Source of the DNA: Tahibacter aquaticus
Lineage (GTDB): Bacteria > Pseudomonadota > Gammaproteobacteria > Xanthomonadales > Rhodanobacteraceae
DNA length: 64,000 nt
Assembly: GCF_004363655.1 (NCBI RefSeq)
Contig: NZ_SNZH01000012.1
Coordinates: forward strand, 62,001 to 126,000
Reading direction: 5' to 3'
Shown here: positions 1-64,000 of the stretch, piece by piece
Layout of the letters: every line of letters begins with the position of its first letter
Numbering within the stretch: the stretch's first letter is position 1
Translations under genes and position numbers: made by a program
The notes under the pieces: model-generated
The model's database searches: none
What the model was told of the DNA's origin: nothing
Seen by the model: only the letters and a program-made list of their open reading frames with translations

Positions 1-2
1 CC

Positions 3-1526
3 GTGCGCATCACCCTGGCCTGGACCGACGCGCCCGGCGCGGTCGGTGCCAACCCGGCCCTGGTCAACAATCTCGACCTGGAAGTGACCAACGGCGCCAA
101 CACCTACAAGGGCAACGTACTCACGGCAGGCATCTCCACCACCGGCGGAACCGCCGATGCGAAGAACAATGTGGAGAATGTATTCCTGCCCGCCGGTGCC
201 AGCGGCTCGCTCATGGTCACGGTTCGCGCAACCACCCTGCCCGGCAACGGCATTCCCGCCACCGGCGACGCGACCGACCAGGACTTCGCCCTGATCTGCG
301 ACAACTGCGCGCTGACGCCGAACTACAGCCTGCTCGCCACGCCCGGCTCGGTGGAACTGTGCTCGCCGGGTTCGACGGCTTTCACGGTCAACGTCGGCAG
401 CATCCTGGGCTATACCACTCCGGTCGCCCTGACCACCAGCAACGTACCCGCCGGCGCCACGCTCAACGTGTCGCCGTCCAGCGTCGTACCGGGCAATTCG
501 GCCACGGCCACCTTCGTCCCGGGTAGCGCGGCTGCAGGCAGCTACAGCATGAACGTCGATGCGAGTTCAGCCAGCGGCAACCAGACCCTGCCGCTGAGCC
601 TGGTGCTGGCAACACTGACGCCGGCCGTGCCGACGCTGACCGCACCCGCCGACAACGCCACCCTAGTGGCCCTGAACCCCACCCTGAGCTGGTCGGCTTC
701 GGCCCAGACCAAGAACTACACGGTGGAAGTGGCGACCGATGCAGGCTTCAGCGCCATCGTCTTCACCCAGAACGTGGTCGGTACCGCGAACTCGGTGGCA
801 GTCGCCCCGGCACTCAACAGCAACACGCGCTACTACTGGCGTGTACGTGCCGCCAACGTCTGCGGCACCAGCAACAATGCTCCGGTGTTCACCTTCAAGA
901 CCGCGCCGGCACCGGGCGATTGCGACGATGCACAGACGCCGAACGTGGTGTTCAGCAACGACATCGAAGGCGACATGAGCACCTGGGCCACCACCGGCAG
1001 CACCGGTGCCTCGACCTGGGCAGTCAGCTCGGCACGTCCGCTCTCGCCGACCAAGTCCTGGCTGGCTGTCGACCTGGCCACCACCAGCAACCAGCTGCTG
1101 ATCTCGCCGGCAGTTGTCCTGCCGGCCGGCCAGTCGCCGCTGACCCTGAGCTTCCAGAGCGACCTCAATCTGGAACCGCGCACGGCCGGCGGCTGCTGGG
1201 ATGGCGGCCTGCTGGAAATCTCCACCAACAACGGCACCAGCTGGACCCAGGTGCCGAACGCCCAGTTGCTGACCGATCCGTATACCGGCGCGCTCAACGA
1301 CGGTCCGGGCAACGGCCTGCAGGCCTGGTGCGGTACGCGTGCCTACAAGAAGTCGGTGGTCGACCTGAACAGCTATGCCGGGCAGACCGTGCGCTTCCGC
1401 TTCCGCGTCTCCTCTGACAGCAGCGTCGGCCTTACGCCGCACGGCTGGTACGTGGACGACGTCAAGGTACAGGGCTGCTCGGCCGCCCCGGTCGACCAGA
1501 TCTTCCGCAACGGCTTCGAACCGTAA
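3..1526 (+). CDS. Secreted S8 (subtilisin-like) protease, C-terminal part only (5' end outside window)
   Basis: The reading frame is open from the window edge, so the catalytic part lies upstream and the apparent start is not a real one. The 507 visible residues match the last 507 residues of the complete protease at 1905-5351 without net gaps: a jelly-roll-like region (SLAWTDAPG), a fibronectin-III-like region, and a final region with conserved Cys/Trp (GGCWDGG). Both proteins end in VDQIFRN-x-FEP. The protein is presumably exported, like its neighbour. It has its own terminator, so the two copies are separate transcription units. The assignment rests entirely on the downstream paralogue. 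Confidence 0.88.
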   Translation: MRITLAWTDAPGAVGANPALVNNLDLEVTNGANTYKGNVLTAGISTTGGTADAKNNVENVFLPAGASGSLMVTVRATTLPGNGIPATGDATDQDFALICDNCALTPNYSLLATPGSVELCSPGSTAFTVNVGSILGYTTPVALTTSNVPAGATLNVSPSSVVPGNSATATFVPGSAAAGSYSMNVDASSASGNQTLPLSLVLATLTPAVPTLTAPADNATLVALNPTLSWSASAQTKNYTVEVATDAGFSAIVFTQNVVGTANSVAVAPALNSNTRYYWRVRAANVCGTSNNAPVFTFKTAPAPGDCDDAQTPNVVFSNDIEGDMSTWATTGSTGASTWAVSSARPLSPTKSWLAVDLATTSNQLLISPAVVLPAGQSPLTLSFQSDLNLEPRTAGGCWDGGLLEISTNNGTSWTQVPNAQLLTDPYTGALNDGPGNGLQAWCGTRAYKKSVVDLNSYAGQTVRFRFRVSSDSSVGLTPHGWYVDDVKVQGCSAAPVDQIFRNGFEP

Positions 1527-1560
1527 GCAGCAAATGCAGTGCCGGCTTGCCGGCAGCGTA

Positions 1561-1591
1561 AAAAAAGGCCGCCTCCGGGCGGCTTTTTTTT
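1561..1591 (+). terminator. Rho-independent terminator of the first S8 protease gene
   Basis: Six A residues, then the stem GCCGCC / GGCGGC around a TCCG loop (1568-1583), then eight T residues. It lies 35 bases after the stop codon. The A-run/T-run symmetry would let it work in either direction. Confidence 0.9.
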
Positions 1592-1904
1592 AGATGCGTA
1601 AATAATCCAATTTTCTATAAACCACACGTCTTCAAAATGACGTACGCATGCGCACTCACTGCGCAAACATTCCAGAATGTACATTCTGTTGGCACGAAAC
1701 GCATAAGCCAACCAACGTATGGTCGCCCCTGGCCTACCCGCATCCTCCTAGAGTCGATGCCAGTCTGCCGGGCGACTGAAGCAGTGCTTCACCCCGAGGC
1801 ACAGGCGGCGGAGCAGCGGCCCGTCCGGCAGACCAAGGAAGCTGATGCGCAGGCCATTGCGCGCCGCGACATTCATCCACCTGCCCTTGCCCGGGATGAC
1901 CTAA
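1592..1904. other. Intergenic region between the tandem protease genes
   Basis: This 313-base gap must hold the promoter of the downstream protease gene, because a strong terminator closes the upstream gene. I see no convincing -35/-10 pair. The notable element is the 16-base palindrome at 1673-1688. The ribosome binding site before 1905 is weak (GGGATGA about 11 bases upstream). No RNA gene or additional ORF was recognised. Confidence 0.5.
1673..1688. promoter_or_regulatory. Perfect 16-bp palindrome, candidate operator
   Basis: The sequence CAGAATGTACATTCTG equals its own reverse complement. It lies 217 bases upstream of the S8 protease start, in the only gap between the two paralogues. Such a palindrome could bind a homodimeric regulator, but no regulator family can be named from the sequence. 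Confidence 0.35.
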
Positions 1905-4900
1905 ATGCGCAAACCCCTGTATATCGCCCTGCTCGCCGCATTGATTGGCAGCAGCGTCACCGCTCTTGCCGCCGATAGCGTACGTGTCCGACTCGATCAT
2001 GCTGCCCGCAACAGCCTCGAGGCCCTGTCGATCACGCCGCTCAAGCGCGAGGCCTATGCCAGTTTCCAGATCCTCGAGCTGAGCCGCGCCGACGCAGACA
2101 AGCTGGTCGCCAGCACCGACCGCGCCCGCATCCTCGCCGACGCCGGCCGCATCCGCTTCAACCAGGTCGACTTCGATCCGCTGCAGGATCCGGCGCGCAT
2201 CGGCAACGGATTCTTCCCGACCACCACTGCCGGCGAAGGCCTGCACCTGGTGCAGTTCGACGCCCCGATCAAGGATTCCTGGCGCGAGGCGCTGCAACAA
2301 CGTGGCCTGCGCGTTCTGCAGTACTACCCCGGCGAAACCTATCTGGTCTGGGGCCTGATCGACAATGTCGCGGAAACCGTCAGCCTGCCGCACGTGCGCT
2401 GGCAGGGCGGCTTCCTCGCCGACTACAAGATCAATCCGGACCTGCACGGACGGCGCGGACGCATTGCCAACGTCGATGTGCATTTCTATAACAATGGCGA
2501 TGTCGCCGGCGTCGTCGGCGCACTGGAAAAACTGGGCGCCCGGGTATTGACCCACGCTCCGGCGCAGCCCGACAAGGCCTTCTTCGACGCCTGGATCGAG
2601 GTCGACGCGGACAGGCTGGCCGATATCGCGCGGCTGCCGCAGGTGCTCGCGCTGGCCTATGCCAGTCCGACCATCCGCTATGAAGACGAAATGGCCGCGC
2701 AGATCGTGGCCGGCAACTACAACGCCGCCAACCAGCCGCAGACCGGCTACGTGCCCTGGCTCGCCGGTTTCGGCTTCAACGGCAACGGCGCGACCTGGGC
2801 GGTCGTGGATACAGGCGTCGATCTCGGCCATCCGGATCTGTCACCGCGCATCGTCGGCGGCTTCAGCTATCCGGGCTGCGCCGCGCCGAACGGCGACGAC
2901 GAAGCCGGCGGCGGCCACGGAACGCATGTGGCCGGCATCATCGCCGGCATGGCGATCGGCGACGGCGGCGACGCCACCGTCGACGAAGACGATGCCAACG
3001 GCTTCCGTTACGGCCAGGGCCTGGCGACCGGCGCATCGATCTACGCCGTGTGCACCGGCGCGGCCTGGCCGCCGGACGGTGGCTGGCAGAGCCTGTCCAA
3101 GACTTCGCTGAGCGGCAACGCAATCGGCATGAATGCGAGCTGGCATACGGGCGAACCAGCGCCGCACGGCTACCAGGCCAGCGAGCGCACGTTCGACATG
3201 ATGATTCGCGACGGCGACTTCGATGCAGCCGGCAACCAGCCGTTCATCATCGCATTCTCGGCCGGCAACGGCGGCCCGGGCGCAAGCACGATCACCGCGC
3301 CGAAGGAGGCGAAGAACCCGATCACGACCGCGTCGTCGCTGAATTTCCGCGCCGGCGCCATCGGCAACGTGTCGGGCTTCTCCAGCCGCGGCCCCGCACT
3401 CGACGGCCGCGTGCTGCCGACCATCGCCGCACCGGGCGAGACCATTGCCTCGACCCGCCGCCGCGCGGGCGCCACCCAGTGCGGCACGCCCATCGCGGGC
3501 ACCAACGGCTACTACTCCAATTGCAGCGGCACCAGCATGGCTGCGCCCCAGGTCTCCGGCACTCTCGCCATCCTGGCCCAGTGGTGGCGCGGCAACCACG
3601 CCGGCGCGACGTTCAGCCCGGCCATGGCCAAGGCGCTACTCATCAACGGCGCGATCGACATGACCGCCGCCGACGTACCGAACAACAACGAAGGCTGGGG
3701 TCGCATCAACCTGCCGCGCACCACGGGCGGCGGGGTGCCGCGGCAGATGCTCGACCAGACGGTAATTCTCGACAACGCCGGCGATGCGCACGTGCTCTCG
3801 GTCGGCATTTCCGATCCGACCAGGCCAGTACGCATCAGCCTGGCCTGGACCGATGCTCCCGGCGCGGTCGGCGCCAGCCCGGCGCTCGTCAACGATCTCG
3901 ATCTCGAAGTCGACAATGGCGCCAATCTGTACAAAGGCAACGTGATGGCTGCCGGAGTCTCCACCACTGGCGGCACGGCAGACGCGAAGAACAACCTGGA
4001 AAATGTGTTCCTGCCGGCCGGCACGAGCGGCTCGCTCACGGTCCGGGTGCGCGCCACCGCCCTGCCCGGCGACGGCGTGCCCGGCACGGGCGACGCAACC
4101 GACCAGGATTTCGCCCTGATCTGCGATAACTGCTCGCTGGTGTCGAACTACAGCCTCGCCGCCACACCCAGCGCCATGGAAGTGTGTGCGCCCGCCGGCG
4201 CGGCATCTACGATCAATGTCGGCAGCATCCTGGGCTATAACACCCCGGTCGCCCTGACCACCAGCAACGTACCGGCCGGCGCCACACTCAACGTGTCCCC
4301 GGCCAGCGTCGTGCCGGGCAATTCCGCGACCGCGACGTTCGCGCCGGGCAGCGCAGCGGCGGGAAGCTACGTCATGAACGTCGATGCCAGCTCGGCCAGC
4401 GGCAACCAGAGCTTGCCGCTGAGTCTTGTACTGGCGACCGTGACGCCGGCTGTGCCGGCCCTGACCGCGCCGGCCGACAATGCCACCCTGGTTGCTGCAA
4501 CCCCCACCCTGAGCTGGTCGGCCTCGGCCCAGACCAGGAACTACACGGTGGAAGTGGCGACCGATGCAGCCTTCGGCGCCATCGTCTTCACCCAGAACGT
4601 GATCGGTACGGCGAGCTCAGTGACTGTCGCGCCAGCGCTCAACAGCAACACGCGCTACTACTGGCGCGTACGTGCGGCCAATATCTGCGGCACCAGCGCC
4701 AACGCCCCCGTGTTCACCTTCAAGACCGCGCCGGCACCAGGCGATTGCGCTGACACGCAGACGCCGAACCTCGTGTTCAGCAACGACATCGAGGGCGACA
4801 TGAGCACCTGGGCCACCACCGGCAGCACCGGTGCCTCGACCTGGGCAGTCAGCACGGCACGGCCGTTCTCGCCGACCAAGTCGTGGCTCGCGGCCGACCT

Positions 4901-5351
4901 CGCCAGCACCAGCGACCAGCGCCTGATCTCGCCGGCCATCACCCTGCCGGCCGGCCAGTCGCCGCTTACCCTGAGCTTCCAGAGCGACCTCAATCTGGAA
5001 CCGCGCACGGCCGGCGGCTGCTGGGATGGCGGCCTTCTCGAAGTCTCCACCAACGATGGCTCCAGCTGGACCCAGGTACCGAACGCGCAGTTGCTGACCG
5101 ACCCGTATACCGGTGCGCTCAACGACGGTCCGGGCAACGGCCTGCAAGCCTGGTGTGGCGCACGCGCCTACAAGAAGTCGGTGGTCGATCTGAACAGCTA
5201 CGCCGGCCAGACCGTGCGCTTCCGCTTCCGCGTCTCCTCCGACAGCAGCGTCGGCCTGGCGCCGCATGGCTGGTACGTCGACGACGTCAAGGTACAGGGC
5301 TGCTCAGCCGCCCCCGTGGACCAGATCTTCCGCAACAGCTTCGAACCGTAA
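1905..5351 (+). CDS. Secreted S8 family (subtilisin-like) serine protease with C-terminal accessory domains
   Basis: 1148 residues. A signal peptide (residues 1-22, cut near ALA|AD) is followed by a propeptide-like region to about residue 290 and the S8 catalytic domain. The triad is visible: Asp302 in VVDTGVDLGHPD, His338 in GGHGTHVAG and Ser544 in GTSMAAPQVSG, with the oxyanion Asn455 in SAGNGGPG. Then come a beta-sandwich region from about residue 640, a FnIII-like region (about 840-940) and a terminal region rich in conserved aromatic residues. The C-terminus VDQIFRNSFEP resembles the IFxxGFE tails I recall on many exported Rhodanobacteraceae proteins. It probably acts as an extracellular endopeptidase for protein scavenging. 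The partial gene upstream is a near-identical paralogue. Confidence 0.95.
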   Translation: MRKPLYIALLAALIGSSVTALAADSVRVRLDHAARNSLEALSITPLKREAYASFQILELSRADADKLVASTDRARILADAGRIRFNQVDFDPLQDPARIGNGFFPTTTAGEGLHLVQFDAPIKDSWREALQQRGLRVLQYYPGETYLVWGLIDNVAETVSLPHVRWQGGFLADYKINPDLHGRRGRIANVDVHFYNNGDVAGVVGALEKLGARVLTHAPAQPDKAFFDAWIEVDADRLADIARLPQVLALAYASPTIRYEDEMAAQIVAGNYNAANQPQTGYVPWLAGFGFNGNGATWAVVDTGVDLGHPDLSPRIVGGFSYPGCAAPNGDDEAGGGHGTHVAGIIAGMAIGDGGDATVDEDDANGFRYGQGLATGASIYAVCTGAAWPPDGGWQSLSKTSLSGNAIGMNASWHTGEPAPHGYQASERTFDMMIRDGDFDAAGNQPFIIAFSAGNGGPGASTITAPKEAKNPITTASSLNFRAGAIGNVSGFSSRGPALDGRVLPTIAAPGETIASTRRRAGATQCGTPIAGTNGYYSNCSGTSMAAPQVSGTLAILAQWWRGNHAGATFSPAMAKALLINGAIDMTAADVPNNNEGWGRINLPRTTGGGVPRQMLDQTVILDNAGDAHVLSVGISDPTRPVRISLAWTDAPGAVGASPALVNDLDLEVDNGANLYKGNVMAAGVSTTGGTADAKNNLENVFLPAGTSGSLTVRVRATALPGDGVPGTGDATDQDFALICDNCSLVSNYSLAATPSAMEVCAPAGAASTINVGSILGYNTPVALTTSNVPAGATLNVSPASVVPGNSATATFAPGSAAAGSYVMNVDASSASGNQSLPLSLVLATVTPAVPALTAPADNATLVAATPTLSWSASAQTRNYTVEVATDAAFGAIVFTQNVIGTASSVTVAPALNSNTRYYWRVRAANICGTSANAPVFTFKTAPAPGDCADTQTPNLVFSNDIEGDMSTWATTGSTGASTWAVSTARPFSPTKSWLAADLASTSDQRLISPAITLPAGQSPLTLSFQSDLNLEPRTAGGCWDGGLLEVSTNDGSSWTQVPNAQLLTDPYTGALNDGPGNGLQAWCGARAYKKSVVDLNSYAGQTVRFRFRVSSDSSVGLAPHGWYVDDVKVQGCSAAPVDQIFRNSFEP

Positions 5352-5414
5352 GCAGCAAATGCAGTGCTGGCTTGCCGGCAGCGTAAAAAAGGCCGCCTCC
5401 TGGCGGCCTTCCTT
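3828..5414 (+). repeat. Downstream copy of the tandem gene duplication
   Basis: Collinear with 3-1591, including the bases after the stop codon and the terminator stem. The last residues differ only by NGFEP versus NSFEP. The visible match starts at the window edge, so the true 5' limit of the duplication cannot be seen. Confidence 0.85.
5386..5414 (+). terminator. Rho-independent terminator of the second S8 protease gene
   Basis: The stem AAGGCCGCC (5389-5397) / GGCGGCCTT (5402-5410) encloses a TCCT loop and is followed by CCTTTT. It is the diverged counterpart of the terminator at 1561-1591. The opposite-strand reading is T-rich after the stem, so it may also end the minus-strand amidase transcript that stops at 5480. 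Confidence 0.85.
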
Positions 5415-5479
5415 TTGGGTTCGTCAAAACCGTTCCAATTGGCGCTGCCGCCGCGGTGGTCGCGGCTACGCAGTTATCC

Positions 5480-6292
5480 TTACTGCACCAACTCGAACGC
5501 GTCCGCATCCATCCAGGCGGGAAAGCGTTCCCGATGCGCGTCCAGCGCAGCCGGGTCCAGCGTGGCGGTCGCGGTGAGTTCGCTGGCGCCCAGTTCCACC
5601 AGCGGCTGGCCGAGAAAATCCAGCACCACACTGTCGCCTGCATAGCTCAGGCCATTGCCGTCAGTGCCGACGCGATTGACGCCGATGCAATAGCTCAGGT
5701 TCTCGATCGCGCGCGCGCGCAGCAAGGTCTGCCAGGCGTAGCGGCGCGGGCTGGGCCAGTTCGCCACGAACAGCACCAGGTCGTAGTCGAAACGCCCGGC
5801 CACGCTGTTGCCGTAGCGATTGCGTATCCACACCGGGAAACGCAGGTCGTAGCAGATCAGCGGACAGATGCGCCAACCCTTCAGCTCGACGATCAGGCGC
5901 GTATCGCCACCGGCGTAGCGCTCGTGCTCGCGTGCCATGCGGAAGAGGTGGCGCTTGTCGTACAGCTCGAAGCTGCCGTCGGGTCGCATCCACACCAGCC
6001 GGTTGACGCATTTGTCGCCGACCCGCGTGACCAGGCTGCCGGTTACCACGGCATCGGCCTGGGCTGCGATCGTCCTGAGCCATTTCAGGCTGTCGCCGTC
6101 CATGTCCTCGGCATTGCCCAGGGTTTCGTTGGTGAAGCCGCTGGTGAAGGTTTCCGGCAGTACGATCAGGTCGCTCTGCCCTTTCAGCGCCAGCACCTTT
6201 TCGCCGTAGTAGTCGCGGTTGGCCGCGGCGTCGTGCCAGCGCGTATCGCCTTGCACGACGGAGACGCGCAGCGCTTGTTTGGATTCGCTCAT
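5480..6292 (-). CDS. Carbon-nitrogen hydrolase, omega-amidase type (YafV/Nit2-like)
   Basis: 270 residues, the usual length for the nitrilase superfamily. The catalytic triad is visible: Glu47 (LPETFTSGF), Lys113 (YDKRHLF) and Cys147 (LICYDLRFP). The TSGF after the Glu and the Cys-Tyr-Asp-Leu-Arg-Phe string fit the omega-amidase subgroup, which hydrolyses alpha-ketoglutaramate or alpha-ketosuccinamate to the keto acid and ammonia. It starts 36 bases after the aminotransferase gene on the same strand. That pairing supports a glutamine-transaminase/omega-amidase couple in which irreversible amide hydrolysis drives transamination. The substrate is inferred from family and context. Confidence 0.88.
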   Translation of the reverse strand: MSESKQALRVSVVQGDTRWHDAAANRDYYGEKVLALKGQSDLIVLPETFTSGFTNETLGNAEDMDGDSLKWLRTIAAQADAVVTGSLVTRVGDKCVNRLVWMRPDGSFELYDKRHLFRMAREHERYAGGDTRLIVELKGWRICPLICYDLRFPVWIRNRYGNSVAGRFDYDLVLFVANWPSPRRYAWQTLLRARAIENLSYCIGVNRVGTDGNGLSYAGDSVVLDFLGQPLVELGASELTATATLDPAALDAHRERFPAWMDADAFELVQ

Positions 6293-6328
6293 GAGCAGGT
6301 CCGGATCAGTGAAAATTCACTCGAAAAT

Positions 6329-7474
6329 TCAAAGCTTGGCCAGGCGCTCGGCCGCTGCGGCAAGGGTGGCATCGCTCTTGGCGAAGCAGAAGCGGATGAT
6401 TCGCGCATCCGGTGCAGTCTCGTAGAAGGCCGACACCGGAATCGCCGCGACACCGGCTTCGCGCACCAGCCATTCGCAGAAACCCAGGTCGTCCTTGTCG
6501 CTCAGCGCGGTATAGTCGACCAGCTGGAAATAGGCACCGCTTACCGGCAGCAGCTGGAATTTGGTCGGTGCCAGCAGCTCGCGGAAGCGGTCGCGCTTGT
6601 GCTGGTAGAACGCCGGCAGATCGAGGTAATGCTGCGGATCATTGGCCAGCACGTCGGCAAACGCCCACTGCGCCGGACCGAAAGTACAGAAGGTCAGGTA
6701 CTGGTGTACTTTGCGAAATTCTGCACTCAGTGCGCGCGGTGCGATGCAATAGCCGACCTTCCAGCCGGTGCAGTGGTAGGTCTTGCCGAAAGAGGAGACG
6801 ACGAAGCTGCGTTCGGCCAGTTCCGCATGGCGCAGTGCGCTCTGGTGCGGCAGGTCGTCGAACACGATGTGCTCGTAGACTTCGTCGGAGATGACCAGGA
6901 TTTGCGTGCCGCGGGTGATTTCCGCCAGCGTATCCAGATCGGCCGCACTGAATACGGCGCCGGAAGGGTTGTGCGGCGTATTCACCATGATCACGCGCGT
7001 CATCGGCGTCACTGCGTCCTTGACGCGCTGCCAGTCGACGGAAAAATCGGGCAGCGTCAGCGGAATATGCACCGCACGTCCGCCGACCAGATCGATCGCC
7101 GGTTCGTAGCAGTCGTAGCAGGGATCGAGCACGATCACTTCGTCGCCGGGACACACCACCGCGGCGATGGCCGCGAAGATGGCCTCGGTCGCGCCTGACG
7201 TCACCGTCACTTCCGCATCGGCATTGACCTTGCGCCCGTAAAGCGCTTCGGTCTTGGCAGCGATCTGTTCGCGCAGCGGCGCGATGCCGGTCATCGGCGC
7301 GTACTGGTTCTTGCCGCTGTTCATCGCCGCGGCCAGCGCATCGCGCAGCGATTGCGGACCGTCGAAATCCGGAAAGCCCTGGCCGAGGTTCACCGCATTG
7401 TGCTGCTGGGCCAGTTGGCTCATCACCGTGAAGATGGTGGTGCCTACCTTGGGCAGCTTGGTCTGGATCTGCAT
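6329..7474 (-). CDS. PLP-dependent class I/II aminotransferase (methionine/glutamine type, YbdL/MtnE-like)
   Basis: 381 residues. Fold-type I landmarks are in order: TSGATEAIFAA (cofactor phosphate contact), NTPHNPSGAVF (Asn near residue 170), ISDEVYEHIVF (Asp and Tyr of the cofactor site) and SSFGKTYHCTGWKVGY, with the Schiff-base Lys at 231. The closest remembered relatives are YbdL-type methionine aminotransferases and the kynurenine aminotransferase/glutamine transaminase K family. With the omega-amidase just downstream it probably transaminates keto acids such as 4-methylthio-2-oxobutanoate using glutamine, which would make it part of methionine salvage. The exact substrate is not determined by sequence alone. 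Confidence 0.88.
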   Translation of the reverse strand: MQIQTKLPKVGTTIFTVMSQLAQQHNAVNLGQGFPDFDGPQSLRDALAAAMNSGKNQYAPMTGIAPLREQIAAKTEALYGRKVNADAEVTVTSGATEAIFAAIAAVVCPGDEVIVLDPCYDCYEPAIDLVGGRAVHIPLTLPDFSVDWQRVKDAVTPMTRVIMVNTPHNPSGAVFSAADLDTLAEITRGTQILVISDEVYEHIVFDDLPHQSALRHAELAERSFVVSSFGKTYHCTGWKVGYCIAPRALSAEFRKVHQYLTFCTFGPAQWAFADVLANDPQHYLDLPAFYQHKRDRFRELLAPTKFQLLPVSGAYFQLVDYTALSDKDDLGFCEWLVREAGVAAIPVSAFYETAPDARIIRFCFAKSDATLAAAAERLAKL

Positions 7475-7562
7475 CGTCTATCCGTTTGGACGGCCAAATG
7501 AACGCCGATGGTAGCATGCCAGCCGGGCCGCCTCCGCGCGCCAGGGAGCTGGTGCCCCAGCC

Positions 7563-8699
7563 TCAGCCGACCAGCCGGGCGAACCAATCCCAGCCTTCCA
7601 CCCGCTGCGCCACGATCTTCAGCGCCACCAGCAGCGGCACCGCGATGACGATGCCGATCGCCCCCCAGAGCCAGCCCAGCAGCATCAGCCAGAGCAGGAT
7701 CATCAGCGGATTGATTTGCAGGCGTCGCCCCAGCACCAGCGGCGTGAGGAACTGGCCTTCGACGATGACCAGGCTGGCGAACAGACCGGCCGGCGTCAGC
7801 GCCGGACCGAGCTTGGCAAAGCTCAGCAGGCCCAGCACCGCAAACAGCAAGGTCATGCACAGCGGGCCGAAATAGGGAATGAAATTCAGCAATAAGGCAA
7901 TAACGCCCCAGAGCAGCGGATCGGGAATGCCGGCGCCGAACGCGATCGCCGTGGCGCCGATGCCGACCAGAGTATTGATGGCGGTGGTGGTGAACAGGTA
8001 GCGCGAAATCTCGTGCTGCATCACCCGCACGATGTCGACCGCATTGCGCCGTGAAGCCTGCGACGAAGTCAGGCTGACGCCACGGCGCAGCAGTGCCTCG
8101 CCGTACACAAGGAAAAAATAAATAAGTAAAAAAACACTGAATAGCGCAACCACCAGACGCGGCGCCGCCGCCACCGTGCCCCATATGTCGATCAGCACTG
8201 GCGGCTCGGCATCCGGGCTGGCGTTGCGCGTGCCCATCATCGACCGGGTAGCACGCCCGGCCGCCTCGATCTGCTGGGTTACCGCGCGCATGCGCGGCGT
8301 AAGCAGGCGCGCCGCCTCGGGCGCGCGTTCTATCCAATGCCGCGCCGGCTCGACTACCGCGACCGCAACCAGCGCAACCACGGCAGTACCGGCAAACATG
8401 ACGAGGAAAGCGATCAGCGCGCGCGGCAGCCAGCGCCGCGACAGACTGGCCACCAGCGGATTCAGCGACAGCGCCAGGAATACCGCCAGCAGCACCGGCA
8501 CCAGCAGTGCCTTGGCCAGGTACATCACCGTAACCGTCGCCAGCAGCGACAGCCAGACCAGGGTCAGCCGCAGCGAAGCTATCTGGCGCTGCTGGTGGTT
8601 CGCACCCAGGCGCGCTTCCTCGTCCAGCGCGGCAGTCGTTTCTCCTGCCTGGGGTTCGACCCAATGCCAGCGCATGCGCCACCAGCGCGGTTCGTTCAT
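7563..8699 (-). CDS. AI-2E family (UPF0118/PerM-like) membrane permease
   Basis: 378 residues. A charged N-terminal tail of about 45 residues is followed by two close hydrophobic spans, a soluble loop with amphipathic helices (about 110-200), and five or so further spans ending near residue 365. This is the AI-2E family arrangement, including the NTLVGIGATAIAFG and LNFIPYFGPL strings of the third conserved block. Members have been proposed to export autoinducer-2 or act as sodium/proton antiporters, so the substrate is open. The start ATG overlaps the stop of the YqjK-like gene by four bases, indicating translational coupling at the end of the membrane-stress operon. Confidence 0.87.
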   Translation of the reverse strand: MNEPRWWRMRWHWVEPQAGETTAALDEEARLGANHQQRQIASLRLTLVWLSLLATVTVMYLAKALLVPVLLAVFLALSLNPLVASLSRRWLPRALIAFLVMFAGTAVVALVAVAVVEPARHWIERAPEAARLLTPRMRAVTQQIEAAGRATRSMMGTRNASPDAEPPVLIDIWGTVAAAPRLVVALFSVFLLIYFFLVYGEALLRRGVSLTSSQASRRNAVDIVRVMQHEISRYLFTTTAINTLVGIGATAIAFGAGIPDPLLWGVIALLLNFIPYFGPLCMTLLFAVLGLLSFAKLGPALTPAGLFASLVIVEGQFLTPLVLGRRLQINPLMILLWLMLLGWLWGAIGIVIAVPLLVALKIVAQRVEGWDWFARLVG

Positions 8700-8956
8700 T
8701 GGCGCAGCTCGGACAGCAGCGGCAACAGCCGGTTCAGGGCAAACTTGCCCAGGCTAAGCAGCACGCTGCCCCGAAGATGCTTGGGCATCACCATCAGCAG
8801 GAAGCCGCCGGCCACGCCGAGGCCGAGCAGCAGCCCGGCCGGCAACACGCGCGCCGTGCGTTTCACCTTGTTCGCTTCGCCACCGACTTCGACCAGCGCC
8901 TTGTCCAGGCGCAGTGCCGAATCATTCACCTGGTGCTGCAGCTTGCTTATCCCCAT
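8696..8956 (-). CDS. Small YqjK-like membrane protein
   Basis: About 86 residues: a charged amphipathic N-terminal half (LQHQVNDSALRLDKALVE) and one hydrophobic span (VLPAGLLLGLGVAGGFLLMV), ending LLPLLSELRQ. Position and architecture match YqjK of the enterobacterial yqjD-yqjE-yqjK cluster, but similarity is weak enough that it is best called YqjK-like. Two adjacent ATG codons (8959, 8956) overlap the preceding gene by about 35 bases. A GTG at 8929 overlaps only that gene's stop codon and is a reasonable alternative start. The stop overlaps the permease start by four bases. Confidence 0.6.
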   Translation of the reverse strand: MGISKLQHQVNDSALRLDKALVEVGGEANKVKRTARVLPAGLLLGLGVAGGFLLMVMPKHLRGSVLLSLGKFALNRLLPLLSELRQ

Positions 8957-9374
8957 CATGCGGCTCGCTCCTTTCCAGCCATTGCACGACACGCCGGCGC
9001 GACTCGACAAAACTCGCGGCGCGCAGCATCTGGCGCAGATACCAGCCGGCCAGCGCCAGCAAGACTGCACTGCCCGCGCCCAGCCATAACAGCGCCGCTG
9101 CTATCGATCCGGTCCAGCGGTACAGCAGCAACATGGCACCGCCCCACAACGTGGCCAGAAACAACACGCCGGCAATACAGACAATACCCAGCCAGAGCAG
9201 CAACAGCGGCAGCGCCGCCCGCGCCAGGCGCGCTTCGGCACGCAACAAGGCGATTGCTGCATCGCGCACCTCCGTGCCCAGCACGAACCAGCGGCCCAGC
9301 CGGCCGAACAGGCCTGCAGGCAAGCGCCGACGGCGGCGGCGCGGAGCGTCGTCGCCTGCGGCTGTCTCGTCCAT
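8922..9374 (-). CDS. Phage-holin-family (YqjE/Actinobacterial holin-X type) inner membrane protein
   Basis: 150 residues. An Arg-rich N-terminus (PRRRRRRLPAGLFG) precedes an amphipathic helix (RDAAIALLRAEARLARAAL) and two transmembrane spans (about 55-80 and 88-112), with a cytoplasmic tail. This is the layout of the holin-X/YqjE family, which despite its name is not tied to phage here. It starts two bases after the DUF883 gene. The set is known in enterobacteria as stress- and stationary-phase-linked membrane proteins. Any function here is inferred by analogy. Confidence 0.75.
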   Translation of the reverse strand: MDETAAGDDAPRRRRRRLPAGLFGRLGRWFVLGTEVRDAAIALLRAEARLARAALPLLLLWLGIVCIAGVLFLATLWGGAMLLLYRWTGSIAAALLWLGAGSAVLLALAGWYLRQMLRAASFVESRRRVVQWLERSEPHDGDKQAAAPGE

Positions 9375-9376
9375 GT

Positions 9377-9820
9377 TCAGCGGCGCCGGCGCAGCAGATG
9401 CGCGGCGAGGGCACCGGCCACCGCGGCAATCGCGACCGAACGCACCGGATGGCGGCGTACGAACTGCGACACGCTCACGCCGATGGAACGGCCCAGTTCC
9501 ATCGCGTCTTCGGCAATTTCCTCGCCAAGCTCGCCCATTTCGCTGACCGCATCGTCGAAGGACTCGCGCGTATCGCTGGCGGCCTGGCGCGTTTCGTCGC
9601 GCACGTTGCGCGCGCGCTGGCCCAGCTTCACGCCCAGGCCGCTGACGCTGTCGCGCGCCTCCGACCAGGCCCGGCCTACGCTGTCGCGCAATTCGTGGAT
9701 GGCCTCGGCGGGCGACGGCGTTACCGCCGCCTCGATCACCGCTTCGACATCGGCTTCAAGGCTATCGGCTTCCGGCGCAGGCGCAGCCTTGCGCATGGAC
9801 GACTTTTCGGTAGGGGCCAT
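9377..9820 (-). CDS. DUF883 (ElaB/YqjD/YgaM) family membrane-anchored protein
   Basis: About 147 residues from the ATG at 9820 (MAPTEKSS); an in-frame ATG at 9829 is the alternative and neither has a clear ribosome binding site. A long polar, helix-forming region (about 40-115) precedes a C-terminal membrane anchor, RRHPVRSVAIAAVAGALAAH, ending in four arginines. That terminal arrangement is diagnostic of the YqjD/ElaB family, whose E. coli members tether ribosomes to the membrane in stationary phase. It is the first gene of a four-gene run, DUF883, holin-X, YqjK-like and AI-2E permease. Confidence 0.82.
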   Translation of the reverse strand: MAPTEKSSMRKAAPAPEADSLEADVEAVIEAAVTPSPAEAIHELRDSVGRAWSEARDSVSGLGVKLGQRARNVRDETRQAASDTRESFDDAVSEMGELGEEIAEDAMELGRSIGVSVSQFVRRHPVRSVAIAAVAGALAAHLLRRRR

Positions 9821-10168
9821 GATCAGCATCCGTGTTGAGAAGAGAGATAAGGCGAGCACAGCTGGCGCGGGTACAGCGCCGGCCGGCTACCTAGCAGAGT
9901 ATCAGGCGGACAAGGTCGCGATGGCGTCAAACCCCGCGCCTGCACAGACGCCGTTGCAGCTCCCCGGGCCAAGGAAGGCCTGCACAAGTATCCCGGCATG
10001 ACCATTGTCGCCGCGGCTGCTTGCACCGCCACCGGGCCAAACCCTTGCGCTGCAGGGGTGGGGCCATCCCTCGGATCGAGGGGCTTGCGCATCAAAAGCA
10101 AATTCCGAGTCGCTCACTGTTTCCCGGACGGATGACGTTGTTGCAGTGATCGCTTACCCTGCGGCCCC
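9821..10168. other. Divergent intergenic region (DUF883 operon / sigma factor)
   Basis: About 350 bases between divergently transcribed units, so it must hold two promoters. The sequence is GC-rich and I see no sigma-70-like hexamers worth naming. Autoregulated ECF promoters often have GGAAC/GTC-type elements, and I do not see one clearly placed. No ORF here has a credible start and composition. Confidence 0.4.
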
Positions 10169-10720
10169 ATGAGGGAGGAGTGTACGGACGAAGAATTGAT
10201 GCTGGCCTATGGCCGCGGCGACGCGCACGCGTTCGAAGCCCTGTACACGCGCCATCGAGGCACCCTGTACCGCTTCCTGCTGCGCCACTGCCGCGAACGC
10301 GCCAGTGCCGACGAGCTGTTCCAGGAAACCTGGAGCCGCGTCATCGTGGCACGCGAGCGCTACCGGCCCGAGGCCAAATTCACCACCTGGCTGCTGCAGA
10401 TCGCGCACAACCTTGCGATCGACCTGCTGCGCCGCCATAGACCCCATGCCGGGGCCGAGGAAACCGAACTGGTATTCCGCCAGCTGGATGCGCCCGAGGC
10501 GGAGCGGCCGGACCGGGTCCTGAGCGAATTCGAGCAGCGGCGCCGCCTGCAGCTGGCGCTGGAAGACCTGCCCGACGAGCAACGTACCGCGTTCGTGCTG
10601 CGCATGGAGAACGGACTCGGGCTGGAAGAAATCGCCGAAGTAACCGGAGCTGGACAGGAAACGGTGAAATCGCGTCTGCGCTATGCGTTCGCGAAGATCC
10701 GCGCAAGGTTTGCCGAATGA
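10169..10720 (+). CDS. ECF-type RNA polymerase sigma factor
   Basis: 183 residues, standard ECF length. Region 2 is seen at residues 20-90 (FEALYTRHRGTLYRFLLRH ... ADELFQETWSRVI ... FTTWLLQIAHNLAIDLLRR). Region 4 is at about 125-180 (LPDEQRTAFVLRMENGLGLEEIAEV ... ETVKSRLRYAFAKIR), with the helix-turn-helix recognition helix at the end. The downstream gene overlaps by four bases (ATGA) and encodes a single-span membrane protein, the usual layout for a sigma and its membrane anti-sigma partner. The ATG at 10169 lacks an obvious Shine-Dalgarno, and no better in-frame start precedes the conserved TDEELMLAY. Confidence 0.93.
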   Translation: MREECTDEELMLAYGRGDAHAFEALYTRHRGTLYRFLLRHCRERASADELFQETWSRVIVARERYRPEAKFTTWLLQIAHNLAIDLLRRHRPHAGAEETELVFRQLDAPEAERPDRVLSEFEQRRRLQLALEDLPDEQRTAFVLRMENGLGLEEIAEVTGAGQETVKSRLRYAFAKIRARFAE

Positions 10721-11823
10721 CACAGAGAAACCACCACGAGCGCGAATTCGAAGCCTTCCTCGCCGGCGAGGAATCGGAACTGGCACGCCTGTACCGGCGC
10801 CTGCCCCAGGCCGAGCCCGATGCCAAGCTCGATGCAGCCGTGCTCAACCTGGCCCGCACCGCTGTGGAACCGCAACGCGTCAACGCCCTGCGCCATGCCA
10901 ACCAGCGCCATCGCCGCCCCTGGTGGCTGGTAGGCCTGAGCAGTGCTGCCGGACTTGTACTCGCCGCCGGTATTGCCTGGCAGATGCAAGGCATGCAGCA
11001 GGGACCGGCCGAAGCGCTGCGTGCGCCGGCCAGCACCGCCCAGGCCGAGCGCGACGTCATTCCCATCACCGCCATCACCACGCCCGAGCCGCTGCCTGCC
11101 GTGGCGCTGCCGCCCGCCGAAGCGGCAGTCGCGTCCGCCAATCTCGCGGCGTCGCCGCCAGCAACACCGCCGCCCGCTGCGTCGATGCCCGCACCACCGC
11201 CACCATCACCGCCAGCCGCCGCAGCGCGCAGCCGCGCCTCGACCGCGCCGCTGCGCCGTAGCGTCGAAGTCGTCAAGGCAGACGAACTGTCCAAGGGCGA
11301 AACTGCCGAGTTCGAAGCAGCCGCAGCGGTCACGGCGGCGAAACCTATGCCTGTCGACCAGGCCCTGGACGCGCGCCTGCTCGAAGCCCAGGCGCAAAGC
11401 GCCGACAAGCGCGAACTGGCCAAAGCAAAAGATGCTGCCAGTCCGCAACAGCCGGAACCGTTCGCCGATCGCGAAGTACGCGACTACAACTCGGTCGAGC
11501 GCAAGGCCGCCCTGGCTTCCGGCTCGCGCCGGGACGAATACGGCCTCAACGCCGGCGACGACGGCAAGGTCCAGCCTGCCGCCGCCAAGCCCGCCGCCCG
11601 TGCTCCCCGGCCGGCCGCGGAAAGCGCCGCCGCCGGTGCCGGCAGCATGAACCGCTCGGCTGCGCTGCAGCGCAATGCCAAGCTGGCGCCGGCCGACTGG
11701 GTCATCGCCATCCGCAGCCTGCTGCGCGACAACCAGCGCGAGGAAGCGCTGGAGAACCTCGACCTGTTCAAGCGCAAGCATCCGCAATTCGCCCTGCCGC
11801 AAGACCTGCGCGACCTGCGCTGA
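10717..11823 (+). CDS. Putative membrane anti-sigma factor with Pro/Ala-rich periplasmic region
   Basis: 368 residues. A cytoplasmic segment of about 67 residues, rich in charged helices (FLAGEESELARLYRRLP), would be the sigma-binding part. One transmembrane span follows (about 69-88, WWLVGLSSAAGLVLAAGIAW). A long periplasmic part has strong Pro/Ala bias around 130-165. The last 40 residues (VIAIRSLLRDNQREEALENL) look folded and helical. The anti-sigma role is inferred from the four-base overlap with the ECF gene and the topology, since no Zn-binding HxxxCxxC motif is present. Confidence 0.72.
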   Translation: MTQRNHHEREFEAFLAGEESELARLYRRLPQAEPDAKLDAAVLNLARTAVEPQRVNALRHANQRHRRPWWLVGLSSAAGLVLAAGIAWQMQGMQQGPAEALRAPASTAQAERDVIPITAITTPEPLPAVALPPAEAAVASANLAASPPATPPPAASMPAPPPPSPPAAAARSRASTAPLRRSVEVVKADELSKGETAEFEAAAAVTAAKPMPVDQALDARLLEAQAQSADKRELAKAKDAASPQQPEPFADREVRDYNSVERKAALASGSRRDEYGLNAGDDGKVQPAAAKPAARAPRPAAESAAAGAGSMNRSAALQRNAKLAPADWVIAIRSLLRDNQREEALENLDLFKRKHPQFALPQDLRDLR

Positions 11824-11889
11824 GCAGCACGGCGACTCGCGCCGGCACTACCCGCCGCAGACGCGCGTCGCATCGCCGATAATCCGCGC

Positions 11890-12486
11890 ATGACCACCGC
11901 GCTATGCGCGCTTGCGCAACCGGCGCAGGCGCTGCTCGACATCAAGAAAAGCCGCTTCCTCTGTCAGGCCAGTGCCGTCGCCGCACCGGCCGAGGCGCTG
12001 GCCTGGCTGGAACAGATCGCCAAGACTCCGGCCACCCATCATTGCTGGGCTTACCGCATCGGCCAGCAATACCGCTTTTCCGACGACGGCGAACCGGCCG
12101 GCACCGCTGGCAAACCGATACTGCAGGCCATCGACGGCCAGGGCTTCGACCAGGTGATGCTGGTGGTGACGCGCTGGTACGGTGGCATCAAGCTCGGTGC
12201 CGGCGGACTGATCCGCGCCTATGGCGGTGTTGCCGCCGAATGCCTGCGCCAGGCCGAGCGCACGCCGCTGGTGCAGAAGTCTGCGGTGGAGTTCGACCTG
12301 CCCTTCGCCCACCTCGCCCTGCTTAAAGCGCGCTTAAACGAGTTCGAGGCAGACTGCCTGGATGAACACTTCCTCAGCGACGGGGCGCGTCTTCGCCTTG
12401 CCTTGCCCGATCCTCGCATAGAGTCGCTGCGCCTCTGGCTGGCCGATCTCACCCGCGGCCGCAGCCAGTTGAAACGCAGCGATTGA
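11890..12486 (+). CDS. YigZ family protein (UPF0029/IMPACT domain)
   Basis: 198 residues. The N-terminal IMPACT fold carries the family signature: KSRFLCQA, ATHHCWAYRIG, FSDDGEPAGTAGKPIL and VVTRWYGGIKLGAGGLIRAYG. A smaller C-terminal domain (about 135-198) follows. Relatives are YigZ of E. coli and eukaryotic IMPACT, which binds Gcn1; the bacterial role is not settled. It sits alone between the anti-sigma gene and the ABC exporter. Confidence 0.92.
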   Translation: MTTALCALAQPAQALLDIKKSRFLCQASAVAAPAEALAWLEQIAKTPATHHCWAYRIGQQYRFSDDGEPAGTAGKPILQAIDGQGFDQVMLVVTRWYGGIKLGAGGLIRAYGGVAAECLRQAERTPLVQKSAVEFDLPFAHLALLKARLNEFEADCLDEHFLSDGARLRLALPDPRIESLRLWLADLTRGRSQLKRSD

Positions 12487-12574
12487 ATCCGCTGCTACCG
12501 TCTCCATGACCATCAGGCTCTGTCCCGCCCGCTAGCTCGCCGACCGTGTCGGCCCCAGGAATGGATTCTCCGCG

Positions 12575-14341
12575 ATGACCGACACCGCACCTGCAACGCC
12601 GCGCCGCAGCCTGGGCTCGCTACGCCTGATCCTGCCGCTGCTGCGCGGCCAGAACGGGCTGGTAGCAGGCTGGATCGTGTTCCTGGTGATTTCCTCGGCG
12701 GCCACCCTGTCGCTGCCGGTGGCCGTACGCCACATGATCGACGCCGGCTTTGCCGACGCCAATGCCGCCAGCATCAACGCCAGTTTTCTCGCCCTGTTCG
12801 GCGTCGCCGTGGTTCTGGCCATCGCCACCGCCGCGCGCTACTACTGCGTCGCCCTGCTGGGCGAGCGCGTCGTCGCGAAGCTGCGCCAGCGCCTGTACAA
12901 CCATTTGCTTACGCTGGACCAGACCTTCTTTGAACGCACCCGCGTCGGCGAACTCACGTCGCGCCTGTCCGCCGACAGCGAGCTGGTGCAGATCGTGGTC
13001 GGCTCCAGCCTGTCCGTGGCAGTACGCAGCGCCGCGACCATGGTTGGCGCGTCGGTCGCCCTGGTCTGGACCAGCCCGCGCCTGGCGGCGTACGCCGCGC
13101 TGGTCATTCCGCTGGTGATCCTGCCGATGGTGCTGGGCGGACGCCGCCTGCAGAAACTGTCGAAGGAAAACCAGGACCGCATCGCCGACGCGTCCGCCGT
13201 CGCCAACGAAACCCTCAACGCCGTGCACGCGGTACAGGCCTACGCCCGCGAGCCGACCGAAAAGCGCCGCTACGGCGAAGCGATCGATCGTGGCATCTCC
13301 AGCGCTCGCCGCCGCATCGGCATGCGCGCCGCGCTCACCGCGCTGGCCATACTGCTGGTATTCGGCGCCATCGTGCTGGTGCTCTGGGTTGGCGCCAAGG
13401 CGGTACTGGCCGGCGAGATCAAGCCCGGCATCCTGAGCCAGTTCGTGCTGTACGCCGTCATGGCCGGCGGTTCGGTCGGTGCGCTGACCGAAGTCTGGGG
13501 CGAGGTGCAGCGTGCTTCCGGCGCGCTGGAACGCATCATGGAACTCATCGCCACGCCGGCGCAGATCGTCTCGCCGGCACAGCCGGCGGCGCTGGACCAG
13601 CCGGCGCGCGGCGCGATCGAGTTCGACCATGTCGAATTCCGCTATCCCTCGCGCCCGGACACCGCCGCGCTGCACGATTTCAGCCTGCGCGTGCAGCCGG
13701 GCGAGACGATCGCCCTGGTCGGCCCCTCGGGTGCCGGCAAAAGCACCGTTTTCCAATTGTTGCTGCGCTTCTACGACCCGCAGTCCGGCAGCGTGCGCAT
13801 CGACGGCCGCGACCTGCGCGCGCTGGCCCTGCCCGAGCTGCGCGGCGCGATCGCGCTGGTGCCGCAGGACACCGTCATCTTCGGCGCCAGTGCGCAGGAC
13901 AACATCCGCTTCGGCCGTGTCGACGCCAGCGCCGCCCAGGTCGAAGCCGCCGCCCGCGCTGCCGAGGCGCACGAATTCCTTAGTGCGCAGAACGAAGGCT
14001 ACGCCACCTACCTGGGCGAGCGCGGCGTGCGCCTGTCCGGCGGCCAGCAGCAGCGCATCGCCATCGCCCGCGCGCTGCTCAAGGACTCACCCATCCTGCT
14101 GCTGGACGAAGCCACCAGCAATCTCGACGCCCAGTCCGAGGCGGCGATCCAGGGCGCGCTGGACAACCTCATGCGCGGCCGCACCACCATCGTCATCGCC
14201 CACCGCCTGGCCACGGTGCAACAGGCCGACCGCATTGTCGTGCTCGACGGCGGCCGCATCGTCGCCCAGGGCCGGCACGAGGAACTGCTGCGACAGGACG
14301 GCCTGTATGCCGAGCTGGCCCGCCTGCAATTCGCCACCTGA
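12575..14341 (+). CDS. ABC exporter, fused permease and ATPase (MsbA/multidrug type)
   Basis: 588 residues. A six-span exporter domain (about 25-320) is fused to a nucleotide-binding domain. The Walker A motif is GPSGAGKST (383-391), the signature is RLSGGQQQRIAIARAL, Walker B is ILLLDEATSNLD, and the switch His is in IVIAHRLATV. The molecule would work as a homodimer in the inner membrane. Homologues are annotated as lipid or multidrug exporters and the substrate cannot be read from sequence. A 102-base gap separates it from the RND genes on the same strand, so co-transcription is possible. Confidence 0.9.
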   Translation: MTDTAPATPRRSLGSLRLILPLLRGQNGLVAGWIVFLVISSAATLSLPVAVRHMIDAGFADANAASINASFLALFGVAVVLAIATAARYYCVALLGERVVAKLRQRLYNHLLTLDQTFFERTRVGELTSRLSADSELVQIVVGSSLSVAVRSAATMVGASVALVWTSPRLAAYAALVIPLVILPMVLGGRRLQKLSKENQDRIADASAVANETLNAVHAVQAYAREPTEKRRYGEAIDRGISSARRRIGMRAALTALAILLVFGAIVLVLWVGAKAVLAGEIKPGILSQFVLYAVMAGGSVGALTEVWGEVQRASGALERIMELIATPAQIVSPAQPAALDQPARGAIEFDHVEFRYPSRPDTAALHDFSLRVQPGETIALVGPSGAGKSTVFQLLLRFYDPQSGSVRIDGRDLRALALPELRGAIALVPQDTVIFGASAQDNIRFGRVDASAAQVEAAARAAEAHEFLSAQNEGYATYLGERGVRLSGGQQQRIAIARALLKDSPILLLDEATSNLDAQSEAAIQGALDNLMRGRTTIVIAHRLATVQQADRIVVLDGGRIVAQGRHEELLRQDGLYAELARLQFAT

Positions 14342-14443
14342 AGCCGCCGCGCGCGGGTCGCGCCGCAGTCGCACGGTAGCCCTGTCATTCATCCAGGCAG
14401 CCATCGGCGCCGGATTACCCATTTCCACTATCGAGCCTATTCC

Positions 14444-15574
14444 ATGTCAACGCATCTGCTGCACCACCGCCTGCCCTGGGCCCTGTGCCTGGCCGGGCTG
14501 ATCGCCCTGGGCGGTTGTAAATCGGACCCCGAAACTGCCAAAGCCGCGGCGGCACCCGCCGATGACGGCGGCAGCGCCAGCCTCAGCGTCGAGCTGGTCA
14601 AACCGCAGGCGCGCGCACTGCAGCGCCGCCTGGTCGCCTCCGGCGCCATTGCCGCGCAGGAAGAAATGCTGCTCGGCGTCGAACTGTCCGGCGTGCGCGT
14701 CGCCGAAGTGCTGGTGGACGTGGGCGAAAACGTGCGCAAAGGCCAGGTACTGCTGCGCCTTGACACGCGCACGCTCGCCTCCGACCAGCGCCAGGCCGAT
14801 GCCGCCGTGGCCGAGGCCGAGGCTGCGCTGGCCGTGGCCCAGCGCAACAACCAGCGCATGGGCGCGCTGCGCGAAAAAGGCCTGATCAGCGCGCGCGACG
14901 CCGACGAAATGTGGGGCGCAGCCACCCAGGCAACAGCGCGCCTCGCTTCGGCCAAGGCGCAGCGCGAAGCCGTGGCGCTGCGCCTGAGCTTTGCCGAACT
15001 GCGTGCGCCCGACGACGGCGCCATCTCGCGCCGCGACGTGCAGCCCGGCCAGGTGGTCTCCTCCGGCGCGGAACTGCTGCGCCTGATCCGCCAGAGCCGG
15101 CTGGAATGGCGCGGCAACCTGCCCGAGGCCGAATTGATACGGGTAGAGGAAGGCACTTCTGTCATTGTGAACTCGCCCGACGGCAGCCAGGCGCAGGCGC
15201 GCGTGCGCCGTATCGCCACCGCCGTGGACAGCGCCAGCCGCACCGGCGTGGTCTACGCCAGCCTGGCCGATCCGGGCAAGCTGCGCGCCGGCATGTTTGC
15301 CCAGGGCGAACTGCTGCTGGGCGAAACGCCTGCACTGCTGTTGCCCCTGGCCGCCGTAGTGCAGCGCGACGGCCATTCCTATGTGTTCCGCGTCGGCGAA
15401 CAGCAGCGCGTGACGCGCCAGCGCGTGGAAATCGGCCGCGTCGACGGCAGCCAGATCGAGATCGTCAGCGGCCTGGCCGCCGACCAGGCGGTAGTCGCCC
15501 GCGGTGCCGGTTTCCTCAGCGAAGGCGACCGCGTACGCATCGTCCCGGCCCAGAGCGGGACGGCCGCACCATGA
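14444..15574 (+). CDS. RND efflux periplasmic adaptor (membrane fusion) lipoprotein
   Basis: 376 residues. The signal ends in a lipobox-like LIALGGC, with lipidated Cys at about residue 25. A split biotinyl-lipoyl domain follows (GVRVAEVLVDVGENVRKGQVLLRLD and the later FAELRAPDDGAISRRDVQPGQVV) around a helical hairpin (about 100-170), then beta-barrel and membrane-proximal domains. This is the HlyD/MexA/AcrA-like adaptor plan. Its stop overlaps the start of the pump gene by four bases. No outer membrane TolC-like gene is adjacent, so the channel must be encoded elsewhere. Confidence 0.92.
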   Translation: MSTHLLHHRLPWALCLAGLIALGGCKSDPETAKAAAAPADDGGSASLSVELVKPQARALQRRLVASGAIAAQEEMLLGVELSGVRVAEVLVDVGENVRKGQVLLRLDTRTLASDQRQADAAVAEAEAALAVAQRNNQRMGALREKGLISARDADEMWGAATQATARLASAKAQREAVALRLSFAELRAPDDGAISRRDVQPGQVVSSGAELLRLIRQSRLEWRGNLPEAELIRVEEGTSVIVNSPDGSQAQARVRRIATAVDSASRTGVVYASLADPGKLRAGMFAQGELLLGETPALLLPLAAVVQRDGHSYVFRVGEQQRVTRQRVEIGRVDGSQIEIVSGLAADQAVVARGAGFLSEGDRVRIVPAQSGTAAP

Positions 15575-18500
15575 GCATCAATATCTCCGCCTGGGCCATA
15601 CGCCGACCATTGCCGTCGATCCTGCTGTTCATCCTGCTCTGCGCCGCCGGCGTGGCCGGTTTCCGCAGCCTGGCCATCTCGCGTTTCCCGGATATTTCCC
15701 TGCCAATGGTGATGGTCACCGTCACCCTGCCCGGCGCCGCGCCCAGCCAGATGGAAACCGAAGTCACGCGCAAGGTCGAAGACGCCGTCGCCAGCCTGGC
15801 CGATATCGACAAGCTGGTTTCCACGGTCAACGAAGGCGTGTCGAACACGCGCATCGAATTCGAACTCGGCCGCGATCTGAACGAAGCGTTGGACGAAGTG
15901 CGCGACGCCATCACGCGCATCCGCATCGACTTGCCGCAGGACATCGAAGAACCCGTCGTCGCCAAGGTCAACATGGTCGGCGGCGCCATGCTCAGCTTCA
16001 CCGTGGCGTCGGATACGCTCAAGCCGGACGAGCTGAGCTGGTTCGTCGACGATGCGGTGACCAAGGCCTTATTCAGCGTGCCCGGCGTCGGCCAGGTCAA
16101 GCGCACTGGCGGCGTCGACCGCGAAGTGCGCATCGATCTGAAGCCCGGCGCACTGGAAGCGCACGGCATCACCGCTGGCGCCGTATCGCTGCAACTGGCG
16201 CGCATACAAGTGGAAATGCCCGGCGGCAAGGCCAGTTGGGGCGGCAACGAACAGGTGGTGCGCACGGTCGGCACGGTCGATGCGGTCAGCCAGCTGCGCG
16301 ACATGCCCATCGCCCTGCCCGACGGACGCCAGGTCAGGCTGTCGGCCCTGGCCGAGATCCGCGACGGTGCCGCGGAGCAGCGCCAGCTGGCCTTGCTCGA
16401 CGGCAAGCCCGCTGTCGGTTTTGCCATCACGCGTACGCGCGGCTCCAGCGAAGTCGGCGTCGGCCGCGCCGTGCGCGCCAAAGTCGACGAGCTGGGGAAG
16501 ACCTATCCCAACCTGCGTTTCGCCGAAGTCAGCTCCACCGTCGAGGAAGCGGAAGCCTCGTATTCCTCGTCCATGACCATGCTGTGGGAAGGCTCCCTGC
16601 TCGCCGTGCTGGTGGTCTGGCTGTTCCTGCGCGACTGGCGGGCGACCTGGATTTCGGCGCTCGCCCTGCCTTTGTCCATTATTCCCACGTTTGCCGTAAT
16701 GCACTGGTTCGGCTTCAGCCTGAACATGATCACCTTGCTGGCGCTGGCCGTGGTGGTCGGCATCCTGGTCGACGACGCCATCGTCGAAGTGGAAAACATC
16801 GTGCGCCACCTGGGCCTGGGCAAATCGCCGCAGGAAGCCGCGACCGATGCCGCCGATGAAATCGGCCTGGCGGTGATCGCCACCTCGCTGACCCTGGCCG
16901 CAGTATTCGTGCCGGTCGCGTTCATGCCAGGCATTCCGGGCAAGTTCTTCCGCGAATTCGGCTGGACTGCCGCCACGGCGGTGCTGTTCTCGCTGCTGGT
17001 GGCGCGCCTGCTCACGCCAATGATGGCGGCCTACCTGCTCAAGCCCGAAGTACACGAGGAAAAGGAAGGCCGCCTGATGCGCTGGTATCTGCGCCTGGTG
17101 GAAAGTGCACTCGCGCACCGTACACGCACCTTGTGGCTGGCCTTCGGCCTGTTCATCGCCTCGCTGGCGATCGTGCCTCTGATTCCCGCCACCTTCATCC
17201 CGCCGGCCGATCTGGGCCGCAGCAACCTGAGCCTGGAACTGCCGCCCGGTGCCAACCTGGAAGAAACGCGCGAAGTGGCCGAGCTGGCCCGCGCCAGGCT
17301 GGCCGATCTGCCCGAACTCAAGCGCGTGTATACCGCCATCGGCGGCGTGCTCGATATGGGCGATCCCAACCAGGCCCTGGTCGGCGACGTGCGCAAGGCC
17401 ACGCTGACGCTGGACTGGGGCAAGCCGGCCGAGCGCGAACGCCACCAGAAAGTGCTGGAACGCGAAGTGCGTGCACGCCTGTCCGACCTGCCCGGCGTGC
17501 GCGTCAGCTATATCAGCAGCGAACCGGGCGAACTGCTGCAGCTGGTACTGGCCGGCGACAATCCGCGCCTGCTGGCCGAGGCCAGCCAGGCGCTGGAGCG
17601 CGACCTGCGCAACCTCAAAGGACTGGGCAGCGTCACTTCGACCGCATCACTGCTGCGGCCCGAAGTGGTGATCACGCCCGATCCCCTGCGCGCCGCCGAC
17701 CTCGGCGTCGCCACCGCCGATATTGCCGAAGCGGCGCGTATCGCCACCGCCGGCGATTTCCGCCAGCGCCTGGCCAAGCTCAACCTGCCAGAGCGGCAGA
17801 TTCCGATCCGCGTACGCATCGCCGAAGACAATCTGGACCAGCCCGCGCTGATTTCCCTGCTGCGCGTACCCGGCCGCGACGGGCCGGTCGCCCTGGCAGC
17901 GGTGGCAGATATCCGTCTCGACAGCGGTCCGGCACAGATCGACCGCTACGGCCGCCAGCGCAACGTCACCATGAACGTGGAGCTCAACGGCCGCCCGCTG
18001 GGCGAAGTCATGGCCGAGATCGAGCAATTGCCTTCGCTCAAGCAGCTGCCGCCCGGCGTGAAGATGGGCAATACCGGCGATGCGGAAATCTTCGTGGAAT
18101 TGTTCCTGGGTTTTCTTGTTGCCATGGGCACCGGCATCTTTTGCGTCTACGCCGTATTGCTGCTGCTGTTCAACAACGCACTGCAGCCGCTGACCATCCT
18201 GGTCGCGGTACCGCTGTGCGCCGGCGGCGCGTTCGGCATGCTGCTGCTGACCAACAATTACCTGTCCCTGCCAGCCTTGATCGGCCTGCTGATGCTGATC
18301 GGCATCGCGACCAAGAATTCGATCCTGCTGGTCGACTACGCCGTGATCGCCGAACAGGACCACGGTCTCAGCCAGCACGACGCCCTGGTCGACGCCTGCC
18401 GCAAGCGTGCGCGCCCGGTCATCATGACCACGCTGGCAATGGGCGCCGGCATGCTGCCGATCGCGCTGGGCTTCGGCGCCGACGCGAGCTTCCGCGCGCC

Positions 18501-18657
18501 GATGGCGATTGCCGTGATCGGCGGCCTGATCACCTCGACCCTGCTCAGCCTGGTCGTGGTGCCGGCCGCGTATACGGTGCTGGACGATCTGCGCGAACGC
18601 ATCAACCACCGCGCCAGGCGGGCGGTGGGGATGCGCTCGGCCTCGGCGAATACCTGA
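15571..18657 (+). CDS. RND efflux transporter permease (AcrB/MexB superfamily)
   Basis: 1028 residues from the ATG that overlaps the adaptor stop. An N-terminal span (RPLPSILLFILLCAAGVAGF) is followed by a porter domain and the TM2-6 block. TM4 carries the proton-relay Asp pair in VVGILVDDAIVEVENIVRHL. A second porter region and TM7-12 follow, with LIGIATKNSILLVDYAVIAEQ and the late conserved KRARPVIMTTLAMGAGMLPI. It would form a trimeric proton-driven pump. The family position (FRSLAISRFPDISLPMVMV near the start) suggests the HAE1 or a related multidrug class; substrate unknown. Confidence 0.94.
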   Translation: MSINISAWAIRRPLPSILLFILLCAAGVAGFRSLAISRFPDISLPMVMVTVTLPGAAPSQMETEVTRKVEDAVASLADIDKLVSTVNEGVSNTRIEFELGRDLNEALDEVRDAITRIRIDLPQDIEEPVVAKVNMVGGAMLSFTVASDTLKPDELSWFVDDAVTKALFSVPGVGQVKRTGGVDREVRIDLKPGALEAHGITAGAVSLQLARIQVEMPGGKASWGGNEQVVRTVGTVDAVSQLRDMPIALPDGRQVRLSALAEIRDGAAEQRQLALLDGKPAVGFAITRTRGSSEVGVGRAVRAKVDELGKTYPNLRFAEVSSTVEEAEASYSSSMTMLWEGSLLAVLVVWLFLRDWRATWISALALPLSIIPTFAVMHWFGFSLNMITLLALAVVVGILVDDAIVEVENIVRHLGLGKSPQEAATDAADEIGLAVIATSLTLAAVFVPVAFMPGIPGKFFREFGWTAATAVLFSLLVARLLTPMMAAYLLKPEVHEEKEGRLMRWYLRLVESALAHRTRTLWLAFGLFIASLAIVPLIPATFIPPADLGRSNLSLELPPGANLEETREVAELARARLADLPELKRVYTAIGGVLDMGDPNQALVGDVRKATLTLDWGKPAERERHQKVLEREVRARLSDLPGVRVSYISSEPGELLQLVLAGDNPRLLAEASQALERDLRNLKGLGSVTSTASLLRPEVVITPDPLRAADLGVATADIAEAARIATAGDFRQRLAKLNLPERQIPIRVRIAEDNLDQPALISLLRVPGRDGPVALAAVADIRLDSGPAQIDRYGRQRNVTMNVELNGRPLGEVMAEIEQLPSLKQLPPGVKMGNTGDAEIFVELFLGFLVAMGTGIFCVYAVLLLLFNNALQPLTILVAVPLCAGGAFGMLLLTNNYLSLPALIGLLMLIGIATKNSILLVDYAVIAEQDHGLSQHDALVDACRKRARPVIMTTLAMGAGMLPIALGFGADASFRAPMAIAVIGGLITSTLLSLVVVPAAYTVLDDLRERINHRARRAVGMRSASANT

Positions 18658-18706
18658 TTCGGCCGGAAGACCAACGACGCAGCTGCAGGCAGCAACACCA
18701 TCCTGG

Positions 18707-18727
18707 CCCTCCCCTTCAAGGGGAGGG
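18707..18727 (+). terminator. Hairpin after the RND operon, possible terminator
   Basis: A perfect 9-bp stem CCCTCCCCT / AGGGGAGGG with a TCA loop, 50 bases after the pump stop codon. The following bases (TGTTTCTAT) are only moderately T-rich, so it may be a weak or Rho-assisted terminator, or an mRNA-stabilising stem. Confidence 0.5.
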
Positions 18728-18774
18728 TGTTTCTATCCGGCGGCCAGGCGATCAACGGCCGCTTGCCTGCGTAG

Positions 18775-18802
18775 GGTGCGATGAGCGGAAGCGAATTGCA
18801 CC
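18775..18802 (+). repeat. REP-like dispersed palindrome
   Basis: The element begins GGTGCGATGAGCG and ends GCGAATTGCACC, preceded by GTAG. The ends are complementary and would form an imperfect stem. Matching copies lie at 42413-42439, 42460-42487, 44479-44505, 44545-44571 and 56991-57018. Confidence 0.75.
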
Positions 18803-19245
18803 GGCACCATGGCCGCGCAGCCCACTGCGGGAATAGGCTTGGCGCGCTGCGGACCGGCAACGCACTCGCAGCGCTCCGATTCAGCATAGCCCTCCACGCA
18901 GGCCGGCCACCGATCCGCGCGCAAGCGCACTCGATCGGCCCAGATCCCGCCCCGGCGCCCATCCTCGATATTGCCGTGCAACAGAACCCGCGCCAGCCAC
19001 CGGCACAGCGACGCTCTACGCCATACCCTGCCATCCCGCAGCCGCCAGCAGCGAATCCCCCGCAAACCTGCGCTTGTCCAAAAGCGTGCACCGTTCACAA
19101 AGCACAGAATTCGCCACCGCATGTCTGCTGCGACGCAACAGCTAATGCCCTTGCGTCGCTGTGCATTCTTCCCTTAACTCCTGCGCCGCGGTGCTTCGCA
19201 TCGCCGCTGCCGGGGGGCAGCGATCCATTACGGGGAGAATGACTC

Positions 19246-21285
19246 ATGCGCAATTCCATTGCGGGTGAAGGCGGCGCTGCGCGCGTCCGGCCGAACCCGA
19301 AGTCCGCCTACACCTTGCGTCCGCGTGCGCTGTCGCTCGCACTGGGCCTGCTCTGCACCGCCCTGCTGGCCACTACCGCACTCGCCCACGGCCTGGCCGA
19401 TCACAGCCCAGGCAGCAGCGAAGCGATGCTGCAGCGGGGCGAAGATCCGTTCGCGCCGGTCTACGTGGTCACCTCGCGGGAAAGCTATCTGCGCAGCGTG
19501 GCCGACCTGGCACGCGCGCCGAAGCTGCTCAAGGACACGCTGGGCAAGGAACTCGTCCTGGCCGAAGTCGACACCTTCCGCCTGGCCGACATCAGCCAGC
19601 GCATCCACGAAGGCGAACGCCGCTGCGGCGGCTATTTCGCCTTTGCCACGCGGGCCGAAGCCGAAACCTTCATCCAGGACAACGCCGCACACAAGGCCGT
19701 CAACGAACAATTCCTTGCCGCCTACACCATCGACAACCAGGCCACGGTCAGCCCCTGGCTGGGCCAGGTCGCCGAAGCGAATATCCGCGCCAGCATCACC
19801 CATCTGTCCACGTCCTATCCGAACCGCTACTACGCCACCACGCACGGCAGGAATGCCGCGACCTGGATTCGCGACAAGTGGCTGGCCCTGGGCAACGGCC
19901 GCAGCGACGTGAGCGCCGAACTTTTTACCGGATGCAGCAATTGCAGCACCCAGCCGTCGGTGATCCTGACCGTACAGGGCAATGAACTGCCGAACGAAAT
20001 CGTGGTGCTGGGCGGACACCTGGACTCGATCTCCAATTCCGGCAGCGGCGAAACCATGAACGCGCCCGGTGCCGACGACGACGCCTCGGGTATCGCCACC
20101 CTGACGGAAGTGATCCGCATCGCCATGGCCAGCGGCTGGAAGCCGCAGCGCACGGTGAAGTTCATGGGTTATGCCGCCGAGGAAGTCGGCCTGCGCGGCT
20201 CCAACGCCATTGCCCAGTCGTTCAAGACGCAAGGCAAGAACGTGGTCGGCGTGCTGCAGATGGACATGACCAACTACAAGGCGAGCAACTCCACCTCGAC
20301 CCTGCGCGTGATGACTGACTATTCCAACGCCACGCTGGTGCAGTTCCTGCGCGACCTGTTCTCCGCCTACATGGCGCCATCGGGGCTGACCCTGATCAAT
20401 ACCAGCTGCGGCTATGGCTGCTCCGACCATGCCTCGTGGACCTCGGCCGGCTTTCCTGCCGCCATGTACGACGAAGGCCCGACCTTCCCCAACCTGCATA
20501 CCGCCAACGATACCTTGGCCAAGATGGGCGGCACGGCCAGCCACAGCGTGCATTTCGCCAAGCTCGGCCTGGCCTTCCTCGGCGAAATGGCCAAGACCAA
20601 CGGCGGCGGCCCACCGCCCGGCACGACGGTGCTGACCAAGGGCGTGGCAGCGACAGGCCTTGCCGCGGCCGCCGGCAGCGCACTGAATTTCACCCTGGCC
20701 GTACCGGCCGGCGCCAGCAATCTCGCGTTCACGCTTTCCGGCGGTAGCGGCAATGCCGACATGTACGTGAAATTCGGCAGCGCGCCGACCGACAGCAGCT
20801 ACGACTGCCGCCCACTGCAATCGGGCAATATGGAAACCTGTACGTTTCCCACACCGGCGGCGGGCACGTATCACGTACGCCTGAAAGCCAGCGCGGCCTT
20901 CTCCGCTGCCAGCCTGCTCGGCGACTACAGCACCGGTGGCGGCGTCCAGACCTACAGCAATGGCACCGATTTCGCCATCACCGACAACACCACGGTGGAA
21001 AGCCCCATCGCCGTATCCGGCCGTAGCGGCAACGCGCCGAACAATGCCGTGGTCAACGTGAACATCGTGCACACCTACCGCGGCGATCTGAAAGTCGATC
21101 TGGTCGCTCCCGACGGCAGCCTCTACAACATCCACAACCGCACCGGCGCCGGCACCGACAACCTGGTCGGCAACTACACCTTGAACCTCGGCAGCGAAGC
21201 CTTGAACGGCACCTGGAAACTGCGCGTCAACGACAACGGCCCGGGCGACACGGGCAAGATCGACAGTTGGAGCATCACCTTCTGA
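19246..21285 (+). CDS. Secreted M28 family zinc aminopeptidase with PPC and P domains
   Basis: 679 residues. A long signal region has its hydrophobic core at about 28-46 (LSLALGLLCTALLATTALA), then a propeptide to about 180 and an M28 domain. The di-zinc ligands are visible: His258 (GGHLDS), Asp277 (GADDDASG), Glu312/313 (YAAEEVGLRGS), Asp340 (LQMDMTNY) and His395 (CSDHASW). A pre-peptidase C-terminal domain (about 465-560) and a proprotein-convertase P domain (about 565-679, ending KIDSWSITF) follow. This matches Vibrio-type leucyl aminopeptidases secreted to digest peptides. GGGGAGA lies 9 bases before the start. Confidence 0.94.
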   Translation: MRNSIAGEGGAARVRPNPKSAYTLRPRALSLALGLLCTALLATTALAHGLADHSPGSSEAMLQRGEDPFAPVYVVTSRESYLRSVADLARAPKLLKDTLGKELVLAEVDTFRLADISQRIHEGERRCGGYFAFATRAEAETFIQDNAAHKAVNEQFLAAYTIDNQATVSPWLGQVAEANIRASITHLSTSYPNRYYATTHGRNAATWIRDKWLALGNGRSDVSAELFTGCSNCSTQPSVILTVQGNELPNEIVVLGGHLDSISNSGSGETMNAPGADDDASGIATLTEVIRIAMASGWKPQRTVKFMGYAAEEVGLRGSNAIAQSFKTQGKNVVGVLQMDMTNYKASNSTSTLRVMTDYSNATLVQFLRDLFSAYMAPSGLTLINTSCGYGCSDHASWTSAGFPAAMYDEGPTFPNLHTANDTLAKMGGTASHSVHFAKLGLAFLGEMAKTNGGGPPPGTTVLTKGVAATGLAAAAGSALNFTLAVPAGASNLAFTLSGGSGNADMYVKFGSAPTDSSYDCRPLQSGNMETCTFPTPAAGTYHVRLKASAAFSAASLLGDYSTGGGVQTYSNGTDFAITDNTTVESPIAVSGRSGNAPNNAVVNVNIVHTYRGDLKVDLVAPDGSLYNIHNRTGAGTDNLVGNYTLNLGSEALNGTWKLRVNDNGPGDTGKIDSWSITF

Positions 21286-21475
21286 TCGCCAGGCAAGCCC
21301 ATTCCGCGCCTGGCAGGAAACCGCCTGCCAGGCGCGTTGCGTCCAGGCAAGCAGACACGGTGGAGACCGCGGTTGGCGTAAGCCACCAGACGAACCCCAG
21401 CAGCGCCCGGCGGCTTCGCAACAAAAGCCCATGCCGAAGCATTGACTTCCCCGCCTCTGGAAAAAACTGAACCCC

Positions 21476-21892
21476 TCAGCCCATCTTGCTGATCCACTCT
21501 CGCAGCAGAACCTGCAACACCCCCCGCTGCGCCTCCCATTGCGGCAAATCGGCAAACACGATCATCGCCCTGTCCCTGGCCAGCCACTGCAGCAGCCCGG
21601 CCGGATCGGCAATCGTCACGCCATGCTCGGCAATCGCGTTCTTCTTCGCGCCGAAATGCAGGATCAGGCCTACGCCCTGCCTGGCGCGCAAATGCATCGT
21701 GGCGAAATAGTCGCTCGTGCGAAAACTGGGAACATTCCACTTGATGCCTTCGCGGATCTGCGCGTCGGCCGCCAGTACACCGCGACGCAGCTGCACGGCC
21801 AGATCCTTGGCCGGGTGCTGCAGCCGATCAAGAAATACATCGACCTCGGCGCTGCCGTCATCGCCCTGCTTGCCAGCCGTTGCCTTGGCCAT
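21476..21892 (-). CDS. DUF1801 (YdhG-like) domain protein
   Basis: 138 residues from the ATG at 21892, which is preceded by GGGAGC at a good distance. The reading frame extends further upstream but without typical protein composition. The DUF1801 landmarks are KDLAVQLRRGVLAADAQIREGIKWNVPSF, then DYFATMHLR and GLILHFGAKKN. Members are small soluble proteins of unknown biochemical role. It follows the HlyD-like gene by 61 bases on the same strand and might be read through from the RiPP operon. The family is common and nothing ties it to peptide maturation. Confidence 0.82.
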   Translation of the reverse strand: MAKATAGKQGDDGSAEVDVFLDRLQHPAKDLAVQLRRGVLAADAQIREGIKWNVPSFRTSDYFATMHLRARQGVGLILHFGAKKNAIAEHGVTIADPAGLLQWLARDRAMIVFADLPQWEAQRGVLQVLLREWISKMG

Positions 21893-21953
21893 CGCCGCTG
21901 CTCCCGCTTGTGAGGTCAGCTGCGATTGTGTTCCGTCGCGCGCAGCAACGCCA

Positions 21954-23201
21954 TCAATCGCCGACGCGACCGGACAACGAATACAGCGGTTCCAGTACCC
22001 ACTCATACAAGCGACGGCGCTCGCCCAATATATCCGCGTCCAGCATCATGCCGGGGCGCAGCGCTTCGGGCTTGCCGTAGGCGCTGACACTCTGCGCATC
22101 CAGGTCCACCAGCACGCGGTAGTAGCTGTCGGCCGGCGCGGCCTCCGCACTGCCCCGCGCTACTGGACTGCGCGACACCCGCACCACCGTGCCGGCGTGA
22201 TGGCCAAACTTCTGGTACGGATACGCCTGATAGCGCAGGAGCACGCGATCACCGATCTCGACAAACCCGATCGCGCGGCTGGGAACCGACAATTGCGCCT
22301 GCAATCGCGAATGGTGCGGGAGCAAGGTCAACACGATCTGCCCACTCTTCACTGCCTGCCCGGGCTCGACCGCACGGCTGGCGATCAAGCCGCCCAGCGG
22401 TGCGCGCAACAGCAGTTCGCCGCCGGCCTCCTGCTGCACGCGCTCCTGCGCCAGCAAGGCCAGATCGCGCTGCGTCGCCGCCTGCAGCGCATCGCGCCGC
22501 GATGGCAATTCATGCAGGCTCTGTTCCAGCTGGGCAACCGTGCGTCGTATGGTTGTCGTCTGGCGCTGCAATGCCTGCTGTGCCTGTACCAGCTCCAGCA
22601 CGGCCTGCTCTTGCTGATTGACTTGAATCTGGCTGACGTAGCGGTCATTGGCAATGCGGCGGTAGCGCTGCAAAGTTTCGCGCCCCAGATCGACCTGTGC
22701 CTTGCGCGTGCCGACTTCGGCTTCGATCTGCTCCAGCTCGCGCCGTGCCGCCGAAAGCTGTTGCCTCTGGCCAGCAGCCTGGGCATCGAGCTGCGCGAGC
22801 TGCGATCGTTGCAGCTCAAGCAGGCTCTCGCCCCGCTGGGCGATGCCGCTACGGATCACGCTGAGTGTGTCGCTACCCTCGCCCGTCACCCGCGGCACGG
22901 TGATCAGCGCAAGCTCGGCACCGACGCCAACCTCGTCGCCTTCCTGGGGAAAGATCCGTCCGACCACACCGTCGCCCGGCGCAAGCACGCTGGACAAGCC
23001 AAGATCGGGTACCAGCTCACCGCTGACACGAGAGCGCCGCGTATATTCTCCCAGCGCCAGCACCAGCAAAATCAATACAGCCGCCACCGCAACGGCCACG
23101 CCCAGCAGCCACAAACGCAGCGGTTGCACCAGGCTGATGCGACCGAGCCGTTCATCGCGCCGCGCCTGTACCGCTTGGGCACGAAACAGCGTTCTACTCA
23201 T
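21954..23201 (-). CDS. HlyD-family adaptor of the peptide export system
   Basis: 415 residues from the ATG at 23201, whose TGA-overlapping ATGA with the transporter gene argues for this start over an in-frame GTG six bases earlier. There is one N-terminal transmembrane span (about 28-50), a lipoyl half-motif (VLAPGDGVVGRIFPQEGDEVGVG), a long coiled-coil hairpin (about 115-260, rich in Gln/Arg/Leu), the second lipoyl half (LRAPLGGLIASRAVEPGQAVKSGQ) and a beta-domain. This is the CvaA/HlyD plan used with peptidase-containing ABC transporters to cross the Gram-negative envelope. An outer membrane TolC would be supplied from elsewhere. Confidence 0.9.
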   Translation of the reverse strand: MSRTLFRAQAVQARRDERLGRISLVQPLRLWLLGVAVAVAAVLILLVLALGEYTRRSRVSGELVPDLGLSSVLAPGDGVVGRIFPQEGDEVGVGAELALITVPRVTGEGSDTLSVIRSGIAQRGESLLELQRSQLAQLDAQAAGQRQQLSAARRELEQIEAEVGTRKAQVDLGRETLQRYRRIANDRYVSQIQVNQQEQAVLELVQAQQALQRQTTTIRRTVAQLEQSLHELPSRRDALQAATQRDLALLAQERVQQEAGGELLLRAPLGGLIASRAVEPGQAVKSGQIVLTLLPHHSRLQAQLSVPSRAIGFVEIGDRVLLRYQAYPYQKFGHHAGTVVRVSRSPVARGSAEAAPADSYYRVLVDLDAQSVSAYGKPEALRPGMMLDADILGERRRLYEWVLEPLYSLSGRVGD

Positions 23202-25285
23202 GCGCACACATCATGCAATCGCTGTGGCGACGCGAGCGGCACGATGCGCCCGTCGCGTAGCAGCAGTACCCGATCGGCACTGGCAATGGTTTCCGGCCGG
23301 TGCGCAATAATCACTTTGGTCAGGCGAAGATCGCGCACCGCGTCGTTCACCAGTCGCTCGCGTTCCACATCGAGGTGGCTGGTCGCTTCATCCAGAAACA
23401 GGATGCGGGGGTTTCGATAAAGCGCACGTGCAAGGATCACGCGCTGCTTTTGCCCACCCGACAAAACGGTCCCCATGTCGCCGACCAAGCTGTGGTAGCC
23501 CATGGGCATCGACTGAATTTCATCATGCACAGCAGCCAGTCGCGCGGCTTCTTCGACACGCTGCAGATCGCATTGCACATCGCCGAACGCAATGTTGTCG
23601 GCCAGACTGCCGGCGAACAGTTGATCGTCCTGCATGACCGCACCAACGATCTTGCGGTAGTTGCGCGCACCGATCTGGGCAAGATCGCGGCCCCCCAGGC
23701 AGATGCGTCCGCGTTCCGGCACCAGCAGGCCGAGCATGAGCTTGACCAGCGTCGTCTTGCCGCTGCCCGAGGCACCGACGATGGCGACGGATTCGCCTTC
23801 TTCCACCACGAAACTGCAGTCCTCGACAACCCAGGCTTCGCCAGCACCATAGCGAAAACCCAGCGCTTCGACTTCGATGCGGCAAACTGCCGGCAGCGCC
23901 GCGCAGACAACTTCCGCTTCGGCCTCGCTGAGCACGATATCGGCCAGGCGCTCGCCGTGCAGGCGCAGCATGCGCAGTTCCATGCACTTGTCGACGAGCC
24001 CCGCGACACGCAGGGCGAACTGGTCCTTATAGGCGAGATAGGCGATCAGCATGCCGACCGAGAACACGTTGCGCATGGCCAGATGAGCGGCAATCCAGAT
24101 CACCGCGATGCGTTCGATGCCGAATATGATCTGATTCGCGGCGCCGAAGCCCAGACCGAGGCGCGCGACGCGGACGTCACTGCCGACGCTTTCATGCATG
24201 AGGTTGAAGTAGACCGAGCGCCGCTCCGCTTCAGCGCCCGCCAATTTGACCGACTGCGCTCCGCGTATCGATTCCAGCAAATGGCCTTGCTGTCGCGCCG
24301 CGGCCAGCAGTTGCTTCTCGGTACCGTCTCGCAAACCGCGGAACGCGGCCAGGCGCAGGATGAAATAGAGCGCGACCGCCGCCAACGTGACCAGCGCCAG
24401 CTTGGCGCTGTAGAGCAGCATCATCGCAAGCGTGACCGCCGCCATCAGGCCATCGACAATGCCTTCGACGAAACTGGTGGTCAGCGTGCGCTGGATCGAC
24501 TGGATGCTGTTCATGCGCGACACGATGTCGGCAAGCTGTCGTTTGTGGAAAAAATCAAGACCAAGTTTCTGCAGATGGATGAACACGTTGCCGGCCCAAG
24601 CCAAGCCCAGACGCGCCGACAGATAGACCACCGTCCACCCGCGCAATACTCCAGTACCCACCTGCAACAGCAGCACGCAGCCGAAGCCGAGCCCCAACAC
24701 GACAAGCAAGCCGCGATCTGCCGACACCAATACCTGATCGACCACCCATTGCAGGTAGAACGGTGCCAGCACGACGAACACCTGCAAACTCAGCGACAGC
24801 ACCAGTACCAGGCCCAGCGCCTTGGCCAGTCCGTCGACCGGTCCGGTCAGCTCGCGCACGCCGATCGCTGGCGATGCAGGCCGCGGGCGAAAGTCCGCCG
24901 TCGGCGACAGCTCCAGTGCAACCCCGGTGAAATGCGCAGACGCCTGCGCATAACTGAGTTCACGCAGACCCGAGGCCGGGTCCAGGACGGTGATGCCACG
25001 TCTACCGCTGCGCAGCAACACGACGAAATGGCTCAGATCCCAATGCAGCACGCAGGGCATGGCCAGCTGCTCCAGCTGATCGAGTTCGATGCGCAGCGCA
25101 CGGCCCTGCAGGCCCAGCTCCGATGCAATCGCGATCAGGCGTGCCAACGTCACGCCTTTCATCGAGGTGGGAAAACGCTGGCGCAATTCGCGCAGCGTGT
25201 AGTGCTGGCCGTGATGTGCCGCAATCATGGCCAGGCAGGCAAGCCCGCACTCGGCCGCCTCGGCCGCGACAATCGCTTCACGCAT
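23198..25285 (-). CDS. Peptidase-containing ABC transporter (C39 double-glycine peptidase, PCAT)
   Basis: 695 residues. The N-terminal C39 peptidase has Cys13 (AAECGLACLAMIAAHHG), His86 (DLSHFVVL) and Asp102 (VLDPASG), the expected catalytic set. A six-span exporter domain (about 155-430) and an ATPase follow: Walker A IVGASGSGKTT, signature VLSGGQKQRVILAR, Walker B ILFLDEATSHLD. Such proteins cleave after the Gly-Gly of a leader peptide and export the core. The precursor at 26560-26709 carries exactly that leader, so it is the evident substrate. The gene starts 36 bases after the ATP-grasp gene and overlaps the adaptor gene by four bases. Confidence 0.95.
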   Translation of the reverse strand: MREAIVAAEAAECGLACLAMIAAHHGQHYTLRELRQRFPTSMKGVTLARLIAIASELGLQGRALRIELDQLEQLAMPCVLHWDLSHFVVLLRSGRRGITVLDPASGLRELSYAQASAHFTGVALELSPTADFRPRPASPAIGVRELTGPVDGLAKALGLVLVLSLSLQVFVVLAPFYLQWVVDQVLVSADRGLLVVLGLGFGCVLLLQVGTGVLRGWTVVYLSARLGLAWAGNVFIHLQKLGLDFFHKRQLADIVSRMNSIQSIQRTLTTSFVEGIVDGLMAAVTLAMMLLYSAKLALVTLAAVALYFILRLAAFRGLRDGTEKQLLAAARQQGHLLESIRGAQSVKLAGAEAERRSVYFNLMHESVGSDVRVARLGLGFGAANQIIFGIERIAVIWIAAHLAMRNVFSVGMLIAYLAYKDQFALRVAGLVDKCMELRMLRLHGERLADIVLSEAEAEVVCAALPAVCRIEVEALGFRYGAGEAWVVEDCSFVVEEGESVAIVGASGSGKTTLVKLMLGLLVPERGRICLGGRDLAQIGARNYRKIVGAVMQDDQLFAGSLADNIAFGDVQCDLQRVEEAARLAAVHDEIQSMPMGYHSLVGDMGTVLSGGQKQRVILARALYRNPRILFLDEATSHLDVERERLVNDAVRDLRLTKVIIAHRPETIASADRVLLLRDGRIVPLASPQRLHDVCA

Positions 25286-25321
25286 ATCCGCTGCAATCCT
25301 TGATGCCGCCCTGGATGCGCT

Positions 25322-26449
25322 TCATTCGGCGCTCACATGCCAGACCGTGGCCGGCACATGGGCCGCGACATTGTCGTCCAGCCAGGTTTTCAAGCGCGGA
25401 TCACGATAGGCCTCGGCAAAGCTCAGGCGCGGCGAATCGTGCTTGCGCCGATAGGCCGGATCGCGGCAAACGAGAAAATCGCAAAAAGTGTCCAACATGG
25501 GAATTTCCGCGCAGCGCTGCTCCACCCAGAGGAACTGGCCGCCTTCATTGACTTCGAGAAAGACATATTCACCGTCGCTGTCGACGATGAAGTCAAAGCA
25601 GCCGCTGACAATGCCGAAGCGGCGCATAAGCTGCAGGCAAGCCTGGTAGATAGCGTCGGGCAAGCGATGCGGCTGGTACTGCATGTCGCCGCGTTGTCCG
25701 CGGCGCCAATCGATACGGCTGATTTCCTGTTGCTGCGATTCCAGGCGCAGCGACAACTCCTCTTCGCCGAAGAACGTGGCGCGGACTTCGTAGTGTTTTT
25801 CCACATAGCCCTGGTAGATGCCGGGAGAAAGCTGGAATGCCGATTCCGGCAGTTCGTTCAGATCGGCCTCGTTGCAAACGGCGGTGTACAGGCAAGCCAT
25901 GTTGCCGCTGTTGTCCGACGCGAGCCAGGTGGCTGGCATATGCGGCTTGTAGATCGTGCGGCCGCCCTGTCGACGGCAGAACGCCAATACATCCGACTTG
26001 TTGTTGCTGATCAGCGTGGCTGGAATGCGCAGCCCGCATTCGCGCGCCACGCGCAGCTGCGCCAGCTTGTGTCTCGCGCACGCCTGCGCCGCGGGTGAAT
26101 TCACCCAGAAGCCGCGCTGTGCCAGCGCAACGCGCGCGCCATCGGCAAAGCTGCGGGCCTCGCGGCTGGCGAACGCATGATCGGCTGCATGCACGGCATC
26201 GTCGGGCAATTCGTGAGTGACATAGCGCCGATTCCACACGGTGTCCGCATCGCTGAGCACACTCCGCGCCTGTCCGAGTTCATGCAACAGCCGCAGATCG
26301 TGCCCGGTGTCGATGCAGGCACTCATGCAGGAACGTGTCGGATAGTCGCTGCCGTGGATTATCTGAACCGCGTGGCCCTGGTCTGCCAGGGCAAGTGTGA
26401 CCGCCGCGACATGTACGTCGTAGGTAATGGAATAAATGAGAATGTTCAC
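25322..26449 (-). CDS. ATP-grasp ribosomal peptide maturase (graspetide synthetase, MvdD/MdnC-like)
   Basis: 375 residues from the GTG at 26449 (encoding NILIYSITYDVHVAAV). An earlier GTG at 26530 lies inside a perfect hairpin and adds a non-conserved Cys/Arg tail, so I reject it. The N-terminal pre-grasp domain is followed by ATP-grasp landmarks: YKPHMPATW, the EKHYEVRATFFG segment and VFLEVNEGGQFLWVE, which carries the metal-binding Glu and Asn. That last motif is typical of graspetide ligases, which link Ser/Thr or Lys side chains to Asp/Glu through omega-ester or omega-amide bonds. It sits between the precursor and the double-glycine transporter. Other peptide-acting ATP-grasp chemistry is possible but less likely. 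Confidence 0.87.
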   Translation of the reverse strand: MNILIYSITYDVHVAAVTLALADQGHAVQIIHGSDYPTRSCMSACIDTGHDLRLLHELGQARSVLSDADTVWNRRYVTHELPDDAVHAADHAFASREARSFADGARVALAQRGFWVNSPAAQACARHKLAQLRVARECGLRIPATLISNNKSDVLAFCRRQGGRTIYKPHMPATWLASDNSGNMACLYTAVCNEADLNELPESAFQLSPGIYQGYVEKHYEVRATFFGEEELSLRLESQQQEISRIDWRRGQRGDMQYQPHRLPDAIYQACLQLMRRFGIVSGCFDFIVDSDGEYVFLEVNEGGQFLWVEQRCAEIPMLDTFCDFLVCRDPAYRRKHDSPRLSFAEAYRDPRLKTWLDDNVAAHVPATVWHVSAE

Positions 26450-26520
26450 GTCAGTACCTGTTTGTCCGCGTCGTACGCGTGGAGCCGGGTGCGCGCTTGC
26501 AGACGCGTCACAGGCGCAAA

Positions 26521-26544
26521 CCTGGTGCACGAACGTGCACCAGG
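26521..26544 (-). promoter_or_regulatory. Perfect intergenic hairpin between precursor and ligase genes
   Basis: The arms CCTGGTGCAC and GTGCACCAGG pair over 10 bp around a 4-base loop, 15 bases after the precursor stop codon and about 70 bases before the ligase start. There is no strong T-run, so it is more likely a partial terminator or RNA-processing/stability stem that raises precursor mRNA over enzyme mRNA, as is common in RiPP operons. Confidence 0.7.
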
Positions 26545-26559
26545 CACCGCTACTACCTA

Positions 26560-26709
26560 TCAGCCGACCTCACAATCGTCGGGCCTGCAGTCGGGTCCGC
26601 TCGCCGTGTCCGCCGAGATGGTCGGATTCGGGTCGCCGCCGCTCACCTGACGCACTTCTTCTTCGCTCAGCTCATGCGCCATCAGGCGGCCTATGACTCG
26701 ATTCACCAT
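26560..26709 (-). CDS. Double-glycine-leader RiPP precursor peptide, putative graspetide
   Basis: 49 residues, missed by a 60-codon cutoff. AGGAGC lies 6 bases before the ATG. The leader ends HELSEEEVRQVSGG (residues 12-25), matching the double-glycine consensus at every position: Leu -12, Ser -11, Glu -8, Val -7, Val -4, Gly -2, Gly -1. The predicted 24-residue core (26-49) starts DPNPTISADTASGPD. It has hydroxyl donors at core positions 5, 7, 10 and 12, acids at 1, 9, 15, 19, 20 and 22, and Cys at 16 and 21. That composition suits side-chain ester formation by the adjacent ATP-grasp enzyme. The leader lacks the PFFARFL motif of microviridins. It is the first gene of the operon. Confidence 0.88.
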   Translation of the reverse strand: MVNRVIGRLMAHELSEEEVRQVSGGDPNPTISADTASGPDCRPDDCEVG

Positions 26710-27149
26710 GGTATTGCTCCTTGTCAGATTTCAACGCGAATGTAAGCGCAGCCGATTCTCCTCGGCCATGCGCGCAATGCCGGTCCAGCGGCAACGAAAT
26801 TTGCCGGATCAGCGCTGATGGGACGTGTCCCAGCGCAGCATCCCCCCAAAGGTAAATTAGTATTGTTAGCTACTCTTTCCATACTTTTCCGGATGCCGGA
26901 ACCCGTTGCGCAAGGCATGGGCGGCGGCGACGACGCAAGGTGCGTCGAACGCAGCCCGGACCGGCAACCCCGCATCGCCAGTTCTCAGGCGAAGGCCGGT
27001 AGCGGACGGCAGCAACCGGCGAGCGCTAGTGGCAGATCCGCCACACTGACGAATACGCCTCTGCCGGACGGGGCTGTCCGTGGCACCATACGGACGAATG
27101 AAAGTAGGCCTGCCGCGTGCCGTTGCGCAAAATCTGCCAAGGAACTCCC
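26710..27149. other. Divergent intergenic region upstream of the RiPP operon
   Basis: 440 bases between divergent genes. It contains an AT-rich patch at about 26845-26885, unusual in this genome, which is the best place for the RiPP promoter. On the minus strand it reads GCTAACAATACTAATTTACC, where TACTAAT or AATACT could be a -10; no clear -35 is assigned. A 52-codon minus-strand ORF (26724-26882) containing LPLGG is noted but not called. Confidence 0.4.
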
Positions 27150-27614
27150 ATGAGTCGCGAAACCGATCTGATCGACACGTTCTATCGCGCCTTCCAGCGC
27201 CGCGATGCCGCGGCCATGGCAGCCTGCTATGCGGGCGATGCCCATTTCCACGATCCGGCCTTCGACCTGTACGGCGCCGACATCGGCGCGATGTGGCGCA
27301 TGCTGTGCGAGCGCGGCAAGGACCTGCGCGTGGAATTCGCCAATGTGCGCGCCGACGGCGACAAGGGCAGCGCCGACTGGCAGGCCTGGTACAGCTTCAG
27401 CGCCAGCGGCCGGCCGGTACACAACATCATCCACGCGGAATTCCGTTTCCGCGACGGCCTGATTAGTGAACATCTGGATAATTTCGATTTCTGGCGGTGG
27501 TCGCGCCAGGCGCTGGGCGCACCCGGCATGTTGCTGGGCTGGTCGCCGTTCCTGCAGAAGAAAGTGCGCGCACAGGCCGCCGCCGGGCTGGCTGCGTTCA
27601 AGCAGCGCGGCTGA
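27150..27614 (+). CDS. NTF2-like (SnoaL-type) domain protein
   Basis: 154 residues from the ATG at 27150 (MSRETDLIDTFYRAFQ), preceded by AAGGAAC. The fold signature is clear: an opening helix FYRAFQRRDAAAMAACYAGDAHFHDPAF, then strands WQAWYSFSASGRPVHNIIHAEFRFRDGLISEHLDNFDFW. The Asp/His pattern matches the ketosteroid-isomerase-like superfamily, which covers enzymes, stress proteins and ligand-binding proteins. Nothing nearby specifies a substrate. It stands alone, convergent with the LysR gene. Confidence 0.85.
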   Translation: MSRETDLIDTFYRAFQRRDAAAMAACYAGDAHFHDPAFDLYGADIGAMWRMLCERGKDLRVEFANVRADGDKGSADWQAWYSFSASGRPVHNIIHAEFRFRDGLISEHLDNFDFWRWSRQALGAPGMLLGWSPFLQKKVRAQAAAGLAAFKQRG

Positions 27615-27641
27615 GATACCGTCGATTCCCCGCCGCGGCGC

Positions 27642-28547
27642 TCAAGGCTGGCAGGCCGCCAGTTCCTCGCGCCGCGCCAGCAGGAAGTCGATCAGCGCCC
27701 GCAGGGCCGGCGACAGGCGCCGTTCCGCATACATCAGGTTGAGCGGTTCGGTCTCGCCCAGCCATTGCGGCAGCACGCGCTGCAGCCGGCCTGCAGCCAC
27801 GTCTTCGGCCACGTCGGCCCAGACGCGATTGGCGATGCCGCGACCACGCAGCGCCCAGCGCCGCACCATTTCCGCATCGTTGAAGATCCAGCGCGGCAAC
27901 ACGCTGACTTCGTACTCCTCCTCGCCGCGCACGAAGCGCCAGCGGTCGGCCGGACGCTGCTGGCGCATGAAGCAGACGGTCGCATGGGCGGCGAGTTCGC
28001 GCGGATGTTCCGGCGCGCCATGCCGCGCCAGGTAGTCGGGCGCGGCGCAGGCGACGCGCTGCAGCTGCGCCAGCGGCAACGCGATCAGGTTGGAATCGCC
28101 CGGATTGCCATAGCGCAGGGCAATGTCCACCGGCGCGGCGAAGAAATCGGTGATGGCATCGTCCAGGCTGATCTGGAATTGCACCTGCGGATGACCGGCG
28201 GCGAATTCGTCCAGCCAGCCAGCCAGGCGATTGCGGCCGAAATCCGCCGGCGCGGTGATGCGCACCAGGCCGCGCAGTCCTTCGCGGTCGCGGCTCAGCG
28301 CCAGGCGGCCGGCGCTCAGCGCAGCCAGCGCTTCGCGCGCATGCGGCAGATAGCGTTCGCCTTCGACACTCAGGCGCAGGCTGCGCGTGGTACGCAGGAT
28401 CAGGCGTACGCCAAGCTGCACCTCCAGCCGTTTCAGCGCGGCGCTGGCCACCGCCAGGGTGATGCCCAGCGAACGCGCCGCCAGGCTGAGCCGGCCGCTG
28501 TCGGCGCAGGCCACGAACACGGCAATGTCGGACAGCGATTCGCTCAT
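27642..28547 (-). CDS. LysR-family transcriptional regulator
   Basis: 301 residues from the ATG at 28547 (MSESLSDIAVFV). The winged helix-turn-helix is at residues 8-65 (GRLSLAARSLGITLAVASAALKRLEVQLGVRLILRTTRSLRLS). The effector domain contains GLVRITAPADFGRN and ends in the usual RxxxFIDFL-like stretch (LRALIDFLLARREEL). It is divergent from the MFS gene, separated by 98 bases, and therefore probably controls the MFS-mini protein-cupin unit and itself. Similarity is to the LTTR subgroup acting on small aromatic or toxic compounds; the effector is unknown. Confidence 0.93.
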   Translation of the reverse strand: MSESLSDIAVFVACADSGRLSLAARSLGITLAVASAALKRLEVQLGVRLILRTTRSLRLSVEGERYLPHAREALAALSAGRLALSRDREGLRGLVRITAPADFGRNRLAGWLDEFAAGHPQVQFQISLDDAITDFFAAPVDIALRYGNPGDSNLIALPLAQLQRVACAAPDYLARHGAPEHPRELAAHATVCFMRQQRPADRWRFVRGEEEYEVSVLPRWIFNDAEMVRRWALRGRGIANRVWADVAEDVAAGRLQRVLPQWLGETEPLNLMYAERRLSPALRALIDFLLARREELAACQP

Positions 28548-28549
28548 TC

Positions 28550-28564
28550 TCAATCGTCCATTGA
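28550..28564. promoter_or_regulatory. Candidate LysR operator
   Basis: The inverted repeat TCAAT-CGTCC-ATTGA lies directly upstream of the LysR start codon, within the 98-base divergent region. ATTC and GAAT flank it on the outside. LysR regulators bind such interrupted dyads, but the spacing here is not the exact T-N11-A form, so this is tentative. Confidence 0.35.
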
Positions 28565-28645
28565 TACTGAATCCCGCGCCGCAGCGCTGTTGCGACAATA
28601 CGCGCATCGCTACCCTGCGCTACAGCTTCGCTTGGGCCTTTGCCG

Positions 28646-29914
28646 ATGAAACCTTTCGATTCTCCTGTGGCGCATTCTTCCGCGGCAAGCTGGTCCCGCA
28701 CGGCGGTCATCGCCATTGCCTGCGCCGCGCTCATCGTCACCCTGAGCATGGGCGTACGCCAGAGCTTCGGCATGTTCATGCAACCCATCGGCCGCGAGTT
28801 CGGCATAGGGCGCGAATACTTCGGCTTCGCCATCGCCGTGCAGAACCTGCTGTTCGGCCTGGCCCAGCCATTCGTCGGTGCGATCGCCGACCGCTACGGC
28901 GTTCGCCGCGTGCTGGTCGTCGGCGCGCTGGTCTATGCCGCCGGCTTGATCATGGCCGGCCTAACCCTGTCGCCGGGCGGCATCATGGCCAGCCTCGGCG
29001 TACTGGTCGGCCTGGGCCTGAGCGGAACCACCTTTGTCGTCGTGCTGACCGGCGTCGCCCGCCTGGTCAGTCCACAGCAACGCAGCATGGCCTTCGGCCT
29101 GGTCACCGCTGGCGGCTCGTTCGGCCAGTTTGCCGTGGTACCGATTGCCCAGGCCCTGATTGCCGGCTGGGACTGGCGCGGCGCGCTGTTCGGCCTGTGT
29201 GTCTTCATCCTGCTGACCATCGTCGCGGCGATCGGCATTCGCCCGCCCGTGCAAGATCCTGCCGCCGCCGTCGTCGGCGAACCGGCCGGTGGCCTGGGCA
29301 AGGCCTTGAGCGACGCCGCCGCGCATCCGCATTACTGGCTGCTCAATGCCGGTTTCTTCGTCTGCGGATTCCATATCGCGTTTATCGCCACGCATTTCCC
29401 TGCCTACCTGGTCGACCAGGGCATTGCCGCCGGTGTCGGCGCCAGCGCGCTGGCCCTGGTCGGCCTGTTCAATATCGCCGGCTCGTACCTGTTCGGGCTA
29501 TGGGGCGGGCGACACAGCCGGCCGCGCTTGCTCGCCGCCTTGTACGCCGCGCGTGCCGTGGCGATTGCGATCTTCCTCGCCGTGCCGCTCAGCGGCGCCT
29601 CGGCCCTGGTATTTGCCGCCGTGTTCGGCTTCCTCTGGCTGGGCACGGTGCCGCTGACCAACGGCGCGGTCGCCAGCATGTTCGGCGTTCGATACTTATC
29701 CACTTTGTACGGCGTCGTATTCCTCAGCCATCAGGTCGGCAGCTTCGTCGGCGCCTGGGTCGCCGGCCGCCTGTACGACACTACCGGCAGCTATACGCCG
29801 ATCTGGATCGCCAGCATCGCGCTGGGCCTGCTCGCCGCTGGCGTCAGCTGGCTGACCCGCGACGATGCCGTCGCTGCACGTCCGCTGCTGCGCCCGGCCG
29901 AGTCCACGCCGTGA
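28646..29914 (+). CDS. Major facilitator superfamily transporter
   Basis: 422 residues from the ATG at 28646; the longer frame would need a TTG. Twelve hydrophobic spans are visible. The loop 2-3 motif is GAIADRYGVRRVLVVGAL, and TM5 has the antiporter-like GLVTAGGSFGQFAVVPIAQALI. The sequence resembles oxalate/formate-antiporter-like MFS proteins of the MCT-related group. Its last bases overlap a 43-codon membrane ORF (GTGA), which in turn overlaps a cupin gene, so the three are translationally coupled. The divergent LysR gene is the likely regulator. Substrate unknown. Confidence 0.9.
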   Translation: MKPFDSPVAHSSAASWSRTAVIAIACAALIVTLSMGVRQSFGMFMQPIGREFGIGREYFGFAIAVQNLLFGLAQPFVGAIADRYGVRRVLVVGALVYAAGLIMAGLTLSPGGIMASLGVLVGLGLSGTTFVVVLTGVARLVSPQQRSMAFGLVTAGGSFGQFAVVPIAQALIAGWDWRGALFGLCVFILLTIVAAIGIRPPVQDPAAAVVGEPAGGLGKALSDAAAHPHYWLLNAGFFVCGFHIAFIATHFPAYLVDQGIAAGVGASALALVGLFNIAGSYLFGLWGGRHSRPRLLAALYAARAVAIAIFLAVPLSGASALVFAAVFGFLWLGTVPLTNGAVASMFGVRYLSTLYGVVFLSHQVGSFVGAWVAGRLYDTTGSYTPIWIASIALGLLAAGVSWLTRDDAVAARPLLRPAESTP

Positions 29915-30042
29915 AAACCACGCTGTCCTGGCGCCGTATCGCCTGGCTTGCCGCGCTGGCCGTCGCCGCGCTGCTGGCCGCGCTGTGGCTGCGCTGGGGC
30001 GAAACGATCTTTGCCGGACAACTGGGAGCCATGCTGTGCTGA
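29911..30042 (+). CDS. 43-residue single-span membrane protein coupled to the MFS gene
   Basis: A GTG start overlaps the MFS stop (GTGA) and the reading frame ends seven bases into the cupin gene. The product has a short basic N-terminus (KTTLSWRRI), one hydrophobic helix (AWLAALAVAALLAALWL), and a tail ending in Cys. Evidence for reality is the coupling at both ends and the clean positive-inside topology. There is no recognised family. It could be an accessory subunit of the transporter. Confidence 0.6.
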   Translation: MKTTLSWRRIAWLAALAVAALLAALWLRWGETIFAGQLGAMLC

Positions 30043-30428
30043 ACGATGCCGTAGCCAGGCCGCTTGCACTCGATCCACGCCAGCTTGCCGCCGGACTGGC
30101 CGAGCTGTGGTCGCCACGCGTGATCGGCGAACTCGACGATGCCTATCTCAAAGTGGCCAAGGTACAGGGCGAACTGGTCTGGCACAGCCATGACGAGCAG
30201 GACGAACTGTTCTTCGTACTGCAGGGCCGCCTGCGCCTGTGCCTGCCCGATGGCGAGGTCGAACTCGGCCCCGGCCAGCTCTACGTCGTGCCCAAGGGCG
30301 TGCGCCACCTGCCGATAGCCGAGCAGGAATGCCTGATCCTGCTGATCGAGAACAAATCCACCGCGCATACCGGCGATGTGGCCAGTGCGCAGACCCGCAG
30401 CCTGGCCGAGCAACTGCGCACGCTGTAG
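30036..30428 (+). CDS. Small cupin-domain protein
   Basis: 130 residues from the GTG at 30036, which has GGGAG seven bases upstream and overlaps the preceding mini-ORF. A single cupin barrel is seen: motif 1 GELVWHSHDEQDELFFVLQGRLRL gives His, His, Glu-type metal ligands, and motif 2 is LGPGQLYVVPKGVRHLP. Proteins of this size are mannose-6-phosphate-isomerase-like cupins of unknown substrate. Coupling to an MFS transporter suggests it processes or senses the transported compound; that is inference. Confidence 0.87.
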   Translation: MLNDAVARPLALDPRQLAAGLAELWSPRVIGELDDAYLKVAKVQGELVWHSHDEQDELFFVLQGRLRLCLPDGEVELGPGQLYVVPKGVRHLPIAEQECLILLIENKSTAHTGDVASAQTRSLAEQLRTL

Positions 30429-30488
30429 CTGTGCCAAAAACCCGACGACGGTTGCTATCCTGCGGCGTCCTCCGCAGGTGCCGCGACC

Positions 30489-30791
30489 ATGCCTGTACTG
30501 CTGTTGCTGACCTTCCTGTTCGCCGCCATCGGCGTATTCGTTTTCCTTGCCCTGATGCTGATGCTGGTGATCGGCCTCAACGGCATGAGTAGCGCTGCAG
30601 CGCAGCCCTGGCTGATCGGCGTGGCACTGACGATCTTCGTCGGCTTCAACCTTCTGGCCGGACTGCTGCTCAGCGTCATTGCCAGACGCTCCGACCTGCG
30701 TGGCTGGAGCTGGCTGGCGGCGAGCTGCTGGTCGGCCCTGGCCTTCCTCGCGCAGCTCGGCCTGGCCGCGCTGTTGTGGCAGCTGGCCTGA
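30489..30791 (+). CDS. Small hypothetical inner membrane protein
   Basis: 100 residues with three predicted spans (about 3-30, 40-62 and 74-97), nearly all Leu/Ala/Val/Phe. A short basic loop, ARRSDLRGW, lies between spans 2 and 3. No family is recognised. It begins 60 bases after the cupin gene on the same strand, so it may be read with it, but nothing else links them. Confidence 0.65.
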   Translation: MPVLLLLTFLFAAIGVFVFLALMLMLVIGLNGMSSAAAQPWLIGVALTIFVGFNLLAGLLLSVIARRSDLRGWSWLAASCWSALAFLAQLGLAALLWQLA

Positions 30792-30924
30792 GCACGAATG
30801 CGGCCAGGCAACACCTGTCTGCAGCGATTCCTGCCGATTGGATAAAGCACGGCGCTTGCGCATGTCGCCACGACTACGCAATGGCTATGCTTGCGCATTC
30901 CTGTCCCTACCAGGCTACGTATCC

Positions 30925-32691
30925 ATGATCCGCTCTGCCGCCTACCTCGCCGCCCTGCTGCTGGGCGCCAATGCCGTGGCTGCTCCCGACAACCTGCGCA
31001 CGCTGTCGGAACAGTCGGGCTTCAAGCGCACCGGCCGCTACGACGAGGTGATCGACCTGTGCGCACGTTTCGCCAAGAGCTTTCCCGACACGGTGAGCTG
31101 CGAGGAATTCGGCCGCACGCCGGAAGGCCGGCCGATGCTGGCCCTGGTCGCCAGCGGCAGCGGCGCACGCACGCCCGAGGCGGCGCGCGAGCGCGGCATT
31201 CCGGTCAGCCTGTTCCAGGGTGGCATTCATGCGGGCGAGATCGACGGCAAGGACGCGGGCTTCCTGCTGCTGCGCGAACTGCTGCAGGGCAAGGCCGGCA
31301 AAGGCCTGCTGGACAAGCAGGTACTGGTGTTCGTACCGGTGTTCAATATCGACGGACATGAACGCTTCGGCGCCTGGAACCGGCCGAACCAGCGCGGGCC
31401 GGAGCAGATGGGCTGGCGCACCACGGCACAGAATCTCAACCTCAATCGCGACTATCTCAAGGCCGAAACGCCGGAGATGCAGGCCATGCTGGCGCTGATG
31501 AACCGCTGGGACCCGACCGTCTATGTCGACCTGCACGTCACCGACGGGGCCAAGTTCGAGCACGACGTCTCCATCTCGGTGGAACCGCTGTATTCCGGCG
31601 ACGACGAACTGCGCAAGCTCGGCCGCGAGCTGCGCGACCAGACCATCGCCAAACTGAGCAAGCAGGGTTCGCTGCCGGTCGGTTTCTATCCGTCCTTCGT
31701 GATCGGCGACGACCCTGCCTCGGGCTTTGCCGACGGCGTCGCGCCGCCGCGCTTCTCCACCGGCTATCTGCCACTGCGCAACCGCTTCGGCATGCTGGTG
31801 GAAACGCATTCGTGGAAGCCGTATCCGGTACGCGTGAAGATCACGCGCAACACCATCCTCGACGTGATGGAACTCATCGCCGAACGCGGCAAGGACTGGC
31901 ACGCGGAACAGCTCACCGCGGACGAGCGCGCCGCCACGCTGGGCGGCACGGCGGTGCCGTTGGACTACAAGGCCAGCGACAAGGCGCGCGAGGTCGAATT
32001 CCGCGGCTACGCCTATACGCGCACGCCGTCGGAGGTTTCCGGCGCGCTGATGACGCGCTACGACGAACGCAAACCGCAAGTGTGGAAAGTGCCGCTGCGC
32101 GACGATGTACAGCCTAATGCGACAGTCGAGGCGCCCAAGGGCGGTTACCTGGTGCCGGTTGCCTGGGCCGCCCGCGTAGTGCCCACGCTGGAACTGCACG
32201 GCGTCAGCTACAAGCGCCTCGCCACCGCCCTGCCGCGCCAGGCGCTGGAAACCTTCCGCGCCAGCGCGACCAGCTTCAGCGGACAGCCGGTGGAAGGCCA
32301 TGACCGCGCCACGCTACAAGGCAGCTGGCAGGACGAAACCCGCGATCTCGCCGCCGGCGCCGTCTACATTCCGCTGGCGCAGGCGCGCTCGCGCATCGTC
32401 GTCGCCCTGCTGGAACCACAGGCGCCCGACTCGCTCGCCGCCTGGGGCCAGTTCAATGCCGCTTTCGAGCAAAAGGAATATATGGAGGAATATGTCGCCG
32501 AGGACGTGGCGCGCGAACAGCTCAAACGCGATCCGCAACTCGCCGCCGAATTCCAGCGCAAGCTCGCCACCGAACCCGATTTCGTCAGGAACGCCGCCGC
32601 GCGCCTGCAATTCTTCGCCCGGCGGCATGCGTCCTGGGACGAGCAGTTCAACCTGTATCCGGTATTCCGCCTGCAGCGCGCGCCGGAATAA
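30925..32691 (+). CDS. Secreted M14 family zinc carboxypeptidase-like protein
   Basis: 588 residues from the ATG at 30925; upstream extensions of the frame are not protein-like. A signal peptide (1-20, ANAVAA|PD) precedes an M14 domain. Zinc ligands His102 and Glu105 are in GGIHAGEIDGKD and His204 is in YVDLHVTDG. NIDGHERFG and the Arg-containing NLNRDYLKAETPE give substrate contacts. The region after about residue 330 is not peptidase-like and carries an accessory fold. The class is that of exported M14 proteins common in Xanthomonadales; cleavage specificity is not readable. Confidence 0.9.
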   Translation: MIRSAAYLAALLLGANAVAAPDNLRTLSEQSGFKRTGRYDEVIDLCARFAKSFPDTVSCEEFGRTPEGRPMLALVASGSGARTPEAARERGIPVSLFQGGIHAGEIDGKDAGFLLLRELLQGKAGKGLLDKQVLVFVPVFNIDGHERFGAWNRPNQRGPEQMGWRTTAQNLNLNRDYLKAETPEMQAMLALMNRWDPTVYVDLHVTDGAKFEHDVSISVEPLYSGDDELRKLGRELRDQTIAKLSKQGSLPVGFYPSFVIGDDPASGFADGVAPPRFSTGYLPLRNRFGMLVETHSWKPYPVRVKITRNTILDVMELIAERGKDWHAEQLTADERAATLGGTAVPLDYKASDKAREVEFRGYAYTRTPSEVSGALMTRYDERKPQVWKVPLRDDVQPNATVEAPKGGYLVPVAWAARVVPTLELHGVSYKRLATALPRQALETFRASATSFSGQPVEGHDRATLQGSWQDETRDLAAGAVYIPLAQARSRIVVALLEPQAPDSLAAWGQFNAAFEQKEYMEEYVAEDVAREQLKRDPQLAAEFQRKLATEPDFVRNAAARLQFFARRHASWDEQFNLYPVFRLQRAPE

Positions 32692-32730
32692 GCGACCCGG
32701 CAGCGGCGGCGGCGATGGATTCGCCGCTGC

Positions 32731-33330
32731 TCAGCAGGATGCGTATTTCCAGTTGCGCGACTTGCCCTCGGCGATCCATTCCAGCGCCTGGGCCAGGCGC
32801 CTGGCGCGGGTTTCCTCGCGCTTGGCTTCGCTCAGCCATTCGATGTATTCGCGCCGGTTCGACGGGCTGAAGGCATCGAACACGGCCGCGGCCTTGCGGT
32901 TCTTCTTCAGCGCGGCGGCCAGGTCGTCGGGTATCCGGGCCGCGGGCTTGGGCGCTTTCTTGCTGCCGGCGCCGGGTTTGGTATCCGTTTCGTTGAGCTG
33001 CATGGCCTGTTTCAGATAGCCGGCCAGCAGTTTCTTGCCCGGCGCATCCTTGAGCGAGGTAATGCGGCCGAAATCGCCCATGGCCTCGGCGCTGGACGTC
33101 TCGCCGAACAGCAGCGGCCATTTCCAGAAACCGAATGCGCAATGCTGCTTGAACGCGGCCATGGAACAGAACATGCCGTGATACATGAAGTGTGGAAAGC
33201 CCCATTTGATGGTTTCTTCCACCGCCGGACAGTACTGGAGCACCGTCTCGCGCAGGTATTCCAGGATGGGCCGGGCGAACTCGGCCGACTTGGCGATATA
33301 GGCATCGATGCGCGGATCGCGCGTTCCCAT
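32731..33330 (-). CDS. YdeI/OmpD-associated family protein (DUF1801 plus OmdA domain)
   Basis: 199 residues. An N-terminal DUF1801-like half (CPAVEETIKWGFPHFMYHGMFCSMAAFKQHCAFGFW) is followed by a Lys/Ala/Pro linker (about 118-138) and a C-terminal OmdA half (IPDDLAAALKKNRKAAAVFDAFSPSNRREYIEW ... EETRARRLAQALEWIAEGKSRNWKY). This two-domain form is the standard YdeI-like protein. Its role is unclear; related proteins have been linked to peptide resistance and stress. It is transcribed away from the M14 gene. Confidence 0.88.
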   Translation of the reverse strand: MGTRDPRIDAYIAKSAEFARPILEYLRETVLQYCPAVEETIKWGFPHFMYHGMFCSMAAFKQHCAFGFWKWPLLFGETSSAEAMGDFGRITSLKDAPGKKLLAGYLKQAMQLNETDTKPGAGSKKAPKPAARIPDDLAAALKKNRKAAAVFDAFSPSNRREYIEWLSEAKREETRARRLAQALEWIAEGKSRNWKYASC

Positions 33331-33353
33331 GGAGCTACCCTCCCCTTGCCGCT

Positions 33354-33629
33354 TCAGCCCAGCAGGTCAGCCTCTTCCGGGTGACGTTCGAACCAGACCT
33401 GCGCATACGAGCACAGCGGTGCCACCTTCCAGCCATTGGCCCGCGCCGCCGCCACCGCCGCGGCGGTGAGCTGGGCAGCGATGCCGCGGCCGCCGACTTC
33501 GCCTGGCACGCCGGTATGTACGATGGCCATGCGCTGGCCTTCCAGGCGGTAGTCCAGCACACAGCGGAAGCCGTCGACCAGGGTGTGGAAGCGCTGCGCA
33601 GCGGTGTCGTGTTCGATCGCGAAATCCAT
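33354..33629 (-). CDS. YjdJ-like GNAT family N-acetyltransferase
   Basis: 91 residues from the ATG at 33629 (MDFAIEHD). That start is favoured because GGAG lies eight bases upstream, while an ATG four codons earlier has none. The minimal GNAT signature is present: IVHTGVPGEVGGRGIAAQLTAAAVAAARANGWKVAPLCSYAQVWFERHPE, where GxGxxG-like residues bind acetyl-CoA and CSYAQVWFERHPE is the hallmark of this small family. The acceptor substrate is unknown. It is downstream of and co-directional with nothing else and stands between the YdeI-like gene and the cardiolipin synthase. Confidence 0.88.
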   Translation of the reverse strand: MDFAIEHDTAAQRFHTLVDGFRCVLDYRLEGQRMAIVHTGVPGEVGGRGIAAQLTAAAVAAARANGWKVAPLCSYAQVWFERHPEEADLLG

Positions 33630-33739
33630 GGCGGGCTCCATTGCAGGTGCTGGAAAACTACACCGGCACGTCCCTGAGGGACAACCCGGCGCCCGCCGAG
33701 CACATTCCGTAAACAGACTCGGCAGCTACACTTGCACGC

Positions 33740-35170
33740 ATGACCATTCCCGCGTGTCCGCCCCCGCTGCTGGCGCTCTCTCCCTGGCGCCGCATGGCCG
33801 AGCAGGCTTTCAGCCGTGCCGCCGGTGCGCCGCTCATCGGCGGCAACGACGTCGATCTGCTGATCGATGCCGCCGTGCACTTCGATGCCTGGGAGGCGTC
33901 GATAGGCCGTGCACAAAAAAACGTATTTCTGGAAAATTACATCATCCGCAACGACGCCGTCGGGCGGCGCATCCGCGATGCCCTGGTCGCCCGCGCCCAG
34001 GACGGCGTGACCGTCTGCGTGGTACGCGACTGGATGGGCTGCCTGGGCAGCGACGGCGGCGGCTTCTGGCAGCCGCTGCTGGCCGCCGGCGGCGAAGTAC
34101 GTTCGTACAACCCGCCACGGCTGGACAGCCTGCTCGGCTGGATCAGCCGCGATCACCGCAAACTGCTGGTGATCGACAATGCCGAGGCCTATATCACCGG
34201 CGTCTGCCTGTCGGAGAAATGGCTGGGCGATGCCAAGAAAAAAATGCCGCCCTGGCGCGATACCGGCGTGCGCCTGCGCGGCCCGGCCGTGGCCGAACTG
34301 GTGCACGCATTTGCCGAATTGTGGTCGCAGCTCGGCAAGCCGCTGGCGGCGGAGCTGCTGCAAAGCTCGGGCGCCGAGGCCGGCCAGGTCGACGTGCGCG
34401 TCATCGCCACCCAGCCCAGCACGGCCGGCCTGTTCCGCCTGGACCAGCTGATCTGTGCCATGGCACGGCAACGCCTGTGGCTGGCCGATGCGTATTTCGT
34501 CGGCTTGCCGCCCTACGTGCAGGCTCTGTCGGCAGCCTCGCGCGACGGCGTCGACGTGCGCCTGCTGGTGCCGGGCACCAGCGATATTCCGGCGGTGGCG
34601 CGCATGTCCCAGGCTGGCTACCGGCCGCTGCTGGAAGCCGGCATCCGCGTGTTCGAATGGAACGGCTCGATGATGCACGCCAAGACCGCGGTCGCCGATT
34701 CGCGCTGGGCACGCGTGGGTTCCAGCAATCTGAACATCGCCAGCTGGATGGGCAATTGCGAGATCGACCTGGCGGTGGAAGACCGCGATTTTGCCGCGCA
34801 GATGGAACAGCAGTATCTGGCCGACCTGGACAACGCCACCGAGATCGTGCTGAAGAAGCGCAAAGTGCACAAAATAGCAGAAGCCGGCGGCCGCCATGCC
34901 GGCGGCAGTTCCAGCCGCGCGGCGGCCGGCATGATGCGCATCGCCCACAGCGTCGGCGCGGCGCTGGGCAATCAGCGCGTACTCGGCCAGGCCGAGGCCA
35001 CCTCGCTGCCCTGGATCGCCCTGAGCCTGCTGGCGCTGACCGCGCTGGGCCTGCGCTGGCCGGTGCTGCTGGCCTGGCCGGCGGCGCTGGTCGCGGGTTT
35101 TGTCGGCATCAGCCTGCTCTGCCGCTACGTGCATTCGCGCCGGCGCAATCACGCCGGCTCGAAAAAATAG
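33740..35170 (+). CDS. Cardiolipin synthase (phospholipase D superfamily, ClsB-like)
   Basis: 476 residues. Two HKD catalytic motifs are intact: His139-Lys141-Asp146 (RDHRKLLVID) and His313-Lys315-Asp320 (MHAKTAVAD, then GSSNLNIASW). Two hydrophobic helices near the C-terminus (about 417-460) may anchor it in the membrane, where it would join phosphatidyl groups to make cardiolipin. It lacks the N-terminal spans of ClsA, so ClsB/ClsC-like is the better label. The stop is six bases from the stop of the convergent response-regulator gene. Confidence 0.9.
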   Translation: MTIPACPPPLLALSPWRRMAEQAFSRAAGAPLIGGNDVDLLIDAAVHFDAWEASIGRAQKNVFLENYIIRNDAVGRRIRDALVARAQDGVTVCVVRDWMGCLGSDGGGFWQPLLAAGGEVRSYNPPRLDSLLGWISRDHRKLLVIDNAEAYITGVCLSEKWLGDAKKKMPPWRDTGVRLRGPAVAELVHAFAELWSQLGKPLAAELLQSSGAEAGQVDVRVIATQPSTAGLFRLDQLICAMARQRLWLADAYFVGLPPYVQALSAASRDGVDVRLLVPGTSDIPAVARMSQAGYRPLLEAGIRVFEWNGSMMHAKTAVADSRWARVGSSNLNIASWMGNCEIDLAVEDRDFAAQMEQQYLADLDNATEIVLKKRKVHKIAEAGGRHAGGSSSRAAAGMMRIAHSVGAALGNQRVLGQAEATSLPWIALSLLALTALGLRWPVLLAWPAALVAGFVGISLLCRYVHSRRRNHAGSKK

Positions 35171-35175
35171 CCGAA

Positions 35176-37620
35176 CTACATTTCTGCACCGGCGAAATCG
35201 AATTCGAAATCGCGCAGCCAGTCGCAGACCACGGCGCCGTTGGCATAGTGCGCACCGCTGCGCAGCAGTTCGCTGAAATCGCCCATGTCGGCCACGCCAG
35301 TGGCGATGACGATCTTGCCCAGCGCACGCACCGTGGCGAAGCGCGAGGCCACGCCGGCCCAGGGCGAATGCTTGTCGCTGCCACCAGCCGGGCGTTCGAA
35401 GCGCACGACGCTGAACGCCGCATGCGTCAACCAGCGCTGGGCACGTTCCGACTCGTCGTCAGCGCGCAGGCAGAAGCGCGCACCGACCCGCTGCAAGGCT
35501 TCGATCGCAGCGTCGCCGGGCAGTTGCTCGCACAGGTCGGCGATGGAGAACTCCAGCGCCACCGCCGCCGCCGGCACACCCTGGGTGCGCAGCTCGGTCG
35601 CCAGCCACGGCGCGAACGCCGGGTCCAGCAGCGACTCGGCGGTCAGCGGCAGGAACAGGCGCAGCTCGCCCAGCTCTTCCTGGTGCGCATGCAGCTGGCG
35701 CAGGGCCAGCCGCACGATGCGCTTGTCCACCTGGCTGGCCAGGCCCAGGTCGCGCGCCAGCGGCAGGTATTCGTCGGCGGAAATCAGAATGCCGTGCGAA
35801 CTGCGCGGCGGCTTGAGCTGCATGCGCGCCAGATATTGGTGGCCGAGATTGCCCGCCAGTGCTACCAGCGGCTGGTATTCGAGCACGGAATTGCTCGGAT
35901 CGGCGGGCGTACGCAGGATGGCGCGCACCAGGCGCACGCGCGGGTCTTCGCTGGCGACGTTCGGATCGCGCAGGTCCAGTGCGATGCCGTTGCCGCCGTT
36001 GCCCTGCACTTGCAAAGCCTGCTGGCGCACGCGCCGGATCAGGCTTTCGGCGCGCTCCGCCGGCCCGCTGATGCGCTGTGCCGCCAGGCTGAAACCCAGC
36101 CGCAGCGGATCGTCGGCCGACAGCCATGTCCGCGCAGCCAGGCGCTGGCGCGCCTGTTCCAGCGCTTCGCGCAAAGCCAGCTCGTCGTGGCGCTGGGCCA
36201 GCGCCAGGAATGCATATTCGCCGTAGGCACAGAGCGGCCGCGCAAACGGCAATTCCGCCGCAATGGCCGAGGCCAGCTGCTGGCCCAGGGTGCCGGCCGT
36301 GACGAAGCCTATGCGTTCGCGTACCGATTCGATCTCGTCCACGCCGATAAACACCAGCGCCGCGCAGGCTTCGCTGCCGGCCTCCGCCAGGTTCTGCAAT
36401 TCCTGCAGAAAAACATCGCGGCCCGACAAGGTGCCGCGCCGTTCGCCCCGGGCCGAGCCCTCGCTCGCGCTGAGCGTTCGCGCACGGCGCACGCGGCTTT
36501 CCACTGTCATGAGCAGATGGCGCGGCTTCACCGGCTTGGTCAGGAAATCGTCGCCGCCCATGGAAATGGCGTCGAAGCGCCGGTCCAGGTCCTGCTCGCC
36601 GGAGAGGAATACCACCGGCAGGAAGGCGCAGCCAGGTTCGGTGCGGATGGTCTGGGCGACTTCGATGCCGTTGCCGTCGGGCAGATAGAAATCCAGCAGC
36701 ACCAGGTCGGGATGGAAGGCGTGCAGTGACTCGATCACGCCAGCGGCGTTGGCGCAGACCTCGGTGACGATGCCGCGATGGTGCAGCACCGATTCGCAGA
36801 ACTTGGCCTGGGCCGGATCGTCTTCCACCACCAGCACGCGGTAGCCCAGGCTGCGGCGCTGCTCCAGCATCTCTTCGATACGCGCCAGGATCGCCACTGC
36901 GTCACGCGTGGACACGACCGCATCGGCACCGGCACGCTGGGCATACAGCACCCGCGCCAGATCTCCGCCTTCGGACAGCACCAGGCAGACCGGCGGATCG
37001 CTGCGGTCGCGTGCCCGCGCGAACGCTTCCAGCACGCCATGCAGCTGCGGCACGAAGGCATCGTCGATCACCAGCACATCGGGCGCGCTTTCGCTCATCG
37101 CCAGTATCAGCGGCGCAATGTCTTCGAACGGACGCACCAGGAAACGCTGCGCCCCCAGCGTCGGCGCCAGCGCCTCAATGCTGCGCGCAGCACTGGACAG
37201 GTAATGCACCAGTCCGCGCGCATGGCTGGCCGCGGCGCGCTTGGCCGCACGCGGCGCCGGCCGCTCGGCGGCGGTAGTGGCGGGCCGGCCGAGGTTGTCG
37301 ACCATGCCGGCCAGTGCCTGGCGCTGCGCGCTGCTGGGAATCACCCCATTTTCGACAAAGGAACAGAGGAACACGATCAGTTCCAGCGTCAGCGCGGCAA
37401 TCTCGCCGAGATCCTGCGCGTCGGCTTCGGCGTTGATCTTCTCCAGCTCCTCGTGCAGCAGGCTGGCCTTGGCGCCGTCCCAGCCGCCGCCGAGGTTTTC
37501 GCGCCAGCCGCCGACAAAAGTATCCAGGCGCTGCCGCAGTGCGCGTTCGCCGGCCGGCACCTGATTCGCCTCGGCCACGCTCGTGGTTGCTGCCATTTTC
37601 GTTATGACCCCTGATGTCAT
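35176..37620 (-). CDS. Multi-domain response regulator with degenerate GGDEF and EAL domains
   Basis: 814 residues. Residues 25-150 are helical without a named family. An REC-like domain without the full acidic pocket is at about 158-252, and a complete REC domain at about 260-378 has Asp267/Asp268, phospho-acceptor Asp310 (LVLLDFYLPDGNG) and Lys362. The GGDEF-like domain (about 395-545) has YGEYA at 466-470 in place of GGDEF. The EAL-like domain (about 560-814) has EYQPL at 581 where the EAL motif should be. It therefore probably binds c-di-GMP or works by protein contacts rather than catalysis, as FimX does. An in-frame ATG at 37596 is an alternative start. Confidence 0.85.
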   Translation of the reverse strand: MTSGVITKMAATTSVAEANQVPAGERALRQRLDTFVGGWRENLGGGWDGAKASLLHEELEKINAEADAQDLGEIAALTLELIVFLCSFVENGVIPSSAQRQALAGMVDNLGRPATTAAERPAPRAAKRAAASHARGLVHYLSSAARSIEALAPTLGAQRFLVRPFEDIAPLILAMSESAPDVLVIDDAFVPQLHGVLEAFARARDRSDPPVCLVLSEGGDLARVLYAQRAGADAVVSTRDAVAILARIEEMLEQRRSLGYRVLVVEDDPAQAKFCESVLHHRGIVTEVCANAAGVIESLHAFHPDLVLLDFYLPDGNGIEVAQTIRTEPGCAFLPVVFLSGEQDLDRRFDAISMGGDDFLTKPVKPRHLLMTVESRVRRARTLSASEGSARGERRGTLSGRDVFLQELQNLAEAGSEACAALVFIGVDEIESVRERIGFVTAGTLGQQLASAIAAELPFARPLCAYGEYAFLALAQRHDELALREALEQARQRLAARTWLSADDPLRLGFSLAAQRISGPAERAESLIRRVRQQALQVQGNGGNGIALDLRDPNVASEDPRVRLVRAILRTPADPSNSVLEYQPLVALAGNLGHQYLARMQLKPPRSSHGILISADEYLPLARDLGLASQVDKRIVRLALRQLHAHQEELGELRLFLPLTAESLLDPAFAPWLATELRTQGVPAAAVALEFSIADLCEQLPGDAAIEALQRVGARFCLRADDESERAQRWLTHAAFSVVRFERPAGGSDKHSPWAGVASRFATVRALGKIVIATGVADMGDFSELLRSGAHYANGAVVCDWLRDFEFDFAGAEM

Positions 37621-37784
37621 GTCCCACTATAACCAGTGCGGTGGCGTATCTGCAGCCTGGTTACCGCTTGGCACAAACCGGCCGGGCCGCTGCGGGCACG
37701 GCAGTGCGCGCCGTTGCCGCAACCGGCGGGCGCACCTACACTGCCGGCCCGTCCGGCCCGGTGCCGGCACTGCTGCCTGGACCG

Positions 37785-39137
37785 ATGTCCGAAGACCGCG
37801 TCGAGTATTCCCTGGGCCGCGACGTGTTGACGCCTTCGCAGCTGACCCGGCGCGCGCGCGATCTGCTCGAAGACGAATTCGGCCTGATCTGGCTGGCCGG
37901 CGAGCTGTCCAACTTCGCCCGCCCCGCCTCGGGCCATCTGTATTTCAGTCTCAAGGACGGCGGCGCCCAGGTGCGCTGCGCCATGTTCAAGCCCAAGAGC
38001 AGCCTGCTGCGCTTCCGCCCTGCCGACGGCATGCAGGTGCTGGCGCGGGCACGTGTGTCGCTGTACGAAGCGCGCGGTGAATTCCAGCTCATCGTCGAAC
38101 ACCTGGAAGAAGCCGGCGAAGGCGCGCTGCAGCGCGAGTTCGAACGGCTCAAGGCATTGCTGGCGGCGCAAGGCCTGTTCGCCAGCGAGCGCAAGCGGCC
38201 GCTGCCATCGCACCCGCGCCGTCTCGCCGTGATCACTTCGGCCTCGGGCGCGGCCGTGCGCGACGTGCTCAGCGTGCTCGGCCGGCGCTATCCGCTGCTG
38301 CAGGTCGACGTCGTGCCCGTGCCGGTACAAGGCAAGGAAGCGCCGCCGGCCATCGTGCTGGCGCTCAAGCGCGTTGCTGCGGCGGCGCGCCATGACGTGA
38401 TCCTGCTCACTCGCGGCGGTGGCTCCATCGAAGACCTGTGGGCCTTCAACGACGAAGCCGTGGCCCGCGCCATCCATGCCAGTGCGATACCGGTGGTCTC
38501 GGCCATCGGCCACGAAATCGACTTCACCATCGCCGACTTCGTCGCCGATCTGCGCGCGCCGACTCCGTCGGCCGCGGCGGAACTGCTGGTACCCGATGCG
38601 CTGGAAATCCGCCGCGCGCTGGAACAGCGCGCAGGCCGGCTGCAACTGCTGCTGCAGCGGCGTCTGCAGCGGCACCAGCAGCAGCTCGATCGCCTGCTGG
38701 CCCAGTTGCAGGCACGCAGTCCTGCCGCGCGTCTGCAACTGGGCCGCAGCCGGCTCGACGGCCTGCAGCTACGCCTGGCCCACGCGCTGGCGCGCAGCCA
38801 GCAGCGCACCCGTTCGCGCCTGGACACGCTGCAGGCAGGCCTGTTGCGCCAGCATCCACGGGAACGCCTGCAGCGCCTGCGCCTGGCACTGGCCAACCGG
38901 CAGCAATTGCTGCAGAGCAGCCTGCGCGCCCGGCTGGATGCGCGCCAGGGCCAGCTGGCGCAGCTGGCGCGTGCACTGCATGCGATCAGCCCGCTGGCGG
39001 TACTCGGTCGCGGCTATGCCCTGCTGCAGGATCCGGCCAGCGGCCGCATCGTGCGTACGCCGTCCGATACGACAGCCGGCCAGCTGCTGCGCGCCCGTCT
39101 CGCCGACGGCGAACTGAACGTCCGCGTCGAAGGCTGA
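37785..39137 (+). CDS. xseA: Exodeoxyribonuclease VII large subunit
   Basis: 450 residues from the ATG at 37785 (MSEDRVEYSLGRDVLTPSQL). An N-terminal OB-fold (about 20-115, FGLIWLAGELSNFARPASGHLYFSLKD) is followed by the catalytic domain with the conserved RRLAVITSASGAAVRDVL, ILLTRGGGSIEDLWAFNDEAVARAI and SAIGHEIDFTIADFVADLRAPTPSAAAE strings. A long Gln/Arg/Leu coiled coil and a C-terminal strand (LAVLGRGYALLQD) complete it. With XseB it degrades single-stranded DNA to oligonucleotides. It is divergent from the response-regulator gene. Confidence 0.96.
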   Translation: MSEDRVEYSLGRDVLTPSQLTRRARDLLEDEFGLIWLAGELSNFARPASGHLYFSLKDGGAQVRCAMFKPKSSLLRFRPADGMQVLARARVSLYEARGEFQLIVEHLEEAGEGALQREFERLKALLAAQGLFASERKRPLPSHPRRLAVITSASGAAVRDVLSVLGRRYPLLQVDVVPVPVQGKEAPPAIVLALKRVAAAARHDVILLTRGGGSIEDLWAFNDEAVARAIHASAIPVVSAIGHEIDFTIADFVADLRAPTPSAAAELLVPDALEIRRALEQRAGRLQLLLQRRLQRHQQQLDRLLAQLQARSPAARLQLGRSRLDGLQLRLAHALARSQQRTRSRLDTLQAGLLRQHPRERLQRLRLALANRQQLLQSSLRARLDARQGQLAQLARALHAISPLAVLGRGYALLQDPASGRIVRTPSDTTAGQLLRARLADGELNVRVEG

Positions 39138-39255
39138 AGCCGACGCAATTCATCGCAGGGCGCCAGCGGCGAACAGCACCGCGGTATCGCCAGGGCACGC
39201 ATTGACCGCTATCGGGGCGGGGCACAGAATCGCCCCTCCACCGAAGGAGCGGGCG

Positions 39256-40896
<1,641 letters not shown>

Positions 40897-40963
40897 TTCC
40901 GCCGTCTGTTCGGGCCGGCCAGGCAACCTGGCCGGCTTGGTAGCGCCCCTGCAGGAGACCGCC

Positions 40964-42397
40964 GTGCTCGCCGAAACCTATCCGTATTACTTGGCCAACA
41001 AGGCCGTCGCCGCCAATACCGATCTGGAAGTCACCGACAAATTCAGCGGCAAGGTCGCCACGCGCGTCGCCCTGGCCGATGCCAAGGCCATCGACGCGGC
41101 GATTGCCGCGGCGGTACAGGCACAGGAACCGCTGCGGCGTTTCGCGCCCTACCAGCGCCAGGCGGTGCTGGAGCATTGCATTCAGCGCTTTCGCGAACGT
41201 GCCGAGGAAATGGCCGTGGCGCTGTGCATCGAAGCCGGCAAGCCGATCAAGGATTCCCGCGGCGAAGTGGCCCGCCTGATCGATACCTTCAAAGTGGCTG
41301 CGGAAGAATCGCTGCGCATCGACGGCGAGACCATCAATCTGGAAATCTCCGCACGGGCGCGCGGCTATCGCGGTTTTTCCAAGCGCGTGCCGATCGGGCC
41401 CTGCTCGTTCATCTCGCCGTTCAATTTCCCGCTCAACCTGGCGGCACACAAGGTGGCGCCGGCCATCGCCGCAGGCTGCCCCTTCGTGCTGAAGCCGGCC
41501 AGCCGCACGCCCATCGGCGCGCTGATCATCGGCGAAGTGCTGGCCGAAACCGACCTGCCTGCCGGCGCTTTCTCTATCCTGCCGGCGCACCGCGACGGCG
41601 CCGACCTGTTCACCACCGACGAGCGCTTCAAGCTGCTGTCATTCACTGGCTCGCCCGGCGTGGGCTGGGATCTGAAGGCGCGCGCAGGCAAGAAGAAAGT
41701 CGTGCTGGAGCTTGGCGGCAACGCCGCCTGCATCGTCGATGCAGACCAGCGCGACCGCCTCGACTTCGTCGTCGAGCGCCTGGTATTCGGTGCGTTCTAC
41801 CAATCGGGACAAAGCTGCATCAGCGTGCAGCGCATCCTCGCCCATGACGATCTCTACGACGAACTGCGCGATCGCCTGGTGGCCAAGGTCAAGTCGCTCA
41901 AGAGCGGCGACCCGCGCGCCGAAGATACCTTCATCGGACCGATGATCGACGTGAAGGAAGCGCAGCGGCTGCAGGGCTGGATCGACGAGGCGGTCAAGGC
42001 CGGCGCCCGGCTGCTCTGCGGCGGCAGCCGCGACGGCGCCATGCTGCAGCCGGCCGTGCTGGAAAATGTCGACGCGAAGCAGTCGGTATCGTGCATGGAA
42101 GCCTTCGGCCCGGTCGTGCTGCTGCAGCGCTGGAACGATTTCGACGCCGCGCTGGCCTCGGTCAACGACAGCGATTTCGGCCTGCAGGCCGGGCTTTTCA
42201 GCTACGACCTGCGCAAGACCCTGCGCGCCTGGGACGTGCTCGAAGTCGGCGGCGTCATCGTCGGCGACGTGCCGAGCTTCCGCGTCGACAACATGCCTTA
42301 CGGCGGCGTGAAGGACTCGGGCCTGGGCCGCGAAGGCATACGCTATGCGATCGAAGACATGACGGAACTGCGCCTGCTCGTGGTACGTGACGCCTGA
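40964..42397 (+). CDS. NAD(P)-dependent aldehyde dehydrogenase
   Basis: 477 residues from a GTG at 40964, chosen because AGGAG lies six bases before it; the frame is open further upstream. Family landmarks are PFNFPLNLAAHKVAPAIAAG (cofactor loop), the FTGSPGVG turn, the general base Glu in LELGGNAA, the catalytic Cys in GQSCISVQR, and the late DMPYGGVKDSGLGREGIRYAIEDM-type sequence. The class is the non-acylating semialdehyde/glyceraldehyde dehydrogenase group. It follows the acetolactate synthase by 67 bases and is probably co-transcribed. Substrate unknown. Confidence 0.9.
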   Translation: MLAETYPYYLANKAVAANTDLEVTDKFSGKVATRVALADAKAIDAAIAAAVQAQEPLRRFAPYQRQAVLEHCIQRFRERAEEMAVALCIEAGKPIKDSRGEVARLIDTFKVAAEESLRIDGETINLEISARARGYRGFSKRVPIGPCSFISPFNFPLNLAAHKVAPAIAAGCPFVLKPASRTPIGALIIGEVLAETDLPAGAFSILPAHRDGADLFTTDERFKLLSFTGSPGVGWDLKARAGKKKVVLELGGNAACIVDADQRDRLDFVVERLVFGAFYQSGQSCISVQRILAHDDLYDELRDRLVAKVKSLKSGDPRAEDTFIGPMIDVKEAQRLQGWIDEAVKAGARLLCGGSRDGAMLQPAVLENVDAKQSVSCMEAFGPVVLLQRWNDFDAALASVNDSDFGLQAGLFSYDLRKTLRAWDVLEVGGVIVGDVPSFRVDNMPYGGVKDSGLGREGIRYAIEDMTELRLLVVRDA

Positions 42398-42412
42398 GCC
42401 GCGCATGGCGAC

Positions 42413-42487
42413 GGTGCAATTCGCTGCGCTCATCGCCCCCTTCCCACGCACACCTCGCAGGGCGCGATGAGCGCAGCGGATTGCGCC
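42413..42487. repeat. Head-to-head pair of REP-like elements
   Basis: Copy one (42413-42439) reads GGTGCAATTCGCTGCGCTCA then TCGCCCC. Copy two (42460-42487) is its inverse with a few changes, starting GGGCGCGATGAGCG and ending GGATTGCGCC. The 20-base spacer gives the whole pair a large stem-loop. It sits 15 bases after the aldehyde dehydrogenase stop, a typical site for REP pairs, where it may protect mRNA or stop transcription. Confidence 0.75.
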
Positions 42488-42676
42488 GCCGGTGCCAGCC
42501 CTTGCGTAGCCGCCGCCACGTGCGCCACCGCGGCTGGCCATTGCGATACCAGCTACGATCGCTCGGCACCTGGCGGGAAAACCGCGGCCGGACCGGCATT
42601 CCATGCAGCCGGTCACGACCGGTCGCGGCCACGGTGGCTATTGTGCGTGCTAGCCCGCGAATCACGGAACCCCGCC

Positions 42677-43960
42677 ATGCGCCGCCTGATCCTGCTTGCC
42701 CTTGCCGCCGCCACTTCCGGCGCCGCGCAGGCGCAAACGCCCGCTTTTCCGTTTCCGCAACATGTGCACTATGCAGCCGGTAGCATCAGGCCCAGTCACC
42801 GCAGCCAGGCCCAGCTGGACCAGGACGTGCGCGATGCCTATGCGCGCTGGAAGACAGCGTACTTGCGCGCCGCCGGCACCGACGGCAGCGGCAATCCACG
42901 TTACCGCGTGCTGTGCAATACCGACGGCAACGGCAATACCGTGTCGGAAGGACAAGGCTACGGTCTGGTCATCGTCAGCCTGATGGCCGGCAGCGAAGCC
43001 GATGCGGCAACGATAGCGGCCGGGCTGTGGCGCTATGTCGACGCGCACCGCAGCGGCATCGACAATCGCCTGATGAGCTGGAATATCAGCGCCGCCGGCC
43101 AGGCCCAGCAAGGCAATGACAGCGCCTTCGACGGGGACAACGATATTGCGCTGGGCCTGCTGCTGGCGGCGAAGCAATGGCCCAGCGGCGCTGCCATCGA
43201 TTTCCGCGCCAAGGCGCTGGACATGCTGGCCGGCCAGGCAGCTTCGGTGATGGGCCCGGCTTCGCACCTGCCGCTGCTGGGCGACTGGGTGTCGCCCGAC
43301 GACGCCACCTACAACCAGTACAGCGTGCGCCCGTCGGATTTCATGCCGGCGCATTTCTATAATTTTGCCGCCGCACACACGGTTCCGATCTGGCAACAGG
43401 CCGTCGCCGCGACGACGGCGGCAGTGGAACACCTGCAGACCACTTATGCGCCGGCAACCGGACTGCTGCCGGATTTCACCGTGCGCGAAAGCGCCGGCTC
43501 CAGCCAGCTGAAGCCGGCGGCCGCGAATTTCCTCGAAGGGCCGCACGACGGCCACTACAACTACAACGCCGGCCGCGTGCCCTGGCGCCTGGCCACGCAC
43601 GCACTGCTGCACGACGACGCCAATGCCGCGCGCCAGGCCCGGCGCATCTCGCTATGGGCGGCCAGTTCCAGCGGCGGCGTGGCGACGAATATCCGGCCAG
43701 GCTATCTGCTCGACGGCACGCCGATCGCGACCAACTACTTCAGCAGCTTCTTTGCCGCGCCTATCGGCGTGGCAGCGATGGTGACGCCGTCGCAGCAGAG
43801 CTGGCTCAACGCGGTCTACGAGAGCGTGCGTACGCGCCAGGAAGGCTATTACGAAGACAGCGTGGCCTTGCTGGCCTTGATGACCATGGCCGGAACCTAC
43901 TGGGATCCGATCGCGATCGATCGCATTTTCGCCGACGGCGTGCAACGCATTACGCCCTGA
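42677..43960 (+). CDS. Secreted glycoside hydrolase family 8 (endoglucanase-like)
   Basis: 427 residues from the ATG at 42677; the open frame upstream runs through the repeat and is not coding. A signal peptide (1-20, GAAQA|QT) is followed by the (alpha/alpha)6 domain. The GH8 catalytic acid Glu91 lies in TVSEGQGYGLVIV, and the signature DSAFDGDNDIALGLLLA contains Asp152 and Asp154. Family members cleave beta-1,4-glucan, chitosan, lichenan or xylan, or act in cellulose synthesis operons. No cellulose synthase gene is near, so a secreted polysaccharide-degrading role is more likely. Confidence 0.92.
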   Translation: MRRLILLALAAATSGAAQAQTPAFPFPQHVHYAAGSIRPSHRSQAQLDQDVRDAYARWKTAYLRAAGTDGSGNPRYRVLCNTDGNGNTVSEGQGYGLVIVSLMAGSEADAATIAAGLWRYVDAHRSGIDNRLMSWNISAAGQAQQGNDSAFDGDNDIALGLLLAAKQWPSGAAIDFRAKALDMLAGQAASVMGPASHLPLLGDWVSPDDATYNQYSVRPSDFMPAHFYNFAAAHTVPIWQQAVAATTAAVEHLQTTYAPATGLLPDFTVRESAGSSQLKPAAANFLEGPHDGHYNYNAGRVPWRLATHALLHDDANAARQARRISLWAASSSGGVATNIRPGYLLDGTPIATNYFSSFFAAPIGVAAMVTPSQQSWLNAVYESVRTRQEGYYEDSVALLALMTMAGTYWDPIAIDRIFADGVQRITP

Positions 43961-43991
43961 GGCGTAGCAGTCGCGGCGCCGTCGAACGGAT

Positions 43992-44249
43992 TCAGGCGCC
44001 GTCGGCCGAGTTGCCGCTGGCAGCGGCGACGACGTTGCTGAGCGCCGCGGCAGCGGCGCGATCGGCAGCATCGGGTACGACGACAATGGTCGGCAAGGTG
44101 ACGATGCCGCTGTCGTGCGGCGTGCCCGCGCCCGGCTGCGGCAGCGACGGCGTGAACAGCCCGATCACCGCGAAACCGAAAGCAGCGGCACAGGTGGCCG
44201 CGAACTTGGACGGCAAGGTGGAAGAAGACAGGACGTTATAGTTAGACAT
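43992..44249 (-). CDS. Small hypothetical protein with one membrane span
   Basis: 85 residues. The start is supported by CTGGAG ahead of the ATG at 44249. A polar N-terminus (SNYNVLSSSTLPSK) precedes one hydrophobic segment (FAATCAAAFGFAVIGLF), a Pro/Gly-rich stretch containing VTLPTIVVVP, and an Ala/Asp-rich tail. No family is recognised. The hydrophobic stretch could be an uncleaved signal anchor, leaving the C-terminus outside. It is convergent with the GH8 gene. Confidence 0.6.
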   Translation of the reverse strand: MSNYNVLSSSTLPSKFAATCAAAFGFAVIGLFTPSLPQPGAGTPHDSGIVTLPTIVVVPDAADRAAAAALSNVVAAASGNSADGA

Positions 44250-44598
44250 GGCGATACTCCAGGGGGACGTGTGTTGCGCTTGCCCTCACTTGGATGAGCA
44301 TCGATAGCAAACGGTTGCGTTGCGGCGACCCAACTCATGGCATACATCGCACTGCTCGGCGCACGCGGCGCAGCGCCCATGACCTTCGGCCTACATGCGT
44401 TGACGGCAGGCCGGCGGCGATGCCCGAATCGCGCAAACGGCGCCAGGACTGCACGCCAGGGATTGCTGCTAGTCGTAGGGTGCAATGAGCGCAGCGAATT
44501 GCACCATCGCGGTCTGCGGCTTGCCGCGCCGCACGGGATCTCGCGGCGCAATTCGCGTTCGTTCATCGCGCCCTACGGGTGCACGCATGGCTTGCCGT
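44250..44598. other. Intergenic region with REP-like pair downstream of proA
   Basis: 349 bases between the 85-residue gene and the proA stop. Apart from the REP-like pair at 44479-44576 I see no gene. The candidate ORFs run through the repeats and are rejected. Confidence 0.55.
44479..44576. repeat. Inverted pair of REP-like elements
   Basis: Copy one (44479-44505) begins GGTGCAATGAGCG and ends GCGAATTGCACC, preceded by GTAG. Copy two (44545-44571, then CCTAC) is in reverse orientation, beginning GGCGCAATTCGCG. The 39-base spacer is longer than in the pair at 42413-42487. Downstream of the proA stop it may act on the long arg-pro transcript. Confidence 0.72.
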
Positions 44599-45855
44599 TC
44601 AGGCGGGATGCCTGACCTGCCCTTCCCCTCGCACCACGTAGCGCTCGATCGTCAGCGATTCCGCGCCCATGGGCCCATAGGCGTGCAGTCGCGTGGTGGA
44701 GATGCCGATCTCCGCGCCCAGGCCCAGCTCGCCGCCGTCGCTGAAGCGCGACGAGGCATTGATCATGATCACAGCCGAGCGCAAGGCCTGGGTAAAGCGC
44801 CGCGCATTACCTTCGTCGCGCGTGGCGATGACTTCGGTGTGATCGGAACCGTAGCGGCGGATATGCGCGATGGCCTCCTCCACATCGGCGACGACGCACA
44901 CGGCGATGACGAGGTCGAGGAACTCTGCCGCGTAGTCGTCCTCGCTGGCCGGCGCGAGGCCGGCGACGATGGCACGGCTTCGTTCGCAGCCGCGCATCTC
45001 GACGCCGCGCGCGTGCAGCGCTGCGGCAGCCGCGGGCAGGAACTGCGCCGCCGCAGCTTCATGCACCAGCAGCGTTTCCAGCGCATTGCACACGCCGGGC
45101 CGCGTGGTCTTGCCGTCGATCAGCAGGCGCAGTGCGAGTTCGGGGTCGGCGCTCGCATCGACAAACAGATGGCAGACACCTTTGTAATGCTTGATCAGCG
45201 GCACGCGCGCATGCTCGGCAACGAAACGGATCAGGCCTTCGCCGCCACGAGGAATGGCCAGATCGACAATATCGGTGAGCTGCAGCAATTCGATCATGCT
45301 TTCCCGGCGCGTATCTGCCAGCACGCTGACCGCTGCTGCCGGCACGCCGCAGGCTTCCAGGCCCTCGCCTATCGCCTGCGCGATCGCGCGATTGGACTGC
45401 TGCGCCTCGGAGCCGCCACGCAGGATGACGGCATTGCCGGCCTTGAGGCATAGCGCCGCCGCGTCGGCGGTCACGTTGGGCCTGGCCTCATAGATCATCG
45501 CGATCAGGCCGAGCGGAACGCGCACGCGCTCGATCAGCAAACCGTTGGGGCGCTGTTCGCGCCGCGTCACCTGGCCGACCGGATCGGGCAAGGCGATGAC
45601 CGTGCGCATGCCCAGCACCATGTCCTGCACACGTTTGCTGTCCAGGCGCAGGCGGTCGAGCATCGCGCCGGAAATGCCGCGCTCCTGCGCCGCGGCCATG
45701 TCCTGCGCATTGGCCGCAAGGATCGAATCCTGCGCGGCAGCAATGCTCGCCGCGATGGCTTCGAGCAGGCTGTTGCGCGCCGCCGTGTCCATTTCCGCCA
45801 GCTGCTGCGCCGCCACGCGCGCGGCCAATGCCTGTTCCTTCACGCCGATGCTCAA
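44599..45855 (-). CDS. proA: Glutamate-5-semialdehyde dehydrogenase (gamma-glutamyl phosphate reductase)
   Basis: 418 residues. It reduces gamma-glutamyl phosphate to glutamate semialdehyde in proline synthesis. Landmarks are the [23 protein letters not shown] opening of the cofactor domain, [11 protein letters not shown], the catalytic Cys in [11 protein letters not shown] and [22 protein letters not shown]. The start is an unusual TTG at 45855 overlapping the proB stop (TTGA). AGGAG lies seven bases upstream and supports it, and no ATG is available. It is the last gene of the arg-pro operon. Confidence 0.95.
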
Positions 45856-47006
45856 GGGTTCGCTCCTGCGGTGGCGACCAGATCGTCGCGGTGTACGACG
45901 GTTTCGCCGTAGCTGTAGCCGAGCAGTCCTTCGATCTCGGCCGATTTGCGTCCGGCAATGCGGCGCACTTCGCCGGCGGCGTACTGGCTGATGCCGCGGG
46001 CGATGCTCGATGCCTGCTCATTGAGCATTGTCTCGATTTCCACCATGTCGCCCCGGGCGAATTCGCCCGAGACACCGACAATGCCGCCGGGCAGCAGCGA
46101 GGCGCCGCCGCTTTGCAAGGCCCTGGCCGCACCTGCGTCGACGCGAATGCGTCCACCTGCCAGCGGCGCATGCCTGAGCCAGTATTTGCGCGCATGCAGG
46201 CGGGTTTCGCCGGCACGGAAGCGCGTACCGCGCAGGCGATCGGCGGCGAGCAGGCGCATGGCCTGCGCATCGGTGCCGTTGAACAGCACCGTGCCTATGC
46301 CTGCGGTGGCGGCCTTGGTCGCCGCTTCGAGCTTGGTCAGCATGCCGCCGGTACCGACGCTGCTGCCGGCGCCGCCCGCCATGGCCAGTACCTGCGGCGT
46401 CACTGCGGCCACGTCGTCGATGGCCTGCGCGGCCGGGTCGCTGCGCGGATTGGCTGAGTACAGGCCGTCGATGTCGGTGGCGATGAGCAGCAGGTCGGCA
46501 TCGACCAGGGCAGCAACGATGGCAGCGAGATTGTCGTTGTCGCCGAGCTTGAGCTCGTCCACGGCAACGGTGTCGTTTTCGTTCACCACCGGCAAGGCGC
46601 CAAGACTGAGCAGCTCGCGCAAGGTCGCCCGCGCATTCAGGTAGCGGCGACGATTGCGCAGGTCGTCGTGGGTCAGCAGCACTTGCGCCACGGGACGGTC
46701 GAAAAAACGCTGCCACAGCGCAACGACCGTGGTCTGGCCTATCGCCGCCAGCGCCTGGCGCGCAGCCAGGCCATGCGCGGCTTCGGGCTGCGCGCGCACC
46801 AGCGCGCGGCCGGCAGCGACCGCACCGGAAGAGACCAGCACCACTTCGCGCCCTGCCCTGTGGCTGGACGCGATGAATTCGGCCAGGCCCAGCGCATGGC
46901 GCGTGCTCAGGCCGCCGCCGTTGGCGGCGAGCAGACTGCTGCCGACCTTGAGCACGGCGCGGCGCCAGCGCGGCAGTTCCTGTTCGCTATGGCGGCTGGT
47001 GCTCAT
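45852..47006 (-). CDS. proB: Glutamate 5-kinase
   Basis: 384 residues, the standard length with a PUA domain. The amino-acid kinase domain (about 15-265) shows [45 protein letters not shown] and [15 protein letters not shown]. The C-terminal PUA domain (about 280-370) contains [20 protein letters not shown]. It makes gamma-glutamyl phosphate, the first step of proline synthesis, and is classically inhibited by proline. The start overlaps the argH stop by four bases (ATGA), tying proline genes to the arginine operon. Confidence 0.95.
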
Positions 47007-48304
47007 GTCGCCACGGCCAGCGCCTGCCAGCGACGCTCCAGTTCGTCCAGGCGCAGATCGGCTGCGCCGCCCGGCGATACGCGCGCATCCAGGCTGCCCT
47101 GCGGCGTGCGTCCCTCGCCGGAACTGGCCGCGGTTTCGGCGGCACGCCGGTAGGCCTCGCGGAACGGCACGCCGGCGGCGGCCTGCTCTATCGCGACATC
47201 GGTCGCGTACATGCTCGGTTCGATCGCCGCGAGCATGCTGCTTTCGTTCCACTCCAGCGCACGCAACAGGCCCGGCAACAATGCCAGCGCACCCAGGCCG
47301 CGTCCGAAGCCGTGCACGATGGAACCCTTGGAGAACTGCAGGTCGCGCTGATAGCCGGAAGGCAGCGAAAGCAACTGTTCCACTTCGCAGCGTGCCGCGG
47401 CGACGGCGGCATAGCTGGCGCGCATCAGTTCCACCACGTCGGGATTGCGCTTGTTCGGCATGATGGACGAGCCCGTGGTATAGGCCGCCGGCAGATGCAC
47501 GAAGCCGTACTCGGCCGTGGTGAACAGGCTCAGATCCCAGGCCAGCCGGCGCAGATCCAGCAGTGCCGAGGCCAGCGCATCCAGCGCCGCCAGTTCGAAC
47601 TTGCCGCGCGACAGCTGGGCGTAGACCGGGGATACCTGCAGGCGCGCGAAGCCCAGCGCCGCGGTGGTGAAATCGCGGTCCAGCGGCAGGTTCACGCCGT
47701 AGCCGGCAGCCGTGCCCAGCGGATTCGCGTCGATCAGCCCGCGCGTATCCTGGGCACGGCGCGCATCGTCGATCAGCGCCTCGGCAAAGCCCGCAAACCA
47801 CATCGCCGTGGACGACACCACGGCACGCTGCAGATGCGTATAGCCCGGCATGGGCAATGCCTCGCTGGCCGCGCGGTCGAGGCAGACGCGGGCCGCAGCG
47901 GTGCAATGGGCGATCAGTTCGTCCAGCCTGGCCTTGAGCCACAGGCGCGAGGCCACCAGCACCTGGTCGTTGCGGCTGCGGCCGGTATGTACCTTGCGTC
48001 CGGCGTCGCCAAGGCGTTCGATCAGGCGCGCCTCGATGGCCGAATGGCCGTCCTCGTAGCGCGCATCGAGTACGAAGGCGCCACTGCGGAAATCCGCCGC
48101 CAGCGCATCGAGTTCGCGCAGCAGGCCGGCGCACTCGTCGGCACCGAGCAGGCCGATGCGTTCGAGTCCCTGCACATGTGCCTGGCTGGCCTGCACATCG
48201 TGCAGGAACAGCTCGCGGTCCAGCAGCACGTCATCGCCGGCCAGGAACTGCATGATGCGCGGATCGACTTCCACGCCATCCTTGTGCCACAACAATCCAC
48301 TCAT
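47003..48304 (-). CDS. argH: Argininosuccinate lyase
   Basis: 433 residues from the ATG at 48304, which overlaps the argC stop by four bases. Superfamily signatures are in order: [12 protein letters not shown], the [11 protein letters not shown] segment with catalytic His, and the flexible loop [19 protein letters not shown] containing the catalytic Ser. It cleaves argininosuccinate to arginine and fumarate, the last step of the pathway. It is slightly shorter than the E. coli enzyme, as in other Xanthomonadales. Confidence 0.95.
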
Positions 48305-49266
48305 GCCTGTGCTCCGTCGGCCAGCACCGGAATGCCGTCGAATTCGGCAAAGCCCAGCACGATATTCAGATTCTGCAGCGCCTGGGTCGCCGCGCCCTTG
48401 AGCAGGTTGTCCAGCGTCGCCACCACGACGACGCGCTTGCCGCCGGGCGCCAGCGCGAACGCACCGATCTCGCAATGATGACGGCCGGCGATGCGGCTGA
48501 CCCAGGGCGCATCGTCCAGCAGCCGCAGCAGCGGTTCGCCCGCATAGTGCTCGGCGTAGCGCGCGCGGATCGCATCGCGCGTCCGCGCCTGCTGCAGCCA
48601 CAGGTTCGCGGTCAGCGTGATGCCGCGGAAATGCGGCGCCACATGTGGCATGAACTCGACCGGAAAACCCAGCTGCTCGCTGACTTCGCGCTCGTGCACA
48701 TGGCCGGTCAGCGAATACGGCATCAGGTTGTCGCGCAGCTTGTCCACGTCGTTCTTGTCCGACGGCGTGGTACCGGCGCCGGAATAGCCCGATACGCCAA
48801 AACAGCTCGGCGGCCCGGCCAGCAGTTCCTTCAGGGGTGCAATGGCCAGTTGCATCGCGGTCGCATAGCAGCCGGGATTGCTGATGCGGCGCTGGCCCTG
48901 GTAATTCGCCCGGGTCAGCTCCGGCAGGCCGTAATACCAGCTGCGGTCGAAGCGGTAGTCGGCGGAAAGATCCACAATGACACGTTGCGGTGCAGCTGCG
49001 TCTATCGCCGCGACATACGGCGCGGCCTTGCCGTTGGGCAGGGCCAGCACTACCGCGTCGGCTGCCTGCTGCGCCGCGGCTTCAGCATCGAGATTGGCGT
49101 AGCACAACTCGCCGTCGAAGCCCGCCACGCTGTCGGCCACGCGCCGGCCTTCCAGTTCACGCGAGGAAACGAAAGCCAGTTCCAGCCCGGGGTGGCCGGC
49201 AATCAGGCGGATCAGCTCGGCCCCGGTATGGCCGCGCGCGCCGATGATACCTACGCTCTTGCTCAT
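48301..49266 (-). CDS. argC: N-acetyl-gamma-glutamyl-phosphate reductase
   Basis: 321 residues. The N-terminal NADP-binding fold opens [19 protein letters not shown]. The catalytic Cys133 lies in [15 protein letters not shown], followed by [15 protein letters not shown] and [17 protein letters not shown]. It reduces the product of the adjacent kinase gene to N-acetylglutamate semialdehyde. It starts five bases before the argB stop region with only a four-base gap, consistent with one transcript. Confidence 0.95.
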
Positions 49267-49270
49267 GCGG

Positions 49271-50587
49271 TCAGCCGATCAGGGTTGCGGGGCGGTCGCT
49301 GCAATGCGCGACGCAGCGGGCGATGGTGTCGAAGCCGTCCAGGCCGTACCAGAACACTTTCCACTTCTCCTGTTTGTAGCAACCGTCGGACTCGGCATAG
49401 TAGAACGGGTTGACCAGGTTGCCGTGGCGCGAACGCCAGAACAGACTGGGGTTTTCCTCGCGCATGACCTGCCACACCGCCCGGCCCAGGCCTTCGCCCT
49501 GGGCCTCGTCCAGCACAGCGAATTTGTCCAGGTAGGTCAGGCCCTGCTCTTCGGTCAGGATTACCGCGGCACGGTAGTTTTCGCTGACGTAGACGCGGAA
49601 CGGCTGCGTGCGCTCGAAATAGTCGGCCACCAGGGTACGGCCGAAGCTCGATTCGATCAGCCCGCGCAGGCGCTGCCGGTCGATGCCCTCCCAGGCCGTG
49701 AAACGCAGTACTTTCTCGCCGCGCCGGATCAGCGTGCCCGAACCCTTGTGGGTGAACAGTTCCTTGGCCAGTTCGGCCGGCCGCGTGATCGAGACCGACG
49801 AGGCCAGCGGCAGGTTCTGCAGCAGATCCTTGATCTGTTCGATCTTCAGGCGCATGCCGCCATTGATCCAGGGCTGGCTCATCAGATGATCGTATTCGGT
49901 GGACAGGTTGATCGAATCGATCACGCGGCCGTCGCCGTCGAGCAGGCCGCCGGTGCCGGTGAGGAAAATGATCTTGTACGGCTGCAGCACCTGCACCAGT
50001 TCGTTCGCGGCGAAATCGGCATTGATGTTGAGGATCTGTCCACCCGGCGTTTCGCCCAGGCTGGCGATGACCGGAATCGAGCCGGCATTCAGGCTGGCTT
50101 CGATCGGCGCCAGGTTGACCGCCTGCACTTCGCCGACCAGGGCCAGGCGCGCCTGATCGAGATAGCGCGATTCGAACACGCCGCCGACGATGGACGTGGC
50201 GCGCACGTCCAAAGCCTGCAGCGATTCCACCAGGCGCAGATTTTCGGTCTGCATCACCCGGCGCACGATGGCCAGCGCTTCGGGCGGCGTCACGCGCAGG
50301 CCGTCGACGGTCTGCTTGACGATGCCGGCGGCGGCCAGCTGTTCGTCCAGCTGCGGGCCGGCGCCGTGTACCACGATGGGCGTAAGGCCGACTTCCTGCA
50401 GGAACGCCAGCGACGAGGTCAGCGCTTCCAGATCGTCGCGCAGCACCGCGCCGCCGACCTTGACCACGGCAAAGCGCTTGGCGTCGAGCTGGGAGAAACG
50501 CTTCAGGTATTGGTGGATCTCCTTCGCGCTGGCCATGCTGGACAGCAGGCGCACGATGGTCTGGCGAACATCCTTAGCGGGAGCCAT
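49271..50587 (-). CDS. argB: Fused N-acetylglutamate kinase / N-acetylglutamate synthase (vertebrate-like)
   Basis: 438 residues from the ATG at 50587. The amino-acid kinase domain (about 20-280) shows [62 protein letters not shown] and [20 protein letters not shown]-terminal NAT/GNAT domain (about 285-438) has [19 protein letters not shown] and [19 protein letters not shown]. Plain ArgB lacks this second domain. In Xanthomonas the fused protein both acetylates glutamate and phosphorylates the product, replacing separate argA and argB, and I infer the same here. It overlaps the upstream deacetylase gene by 14 bases. Confidence 0.92.
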
Positions 50588-51683
50588 GGGCAATTATCCG
50601 TACGTAGCTTTCTGCAACTTGCTGCAATTGACCCAAGGCCACCCACTCGTCGGCGCTATGTGCCTGGGCAATGTCGCCGGGACCGTAGACCAGGCTGGTG
50701 AGGCCGGCAGCGGAAAACAGCGCCGCTTCGGTCCAGAAATCCACCGCATTGCCGATCGGCAGGCCGAGTTCGTCGGCGACGTCGCGCGCGGCCAGGCGGC
50801 GTGTTTCCGCCTGGGCGGTATCGCCGGCCGGCAGCGAGGCGCCGAAGAAGGTCGGCTCGAATTCCGCCGGCAAGGCCGGGCCCAGGCTCTGCAGGGTTTC
50901 CATCAGCTCTTCGGTGGCCATGGTCGGCAGCGGACGGAAGCCGATGCGCACCTCGCACGAGGGTGCGATCACGTTCGCCTTGATGCCGCCTTCGACCCGG
51001 CCGATATTGAAACGCAGGCCGGTAAGACCGCCGAAACGGTGATGGCTCAGGGATTCTGCATAAGCCAGCGCGCGCTCGCCCCAGCGCAACGCCTGATGCA
51101 CGGCGCTGTCGCTCGCCGCATTGGCGCCGGAAGCATGTCCGGCCTTGCCGGCGAAACGCAGGCGCACCGAACTGATGCCCCGATGCGCCAGCACAGCCTC
51201 GGCCTGGGTCGGCTCGGCCACGAGTACCGCTTCGTAGTCGCGCGGCTGGGCCAGGAATGCAGCGATGCAGCGCGCGTCGTTGGCTTCCTCGTCAGAGGAA
51301 AACAGGAAGGCGCAATCGCCGTCGACAGCGTTGGCGGCGGCAAGCATGGCCGCTGCCGCGCCCTTGATGTCGCAGGCGCCCATGCCGATGGCGCGGTCGG
51401 CGGTCACCAGCAGGTCGAAGGGGTCGCGCGTCCAGGTCGGTGTCGCCGGCACAGTATCCAGATGCACATTGATCAGAAAGCGCGGTTTTCCACGCACCGA
51501 ATACAGGCTGACCGCGCCGGCGCCGTGGTCGCGCAGCTCGTGGCGGAAACCCGGCAGCTGCGCCTGCAGATAATCGAAAATGCCGTCCGTGCCGATGCGT
51601 CGCGGCGGGTTCTGCGTGTCGTAGGACACCAGCGCGCGCAGATGGCGCAGGCAGGCGTCGAGCAGTGCATGGCCGGTGCTCAC
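50574..51683 (-). CDS. argE': M20 family deacetylase, probable N-acetyl-L-citrulline deacetylase
   Basis: 369 residues from a GTG at 51683 that overlaps the argG stop (GTGA). M20 metal-site motifs are INVHLDTVP (His, Asp), [13 protein letters not shown] (bridging Asp), FSSDEEAND (Glu-Glu), a Glu in VLVAEPTQ and a late His in QAHSADEWV. In a pathway using acetylornithine carbamoyltransferase the deacetylase acts on N-acetylcitrulline to give citrulline for ArgG. The M20 sequence alone does not separate acetylcitrulline from acetylornithine specificity; the operon does. Confidence 0.88.
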
Positions 51684-52894
51684 GAACGGTTGACCTCGGC
51701 CCACAGCGTGGAACTCATGCCGTACAGGCGGATGAAACCCTCGGCTTCGGCCACGCCCCAGTCGGCCGATTGCGCATAGGTGGCGCCCTTGGCGTTGAGG
51801 ATGTGCGGCGATTCGATCGCCACGGCATGGACCAGGCCGCCGCTGGTTTCCAGCGTCACCGTGCCGTTGACACAGGACTGGCTGGAGGCAAGAAAGGCTT
51901 CCAGATCGCGCTTGAGCGGGTCGTGGTAGAAGCCTTCGTAGACCAGTTCCACCCAGCGCCGCGCCACCTCGGGCTTGAAGCGGTTCTGATGCCGCGTCAG
52001 CACGGTTTCTTCCAGCGCACGGTGCGCCGACAACAGCGCGATCAGGCCCGGCGCCTCGAAGATGATGCGTCCTTTCAGGCCGATGGTGGTGTCGCCGGTA
52101 TAGATGCCGCGGCCGACACCGTAATGCGCCAGCGCAGCGTTGAGCCGGGCGAGGATGACATGGCCGGCCATGCGCTCGCCGTCGAGCGCCACCGCCTCGC
52201 CCTGTTCGAAACGGATCTGCAGGCGCAAGGGCTGTGCCGGCCAGTCCTTGCGCGGCGCACACCAGCCGCGCGCGCCCTCGCCCGGTGCCTGCCAGCGGTC
52301 GATCTCGCCGCCGGACATGGTCAGGCCGAGCAGGTTTTCGTTGATCGTATAGCTCTTCTGCTTGGCGCGTACTTCGAAGCCGCGCTGTTCCAGGTAGGCC
52401 TGTTCGTAGGCGCGTACTTCCTTGTGCTCGCGCTGGATCTCACGGATGGGAGCGAGGATTTCGTAGTCGCCCAGCGCCTTCACCGCCAGGTCGAAACGCA
52501 CCTGATCATTGCCCATGCCGGTGCAGCCGTGGGCGATCAGCCGCGTGCCGATTTCTGCGCAGCGCTTGAGCGCCGCTTCGACGATGAGATAGCGGTCGGA
52601 CACCAGCAGCGGGTACTGGCCCTGGTAGCCCTCGCCCGCCCAGACAAAAGGCTTGACGAAACCCGACCATATGGATGGGCCGCCGTCGACGGTGACATGA
52701 CTGGCCGCCCCCAGCTCGGCCGCACGCGCCTCGATATAGGCGCGTTCTTCCGCATCGACACCGCCGGTGTCGGCGAAAACGCTATGTACGGCATAGCCGC
52801 GCTCCTGCAGATAGGGGATGCAGAAGCTGGTGTCTAGGCCGCCGGAAAAGGCGAGCACGACGTCCTTGCTGGCGGCGCTGGAAGATTCTGACAT
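51680..52894 (-). CDS. argG: Argininosuccinate synthase
   Basis: 404 residues from the ATG at 52894 ([10 protein letters not shown]); the longer frame would require TTG. The PP-loop ATP site is [16 protein letters not shown]. Further conserved strings are [49 protein letters not shown] and [21 protein letters not shown]. It condenses citrulline with aspartate. It sits 57 bases after the carbamoyltransferase gene. The mixed length and the [20 protein letters not shown] region match the Xanthomonas-type enzyme. Confidence 0.94.
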
Positions 52895-52951
52895 GGGAAA
52901 TTTCCGCAAAGTTGTCAAGTAAATAATGGAAATCGGACGGCGGACCGCGTT

Positions 52952-53959
52952 TCAGCGCTGGCCGAGCAGCGCAGCCATGATCGCCTTCTGCACGTGCAGG
53001 CGGTTTTCCGCCTCGTCGACGGCGATGCAGGCGGGCGAATCCATCACCGCGTCGGTCGCCTTCACGTTGCGCCGCAACGGCAGGCAGTGGCTGAACACAC
53101 CGTTGTTGGTCAAGGCCATCTTGGCCTCGTCGACCATGAAGTGACGGTGGGCTTCGCGGATCGGTTTTTCCTGCTCCCAGCGGCCGAAATACGGCAGCGC
53201 TCCCCAGCTCTTGGCATAGACGATGTCGGCACCGCTATAGCTGGCTTCCACATCGTGGCTGACCTGCAGCGAGCCGCCGTTCTCCGCGGCGTTCTGCTGC
53301 GCCAGCTGCATATAGCGCGGGTCCAGGGTGTATTCCGGCGTCGGGCAGAGCAGGGTTACGTCCATGCCGAAGCGCGTGGCGATCAGCAGGGCCGAATTGG
53401 CCACGGCAGTGTTCAGCGGCTTGGGGTGATACGTCCAGGTAAGCACGTACTTCTTGCGCTGCAGCGCGCCGAAGTGCTCCTGCAGGGCGAGGATATGCGC
53501 CAGTTCCTGGCAGGGATGGGTAATCGTTTCGAGGTTGATCACCGGTACGCTGGAATACTGTGCGAAGGCCTTCAGCACCTTGTCCTGGCGATCAGTTTCC
53601 CACTGCTGGAATTTGGGAAACGCGCGCACGCCGATCAGGTCGACATAGCGCGACAGCACGCGGGCCACTTCGGCGATGTGTTCTTCGGTATCGCCTTCCA
53701 TGATCGCGCCGGGCTCGAATTCGATCGGCCACGCGGCCTTGCCGGGTTCCAGCACAACGGCGTGACCGCCGAGCTGGAAGGCGCCCAGCTCGAAGCTGGT
53801 GCGGGTGCGCATGCTGGGGTTGAAGAACAGCAACGCGATCGACTTGCCGGCCATCTGCCGGCCCAGGCGGCTGCGCTTGAAGTCGGCCGCCTGCTCGAGC
53901 AGGGCGTCCAGTTCGGCGCGGGACCAGTCGTTGGTGTTCAGGAAATGGCGCAGAGTCAT
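52952..53959 (-). CDS. argF': N-acetylornithine carbamoyltransferase
   Basis: 335 residues. The carbamoyl-phosphate site is FFNPSMRTRTSFELGAF (Ser-Met-Arg-Thr-Arg at 49-53). Trp77 and Glu92 are in place as in the Xanthomonas campestris enzyme, where Glu92 selects acetylornithine. HPCQ (148-151) replaces the HPTQ-like motif of ordinary ornithine transcarbamylases, and HCLPLRRNVKATD contains the Lys (300 here) that is carboxylated in the known enzyme. The ornithine-binding SMG loop is absent. It makes N-acetylcitrulline. It is the first structural gene after the attenuator-like leader. Confidence 0.94.
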   Translation of the reverse strand: MTLRHFLNTNDWSRAELDALLEQAADFKRSRLGRQMAGKSIALLFFNPSMRTRTSFELGAFQLGGHAVVLEPGKAAWPIEFEPGAIMEGDTEEHIAEVARVLSRYVDLIGVRAFPKFQQWETDRQDKVLKAFAQYSSVPVINLETITHPCQELAHILALQEHFGALQRKKYVLTWTYHPKPLNTAVANSALLIATRFGMDVTLLCPTPEYTLDPRYMQLAQQNAAENGGSLQVSHDVEASYSGADIVYAKSWGALPYFGRWEQEKPIREAHRHFMVDEAKMALTNNGVFSHCLPLRRNVKATDAVMDSPACIAVDEAENRLHVQKAIMAALLGQR

Positions 53960-54015
53960 CGAAATCCTCGGAGTGGGCAGTGGGCCTGGTGTCCGGGGCG
54001 TTCGAAGCGAACAAG

Positions 54016-54043
54016 AAAAAACCCGGCACTGGGGCCGGGTTTT
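54016..54043 (-). terminator. Intrinsic terminator in the arginine operon leader (attenuator arms 2 and 3)
   Basis: Read on the minus strand, AAAACCCGGC (54043-54034) pairs with GCCGGGTTTT (54027-54018) around a CCCAGT loop, then the T-run continues to 54016. It stands about 58 bases upstream of argF' with no gene before it except the leader peptide, so it would stop transcription before the operon. Confidence 0.85.
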
Positions 54044-54081
54044 CGTCGATACACGTTAAAGCTGTGCGACACCTACCCGGC
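54018..54081 (-). promoter_or_regulatory. Putative transcription attenuator of the arg-pro operon
   Basis: Three arms are visible on the minus strand: arm 1 GCCGGGT (54081-54075, spanning the last two leader codons and the stop), arm 2 ACCCGGC (54040-54034) and arm 3 GCCGGGT (54027-54021). Arms 1 and 3 are identical, so arm 2 can pair with either. Pairing 1-2 blocks the terminator and 2-3 forms it. A ribosome stalled on the Arg codons leaves arm 1 free; one that reaches the stop covers it. Confidence 0.65.
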
Positions 54082-54177
54082 GTATGAGTACGGGAACGGT
54101 CGGCGAGCACGCGAAGTCATGCCGGCAGCCATGCGGGCGCTGGTCAGGACATCGGCGTCGGCGTAGTTCGCGTTCAT
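54073..54177 (-). CDS. Candidate arginine leader peptide
   Basis: 34 residues from the ATG at 54177, or 15 residues from the in-frame ATG at 54120 (MTSRARRPFPYSYAG). Arg codons cluster as CGT-GCT-CGC-CGA just before the end, as expected for a ribosome-sensing leader. No strong Shine-Dalgarno is seen before either ATG, which is the main weakness. The stop codon lies within the first arm of the predicted antiterminator. It is not expected to have a function as a protein. Confidence 0.5.
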   Translation of the reverse strand: MNANYADADVLTSARMAAGMTSRARRPFPYSYAG

Positions 54178-54347
54178 GGGGTGTCGGCAGTAAAGGCCGC
54201 GGGATGATGCACGGAAGTTTTGCGCGGCGCAACAACACGAAGGCATAAGCACAGCTGACGAGCTCGCTACGGCGAGCGGCAGGCGCGGCGACGACAGACA
54301 CCGCGGACGGCAAACCGCCCGGGGTGTTGAAAACAGCGGGAAAATTT

Positions 54348-54887
54348 CTACTCGGCCGGGGTAACCGCGACACGGACGCGGATACGCTCGCCCGGATCGT
54401 AGTTCAGCCGCGACATATAGGTCTCGCCGCGGTAGCGGTATTCCACGTCGTAGCCGTTGATGCGGCGCTCTTCGTAGCCGCCGTCGACCTCGCGGCAGCG
54501 CCGCTCGTTGCTCACATAGGTTTCGTCATCGCGACGCCCGGCGCTGTTGCCAATAGCGCCGCCGGCGACGGCACCGGCAATGGTGGCGGCCTTGCGTCCG
54601 TCGCCCTTGCCGACCTGGTTGCCCAGCGCACCGCCAATGATGGCGCCGAGCACGGTCGCGCCGGTGTTGTTGCCGCGGCGGTCTTCGCGGCGCACGACTT
54701 CGCTGTCGTAGCACTCGCGCTCGGGCCGGGCGACGCGTTCGTAGGTATAGATAGGATCGACGCGGACTACATCGGCCCAGGCGAAGTGGACGCCTTCGTC
54801 GGAATACTCGCGACGTTCCTGCGGCTGGGCCACGGCCGCAGTAGAGAACAGAACAGCAGCAAACAAGAGCGGGAACCGACCTGACAT
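54348..54887 (-). CDS. Glycine-zipper 2TM domain surface-antigen-like protein
   Basis: 179 residues from the ATG at 54887 (MSGRFPLLFAAVLF); the frame extends upstream without protein character. A signal peptide (about 1-21, TAAVA|QP) precedes a variable region with paired Cys (RECYDSEVV) and the glycine-zipper hairpin GATVLGAIIGGALGNQVGKG ... AGAVAGGAIGNSAG (about 78-115). A second part (YEERRINGYDVEYRYRGETY) follows. This is the Rickettsia 17-kDa-antigen-like family, thought to sit in the outer membrane; there is no lipobox here. Function unknown. Confidence 0.85.
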   Translation of the reverse strand: MSGRFPLLFAAVLFSTAAVAQPQERREYSDEGVHFAWADVVRVDPIYTYERVARPERECYDSEVVRREDRRGNNTGATVLGAIIGGALGNQVGKGDGRKAATIAGAVAGGAIGNSAGRRDDETYVSNERRCREVDGGYEERRINGYDVEYRYRGETYMSRLNYDPGERIRVRVAVTPAE

Positions 54888-55113
54888 CTTGAATCTCCGG
54901 GAGGCTGGGTATCGCGCCTGAGGCCTGGATCCCTGGCGCCCCGGATAGCCCCGGAGCCGCGCGTTAACAGCATAGACTTGATGAGAATTTAACCTCATCT
55001 GGCTGAATCAGCGATAAGGCCAAGGCAGGGATTGCCAATCTGGCGTTCCAGCTGAACAGGTCGCGCCCCGCCCCGGCCTCACGCCGGCCCGGCGCAGCGG
55101 GCCCTGTGCACGC

Positions 55114-55119
55114 TACAAT
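55114..55119 (+). promoter_or_regulatory. Possible -10 element of cysS
   Basis: TACAAT lies 27 bases before the cysS start codon in otherwise GC-rich sequence. No matching -35 hexamer is seen at 16-18 bases, so confidence is low. Confidence 0.3.
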
Positions 55120-55145
55120 TTGCGGCTCATCAACGGTCGACCAGC

Positions 55146-56531
55146 ATGAATCTTCGTCTACACAACAGCCTGTCCCGCCGCGTCGAGGACTTCGTTCCGC
55201 AAGACCCGAACCGGGTCACCCTGTATTGCTGCGGCCCGACCGTCTACAACTATGTGCATATCGGCAATGCGCGCCCGGCCGTGGTATTCGCCCTGCTCGC
55301 TCGCCTGCTGCGCCGGCATTACCCCGGCGTGGTGTACGCACGCAACATCACCGACGTCGACGACAAGATCAACACCGCCGCGCGCGAAGCCGGCGTATCA
55401 ATCGGCACTGTCACCGACCGCTACGCCGCCGCCTATCGCGACGACATGGCCCGCCTCGGCGTGGATCCGCCCGACGTGGAGCCGCATGCGACCACGCATA
55501 TCCCTCAGATCATCGCCATGTGCGAACGCCTGATCGCCGGTGGCCATGCCTATGCCGCCGAGGACCATGTGCTGTTCGACGTATCCAGCTATGCCGACTA
55601 CGGCCATCTGTCCGGCCGCTCGCTCGACGACATGATTGCTGGCGCGCGCGTGGAAGTGGCGCCGTACAAGAAAAACCCCGCCGATTTCGTACTGTGGAAG
55701 CCTTCCAGCGACGACCTGCCCGGCTGGGACAGCCCCTGGGGCCGCGGCCGCCCGGGCTGGCACATCGAATGCTCGGCCATGAGCGAGACCCACCTGGGCG
55801 AGACCATCGACATCCATGCCGGCGGCGTCGATCTGCAGTTCCCGCATCACGAGAACGAAATTGCGCAGAGCACCTGCGCCCACGGCGGCAAGATCTTCGC
55901 GCGCTACTGGCTGCACAACGGCATGCTGACGCTGGAAGGCCGCAAGATGTCCAAGTCGGTCGGCAACACGCTGGTGTTGCATGAACTGCTGGATCTTTTC
56001 CCGGCGGAAGTGCTGCGCTTCGTGCTGTTGAAGGCACATTACCGGCAGCCGCTGGACTGGTCCGAAGCAGCCTTGAACCAGGCCCGCGCGACGCTCGACG
56101 GCTGGTACGGCGTGCTGCGCGATCTGGCCACGGTCGACACCGCTGCCGAAGCGTCCGTACCCGAGACCTTCGAAGCCGCGCTGCTGGACGACCTCAACAC
56201 ACCGGACGCCTTCGCCATTCTCGCCGGACTGGCCGATACCGCACGGCGCAGCGCCGGCACAGCCGAGGCAAGCCAGGCCAAGGCACAGCTGCTGGCCGCG
56301 GCCGGGCTGGTCGGCCTGCTGCGGCTGGAACCGGAAGCCTGGTTCAAGCAGGCTGCCGCCGGCACTGAAATCGATGCGGAAAAAGTCGAGGCGCTGATCG
56401 CGCAACGCAATGCCGCGCGCGCAGCGCGCGACTTCGCCCGCGCCGACGCGGTGCGGGCCGAGCTGACGGCGCTGGGCGTCACCATCGAAGACGGCGCACA
56501 GGGCACGCGCTGGCGCGTGACGCGGCCATGA
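55146..56531 (+). CDS. cysS: Cysteine--tRNA ligase
   Basis: 461 residues, the standard length. HIGN (38-41) and KMSKS (267-271) class I signatures are intact. Zinc-site residues are Cys29 ([12 protein letters not shown]), Cys209 (HIECSAMS), His234 ([11 protein letters not shown]) and the following Glu. The C-terminal helical anticodon-binding part includes [21 protein letters not shown]. It attaches cysteine to tRNA-Cys. Its stop overlaps the sufE-like gene by four bases, coupling two genes that both use cysteine. Confidence 0.97.
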
Positions 56532-56965
56532 GCCAAGAGACTACCGCGGCGGCGGCGGCGGCCGCCCAGGACACCATCGTCGACGAGTTCGCCTTCTTTG
56601 GCGACTGGACCGAACGCTATCAGTACCTGATCGACCTGGGCCGCAAACTGCCGCCCTTCCCCGAGGAATGGAAGACCGAGGCGCACAAGGTACACGGCTG
56701 CCAATCCCAGGTCTGGCTGGTGCCCAGCGGCAGCGCCGAGCGGCTGGAATTCGCCGCCAGCAGCGACTCGTCCATCGTCACCGGCCTGATCGCGCTGCTG
56801 CTGCGCGTCTACTCGGGCCGTTCGGCCGCGGCGATACTTGCGACCGAACCGCGCTTCGTCGATGCGATCGGCCTGGCCAAGCACCTGTCGCCAACGCGCT
56901 CGAACGGGCTGGCCGCCATGCTCAAGACCATCCAGCAATACGCGCGCAGCGTTTCGGCGGGTTGA
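56528..56965 (+). CDS. sufE: SufE family cysteine desulfuration protein
   Basis: 145 residues. The family signature is [40 protein letters not shown], with the sulfur-accepting Cys58, then the ADSD-like [20 protein letters not shown]. SufE takes persulfide sulfur from a SufS-type desulfurase for Fe-S cluster assembly. No sufS is adjacent; the four-base overlap with cysS is the only context. Confidence 0.94.
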
Positions 56966-56990
56966 ACGCGCTGCGACAACGCCGTCGCAG

Positions 56991-57018
56991 GGTGCGATGA
57001 GCGAACGCGAATTGCACC
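56991..57018 (+). repeat. REP-like dispersed palindrome
   Basis: It begins GGTGCGATGAGCG and ends GCGAATTGCACC, the same pattern as at 18775-18802 with one internal change. It lies 25 bases after the sufE stop, between convergent genes. Confidence 0.75.
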
Positions 57019-57105
57019 GCGAGGTGCCGAAACAGGTACCTTCGCAAGGGTATCCGCCGCAACATCGGTGCAGCGGCTGTAAGCCGCTCGCGACCGCGAA
57101 AAACA

Positions 57106-57128
57106 AGAGCCCCGCAAAGCGGGGCTCT
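57106..57128 (-). terminator. Rho-independent terminator of dksA
   Basis: The 10-bp stem AGAGCCCCGC / GCGGGGCTCT has a 3-base loop. On the minus strand it is followed by TGTTTTTCG. It lies 10 bases after the dksA stop. It could also serve sufE on the plus strand, though without a T-run there. Confidence 0.88.
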
Positions 57129-57138
57129 CCTGTCGGCT

Positions 57139-58173
57139 TCAGTCGCCCATCTGGCGCTGGCGATGTTCCCAGCGCTCCTGGGCGTCCAGGCATAACGTGG
57201 CGATGGGACGTGCTTCAAGCCGCTCCAGACCGATGTCTTCGTCGGTCTCTTCGCAATAGCCGTAGCGGCCTTCTTCGATGCGCTTGAGCGCCTTGTCGAT
57301 CTTGGCAATGAGCTTGCGATAGCGATCGCGCGTGCGCAGTTCCAGCGAGTTTTCGGTTTCCCGCGTCGCGCGTTCGGCTTCGTCGCCGATATCGCGCACT
57401 TCTTCGCGCAGGTTGTCGATGGTCTGCTTGGATTCTTCCACCAACTGGTCGCGCCAGTCGCGCAACTTGTTGCGGAAGAAAGCCAGGTGCATCGGGTTCA
57501 TGTATTCCTCGTCCGAGGACGGACGGAAACCCGGCGGCAGATCGATATTCGTGGTGGCGGCGAGCGCATAGCGACCACCTTCCATCGTGATACCGGCTTC
57601 GGAGGCGGTCGGTGTGATGACACCTTTGCGCGAATTCTTTTTGCTTTCTTCTGTGATCACTTGCTTCGTCGGTTTGCTGGAAGGGGCTGGTATTTCGGGT
57701 GTCGCACTGGCTACCGCAGCTGCCGCGATGGCGACGGGCTCCGGCTTCACGGCGGCAGCGGGTTTCTTCGCTGCTTCCGGCTTTGCCGCCGAACTGGCGG
57801 CCGACGGAATGGTAGGCGTCGCTTGTTTCACATTTGCGGAAACTGGCGCAGCCTCGGTCTTGCTTTTGACGGCGGCAGGCGCGGGTTTCGCTACAGCTGT
57901 CGATTTTACATTCTTGCCATTGCTGGCGGATGGTTTCGGCGCAGGCTTGCCGCCGCCTTTCGCTACCGCCTTGGCCGCAACCGCGGCGGGCTTGGCCGCT
58001 TTCGCAGACTTAGCTGCCGGCTTGACCGGCTTGGCAGCCATTTTCTTCGGCGCCGCCGATTTGGCAGCGCTCTTCTTGGCTGGAACTGCTGACTTCAGCG
58101 CCGCCTTGGCACCCGAGGACGTCTTGCTCGCGGCGGCAACTGTCTTAGCCGTACTTCCCGTGCTTTTCGCCAT
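57139..58173 (-). CDS. dksA: DksA-family RNA polymerase-binding regulator with long basic N-terminal extension
   Basis: 344 residues, more than twice E. coli DksA. Residues 1-180 are low-complexity Ala/Lys/Pro, histone-H1-like. The C-terminal 120 residues are the DksA coiled coil and globular domain: HLAFFRNKLRDWRDQLVEESKQTI ... LELRTRDRYRKLIAKIDKALKRIEEGRYGYC. The zinc finger is degenerate: Cys307-x2-Thr310 and Cys328-x2-Ala331 replace the two CxxC pairs. DksA binds the RNA polymerase secondary channel and works with ppGpp. Long basic N-termini occur in Xanthomonadales DksA. It is divergent from yidD. Confidence 0.92.
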   Translation of the reverse strand: MAKSTGSTAKTVAAASKTSSGAKAALKSAVPAKKSAAKSAAPKKMAAKPVKPAAKSAKAAKPAAVAAKAVAKGGGKPAPKPSASNGKNVKSTAVAKPAPAAVKSKTEAAPVSANVKQATPTIPSAASSAAKPEAAKKPAAAVKPEPVAIAAAAVASATPEIPAPSSKPTKQVITEESKKNSRKGVITPTASEAGITMEGGRYALAATTNIDLPPGFRPSSDEEYMNPMHLAFFRNKLRDWRDQLVEESKQTIDNLREEVRDIGDEAERATRETENSLELRTRDRYRKLIAKIDKALKRIEEGRYGYCEETDEDIGLERLEARPIATLCLDAQERWEHRQRQMGD

Positions 58174-58285
58174 TTCCGTTCACCGTTGTGGCTAGGCGGC
58201 GGCGTGTTATAGCCTAAGTCCCCAGCACCGGCAACCGCCGGAAACTTGCGCAGCGCGCAAGCCAAGTCCTTCGCTTTTCGCCTCC

Positions 58286-58543
58286 GTGACCCGGCTAATA
58301 CTCTATTTGCTTGGCCTGTACAAGCGCCTGATCAGTCCCTTGTTCGGCGCACGCTGCCGCTATCATCCCAGTTGCTCGCACTATGCGCGCGTTGCGGTGA
58401 GCCGGCACGGTGCCGCGCGTGGCTCGCTGCTGGCGGCCTGGCGCCTGCTGCGTTGCAACCCCTTCAGCGCCGGCGGTTTCGACTACGTACCCGAGCACTT
58501 CACGTTGCGGCGACAGCCGCCACCGCCACCATCCAAGGAATGA
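58286..58543 (+). CDS. yidD: Membrane protein insertion efficiency factor YidD
   Basis: 85 residues from a GTG start. The family sequence is unmistakable: [62 protein letters not shown], with conserved Cys residues. A Pro-rich tail ends it. YidD sits at the inner membrane and assists YidC-dependent insertion. It is usually found between rnpA and yidC, but here it precedes pyrC by two bases, an unusual location. Confidence 0.93.
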
Positions 58544-58545
58544 CG

Positions 58546-59880
58546 ATGACGAACTGGCTGATCCGCAATGCCGAGCTGGTCAACGAAGGGCGGCGCTACG
58601 TCGCCGACGTGCGTCTGCGCGACGGACGCATAGAAACCATTGCCGGCGAACTGGCGGCACAGGCCGGCGAAAGCGTCGTCGACGCCGCCGGTCATTGGCT
58701 GCTGCCCGGCATGATCGACGACCAGGTGCATTTCCGCGAGCCGGGCCTGGAGCACAAGGCCGATTTCGCCACCGAATCGCGCGCTGCAGTCGCCGGCGGC
58801 ATCACCAGCTACATGGAGATGCCCAATTCCAAGCCGACGACGACGACGCTGGACGCGCTGGAAGACAAGTATGTCCGCGCCGCGGCCAAGTCGGCCGCCA
58901 ACCATGCTTTCTATCTGGGCGCGACCAACGACAATCTCGAAGTGATCCGCTCGCTCGACCCGCGCGCCGCCTGCGGCATCAAGATCTTCATGGGCGCCTC
59001 CACCGGCAACATGCTGGTCGATAACCCGGACACGCTGGACGCGATCTTCCGCGACGCACCGACCATCATCGTGACGCATTGCGAAGACACGCCGACCATC
59101 GACGCCAACCTCGCGCGCGAGCGCGAACTCTATAACGGCGCCATTCCGGTCGAACGCCATCCGTACATCCGCTCGCGCGAAGCCTGCCTCAAGTCGTCCA
59201 CGCTGGCCGTGAGCCTGGCACGCCGCCATGGCACGCGCCTGCATATCCTGCATATCACCACGGCCGAGGAACTGGCTCTGTTCCAGCCCGGCCCGCTCAA
59301 GGACAAGCGCATCACCGCGGAGACCTGCATCCACTTCCTGCAGTTTTCGGAACGCGACTACGCCACGCTGGGCAACCAGATCAAATGCAACCCGGCGATC
59401 AAGTCCGAAAGGGATCGCCTGGCCATCATCGAGGCACTCAGGGACGGCCGCATCGACGTGCTGGCCACCGACCACGCGCCGCATACCATCGAGGAAAAAG
59501 CCCTGCCCTACGAACAGGCACCGTCCGGCCTGCCGCTGGTGCAGTTCGCCCTGCAATGCGCGCTGGAACAGCATTTCGCCGGCACCCTGCCGCTGGAACG
59601 CATCGTGGAAAGCCTTACCCACGCACCGGCGCAACTGTTCCAGGTGGCCGAACGTGGCTATCTGCGCGAGGGCTACAAGGCCGACCTGGTGCTGGTCGAT
59701 CCGAACAAGCCGCATACGGTGAAGCGCGAGGAAGTGCTGTCGCGCTGCGGCTGGTCGCCGTTCGAAGGGCATACCTTCCGCTCCAGCATTGCCTCGACCT
59801 GGGTCAACGGACGGCGCGTCTGGGACGGCATTCGCATCGACGACAGCGTACGCGGCGAGCGCCTGGCGTTCGATCGATGA
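58546..59880 (+). CDS. pyrC: Dihydroorotase (class I)
   Basis: 444 residues from the ATG at 58546; an ATG at 58540 sits too close to the AAGGA ribosome binding site. The amidohydrolase metal site is intact: DDQVHFREPG (His-x-Arg), the carboxylated Lys in GIKIFMGAS, THCED and HILHITTAEE for two His, and the catalytic Asp in LATDHAPHT. It cyclises carbamoyl aspartate in pyrimidine synthesis. Allantoinase and hydantoinase relatives are possible, but the DxHxREPG...DHAPH set suits dihydroorotase. It lies between yidD and the M23 gene with tight spacing. Confidence 0.9.
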   Translation: MTNWLIRNAELVNEGRRYVADVRLRDGRIETIAGELAAQAGESVVDAAGHWLLPGMIDDQVHFREPGLEHKADFATESRAAVAGGITSYMEMPNSKPTTTTLDALEDKYVRAAAKSAANHAFYLGATNDNLEVIRSLDPRAACGIKIFMGASTGNMLVDNPDTLDAIFRDAPTIIVTHCEDTPTIDANLARERELYNGAIPVERHPYIRSREACLKSSTLAVSLARRHGTRLHILHITTAEELALFQPGPLKDKRITAETCIHFLQFSERDYATLGNQIKCNPAIKSERDRLAIIEALRDGRIDVLATDHAPHTIEEKALPYEQAPSGLPLVQFALQCALEQHFAGTLPLERIVESLTHAPAQLFQVAERGYLREGYKADLVLVDPNKPHTVKREEVLSRCGWSPFEGHTFRSSIASTWVNGRRVWDGIRIDDSVRGERLAFDR

Positions 59881-60770
59881 GGCCTGTCGTTTCGCCCGTG
59901 CTGCGGGCGCAGGTTCGCGGCGCCGCCCTGCTTGCCCTGCCCTTGCTGCTCGCCCACGGCACTGCCCTGGCGGCTGCGCCGGCACCGGCAAAGCCGCAGC
60001 CCACTCCATCGGCAGCTGCAACGGCGCTGCCATCGCGCGTACAGCAAGGCCAGCTGGTGGCCGCGCAGACCGAACCGGGCAGCGAAGTCAGCGTCGGCGA
60101 ACGCCAGTCCCGTGTCGGCGCCGACGGCCGCTACGTGTTCGGCATTGAGCGCGATGCGTCGGCGCAGCTGCAAGTCGTCATCCGCAAGCCCGGCGGCAAG
60201 ACCGAGCGGCATACGCTGGAAGTGACCCAGCGCCAGTACAAGATTGAAAAAGTAAACGGCCTGCCGCAGCACACCGTCACGCCCGATCCGGAACTGGCCA
60301 AGCGCATCGCCGAACAGCAGGCGCGCGTAAGCCAGGCGCGGGAGCGCGACGACGACCGCAACGACTATCTTGCCGGCTTCCAGCGCCCGGTCCAGGGCCG
60401 CATCAGCGGCGTCTACGGCAGCCAGCGCATCGACAACGGCGTGCCCAAGTCACCGCACTATGGCCTGGACATCGCTGTACCCACCGGCACGCCGGTGAAG
60501 GCGCCGGCCGCAGGAATCGTCAGCTTTGCTGCGAGCGACCTGATATTGACCGGCGGCACGGTATTGATCGATCACGGCCATGGCCTGAGCAGTTCTTTCC
60601 TGCACCTGAGCCGTATCGATGTGAAAGCCGGCGACAAAGTGACCCGAGGGCAGGTATTCGCCGCGGCCGGTGCAACCGGACGCGCCAGCGGACCACATGT
60701 CCATTGGGGGTTCAACTGGTTCGATGTGCGGCTGGATCCGGAACTGCTGACGCCTGCCGCCACGCGCTGA
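59877..60770 (+). CDS. Secreted M23 family (LytM-type) peptidase
   Basis: 297 residues, starting with ATGA overlapping the pyrC stop. A signal peptide (about 1-33, GTALA|AA) is followed by a Pro/Ala spacer, a beta domain (about 52-120) and an M23 domain. The zinc ligands are His194 and Asp198 (SPHYGLDIAVP) and His276 in GPHVHWGFNWF, with catalytic His274. It should cut peptidoglycan cross-links in the periplasm, since the active site is complete, or activate an amidase. Coupling with pyrC is positional only. Confidence 0.93.
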   Translation: MRPVVSPVLRAQVRGAALLALPLLLAHGTALAAAPAPAKPQPTPSAAATALPSRVQQGQLVAAQTEPGSEVSVGERQSRVGADGRYVFGIERDASAQLQVVIRKPGGKTERHTLEVTQRQYKIEKVNGLPQHTVTPDPELAKRIAEQQARVSQARERDDDRNDYLAGFQRPVQGRISGVYGSQRIDNGVPKSPHYGLDIAVPTGTPVKAPAAGIVSFAASDLILTGGTVLIDHGHGLSSSFLHLSRIDVKAGDKVTRGQVFAAAGATGRASGPHVHWGFNWFDVRLDPELLTPAATR

Positions 60771-60827
60771 GAAAAGCCGGCAGCAAGGCGTAGCCGCTTC
60801 CCGATTTTTCCACAAGCAAAACCAAAG

Positions 60828-60850
60828 AAGGCCCCGCCAGGCGGGGCCTT
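60828..60850 (-). terminator. Bidirectional terminator between the M23 peptidase and TonB receptor genes
   Basis: The 10-bp stem AAGGCCCCGC / GCGGGGCCTT has a 3-base loop. On the minus strand it is followed by CTTTGGTTTTGC and lies 27 bases after the receptor stop. It can also close the yidD-pyrC-M23 transcript. Confidence 0.85.
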
Positions 60851-60877
60851 CGACTTGCACGAGCAACGCGGTCCCGG

Positions 60878-63799
60878 TCAGAAGCGCTGGTGGTACTTCA
60901 CGTAGTAGAAGCGACCGATGTCGAATCCGCCGTAGTAGGACACATTGGCACTGGGCTGCGAGTAGATCGGCGCCGCCTGGTGGTTGAACACGTTGTTGGC
61001 GCCGAGCGAGATCGTTGCGTTCCAGGGCGCCTTCCAGCGTAGTTGCAGGTCGTGAAAGGTGTTGGAGCCGATTTCGTTGATCGCACGCGAATCGGCCGGA
61101 TTCGCGGCGATATAGCCCGGGTTGCTGCACTCGTCGGGGAAGGCCGCCGCGTTGAGGCAGGTTTCCTTCAGGCCGGAGAAGTAGCGCGTGCTCCAGCTGG
61201 CGCCGAAGCTGCCCTTGTCCCAGCCCAGTGTGATGTTGGAACGCAGGCGGAAGCTGGCGCTGCTGTTGGCGGTGACGGCAAAGCCGTTCTGCTGGCTCGG
61301 GCTTACGCGCGAGTCGTTGCTGCTCTTGAACTCATAGCTGTTGACGTAGGTGTTCTGCCAGACCAGGTTGAAATTGCCCCAGCTTTCAGTGGGAAGGCGG
61401 TAGGACAGATCGAAATCGAAGCCCTGCGTTTCCTCATAGCCGCCATTGCGCACGCGGAAGACCAGCGTATCGACGATGCCGGTGATCGGATCGCGGGTGA
61501 AGTCATTGCAGCGGGCGGCGATGCCTTCCACGTAGCAGTCGTTGAGCTTCTGAGTCGGCGTATCGGCGGTGATGGTGTTTTCGACCTTGATCTTCCACCA
61601 GTCGAGGCTCATGTTGAGGCCGTCGGAGAACGTCGGGCTCCAGACTACGCCCAAAGTGCTGGACTTGGATTCTTCCGGCACAAGGTTGGCGTTGGAACCT
61701 GAAACGAAGGCCAGCGGCGTCTGCGCATTGGCTACTGTTGTCGGCACGAAACCCTGCTGCAGCTGACGGAAGGTGGCAGCGTTGGCGATGTCCTGGGCAC
61801 AACGCGCACGCACGCTCGCGTTATTGGTCGCCGCGCCGAAACGTGTGTCGCAGGGATCGGTATAGAACGAGAACGTCTGCGAGCCGCCGCCGTACAGATT
61901 GGCGATGGTCGGCGCGCGGAAGCCGTCGGCGCGGGTGCCGCGGAACATCAGTTGGTCGATCGGTTTCCAGGTGAAGCCGAACTTGTTGTTGGTGGTATTG
62001 CCGAAGGTGTCGTAGTCGGAGAAGCGCGTGGCGACGCTGAGACTCAGGTCCTTGGCGAAGGCGACGTCGCGCAGAACCGGCACGAAGAATTCGGCATAGA
62101 CCTCCTGCACCTTGTAGCTGCCACTGGTCGGCTTGGACGCGAGATTGGTCGACGACGCGGTCTGCGACAGCGCGTCAGGAATGAACTCGCCGCTTTCCTT
62201 GCGGTGTTCCACACCGAACGCAAACGACAGATCGCCGGCCGGCAGCGCAACGATAGGGCCGGTCACGTTGGCCGAATACACCTTGGTTTCGGTCTTGCCC
62301 GTGGAATGCTCTTCCTGGAACAGGAAATCCTGCAGTTCCTGGTTGTTGTAGAGGCTGCCGTCGCCTTCGCGGCCGAACGGCAGGAACGGGTTCCACGGCA
62401 CGCAATTGGCGAAGCTGACCGGCGCGGCGGCAGTACCGCATTGCACGCGGCCATCTGCGTTGAGGAACGACGGGCCGACTGCAGCGGCGACGCGTGGCAG
62501 GTTCAGGTTGCCGTAGTTGCTCTGCACCAGCTTGTTCTGGTTGTACATGTAGCCCACGTCCCAATCGAACGTGCGGTCGGCGAAATTGAACGAGCCGTCC
62601 AGACCAGCGGTGACGCGGAAGGTATCCAGATCGCTGTCGGATACGCGCGGCACCTCCCAGGTACGGCGCAGCCAGTTGATCGGGTTGGTATTGGTGTTGC
62701 CGTGCCAGCTGCCCAGCGGGTTGTAGTAGCTGTTGGGGGACATCTGCGTGCCAGGGAACGCGATGCTCTGGAACGGATAGCCAGCAACCTGGCGCGCTGC
62801 GTCGCGGTTGCTGTACAGGATGTCGCCCTTGAAGCGGACGGCTTCGTTGATGTTGTAGTCGCCGCTGACGAACAGCGTCTTGGTCGACTGCGGCGTGCGC
62901 AGGTCGGTCTGCGAGTTGGTATTGCTCACGTCGCCGTCGGGCGCCGAACCGTTGACCGGGTGGAAATTGGCATAGTTATACGGGTCTGCACCGCGATCGA
63001 GCACGCGCGTGCCCCCGGTGGTGATGGCGCCCCACTGGCTGACCGTGGTCCAGCCCAGGAACGGATGCAGGTGCGAACGCGGATAACGGCTGAAGTCGCG
63101 GTCGGACGACTGGACCTTCTGCTCGTCGCTGTACTCGGCCGTGACCAGAAGCGAACCCTTGTCGCCCTTGTAGCCCAGCACCATGTCGTACTTCTCGATG
63201 TCGCCGTCGCCTTCGCCGTACTGACCCCAGTAGGCGTTGGCTTCCATGCCCTCGTAATTGCTGCGGGTGATGAAATTGATCACGCCGCCGATCGCGTCGG
63301 AACCGTATACCGAGGAAGCGCCGTCCTTGAGGATTTCGACCGACTGGATCATCGCGGTCGGAATCACCGAGATGTCCTGCAGTCCACCAGTGGTGATGCC
63401 CAGGCGCTTGCCGTTGACCAGGATCAGGGTGCGATTGGCGCCCAGGTTGCGCAGGCTGATGAAGGAACCGCCGACGGCTTCGCCGGAACTCAGCGGCTGG
63501 GCACGGCTGATGGTCGGCGAACCGGTCGCGGAAACGTTCTGCAAGATGTCGGCGACCGACTGGAAGCCCTGGCGTTCGATTTCGGCGCGATCGATGACGA
63601 GCACCGGCTGCGCGGTTTCCAGATCGACCTTGCGGATGCGCGAGCCGGTCACTTCCACGCGTTCCAGTTGCGCAGGCTCGTCGGCGGCGGCCGGCGACTG
63701 CGCAAAGGCAAAGCCCGGTGCAAGGCCGACAACGCCGACCGCACCGCTGGCCAGAGCGAAACGTACAGCCCGCACAAGCAGATTCTGATCACATGACAT
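60878..63799 (-). CDS. TonB-dependent outer membrane receptor
   Basis: 973 residues. A signal peptide (about 1-33, FAFA|QS) is followed by a TonB-box-like LERVEVTGSRIRK. The plug domain (about 60-170) contains SVADILQNVSATGSP, SLRNLGANRTLILVNGKRLG and VEILKDGASSVYGSDAIGGVINFIT. A 22-strand barrel follows, ending RFYYVKYHQRF with the terminal Phe needed for insertion. The ERVEVTGSRI form and LGANRTLVLVNG plug are those of the large Xanthomonadales/Sphingomonad receptors for carbohydrates or peptides, not classical siderophore receptors. GGAGAG precedes the ATG. No transporter or regulator gene is adjacent in the window. Confidence 0.94.
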   Translation of the reverse strand: MSCDQNLLVRAVRFALASGAVGVVGLAPGFAFAQSPAAADEPAQLERVEVTGSRIRKVDLETAQPVLVIDRAEIERQGFQSVADILQNVSATGSPTISRAQPLSSGEAVGGSFISLRNLGANRTLILVNGKRLGITTGGLQDISVIPTAMIQSVEILKDGASSVYGSDAIGGVINFITRSNYEGMEANAYWGQYGEGDGDIEKYDMVLGYKGDKGSLLVTAEYSDEQKVQSSDRDFSRYPRSHLHPFLGWTTVSQWGAITTGGTRVLDRGADPYNYANFHPVNGSAPDGDVSNTNSQTDLRTPQSTKTLFVSGDYNINEAVRFKGDILYSNRDAARQVAGYPFQSIAFPGTQMSPNSYYNPLGSWHGNTNTNPINWLRRTWEVPRVSDSDLDTFRVTAGLDGSFNFADRTFDWDVGYMYNQNKLVQSNYGNLNLPRVAAAVGPSFLNADGRVQCGTAAAPVSFANCVPWNPFLPFGREGDGSLYNNQELQDFLFQEEHSTGKTETKVYSANVTGPIVALPAGDLSFAFGVEHRKESGEFIPDALSQTASSTNLASKPTSGSYKVQEVYAEFFVPVLRDVAFAKDLSLSVATRFSDYDTFGNTTNNKFGFTWKPIDQLMFRGTRADGFRAPTIANLYGGGSQTFSFYTDPCDTRFGAATNNASVRARCAQDIANAATFRQLQQGFVPTTVANAQTPLAFVSGSNANLVPEESKSSTLGVVWSPTFSDGLNMSLDWWKIKVENTITADTPTQKLNDCYVEGIAARCNDFTRDPITGIVDTLVFRVRNGGYEETQGFDFDLSYRLPTESWGNFNLVWQNTYVNSYEFKSSNDSRVSPSQQNGFAVTANSSASFRLRSNITLGWDKGSFGASWSTRYFSGLKETCLNAAAFPDECSNPGYIAANPADSRAINEIGSNTFHDLQLRWKAPWNATISLGANNVFNHQAAPIYSQPSANVSYYGGFDIGRFYYVKYHQRF

Positions 63800-64000
63800 T
63801 CGTAACTCTCCTGCTCAAAGGTGTTTTTCGGGACGAACGCATCCATCCCGATCCCCAGGTCACCCTGTAGCCGCCGCCCCTGAAAGCCGGTGCCATACGA
63901 GTGCTTTTGGTCGTGGTGTTGACAATGCAGCAGTTGGAACTTCCCCCGCGCAACAATAACGGGAGGTGCGGCCTTGCGAAACCTTACGAAGGAAATCGTA
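63800..64000. other. Upstream region of the TonB receptor gene
   Basis: 201 bases to the window edge, presumably holding the receptor promoter on the minus strand. I see no clear promoter there. A plus-strand TTGACA at 63919-63924 lacks a -10 partner. Confidence 0.4.

Follow-up and report, generated by a model that had tools for sequence, protein, structure and literature searches.

A predicted graspetide biosynthesis and export operon in Tahibacter aquaticus

We analysed a 64,000-nt stretch of the Tahibacter aquaticus genome (hereafter the window) and found four genes, in the order precursor-ligase-exporter-adaptor, that very probably form an operon for the biosynthesis and export of a graspetide, an ATP-grasp RiPP (Table 1). 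Specifically, an ATP-grasp ligase of the MvdC/MvdD/TIGR04187 kind adjoins a small precursor that holds a leader and a core with Ser/Thr donors and Asp/Glu acceptors. The original prediction, that a cross-linked peptide of about 24 residues is made and exported, is supported as a prediction by the ligase family and by homologous operons bearing such leaders. With its short leader, the locus is a complete and self-contained cassette of ligase and exporter, a further member of a class of peptide natural products that is growing fast; its cysteine-containing core is unusual.

All four ORFs lie at the positions and on the strand given earlier, which confirms the one-strand operon, and all four reading frames are open. 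As for the small gaps also described earlier, the ligase and exporter genes are 36 nt apart and the exporter and HlyD genes overlap by 10 nt; the 110-nt distance between the precursor and ligase genes, reckoned from GTG 26449 as the ligase start, is the hairpin spacer which that claim had set aside. The promoter scan returned no sigma-70-like promoter (shuffled sequences averaged 1.4), and a search of the genome contigs with a single protein query gave no match.

Table 1 Features of the operon, numbered from the first nucleotide of the window
Feature	Position	Strand	Basis
HlyD-type periplasmic adaptor, 417 aa	21954..23207	-	profiles
Peptidase-containing ABC exporter, 695 aa; C39 domain residues 7-130	23198..25285	-	profiles, C39 alignment
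ATP-grasp graspetide ligase, 375 aa, GTG start	25322..26449	-	profiles, structures, alignment
Inverted repeat, 24 nt, 11-bp arms, 2-nt centre	26521..26544	.	hairpin between precursor and ligase genes
Precursor gene, 49 codons + stop (ATG at 26709, stop ending at 26560)	26560..26709	-	ORF, leader regex, leader HMM, genome profile
Predicted core, 24 codons, DPNPTISADTASGPDCRPDDCEVG	26563..26634	-	ORF, leader HMM; residue roles inferred
Precursor leader, 25 codons, MVNRVIGRLMAHELSEEEVRQVSGG	26635..26709	-	leader HMM 3.8e-9, sole regex match in window
Ribosome-binding site of precursor, AGGAGC	26716..26721	-	read from sequence

The ATP-grasp ligase

Gene identity and fold, like the leader family and the shared motifs described below, were established computationally. 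The ligase matches the NCBIfam models GRASP_SAV_5884 (4e-56), MvdD (7.3e-47), MvdC (9.7e-45) and RimK (0.002), and every one of these scores falls under the curated cut-off of its model, so that the enzyme is a member of the superfamily and not MvdD, MvdC or SAV_5884 itself. Its PDB matches comprise six distinct sequences, all graspetide macrocyclases, and the structure comparison places RimK below nine entries of such macrocyclases. The closest solved structures are the microviridin enzymes MdnC, MdnB, AMdnB and CdnC, with 25-29% identity by structure alignment. Conserved ligase residues are present, and the register of the GTG start agrees with that of the relatives. On profile scores, PDB matches and structure ranking we rejected an identity as RimK or D-Ala-D-Ala ligase, clustering with which would have spoken against a peptide maturase. 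The alternative that the enzyme is a RimK-like amino-acid ligase beside a chance small ORF is highly improbable, since the maturase E-values are about 50 orders of magnitude better and the small ORF is the sole leader match in the window. Of the earlier label "MvdD/MdnC, marinostatin type", the graspetide maturase kind stands, and the marinostatin type stays putative.

The relatives found share at most 43% identity with the ligase across the aligned part. It sits on a long, unsettled branch, and three trees gave three different, weakly supported positions; we therefore claim no placement. AU tests rejected none of the groupings with the DDC clade (p 0.52), L260 (0.67), L187 (0.54) or the own-genus CDLDQC loci (0.49).

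Precursor, leader and core

The leader matches more than chance would give. A leader-plus-start regex, composed after the peptides had been inspected, is matched by exactly one ORF across both strands of the window, namely the precursor. A leader HMM built with the window row left out ranks the precursor first among 1050 stop-to-stop segments of at least 25 aa in the window, with 3.8e-9 against 2.3 for the next best. Additionally, a precursor profile, here with the window row included in the build, has its sole match over the whole genome at E <= 1 in this locus. The precursor gene was earlier expected to fall below common length cutoffs and so to be missed in automatic annotation; however, its 150 nt exceed the default minimum of 90 nt of one common gene finder.

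The key positions of the leader are L(-12), E(-8), V(-7), V(-4), G(-2) and G(-1). Set against the double-glycine consensus L(-12)xxxE(-8)L(-7)xxxxGG, as given in an excerpt of PMC6959990, the fit earlier put at all seven key positions holds for L(-12), E(-8) and GG, but position -7 is Val for Leu. The N-terminal R-h-h-G-R-x-M-A part presumably serves ligase recognition, and fused to it is LSEEEVRQVSGG, the C39 signal.

The core contains four hydroxyl residues, six acidic residues, Cys16 and Cys21, and no Lys. Possible donors are T5, S7, T10 and S12, and possible acceptors are D1, D9, D15, D19, D20 and E22. Of the side-chain esters or amides envisaged for the product, esters alone are possible, because a core without Lys rules out the amides. 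The microviridin core motif TxKYPSD, or close kin of it, is absent from this core.

The expectation of a conserved double-glycine peptide in homologous operons is borne out. Within 2.6 kb of the ligase, a short ORF bearing this type of leader occurs at 61 of the 82 loci having a C39 exporter and at 89 of all 166 loci. The latter number falls to 84 after seven of 111 regex matches (L036_8162, L038_9128, L041_8002, L059_5901, L078_9190, L253_4013 and L237_5783) were removed by eye before the leader HMM, hairpin and core steps, because L041, L059, L078, L237 and L253 had counted solely through removed matches. Some loci are present twice, from two collections (e.g. L034/L200, L175/L193, L177/L225, L111/L249 and L112/L261), so these counts are not independent. 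The regex finds no precursor at 77 of the 166 loci (21 of the 82 with a C39 exporter), some of which hold double-glycine peptides with another leader shape, and 84 of the 166 have no matched C39 exporter. The shared core motifs C..D.C, D-D-C and T-x-[ST] were likewise defined after the peptides had been inspected; the seven C..D.C cores include those of the sister loci L069 and L081, and the eight DDC cores include those of the kin L196, L199 and L213.

Exporter and proposed maturation

The exporter has a Pfam C39 match of 8.2e-32, and Cys13, His86 and Asp102, described earlier as intact, are indeed present in the C39 alignment. The conserved oxyanion Gln, six residues ahead of Cys13, is replaced by Ala7. 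This Gln occurs in 87 of 88 C39 domains, which take in the window exporter and a second exporter of the same genome, and the window exporter is the sole exception. The ligase might then modify the precursor while the local Ala7 exporter transports only; the leader would in that case be trimmed by a different protease or by the genome's second C39 exporter, which lies on contig C11, bears the Gln and is 48% identical. We consider this unlikely: the catalytic triad is intact, and the second exporter has a nearby ORF with its own double-glycine start. Moreover, CvaB Q26A keeps near-normal secretion (PMC3335142), so the Gln is not strictly required, and the Gln of LahT150 lies 4.3 A from the oxyanion analogue, and the catalytic His may serve (PMC6363468). 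The odd Ala7, the long ligase branch and the occurrence in a single genome would also suit a decaying remnant that makes no product. That reading is very improbable given four open frames, the conserved residues kept in ligase and peptidase, and the well-preserved ribosome-binding site and leader.

For a functional operon, we infer the following chemical steps, as well as the disulfide and the RNA role. The ribosome would make the 49-residue precursor, and the ligase would bind the N-terminal leader helix part RVIGRLMA, phosphorylate core Asp/Glu side chains for attack by Ser/Thr hydroxyls, giving up to four ester rings and no lactam. The C39 domain would bind LSEEEVRQVSGG and cleave after Gly-Gly, and the 24-residue product would leave by way of HlyD and a TolC-type channel whose gene would lie elsewhere; a Cys16-Cys21 disulfide may arise in the periplasm. 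For the core, unmodified and reduced, the calculated [M+H]+ is 2431.998; two, three or four esters would lower it to 2395.977, 2377.966 or 2359.955, and a disulfide by another 2.016. By analogy with microviridins and marinostatin, which are of the secreted protease inhibitor or competition peptide kind, our best guess is that the product has one of these roles.

The hairpin that follows the precursor gene probably holds precursor mRNA above enzyme mRNA, a simple, testable idea for substrate/enzyme balance in such operons. A hairpin 3' of the precursor gene is present in one third of the relatives examined. Here, no long T run follows the repeat, and the whole spacer has a folding z of only -1.47. 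One sub-threshold Rfam match to the spacer (17.6 bits versus a cut-off of 36, E 0.88) was taken as chance.

Comparison with known graspetides

Thatisin (group 16) graspetides, whose source is Lysobacter, are of the same order and share with the window a C39-type exporter and HlyD protein adjoining the ligase, and a GG leader with R-P-h-A-R ... A-R-E-L-[ST]. The THATGPNGDD loci L114, L115, L117, L118, L120 and L121, which we take to be the thatisin group, have a core TGPNGDD that resembles ASGPDCRPDD here. In contrast, thatisin-type operons run adaptor-exporter-precursor-ligase, and the window core has two Cys. The window ligase falls outside the clade of these loci in three trees, and joining it to them costs 12.07 log units (p-AU 0.269). 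Membership is suggested by the likeness of the cores, without support in the trees and unrejected by the AU test. Among the literature titles retrieved for the THAT-core letters, none concerned such peptides.

The Legionella graspetide loci also have a leader R-[VI]-L-A-Y ... GG and, in many cases, a C39 exporter and HlyD. Their ligases are 31-40% identical to the window ligase, but their cores mostly lack Cys and differ in pattern. They may belong with Gra-7 of L. pneumophila, which PMC9576775 assigns to group 8 and whose peptides were dehydrated three times there. Compared with microviridins, the window has no Lys, no TxKYPSD core and a single ligase in the operon, whereas the leader motif h-h-A-R-x-L echoes the microviridin PFFARFL (excerpt of PMC8939145).

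The window could represent an unnamed graspetide group, although we hold this only tentatively as a whole. Such a group would have T-x-[ST] donors near the core start, a C-x-x-D-x-C / D-D-C end, and ester rings plus a disulfide in one peptide; its members would be dispersed among Lysobacterales, Pseudoalteromonas, Nitrosomonas and myxobacteria, with a common leader of about 22 residues carrying ligase and C39 sites on one continuous helix. Should the D-D-C core indeed combine ester rings with a disulfide, this bacterial scaffold would be chemically distinct. Literature titles and abstract openings named no bacterial graspetide with both. Sponge knottins, which are disulfide peptides, bear a Ser-Glu side-chain ester (excerpt of PMC13418204), so this chemistry is not new in itself; many new graspetide precursors hold conserved Cys (PMC8939145), and we therefore claim no novelty for the Cys core. 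The core NCEPDDCTV of Pseudoalteromonas luteoviolacea L260 (ligase 30% identical) compares with DCRPDDCEV here. The MAG locus L187 (ligase 40% identical) has DDCE in its core and a leader RVFGRTMAERLSEEEIRHVSGGD against RVIGRLMAHELSEEEVRQVSGGD in the window. Unlike the window, neither locus has a matched C39 exporter, the L187 contig being just 4.2 kb long.

Operon organization and ligase relatives

The original prediction of a graspetide operon was confirmed at the level of its features (four minus-strand ORFs, the AGGAGC, the leader and the peptidase residues), and its interpretation as a graspetide cluster is supported. A survey that predicts 21,584 graspetides across 17,967 clusters reports high co-occurrence of NHLM-type transporters with groups 2, 8, 14, 16, 18, 20, 21, and 23 (PMC13097080), while another describes 174 precursor families with C39 exporters and HlyD among the frequent neighbours (PMC8939145). 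Since such transporters and neighbours are already documented, the operon architecture is ordinary, and our data support a cluster of known type with a few uncommon details. The flanking genes look unrelated to the operon: one flank encodes a DUF1801 protein together with an M28 aminopeptidase, and the other carries a SnoaL-like gene in divergent orientation as well as genes for a LysR regulator and an MFS protein. Protease inhibition is known for several graspetides; the adjoining aminopeptidase, which carries PPC and P-proprotein domains, is probably unrelated.

Features of the operon and its vicinity (window coordinates)
Feature	Position	Strand	Remark
Precursor	26709-26560	minus	49 residues; AGGAGC upstream
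Inverted repeat	26521-26544		11-bp arms, 2-nt centre; between precursor and ligase genes
ATP-grasp protein	26449-25322	minus	
C39-peptidase ABC exporter	25285-23198	minus	
Ala codon 7 of exporter	25265-25267	minus	natural Ala for Gln
HlyD-type adaptor	23207-21954	minus	
M28 aminopeptidase	19246-21285	plus	adjoins operon

Ligase relatives were found in 5/8 genus and 44/233 family genomes, and in 60/398, 17/369 (several E-values marginal) and 12/398 genomes sampled from the order, class and phylum, respectively, these samples overlapping one another and including the own genome. An alignment-based scan of named genomes gave 301 relatives; the top 80 were retained and include many Legionella, as well as Lysobacter, Nitrosomonas, Janthinobacterium, Enhygromyxa, Pseudoalteromonas, Pseudoduganella, and Roseateles. 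Identity to the window ligase is at most 43% among the matches listed (genome samples and best 80 of 301), and the 82 matching plasmid records all fall below 60%. The window ligase sits on a long branch, whose position differs among three trees.

Precursor leader and the downstream hairpin

A leader expression, combined with a start preceded by a ribosome-binding site, was applied to 166 related loci. In 89 loci (84 after false matches were dropped by eye) a match lies on the ligase strand no more than 2.6 kb from the ligase, compared with six matches farther off on the ligase strand and 14 on the opposite strand in 1.94 Mb. The only match on either strand of the window is the precursor gene, and a leader profile of the relatives (window left out) returned this ORF at 3.8e-9 among 1050 window segments, with the next best at 2.3. 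Lack of a conserved double-glycine peptide in homologous operons had been named as evidence against the graspetide reading; 61 of the 82 loci also carrying a C39 exporter have one, so, given the expression and profile matches, this objection does not hold. A whole-precursor profile, window row included, found no second copy in the own genome (7.27 Mb, 82 contigs).

In the Gly-Gly-anchored alignment most relatives share, with variation, R-[VIP]-[LFI]-[AG]-[RHYF]-x-x-A-x-x-[LM]-[ST]-x-x-E-[LVI]-x-x-[VI]-[SA]-G-[GA]. The C39 signal occupies the C-terminal half, following the consensus of PMC6959990. The N-terminal half, of h-h-[AG]-R-x-[LM] type, resembles the ligase-binding PFFARFL helix of microviridin leaders, generalised to Phhx(1,2)h (PMC8939145), and by this analogy would be the ligase site in the window operon. 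The proline of that motif is replaced by arginine in many of the relatives' leaders, whereas the THATGPNGDD precursors keep it (RPLAR, RPFAR). Separately, a 4.2-kb contig of the Chloroflexi MAG TC_71 (L187), filed under another phylum, encodes a leader near-identical to the window's, a likeness that may reflect horizontal transfer or mis-binning.

The inverted repeat following the precursor gene has only three T residues 3' of its stem, and no further copies were found elsewhere in the genome with up to 3 mismatches allowed. A perfect stem of at least 8 pairs lies within 120 nt past the precursor stop in 35/104 relatives, compared with 8/102 before precursors, 7/80 after ligases, 0/54 after exporters, 8/240 at random places, and 1.15/104 in base shuffles. 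The letters are unlike between loci, so position and structure recur rather than sequence. We infer that the hairpin may have a part in setting the precursor-to-enzyme ratio.

Exporter peptidase and core peptide

Comparison of 88 C39 domains bore out the claim that Cys13, His86, and Asp102 are intact in the window exporter, as in 86 of these domains (Asp102 being unreadable in two). The position six residues before the Cys is Ala in the window and Gln in the other 87. The same change in CvaB, Q26A, gave secretion of ++++ versus +++++ for wild type (PMC3335142), and the Gln of LahT150 lies 4.3 Å from the oxyanion analogue (PMC6363468); by analogy, cutting is probably retained, perhaps slowed, despite the Ala. 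The same genome encodes a second C39 exporter, 48% identical to the window's (contig C11 196558-198615; L182:6001-8061), near an ORF (L182:9608-10378) with MTRRSFMRVLSAGEMDQIFGG at its start and a Gly-rich tail at its end; the surrounding 14-kb L182 stretch contains no ligase match.

Lys is absent from the window core, DPNPTISADTASGPDCRPDDCEVG, which has six acidic and four hydroxyl residues along with two Cys. In post hoc counts, in which part of the rows are kin, C..D.C occurs in 7/104 distinct cores, window counted (shuffle mean 0.70; 0/1000 reach 7), D-D-C in 8/104 (mean 1.26; 0/1000 reach 8), the looser C.{1,4}D.?C in 11/104 (mean 4.54; 1/1000 reaches 11), and C-x-P-D-D-C in two, those of the window and P. 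luteoviolacea. T-x-[ST] precedes D.?C in 14 of the 20 cores with D.?C (shuffle mean 7.2; 0/2000 reach 14), compared with 32 of the 85 other cores that have T-x-[ST] at any position. Cys-containing CDLDQC cores occur in two further genus genomes (L069, L081). The Cys core may represent a new graspetide group. A disulfide between the core Cys residues is our guess; sponge knottins are reported to combine ester and disulfide (PMC13418204).

Three loci from Lysobacterales MAGs (L186, L188, L206) carry several like-leadered precursors per cluster (3 to 5 among those listed), within ~4 kb of the ligase, some with tandem core repeats of T-x-A-D-S-G type, and two L186 precursors contain seven DSG each. 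These repeats suggest multi-ring or multi-core graspetides.
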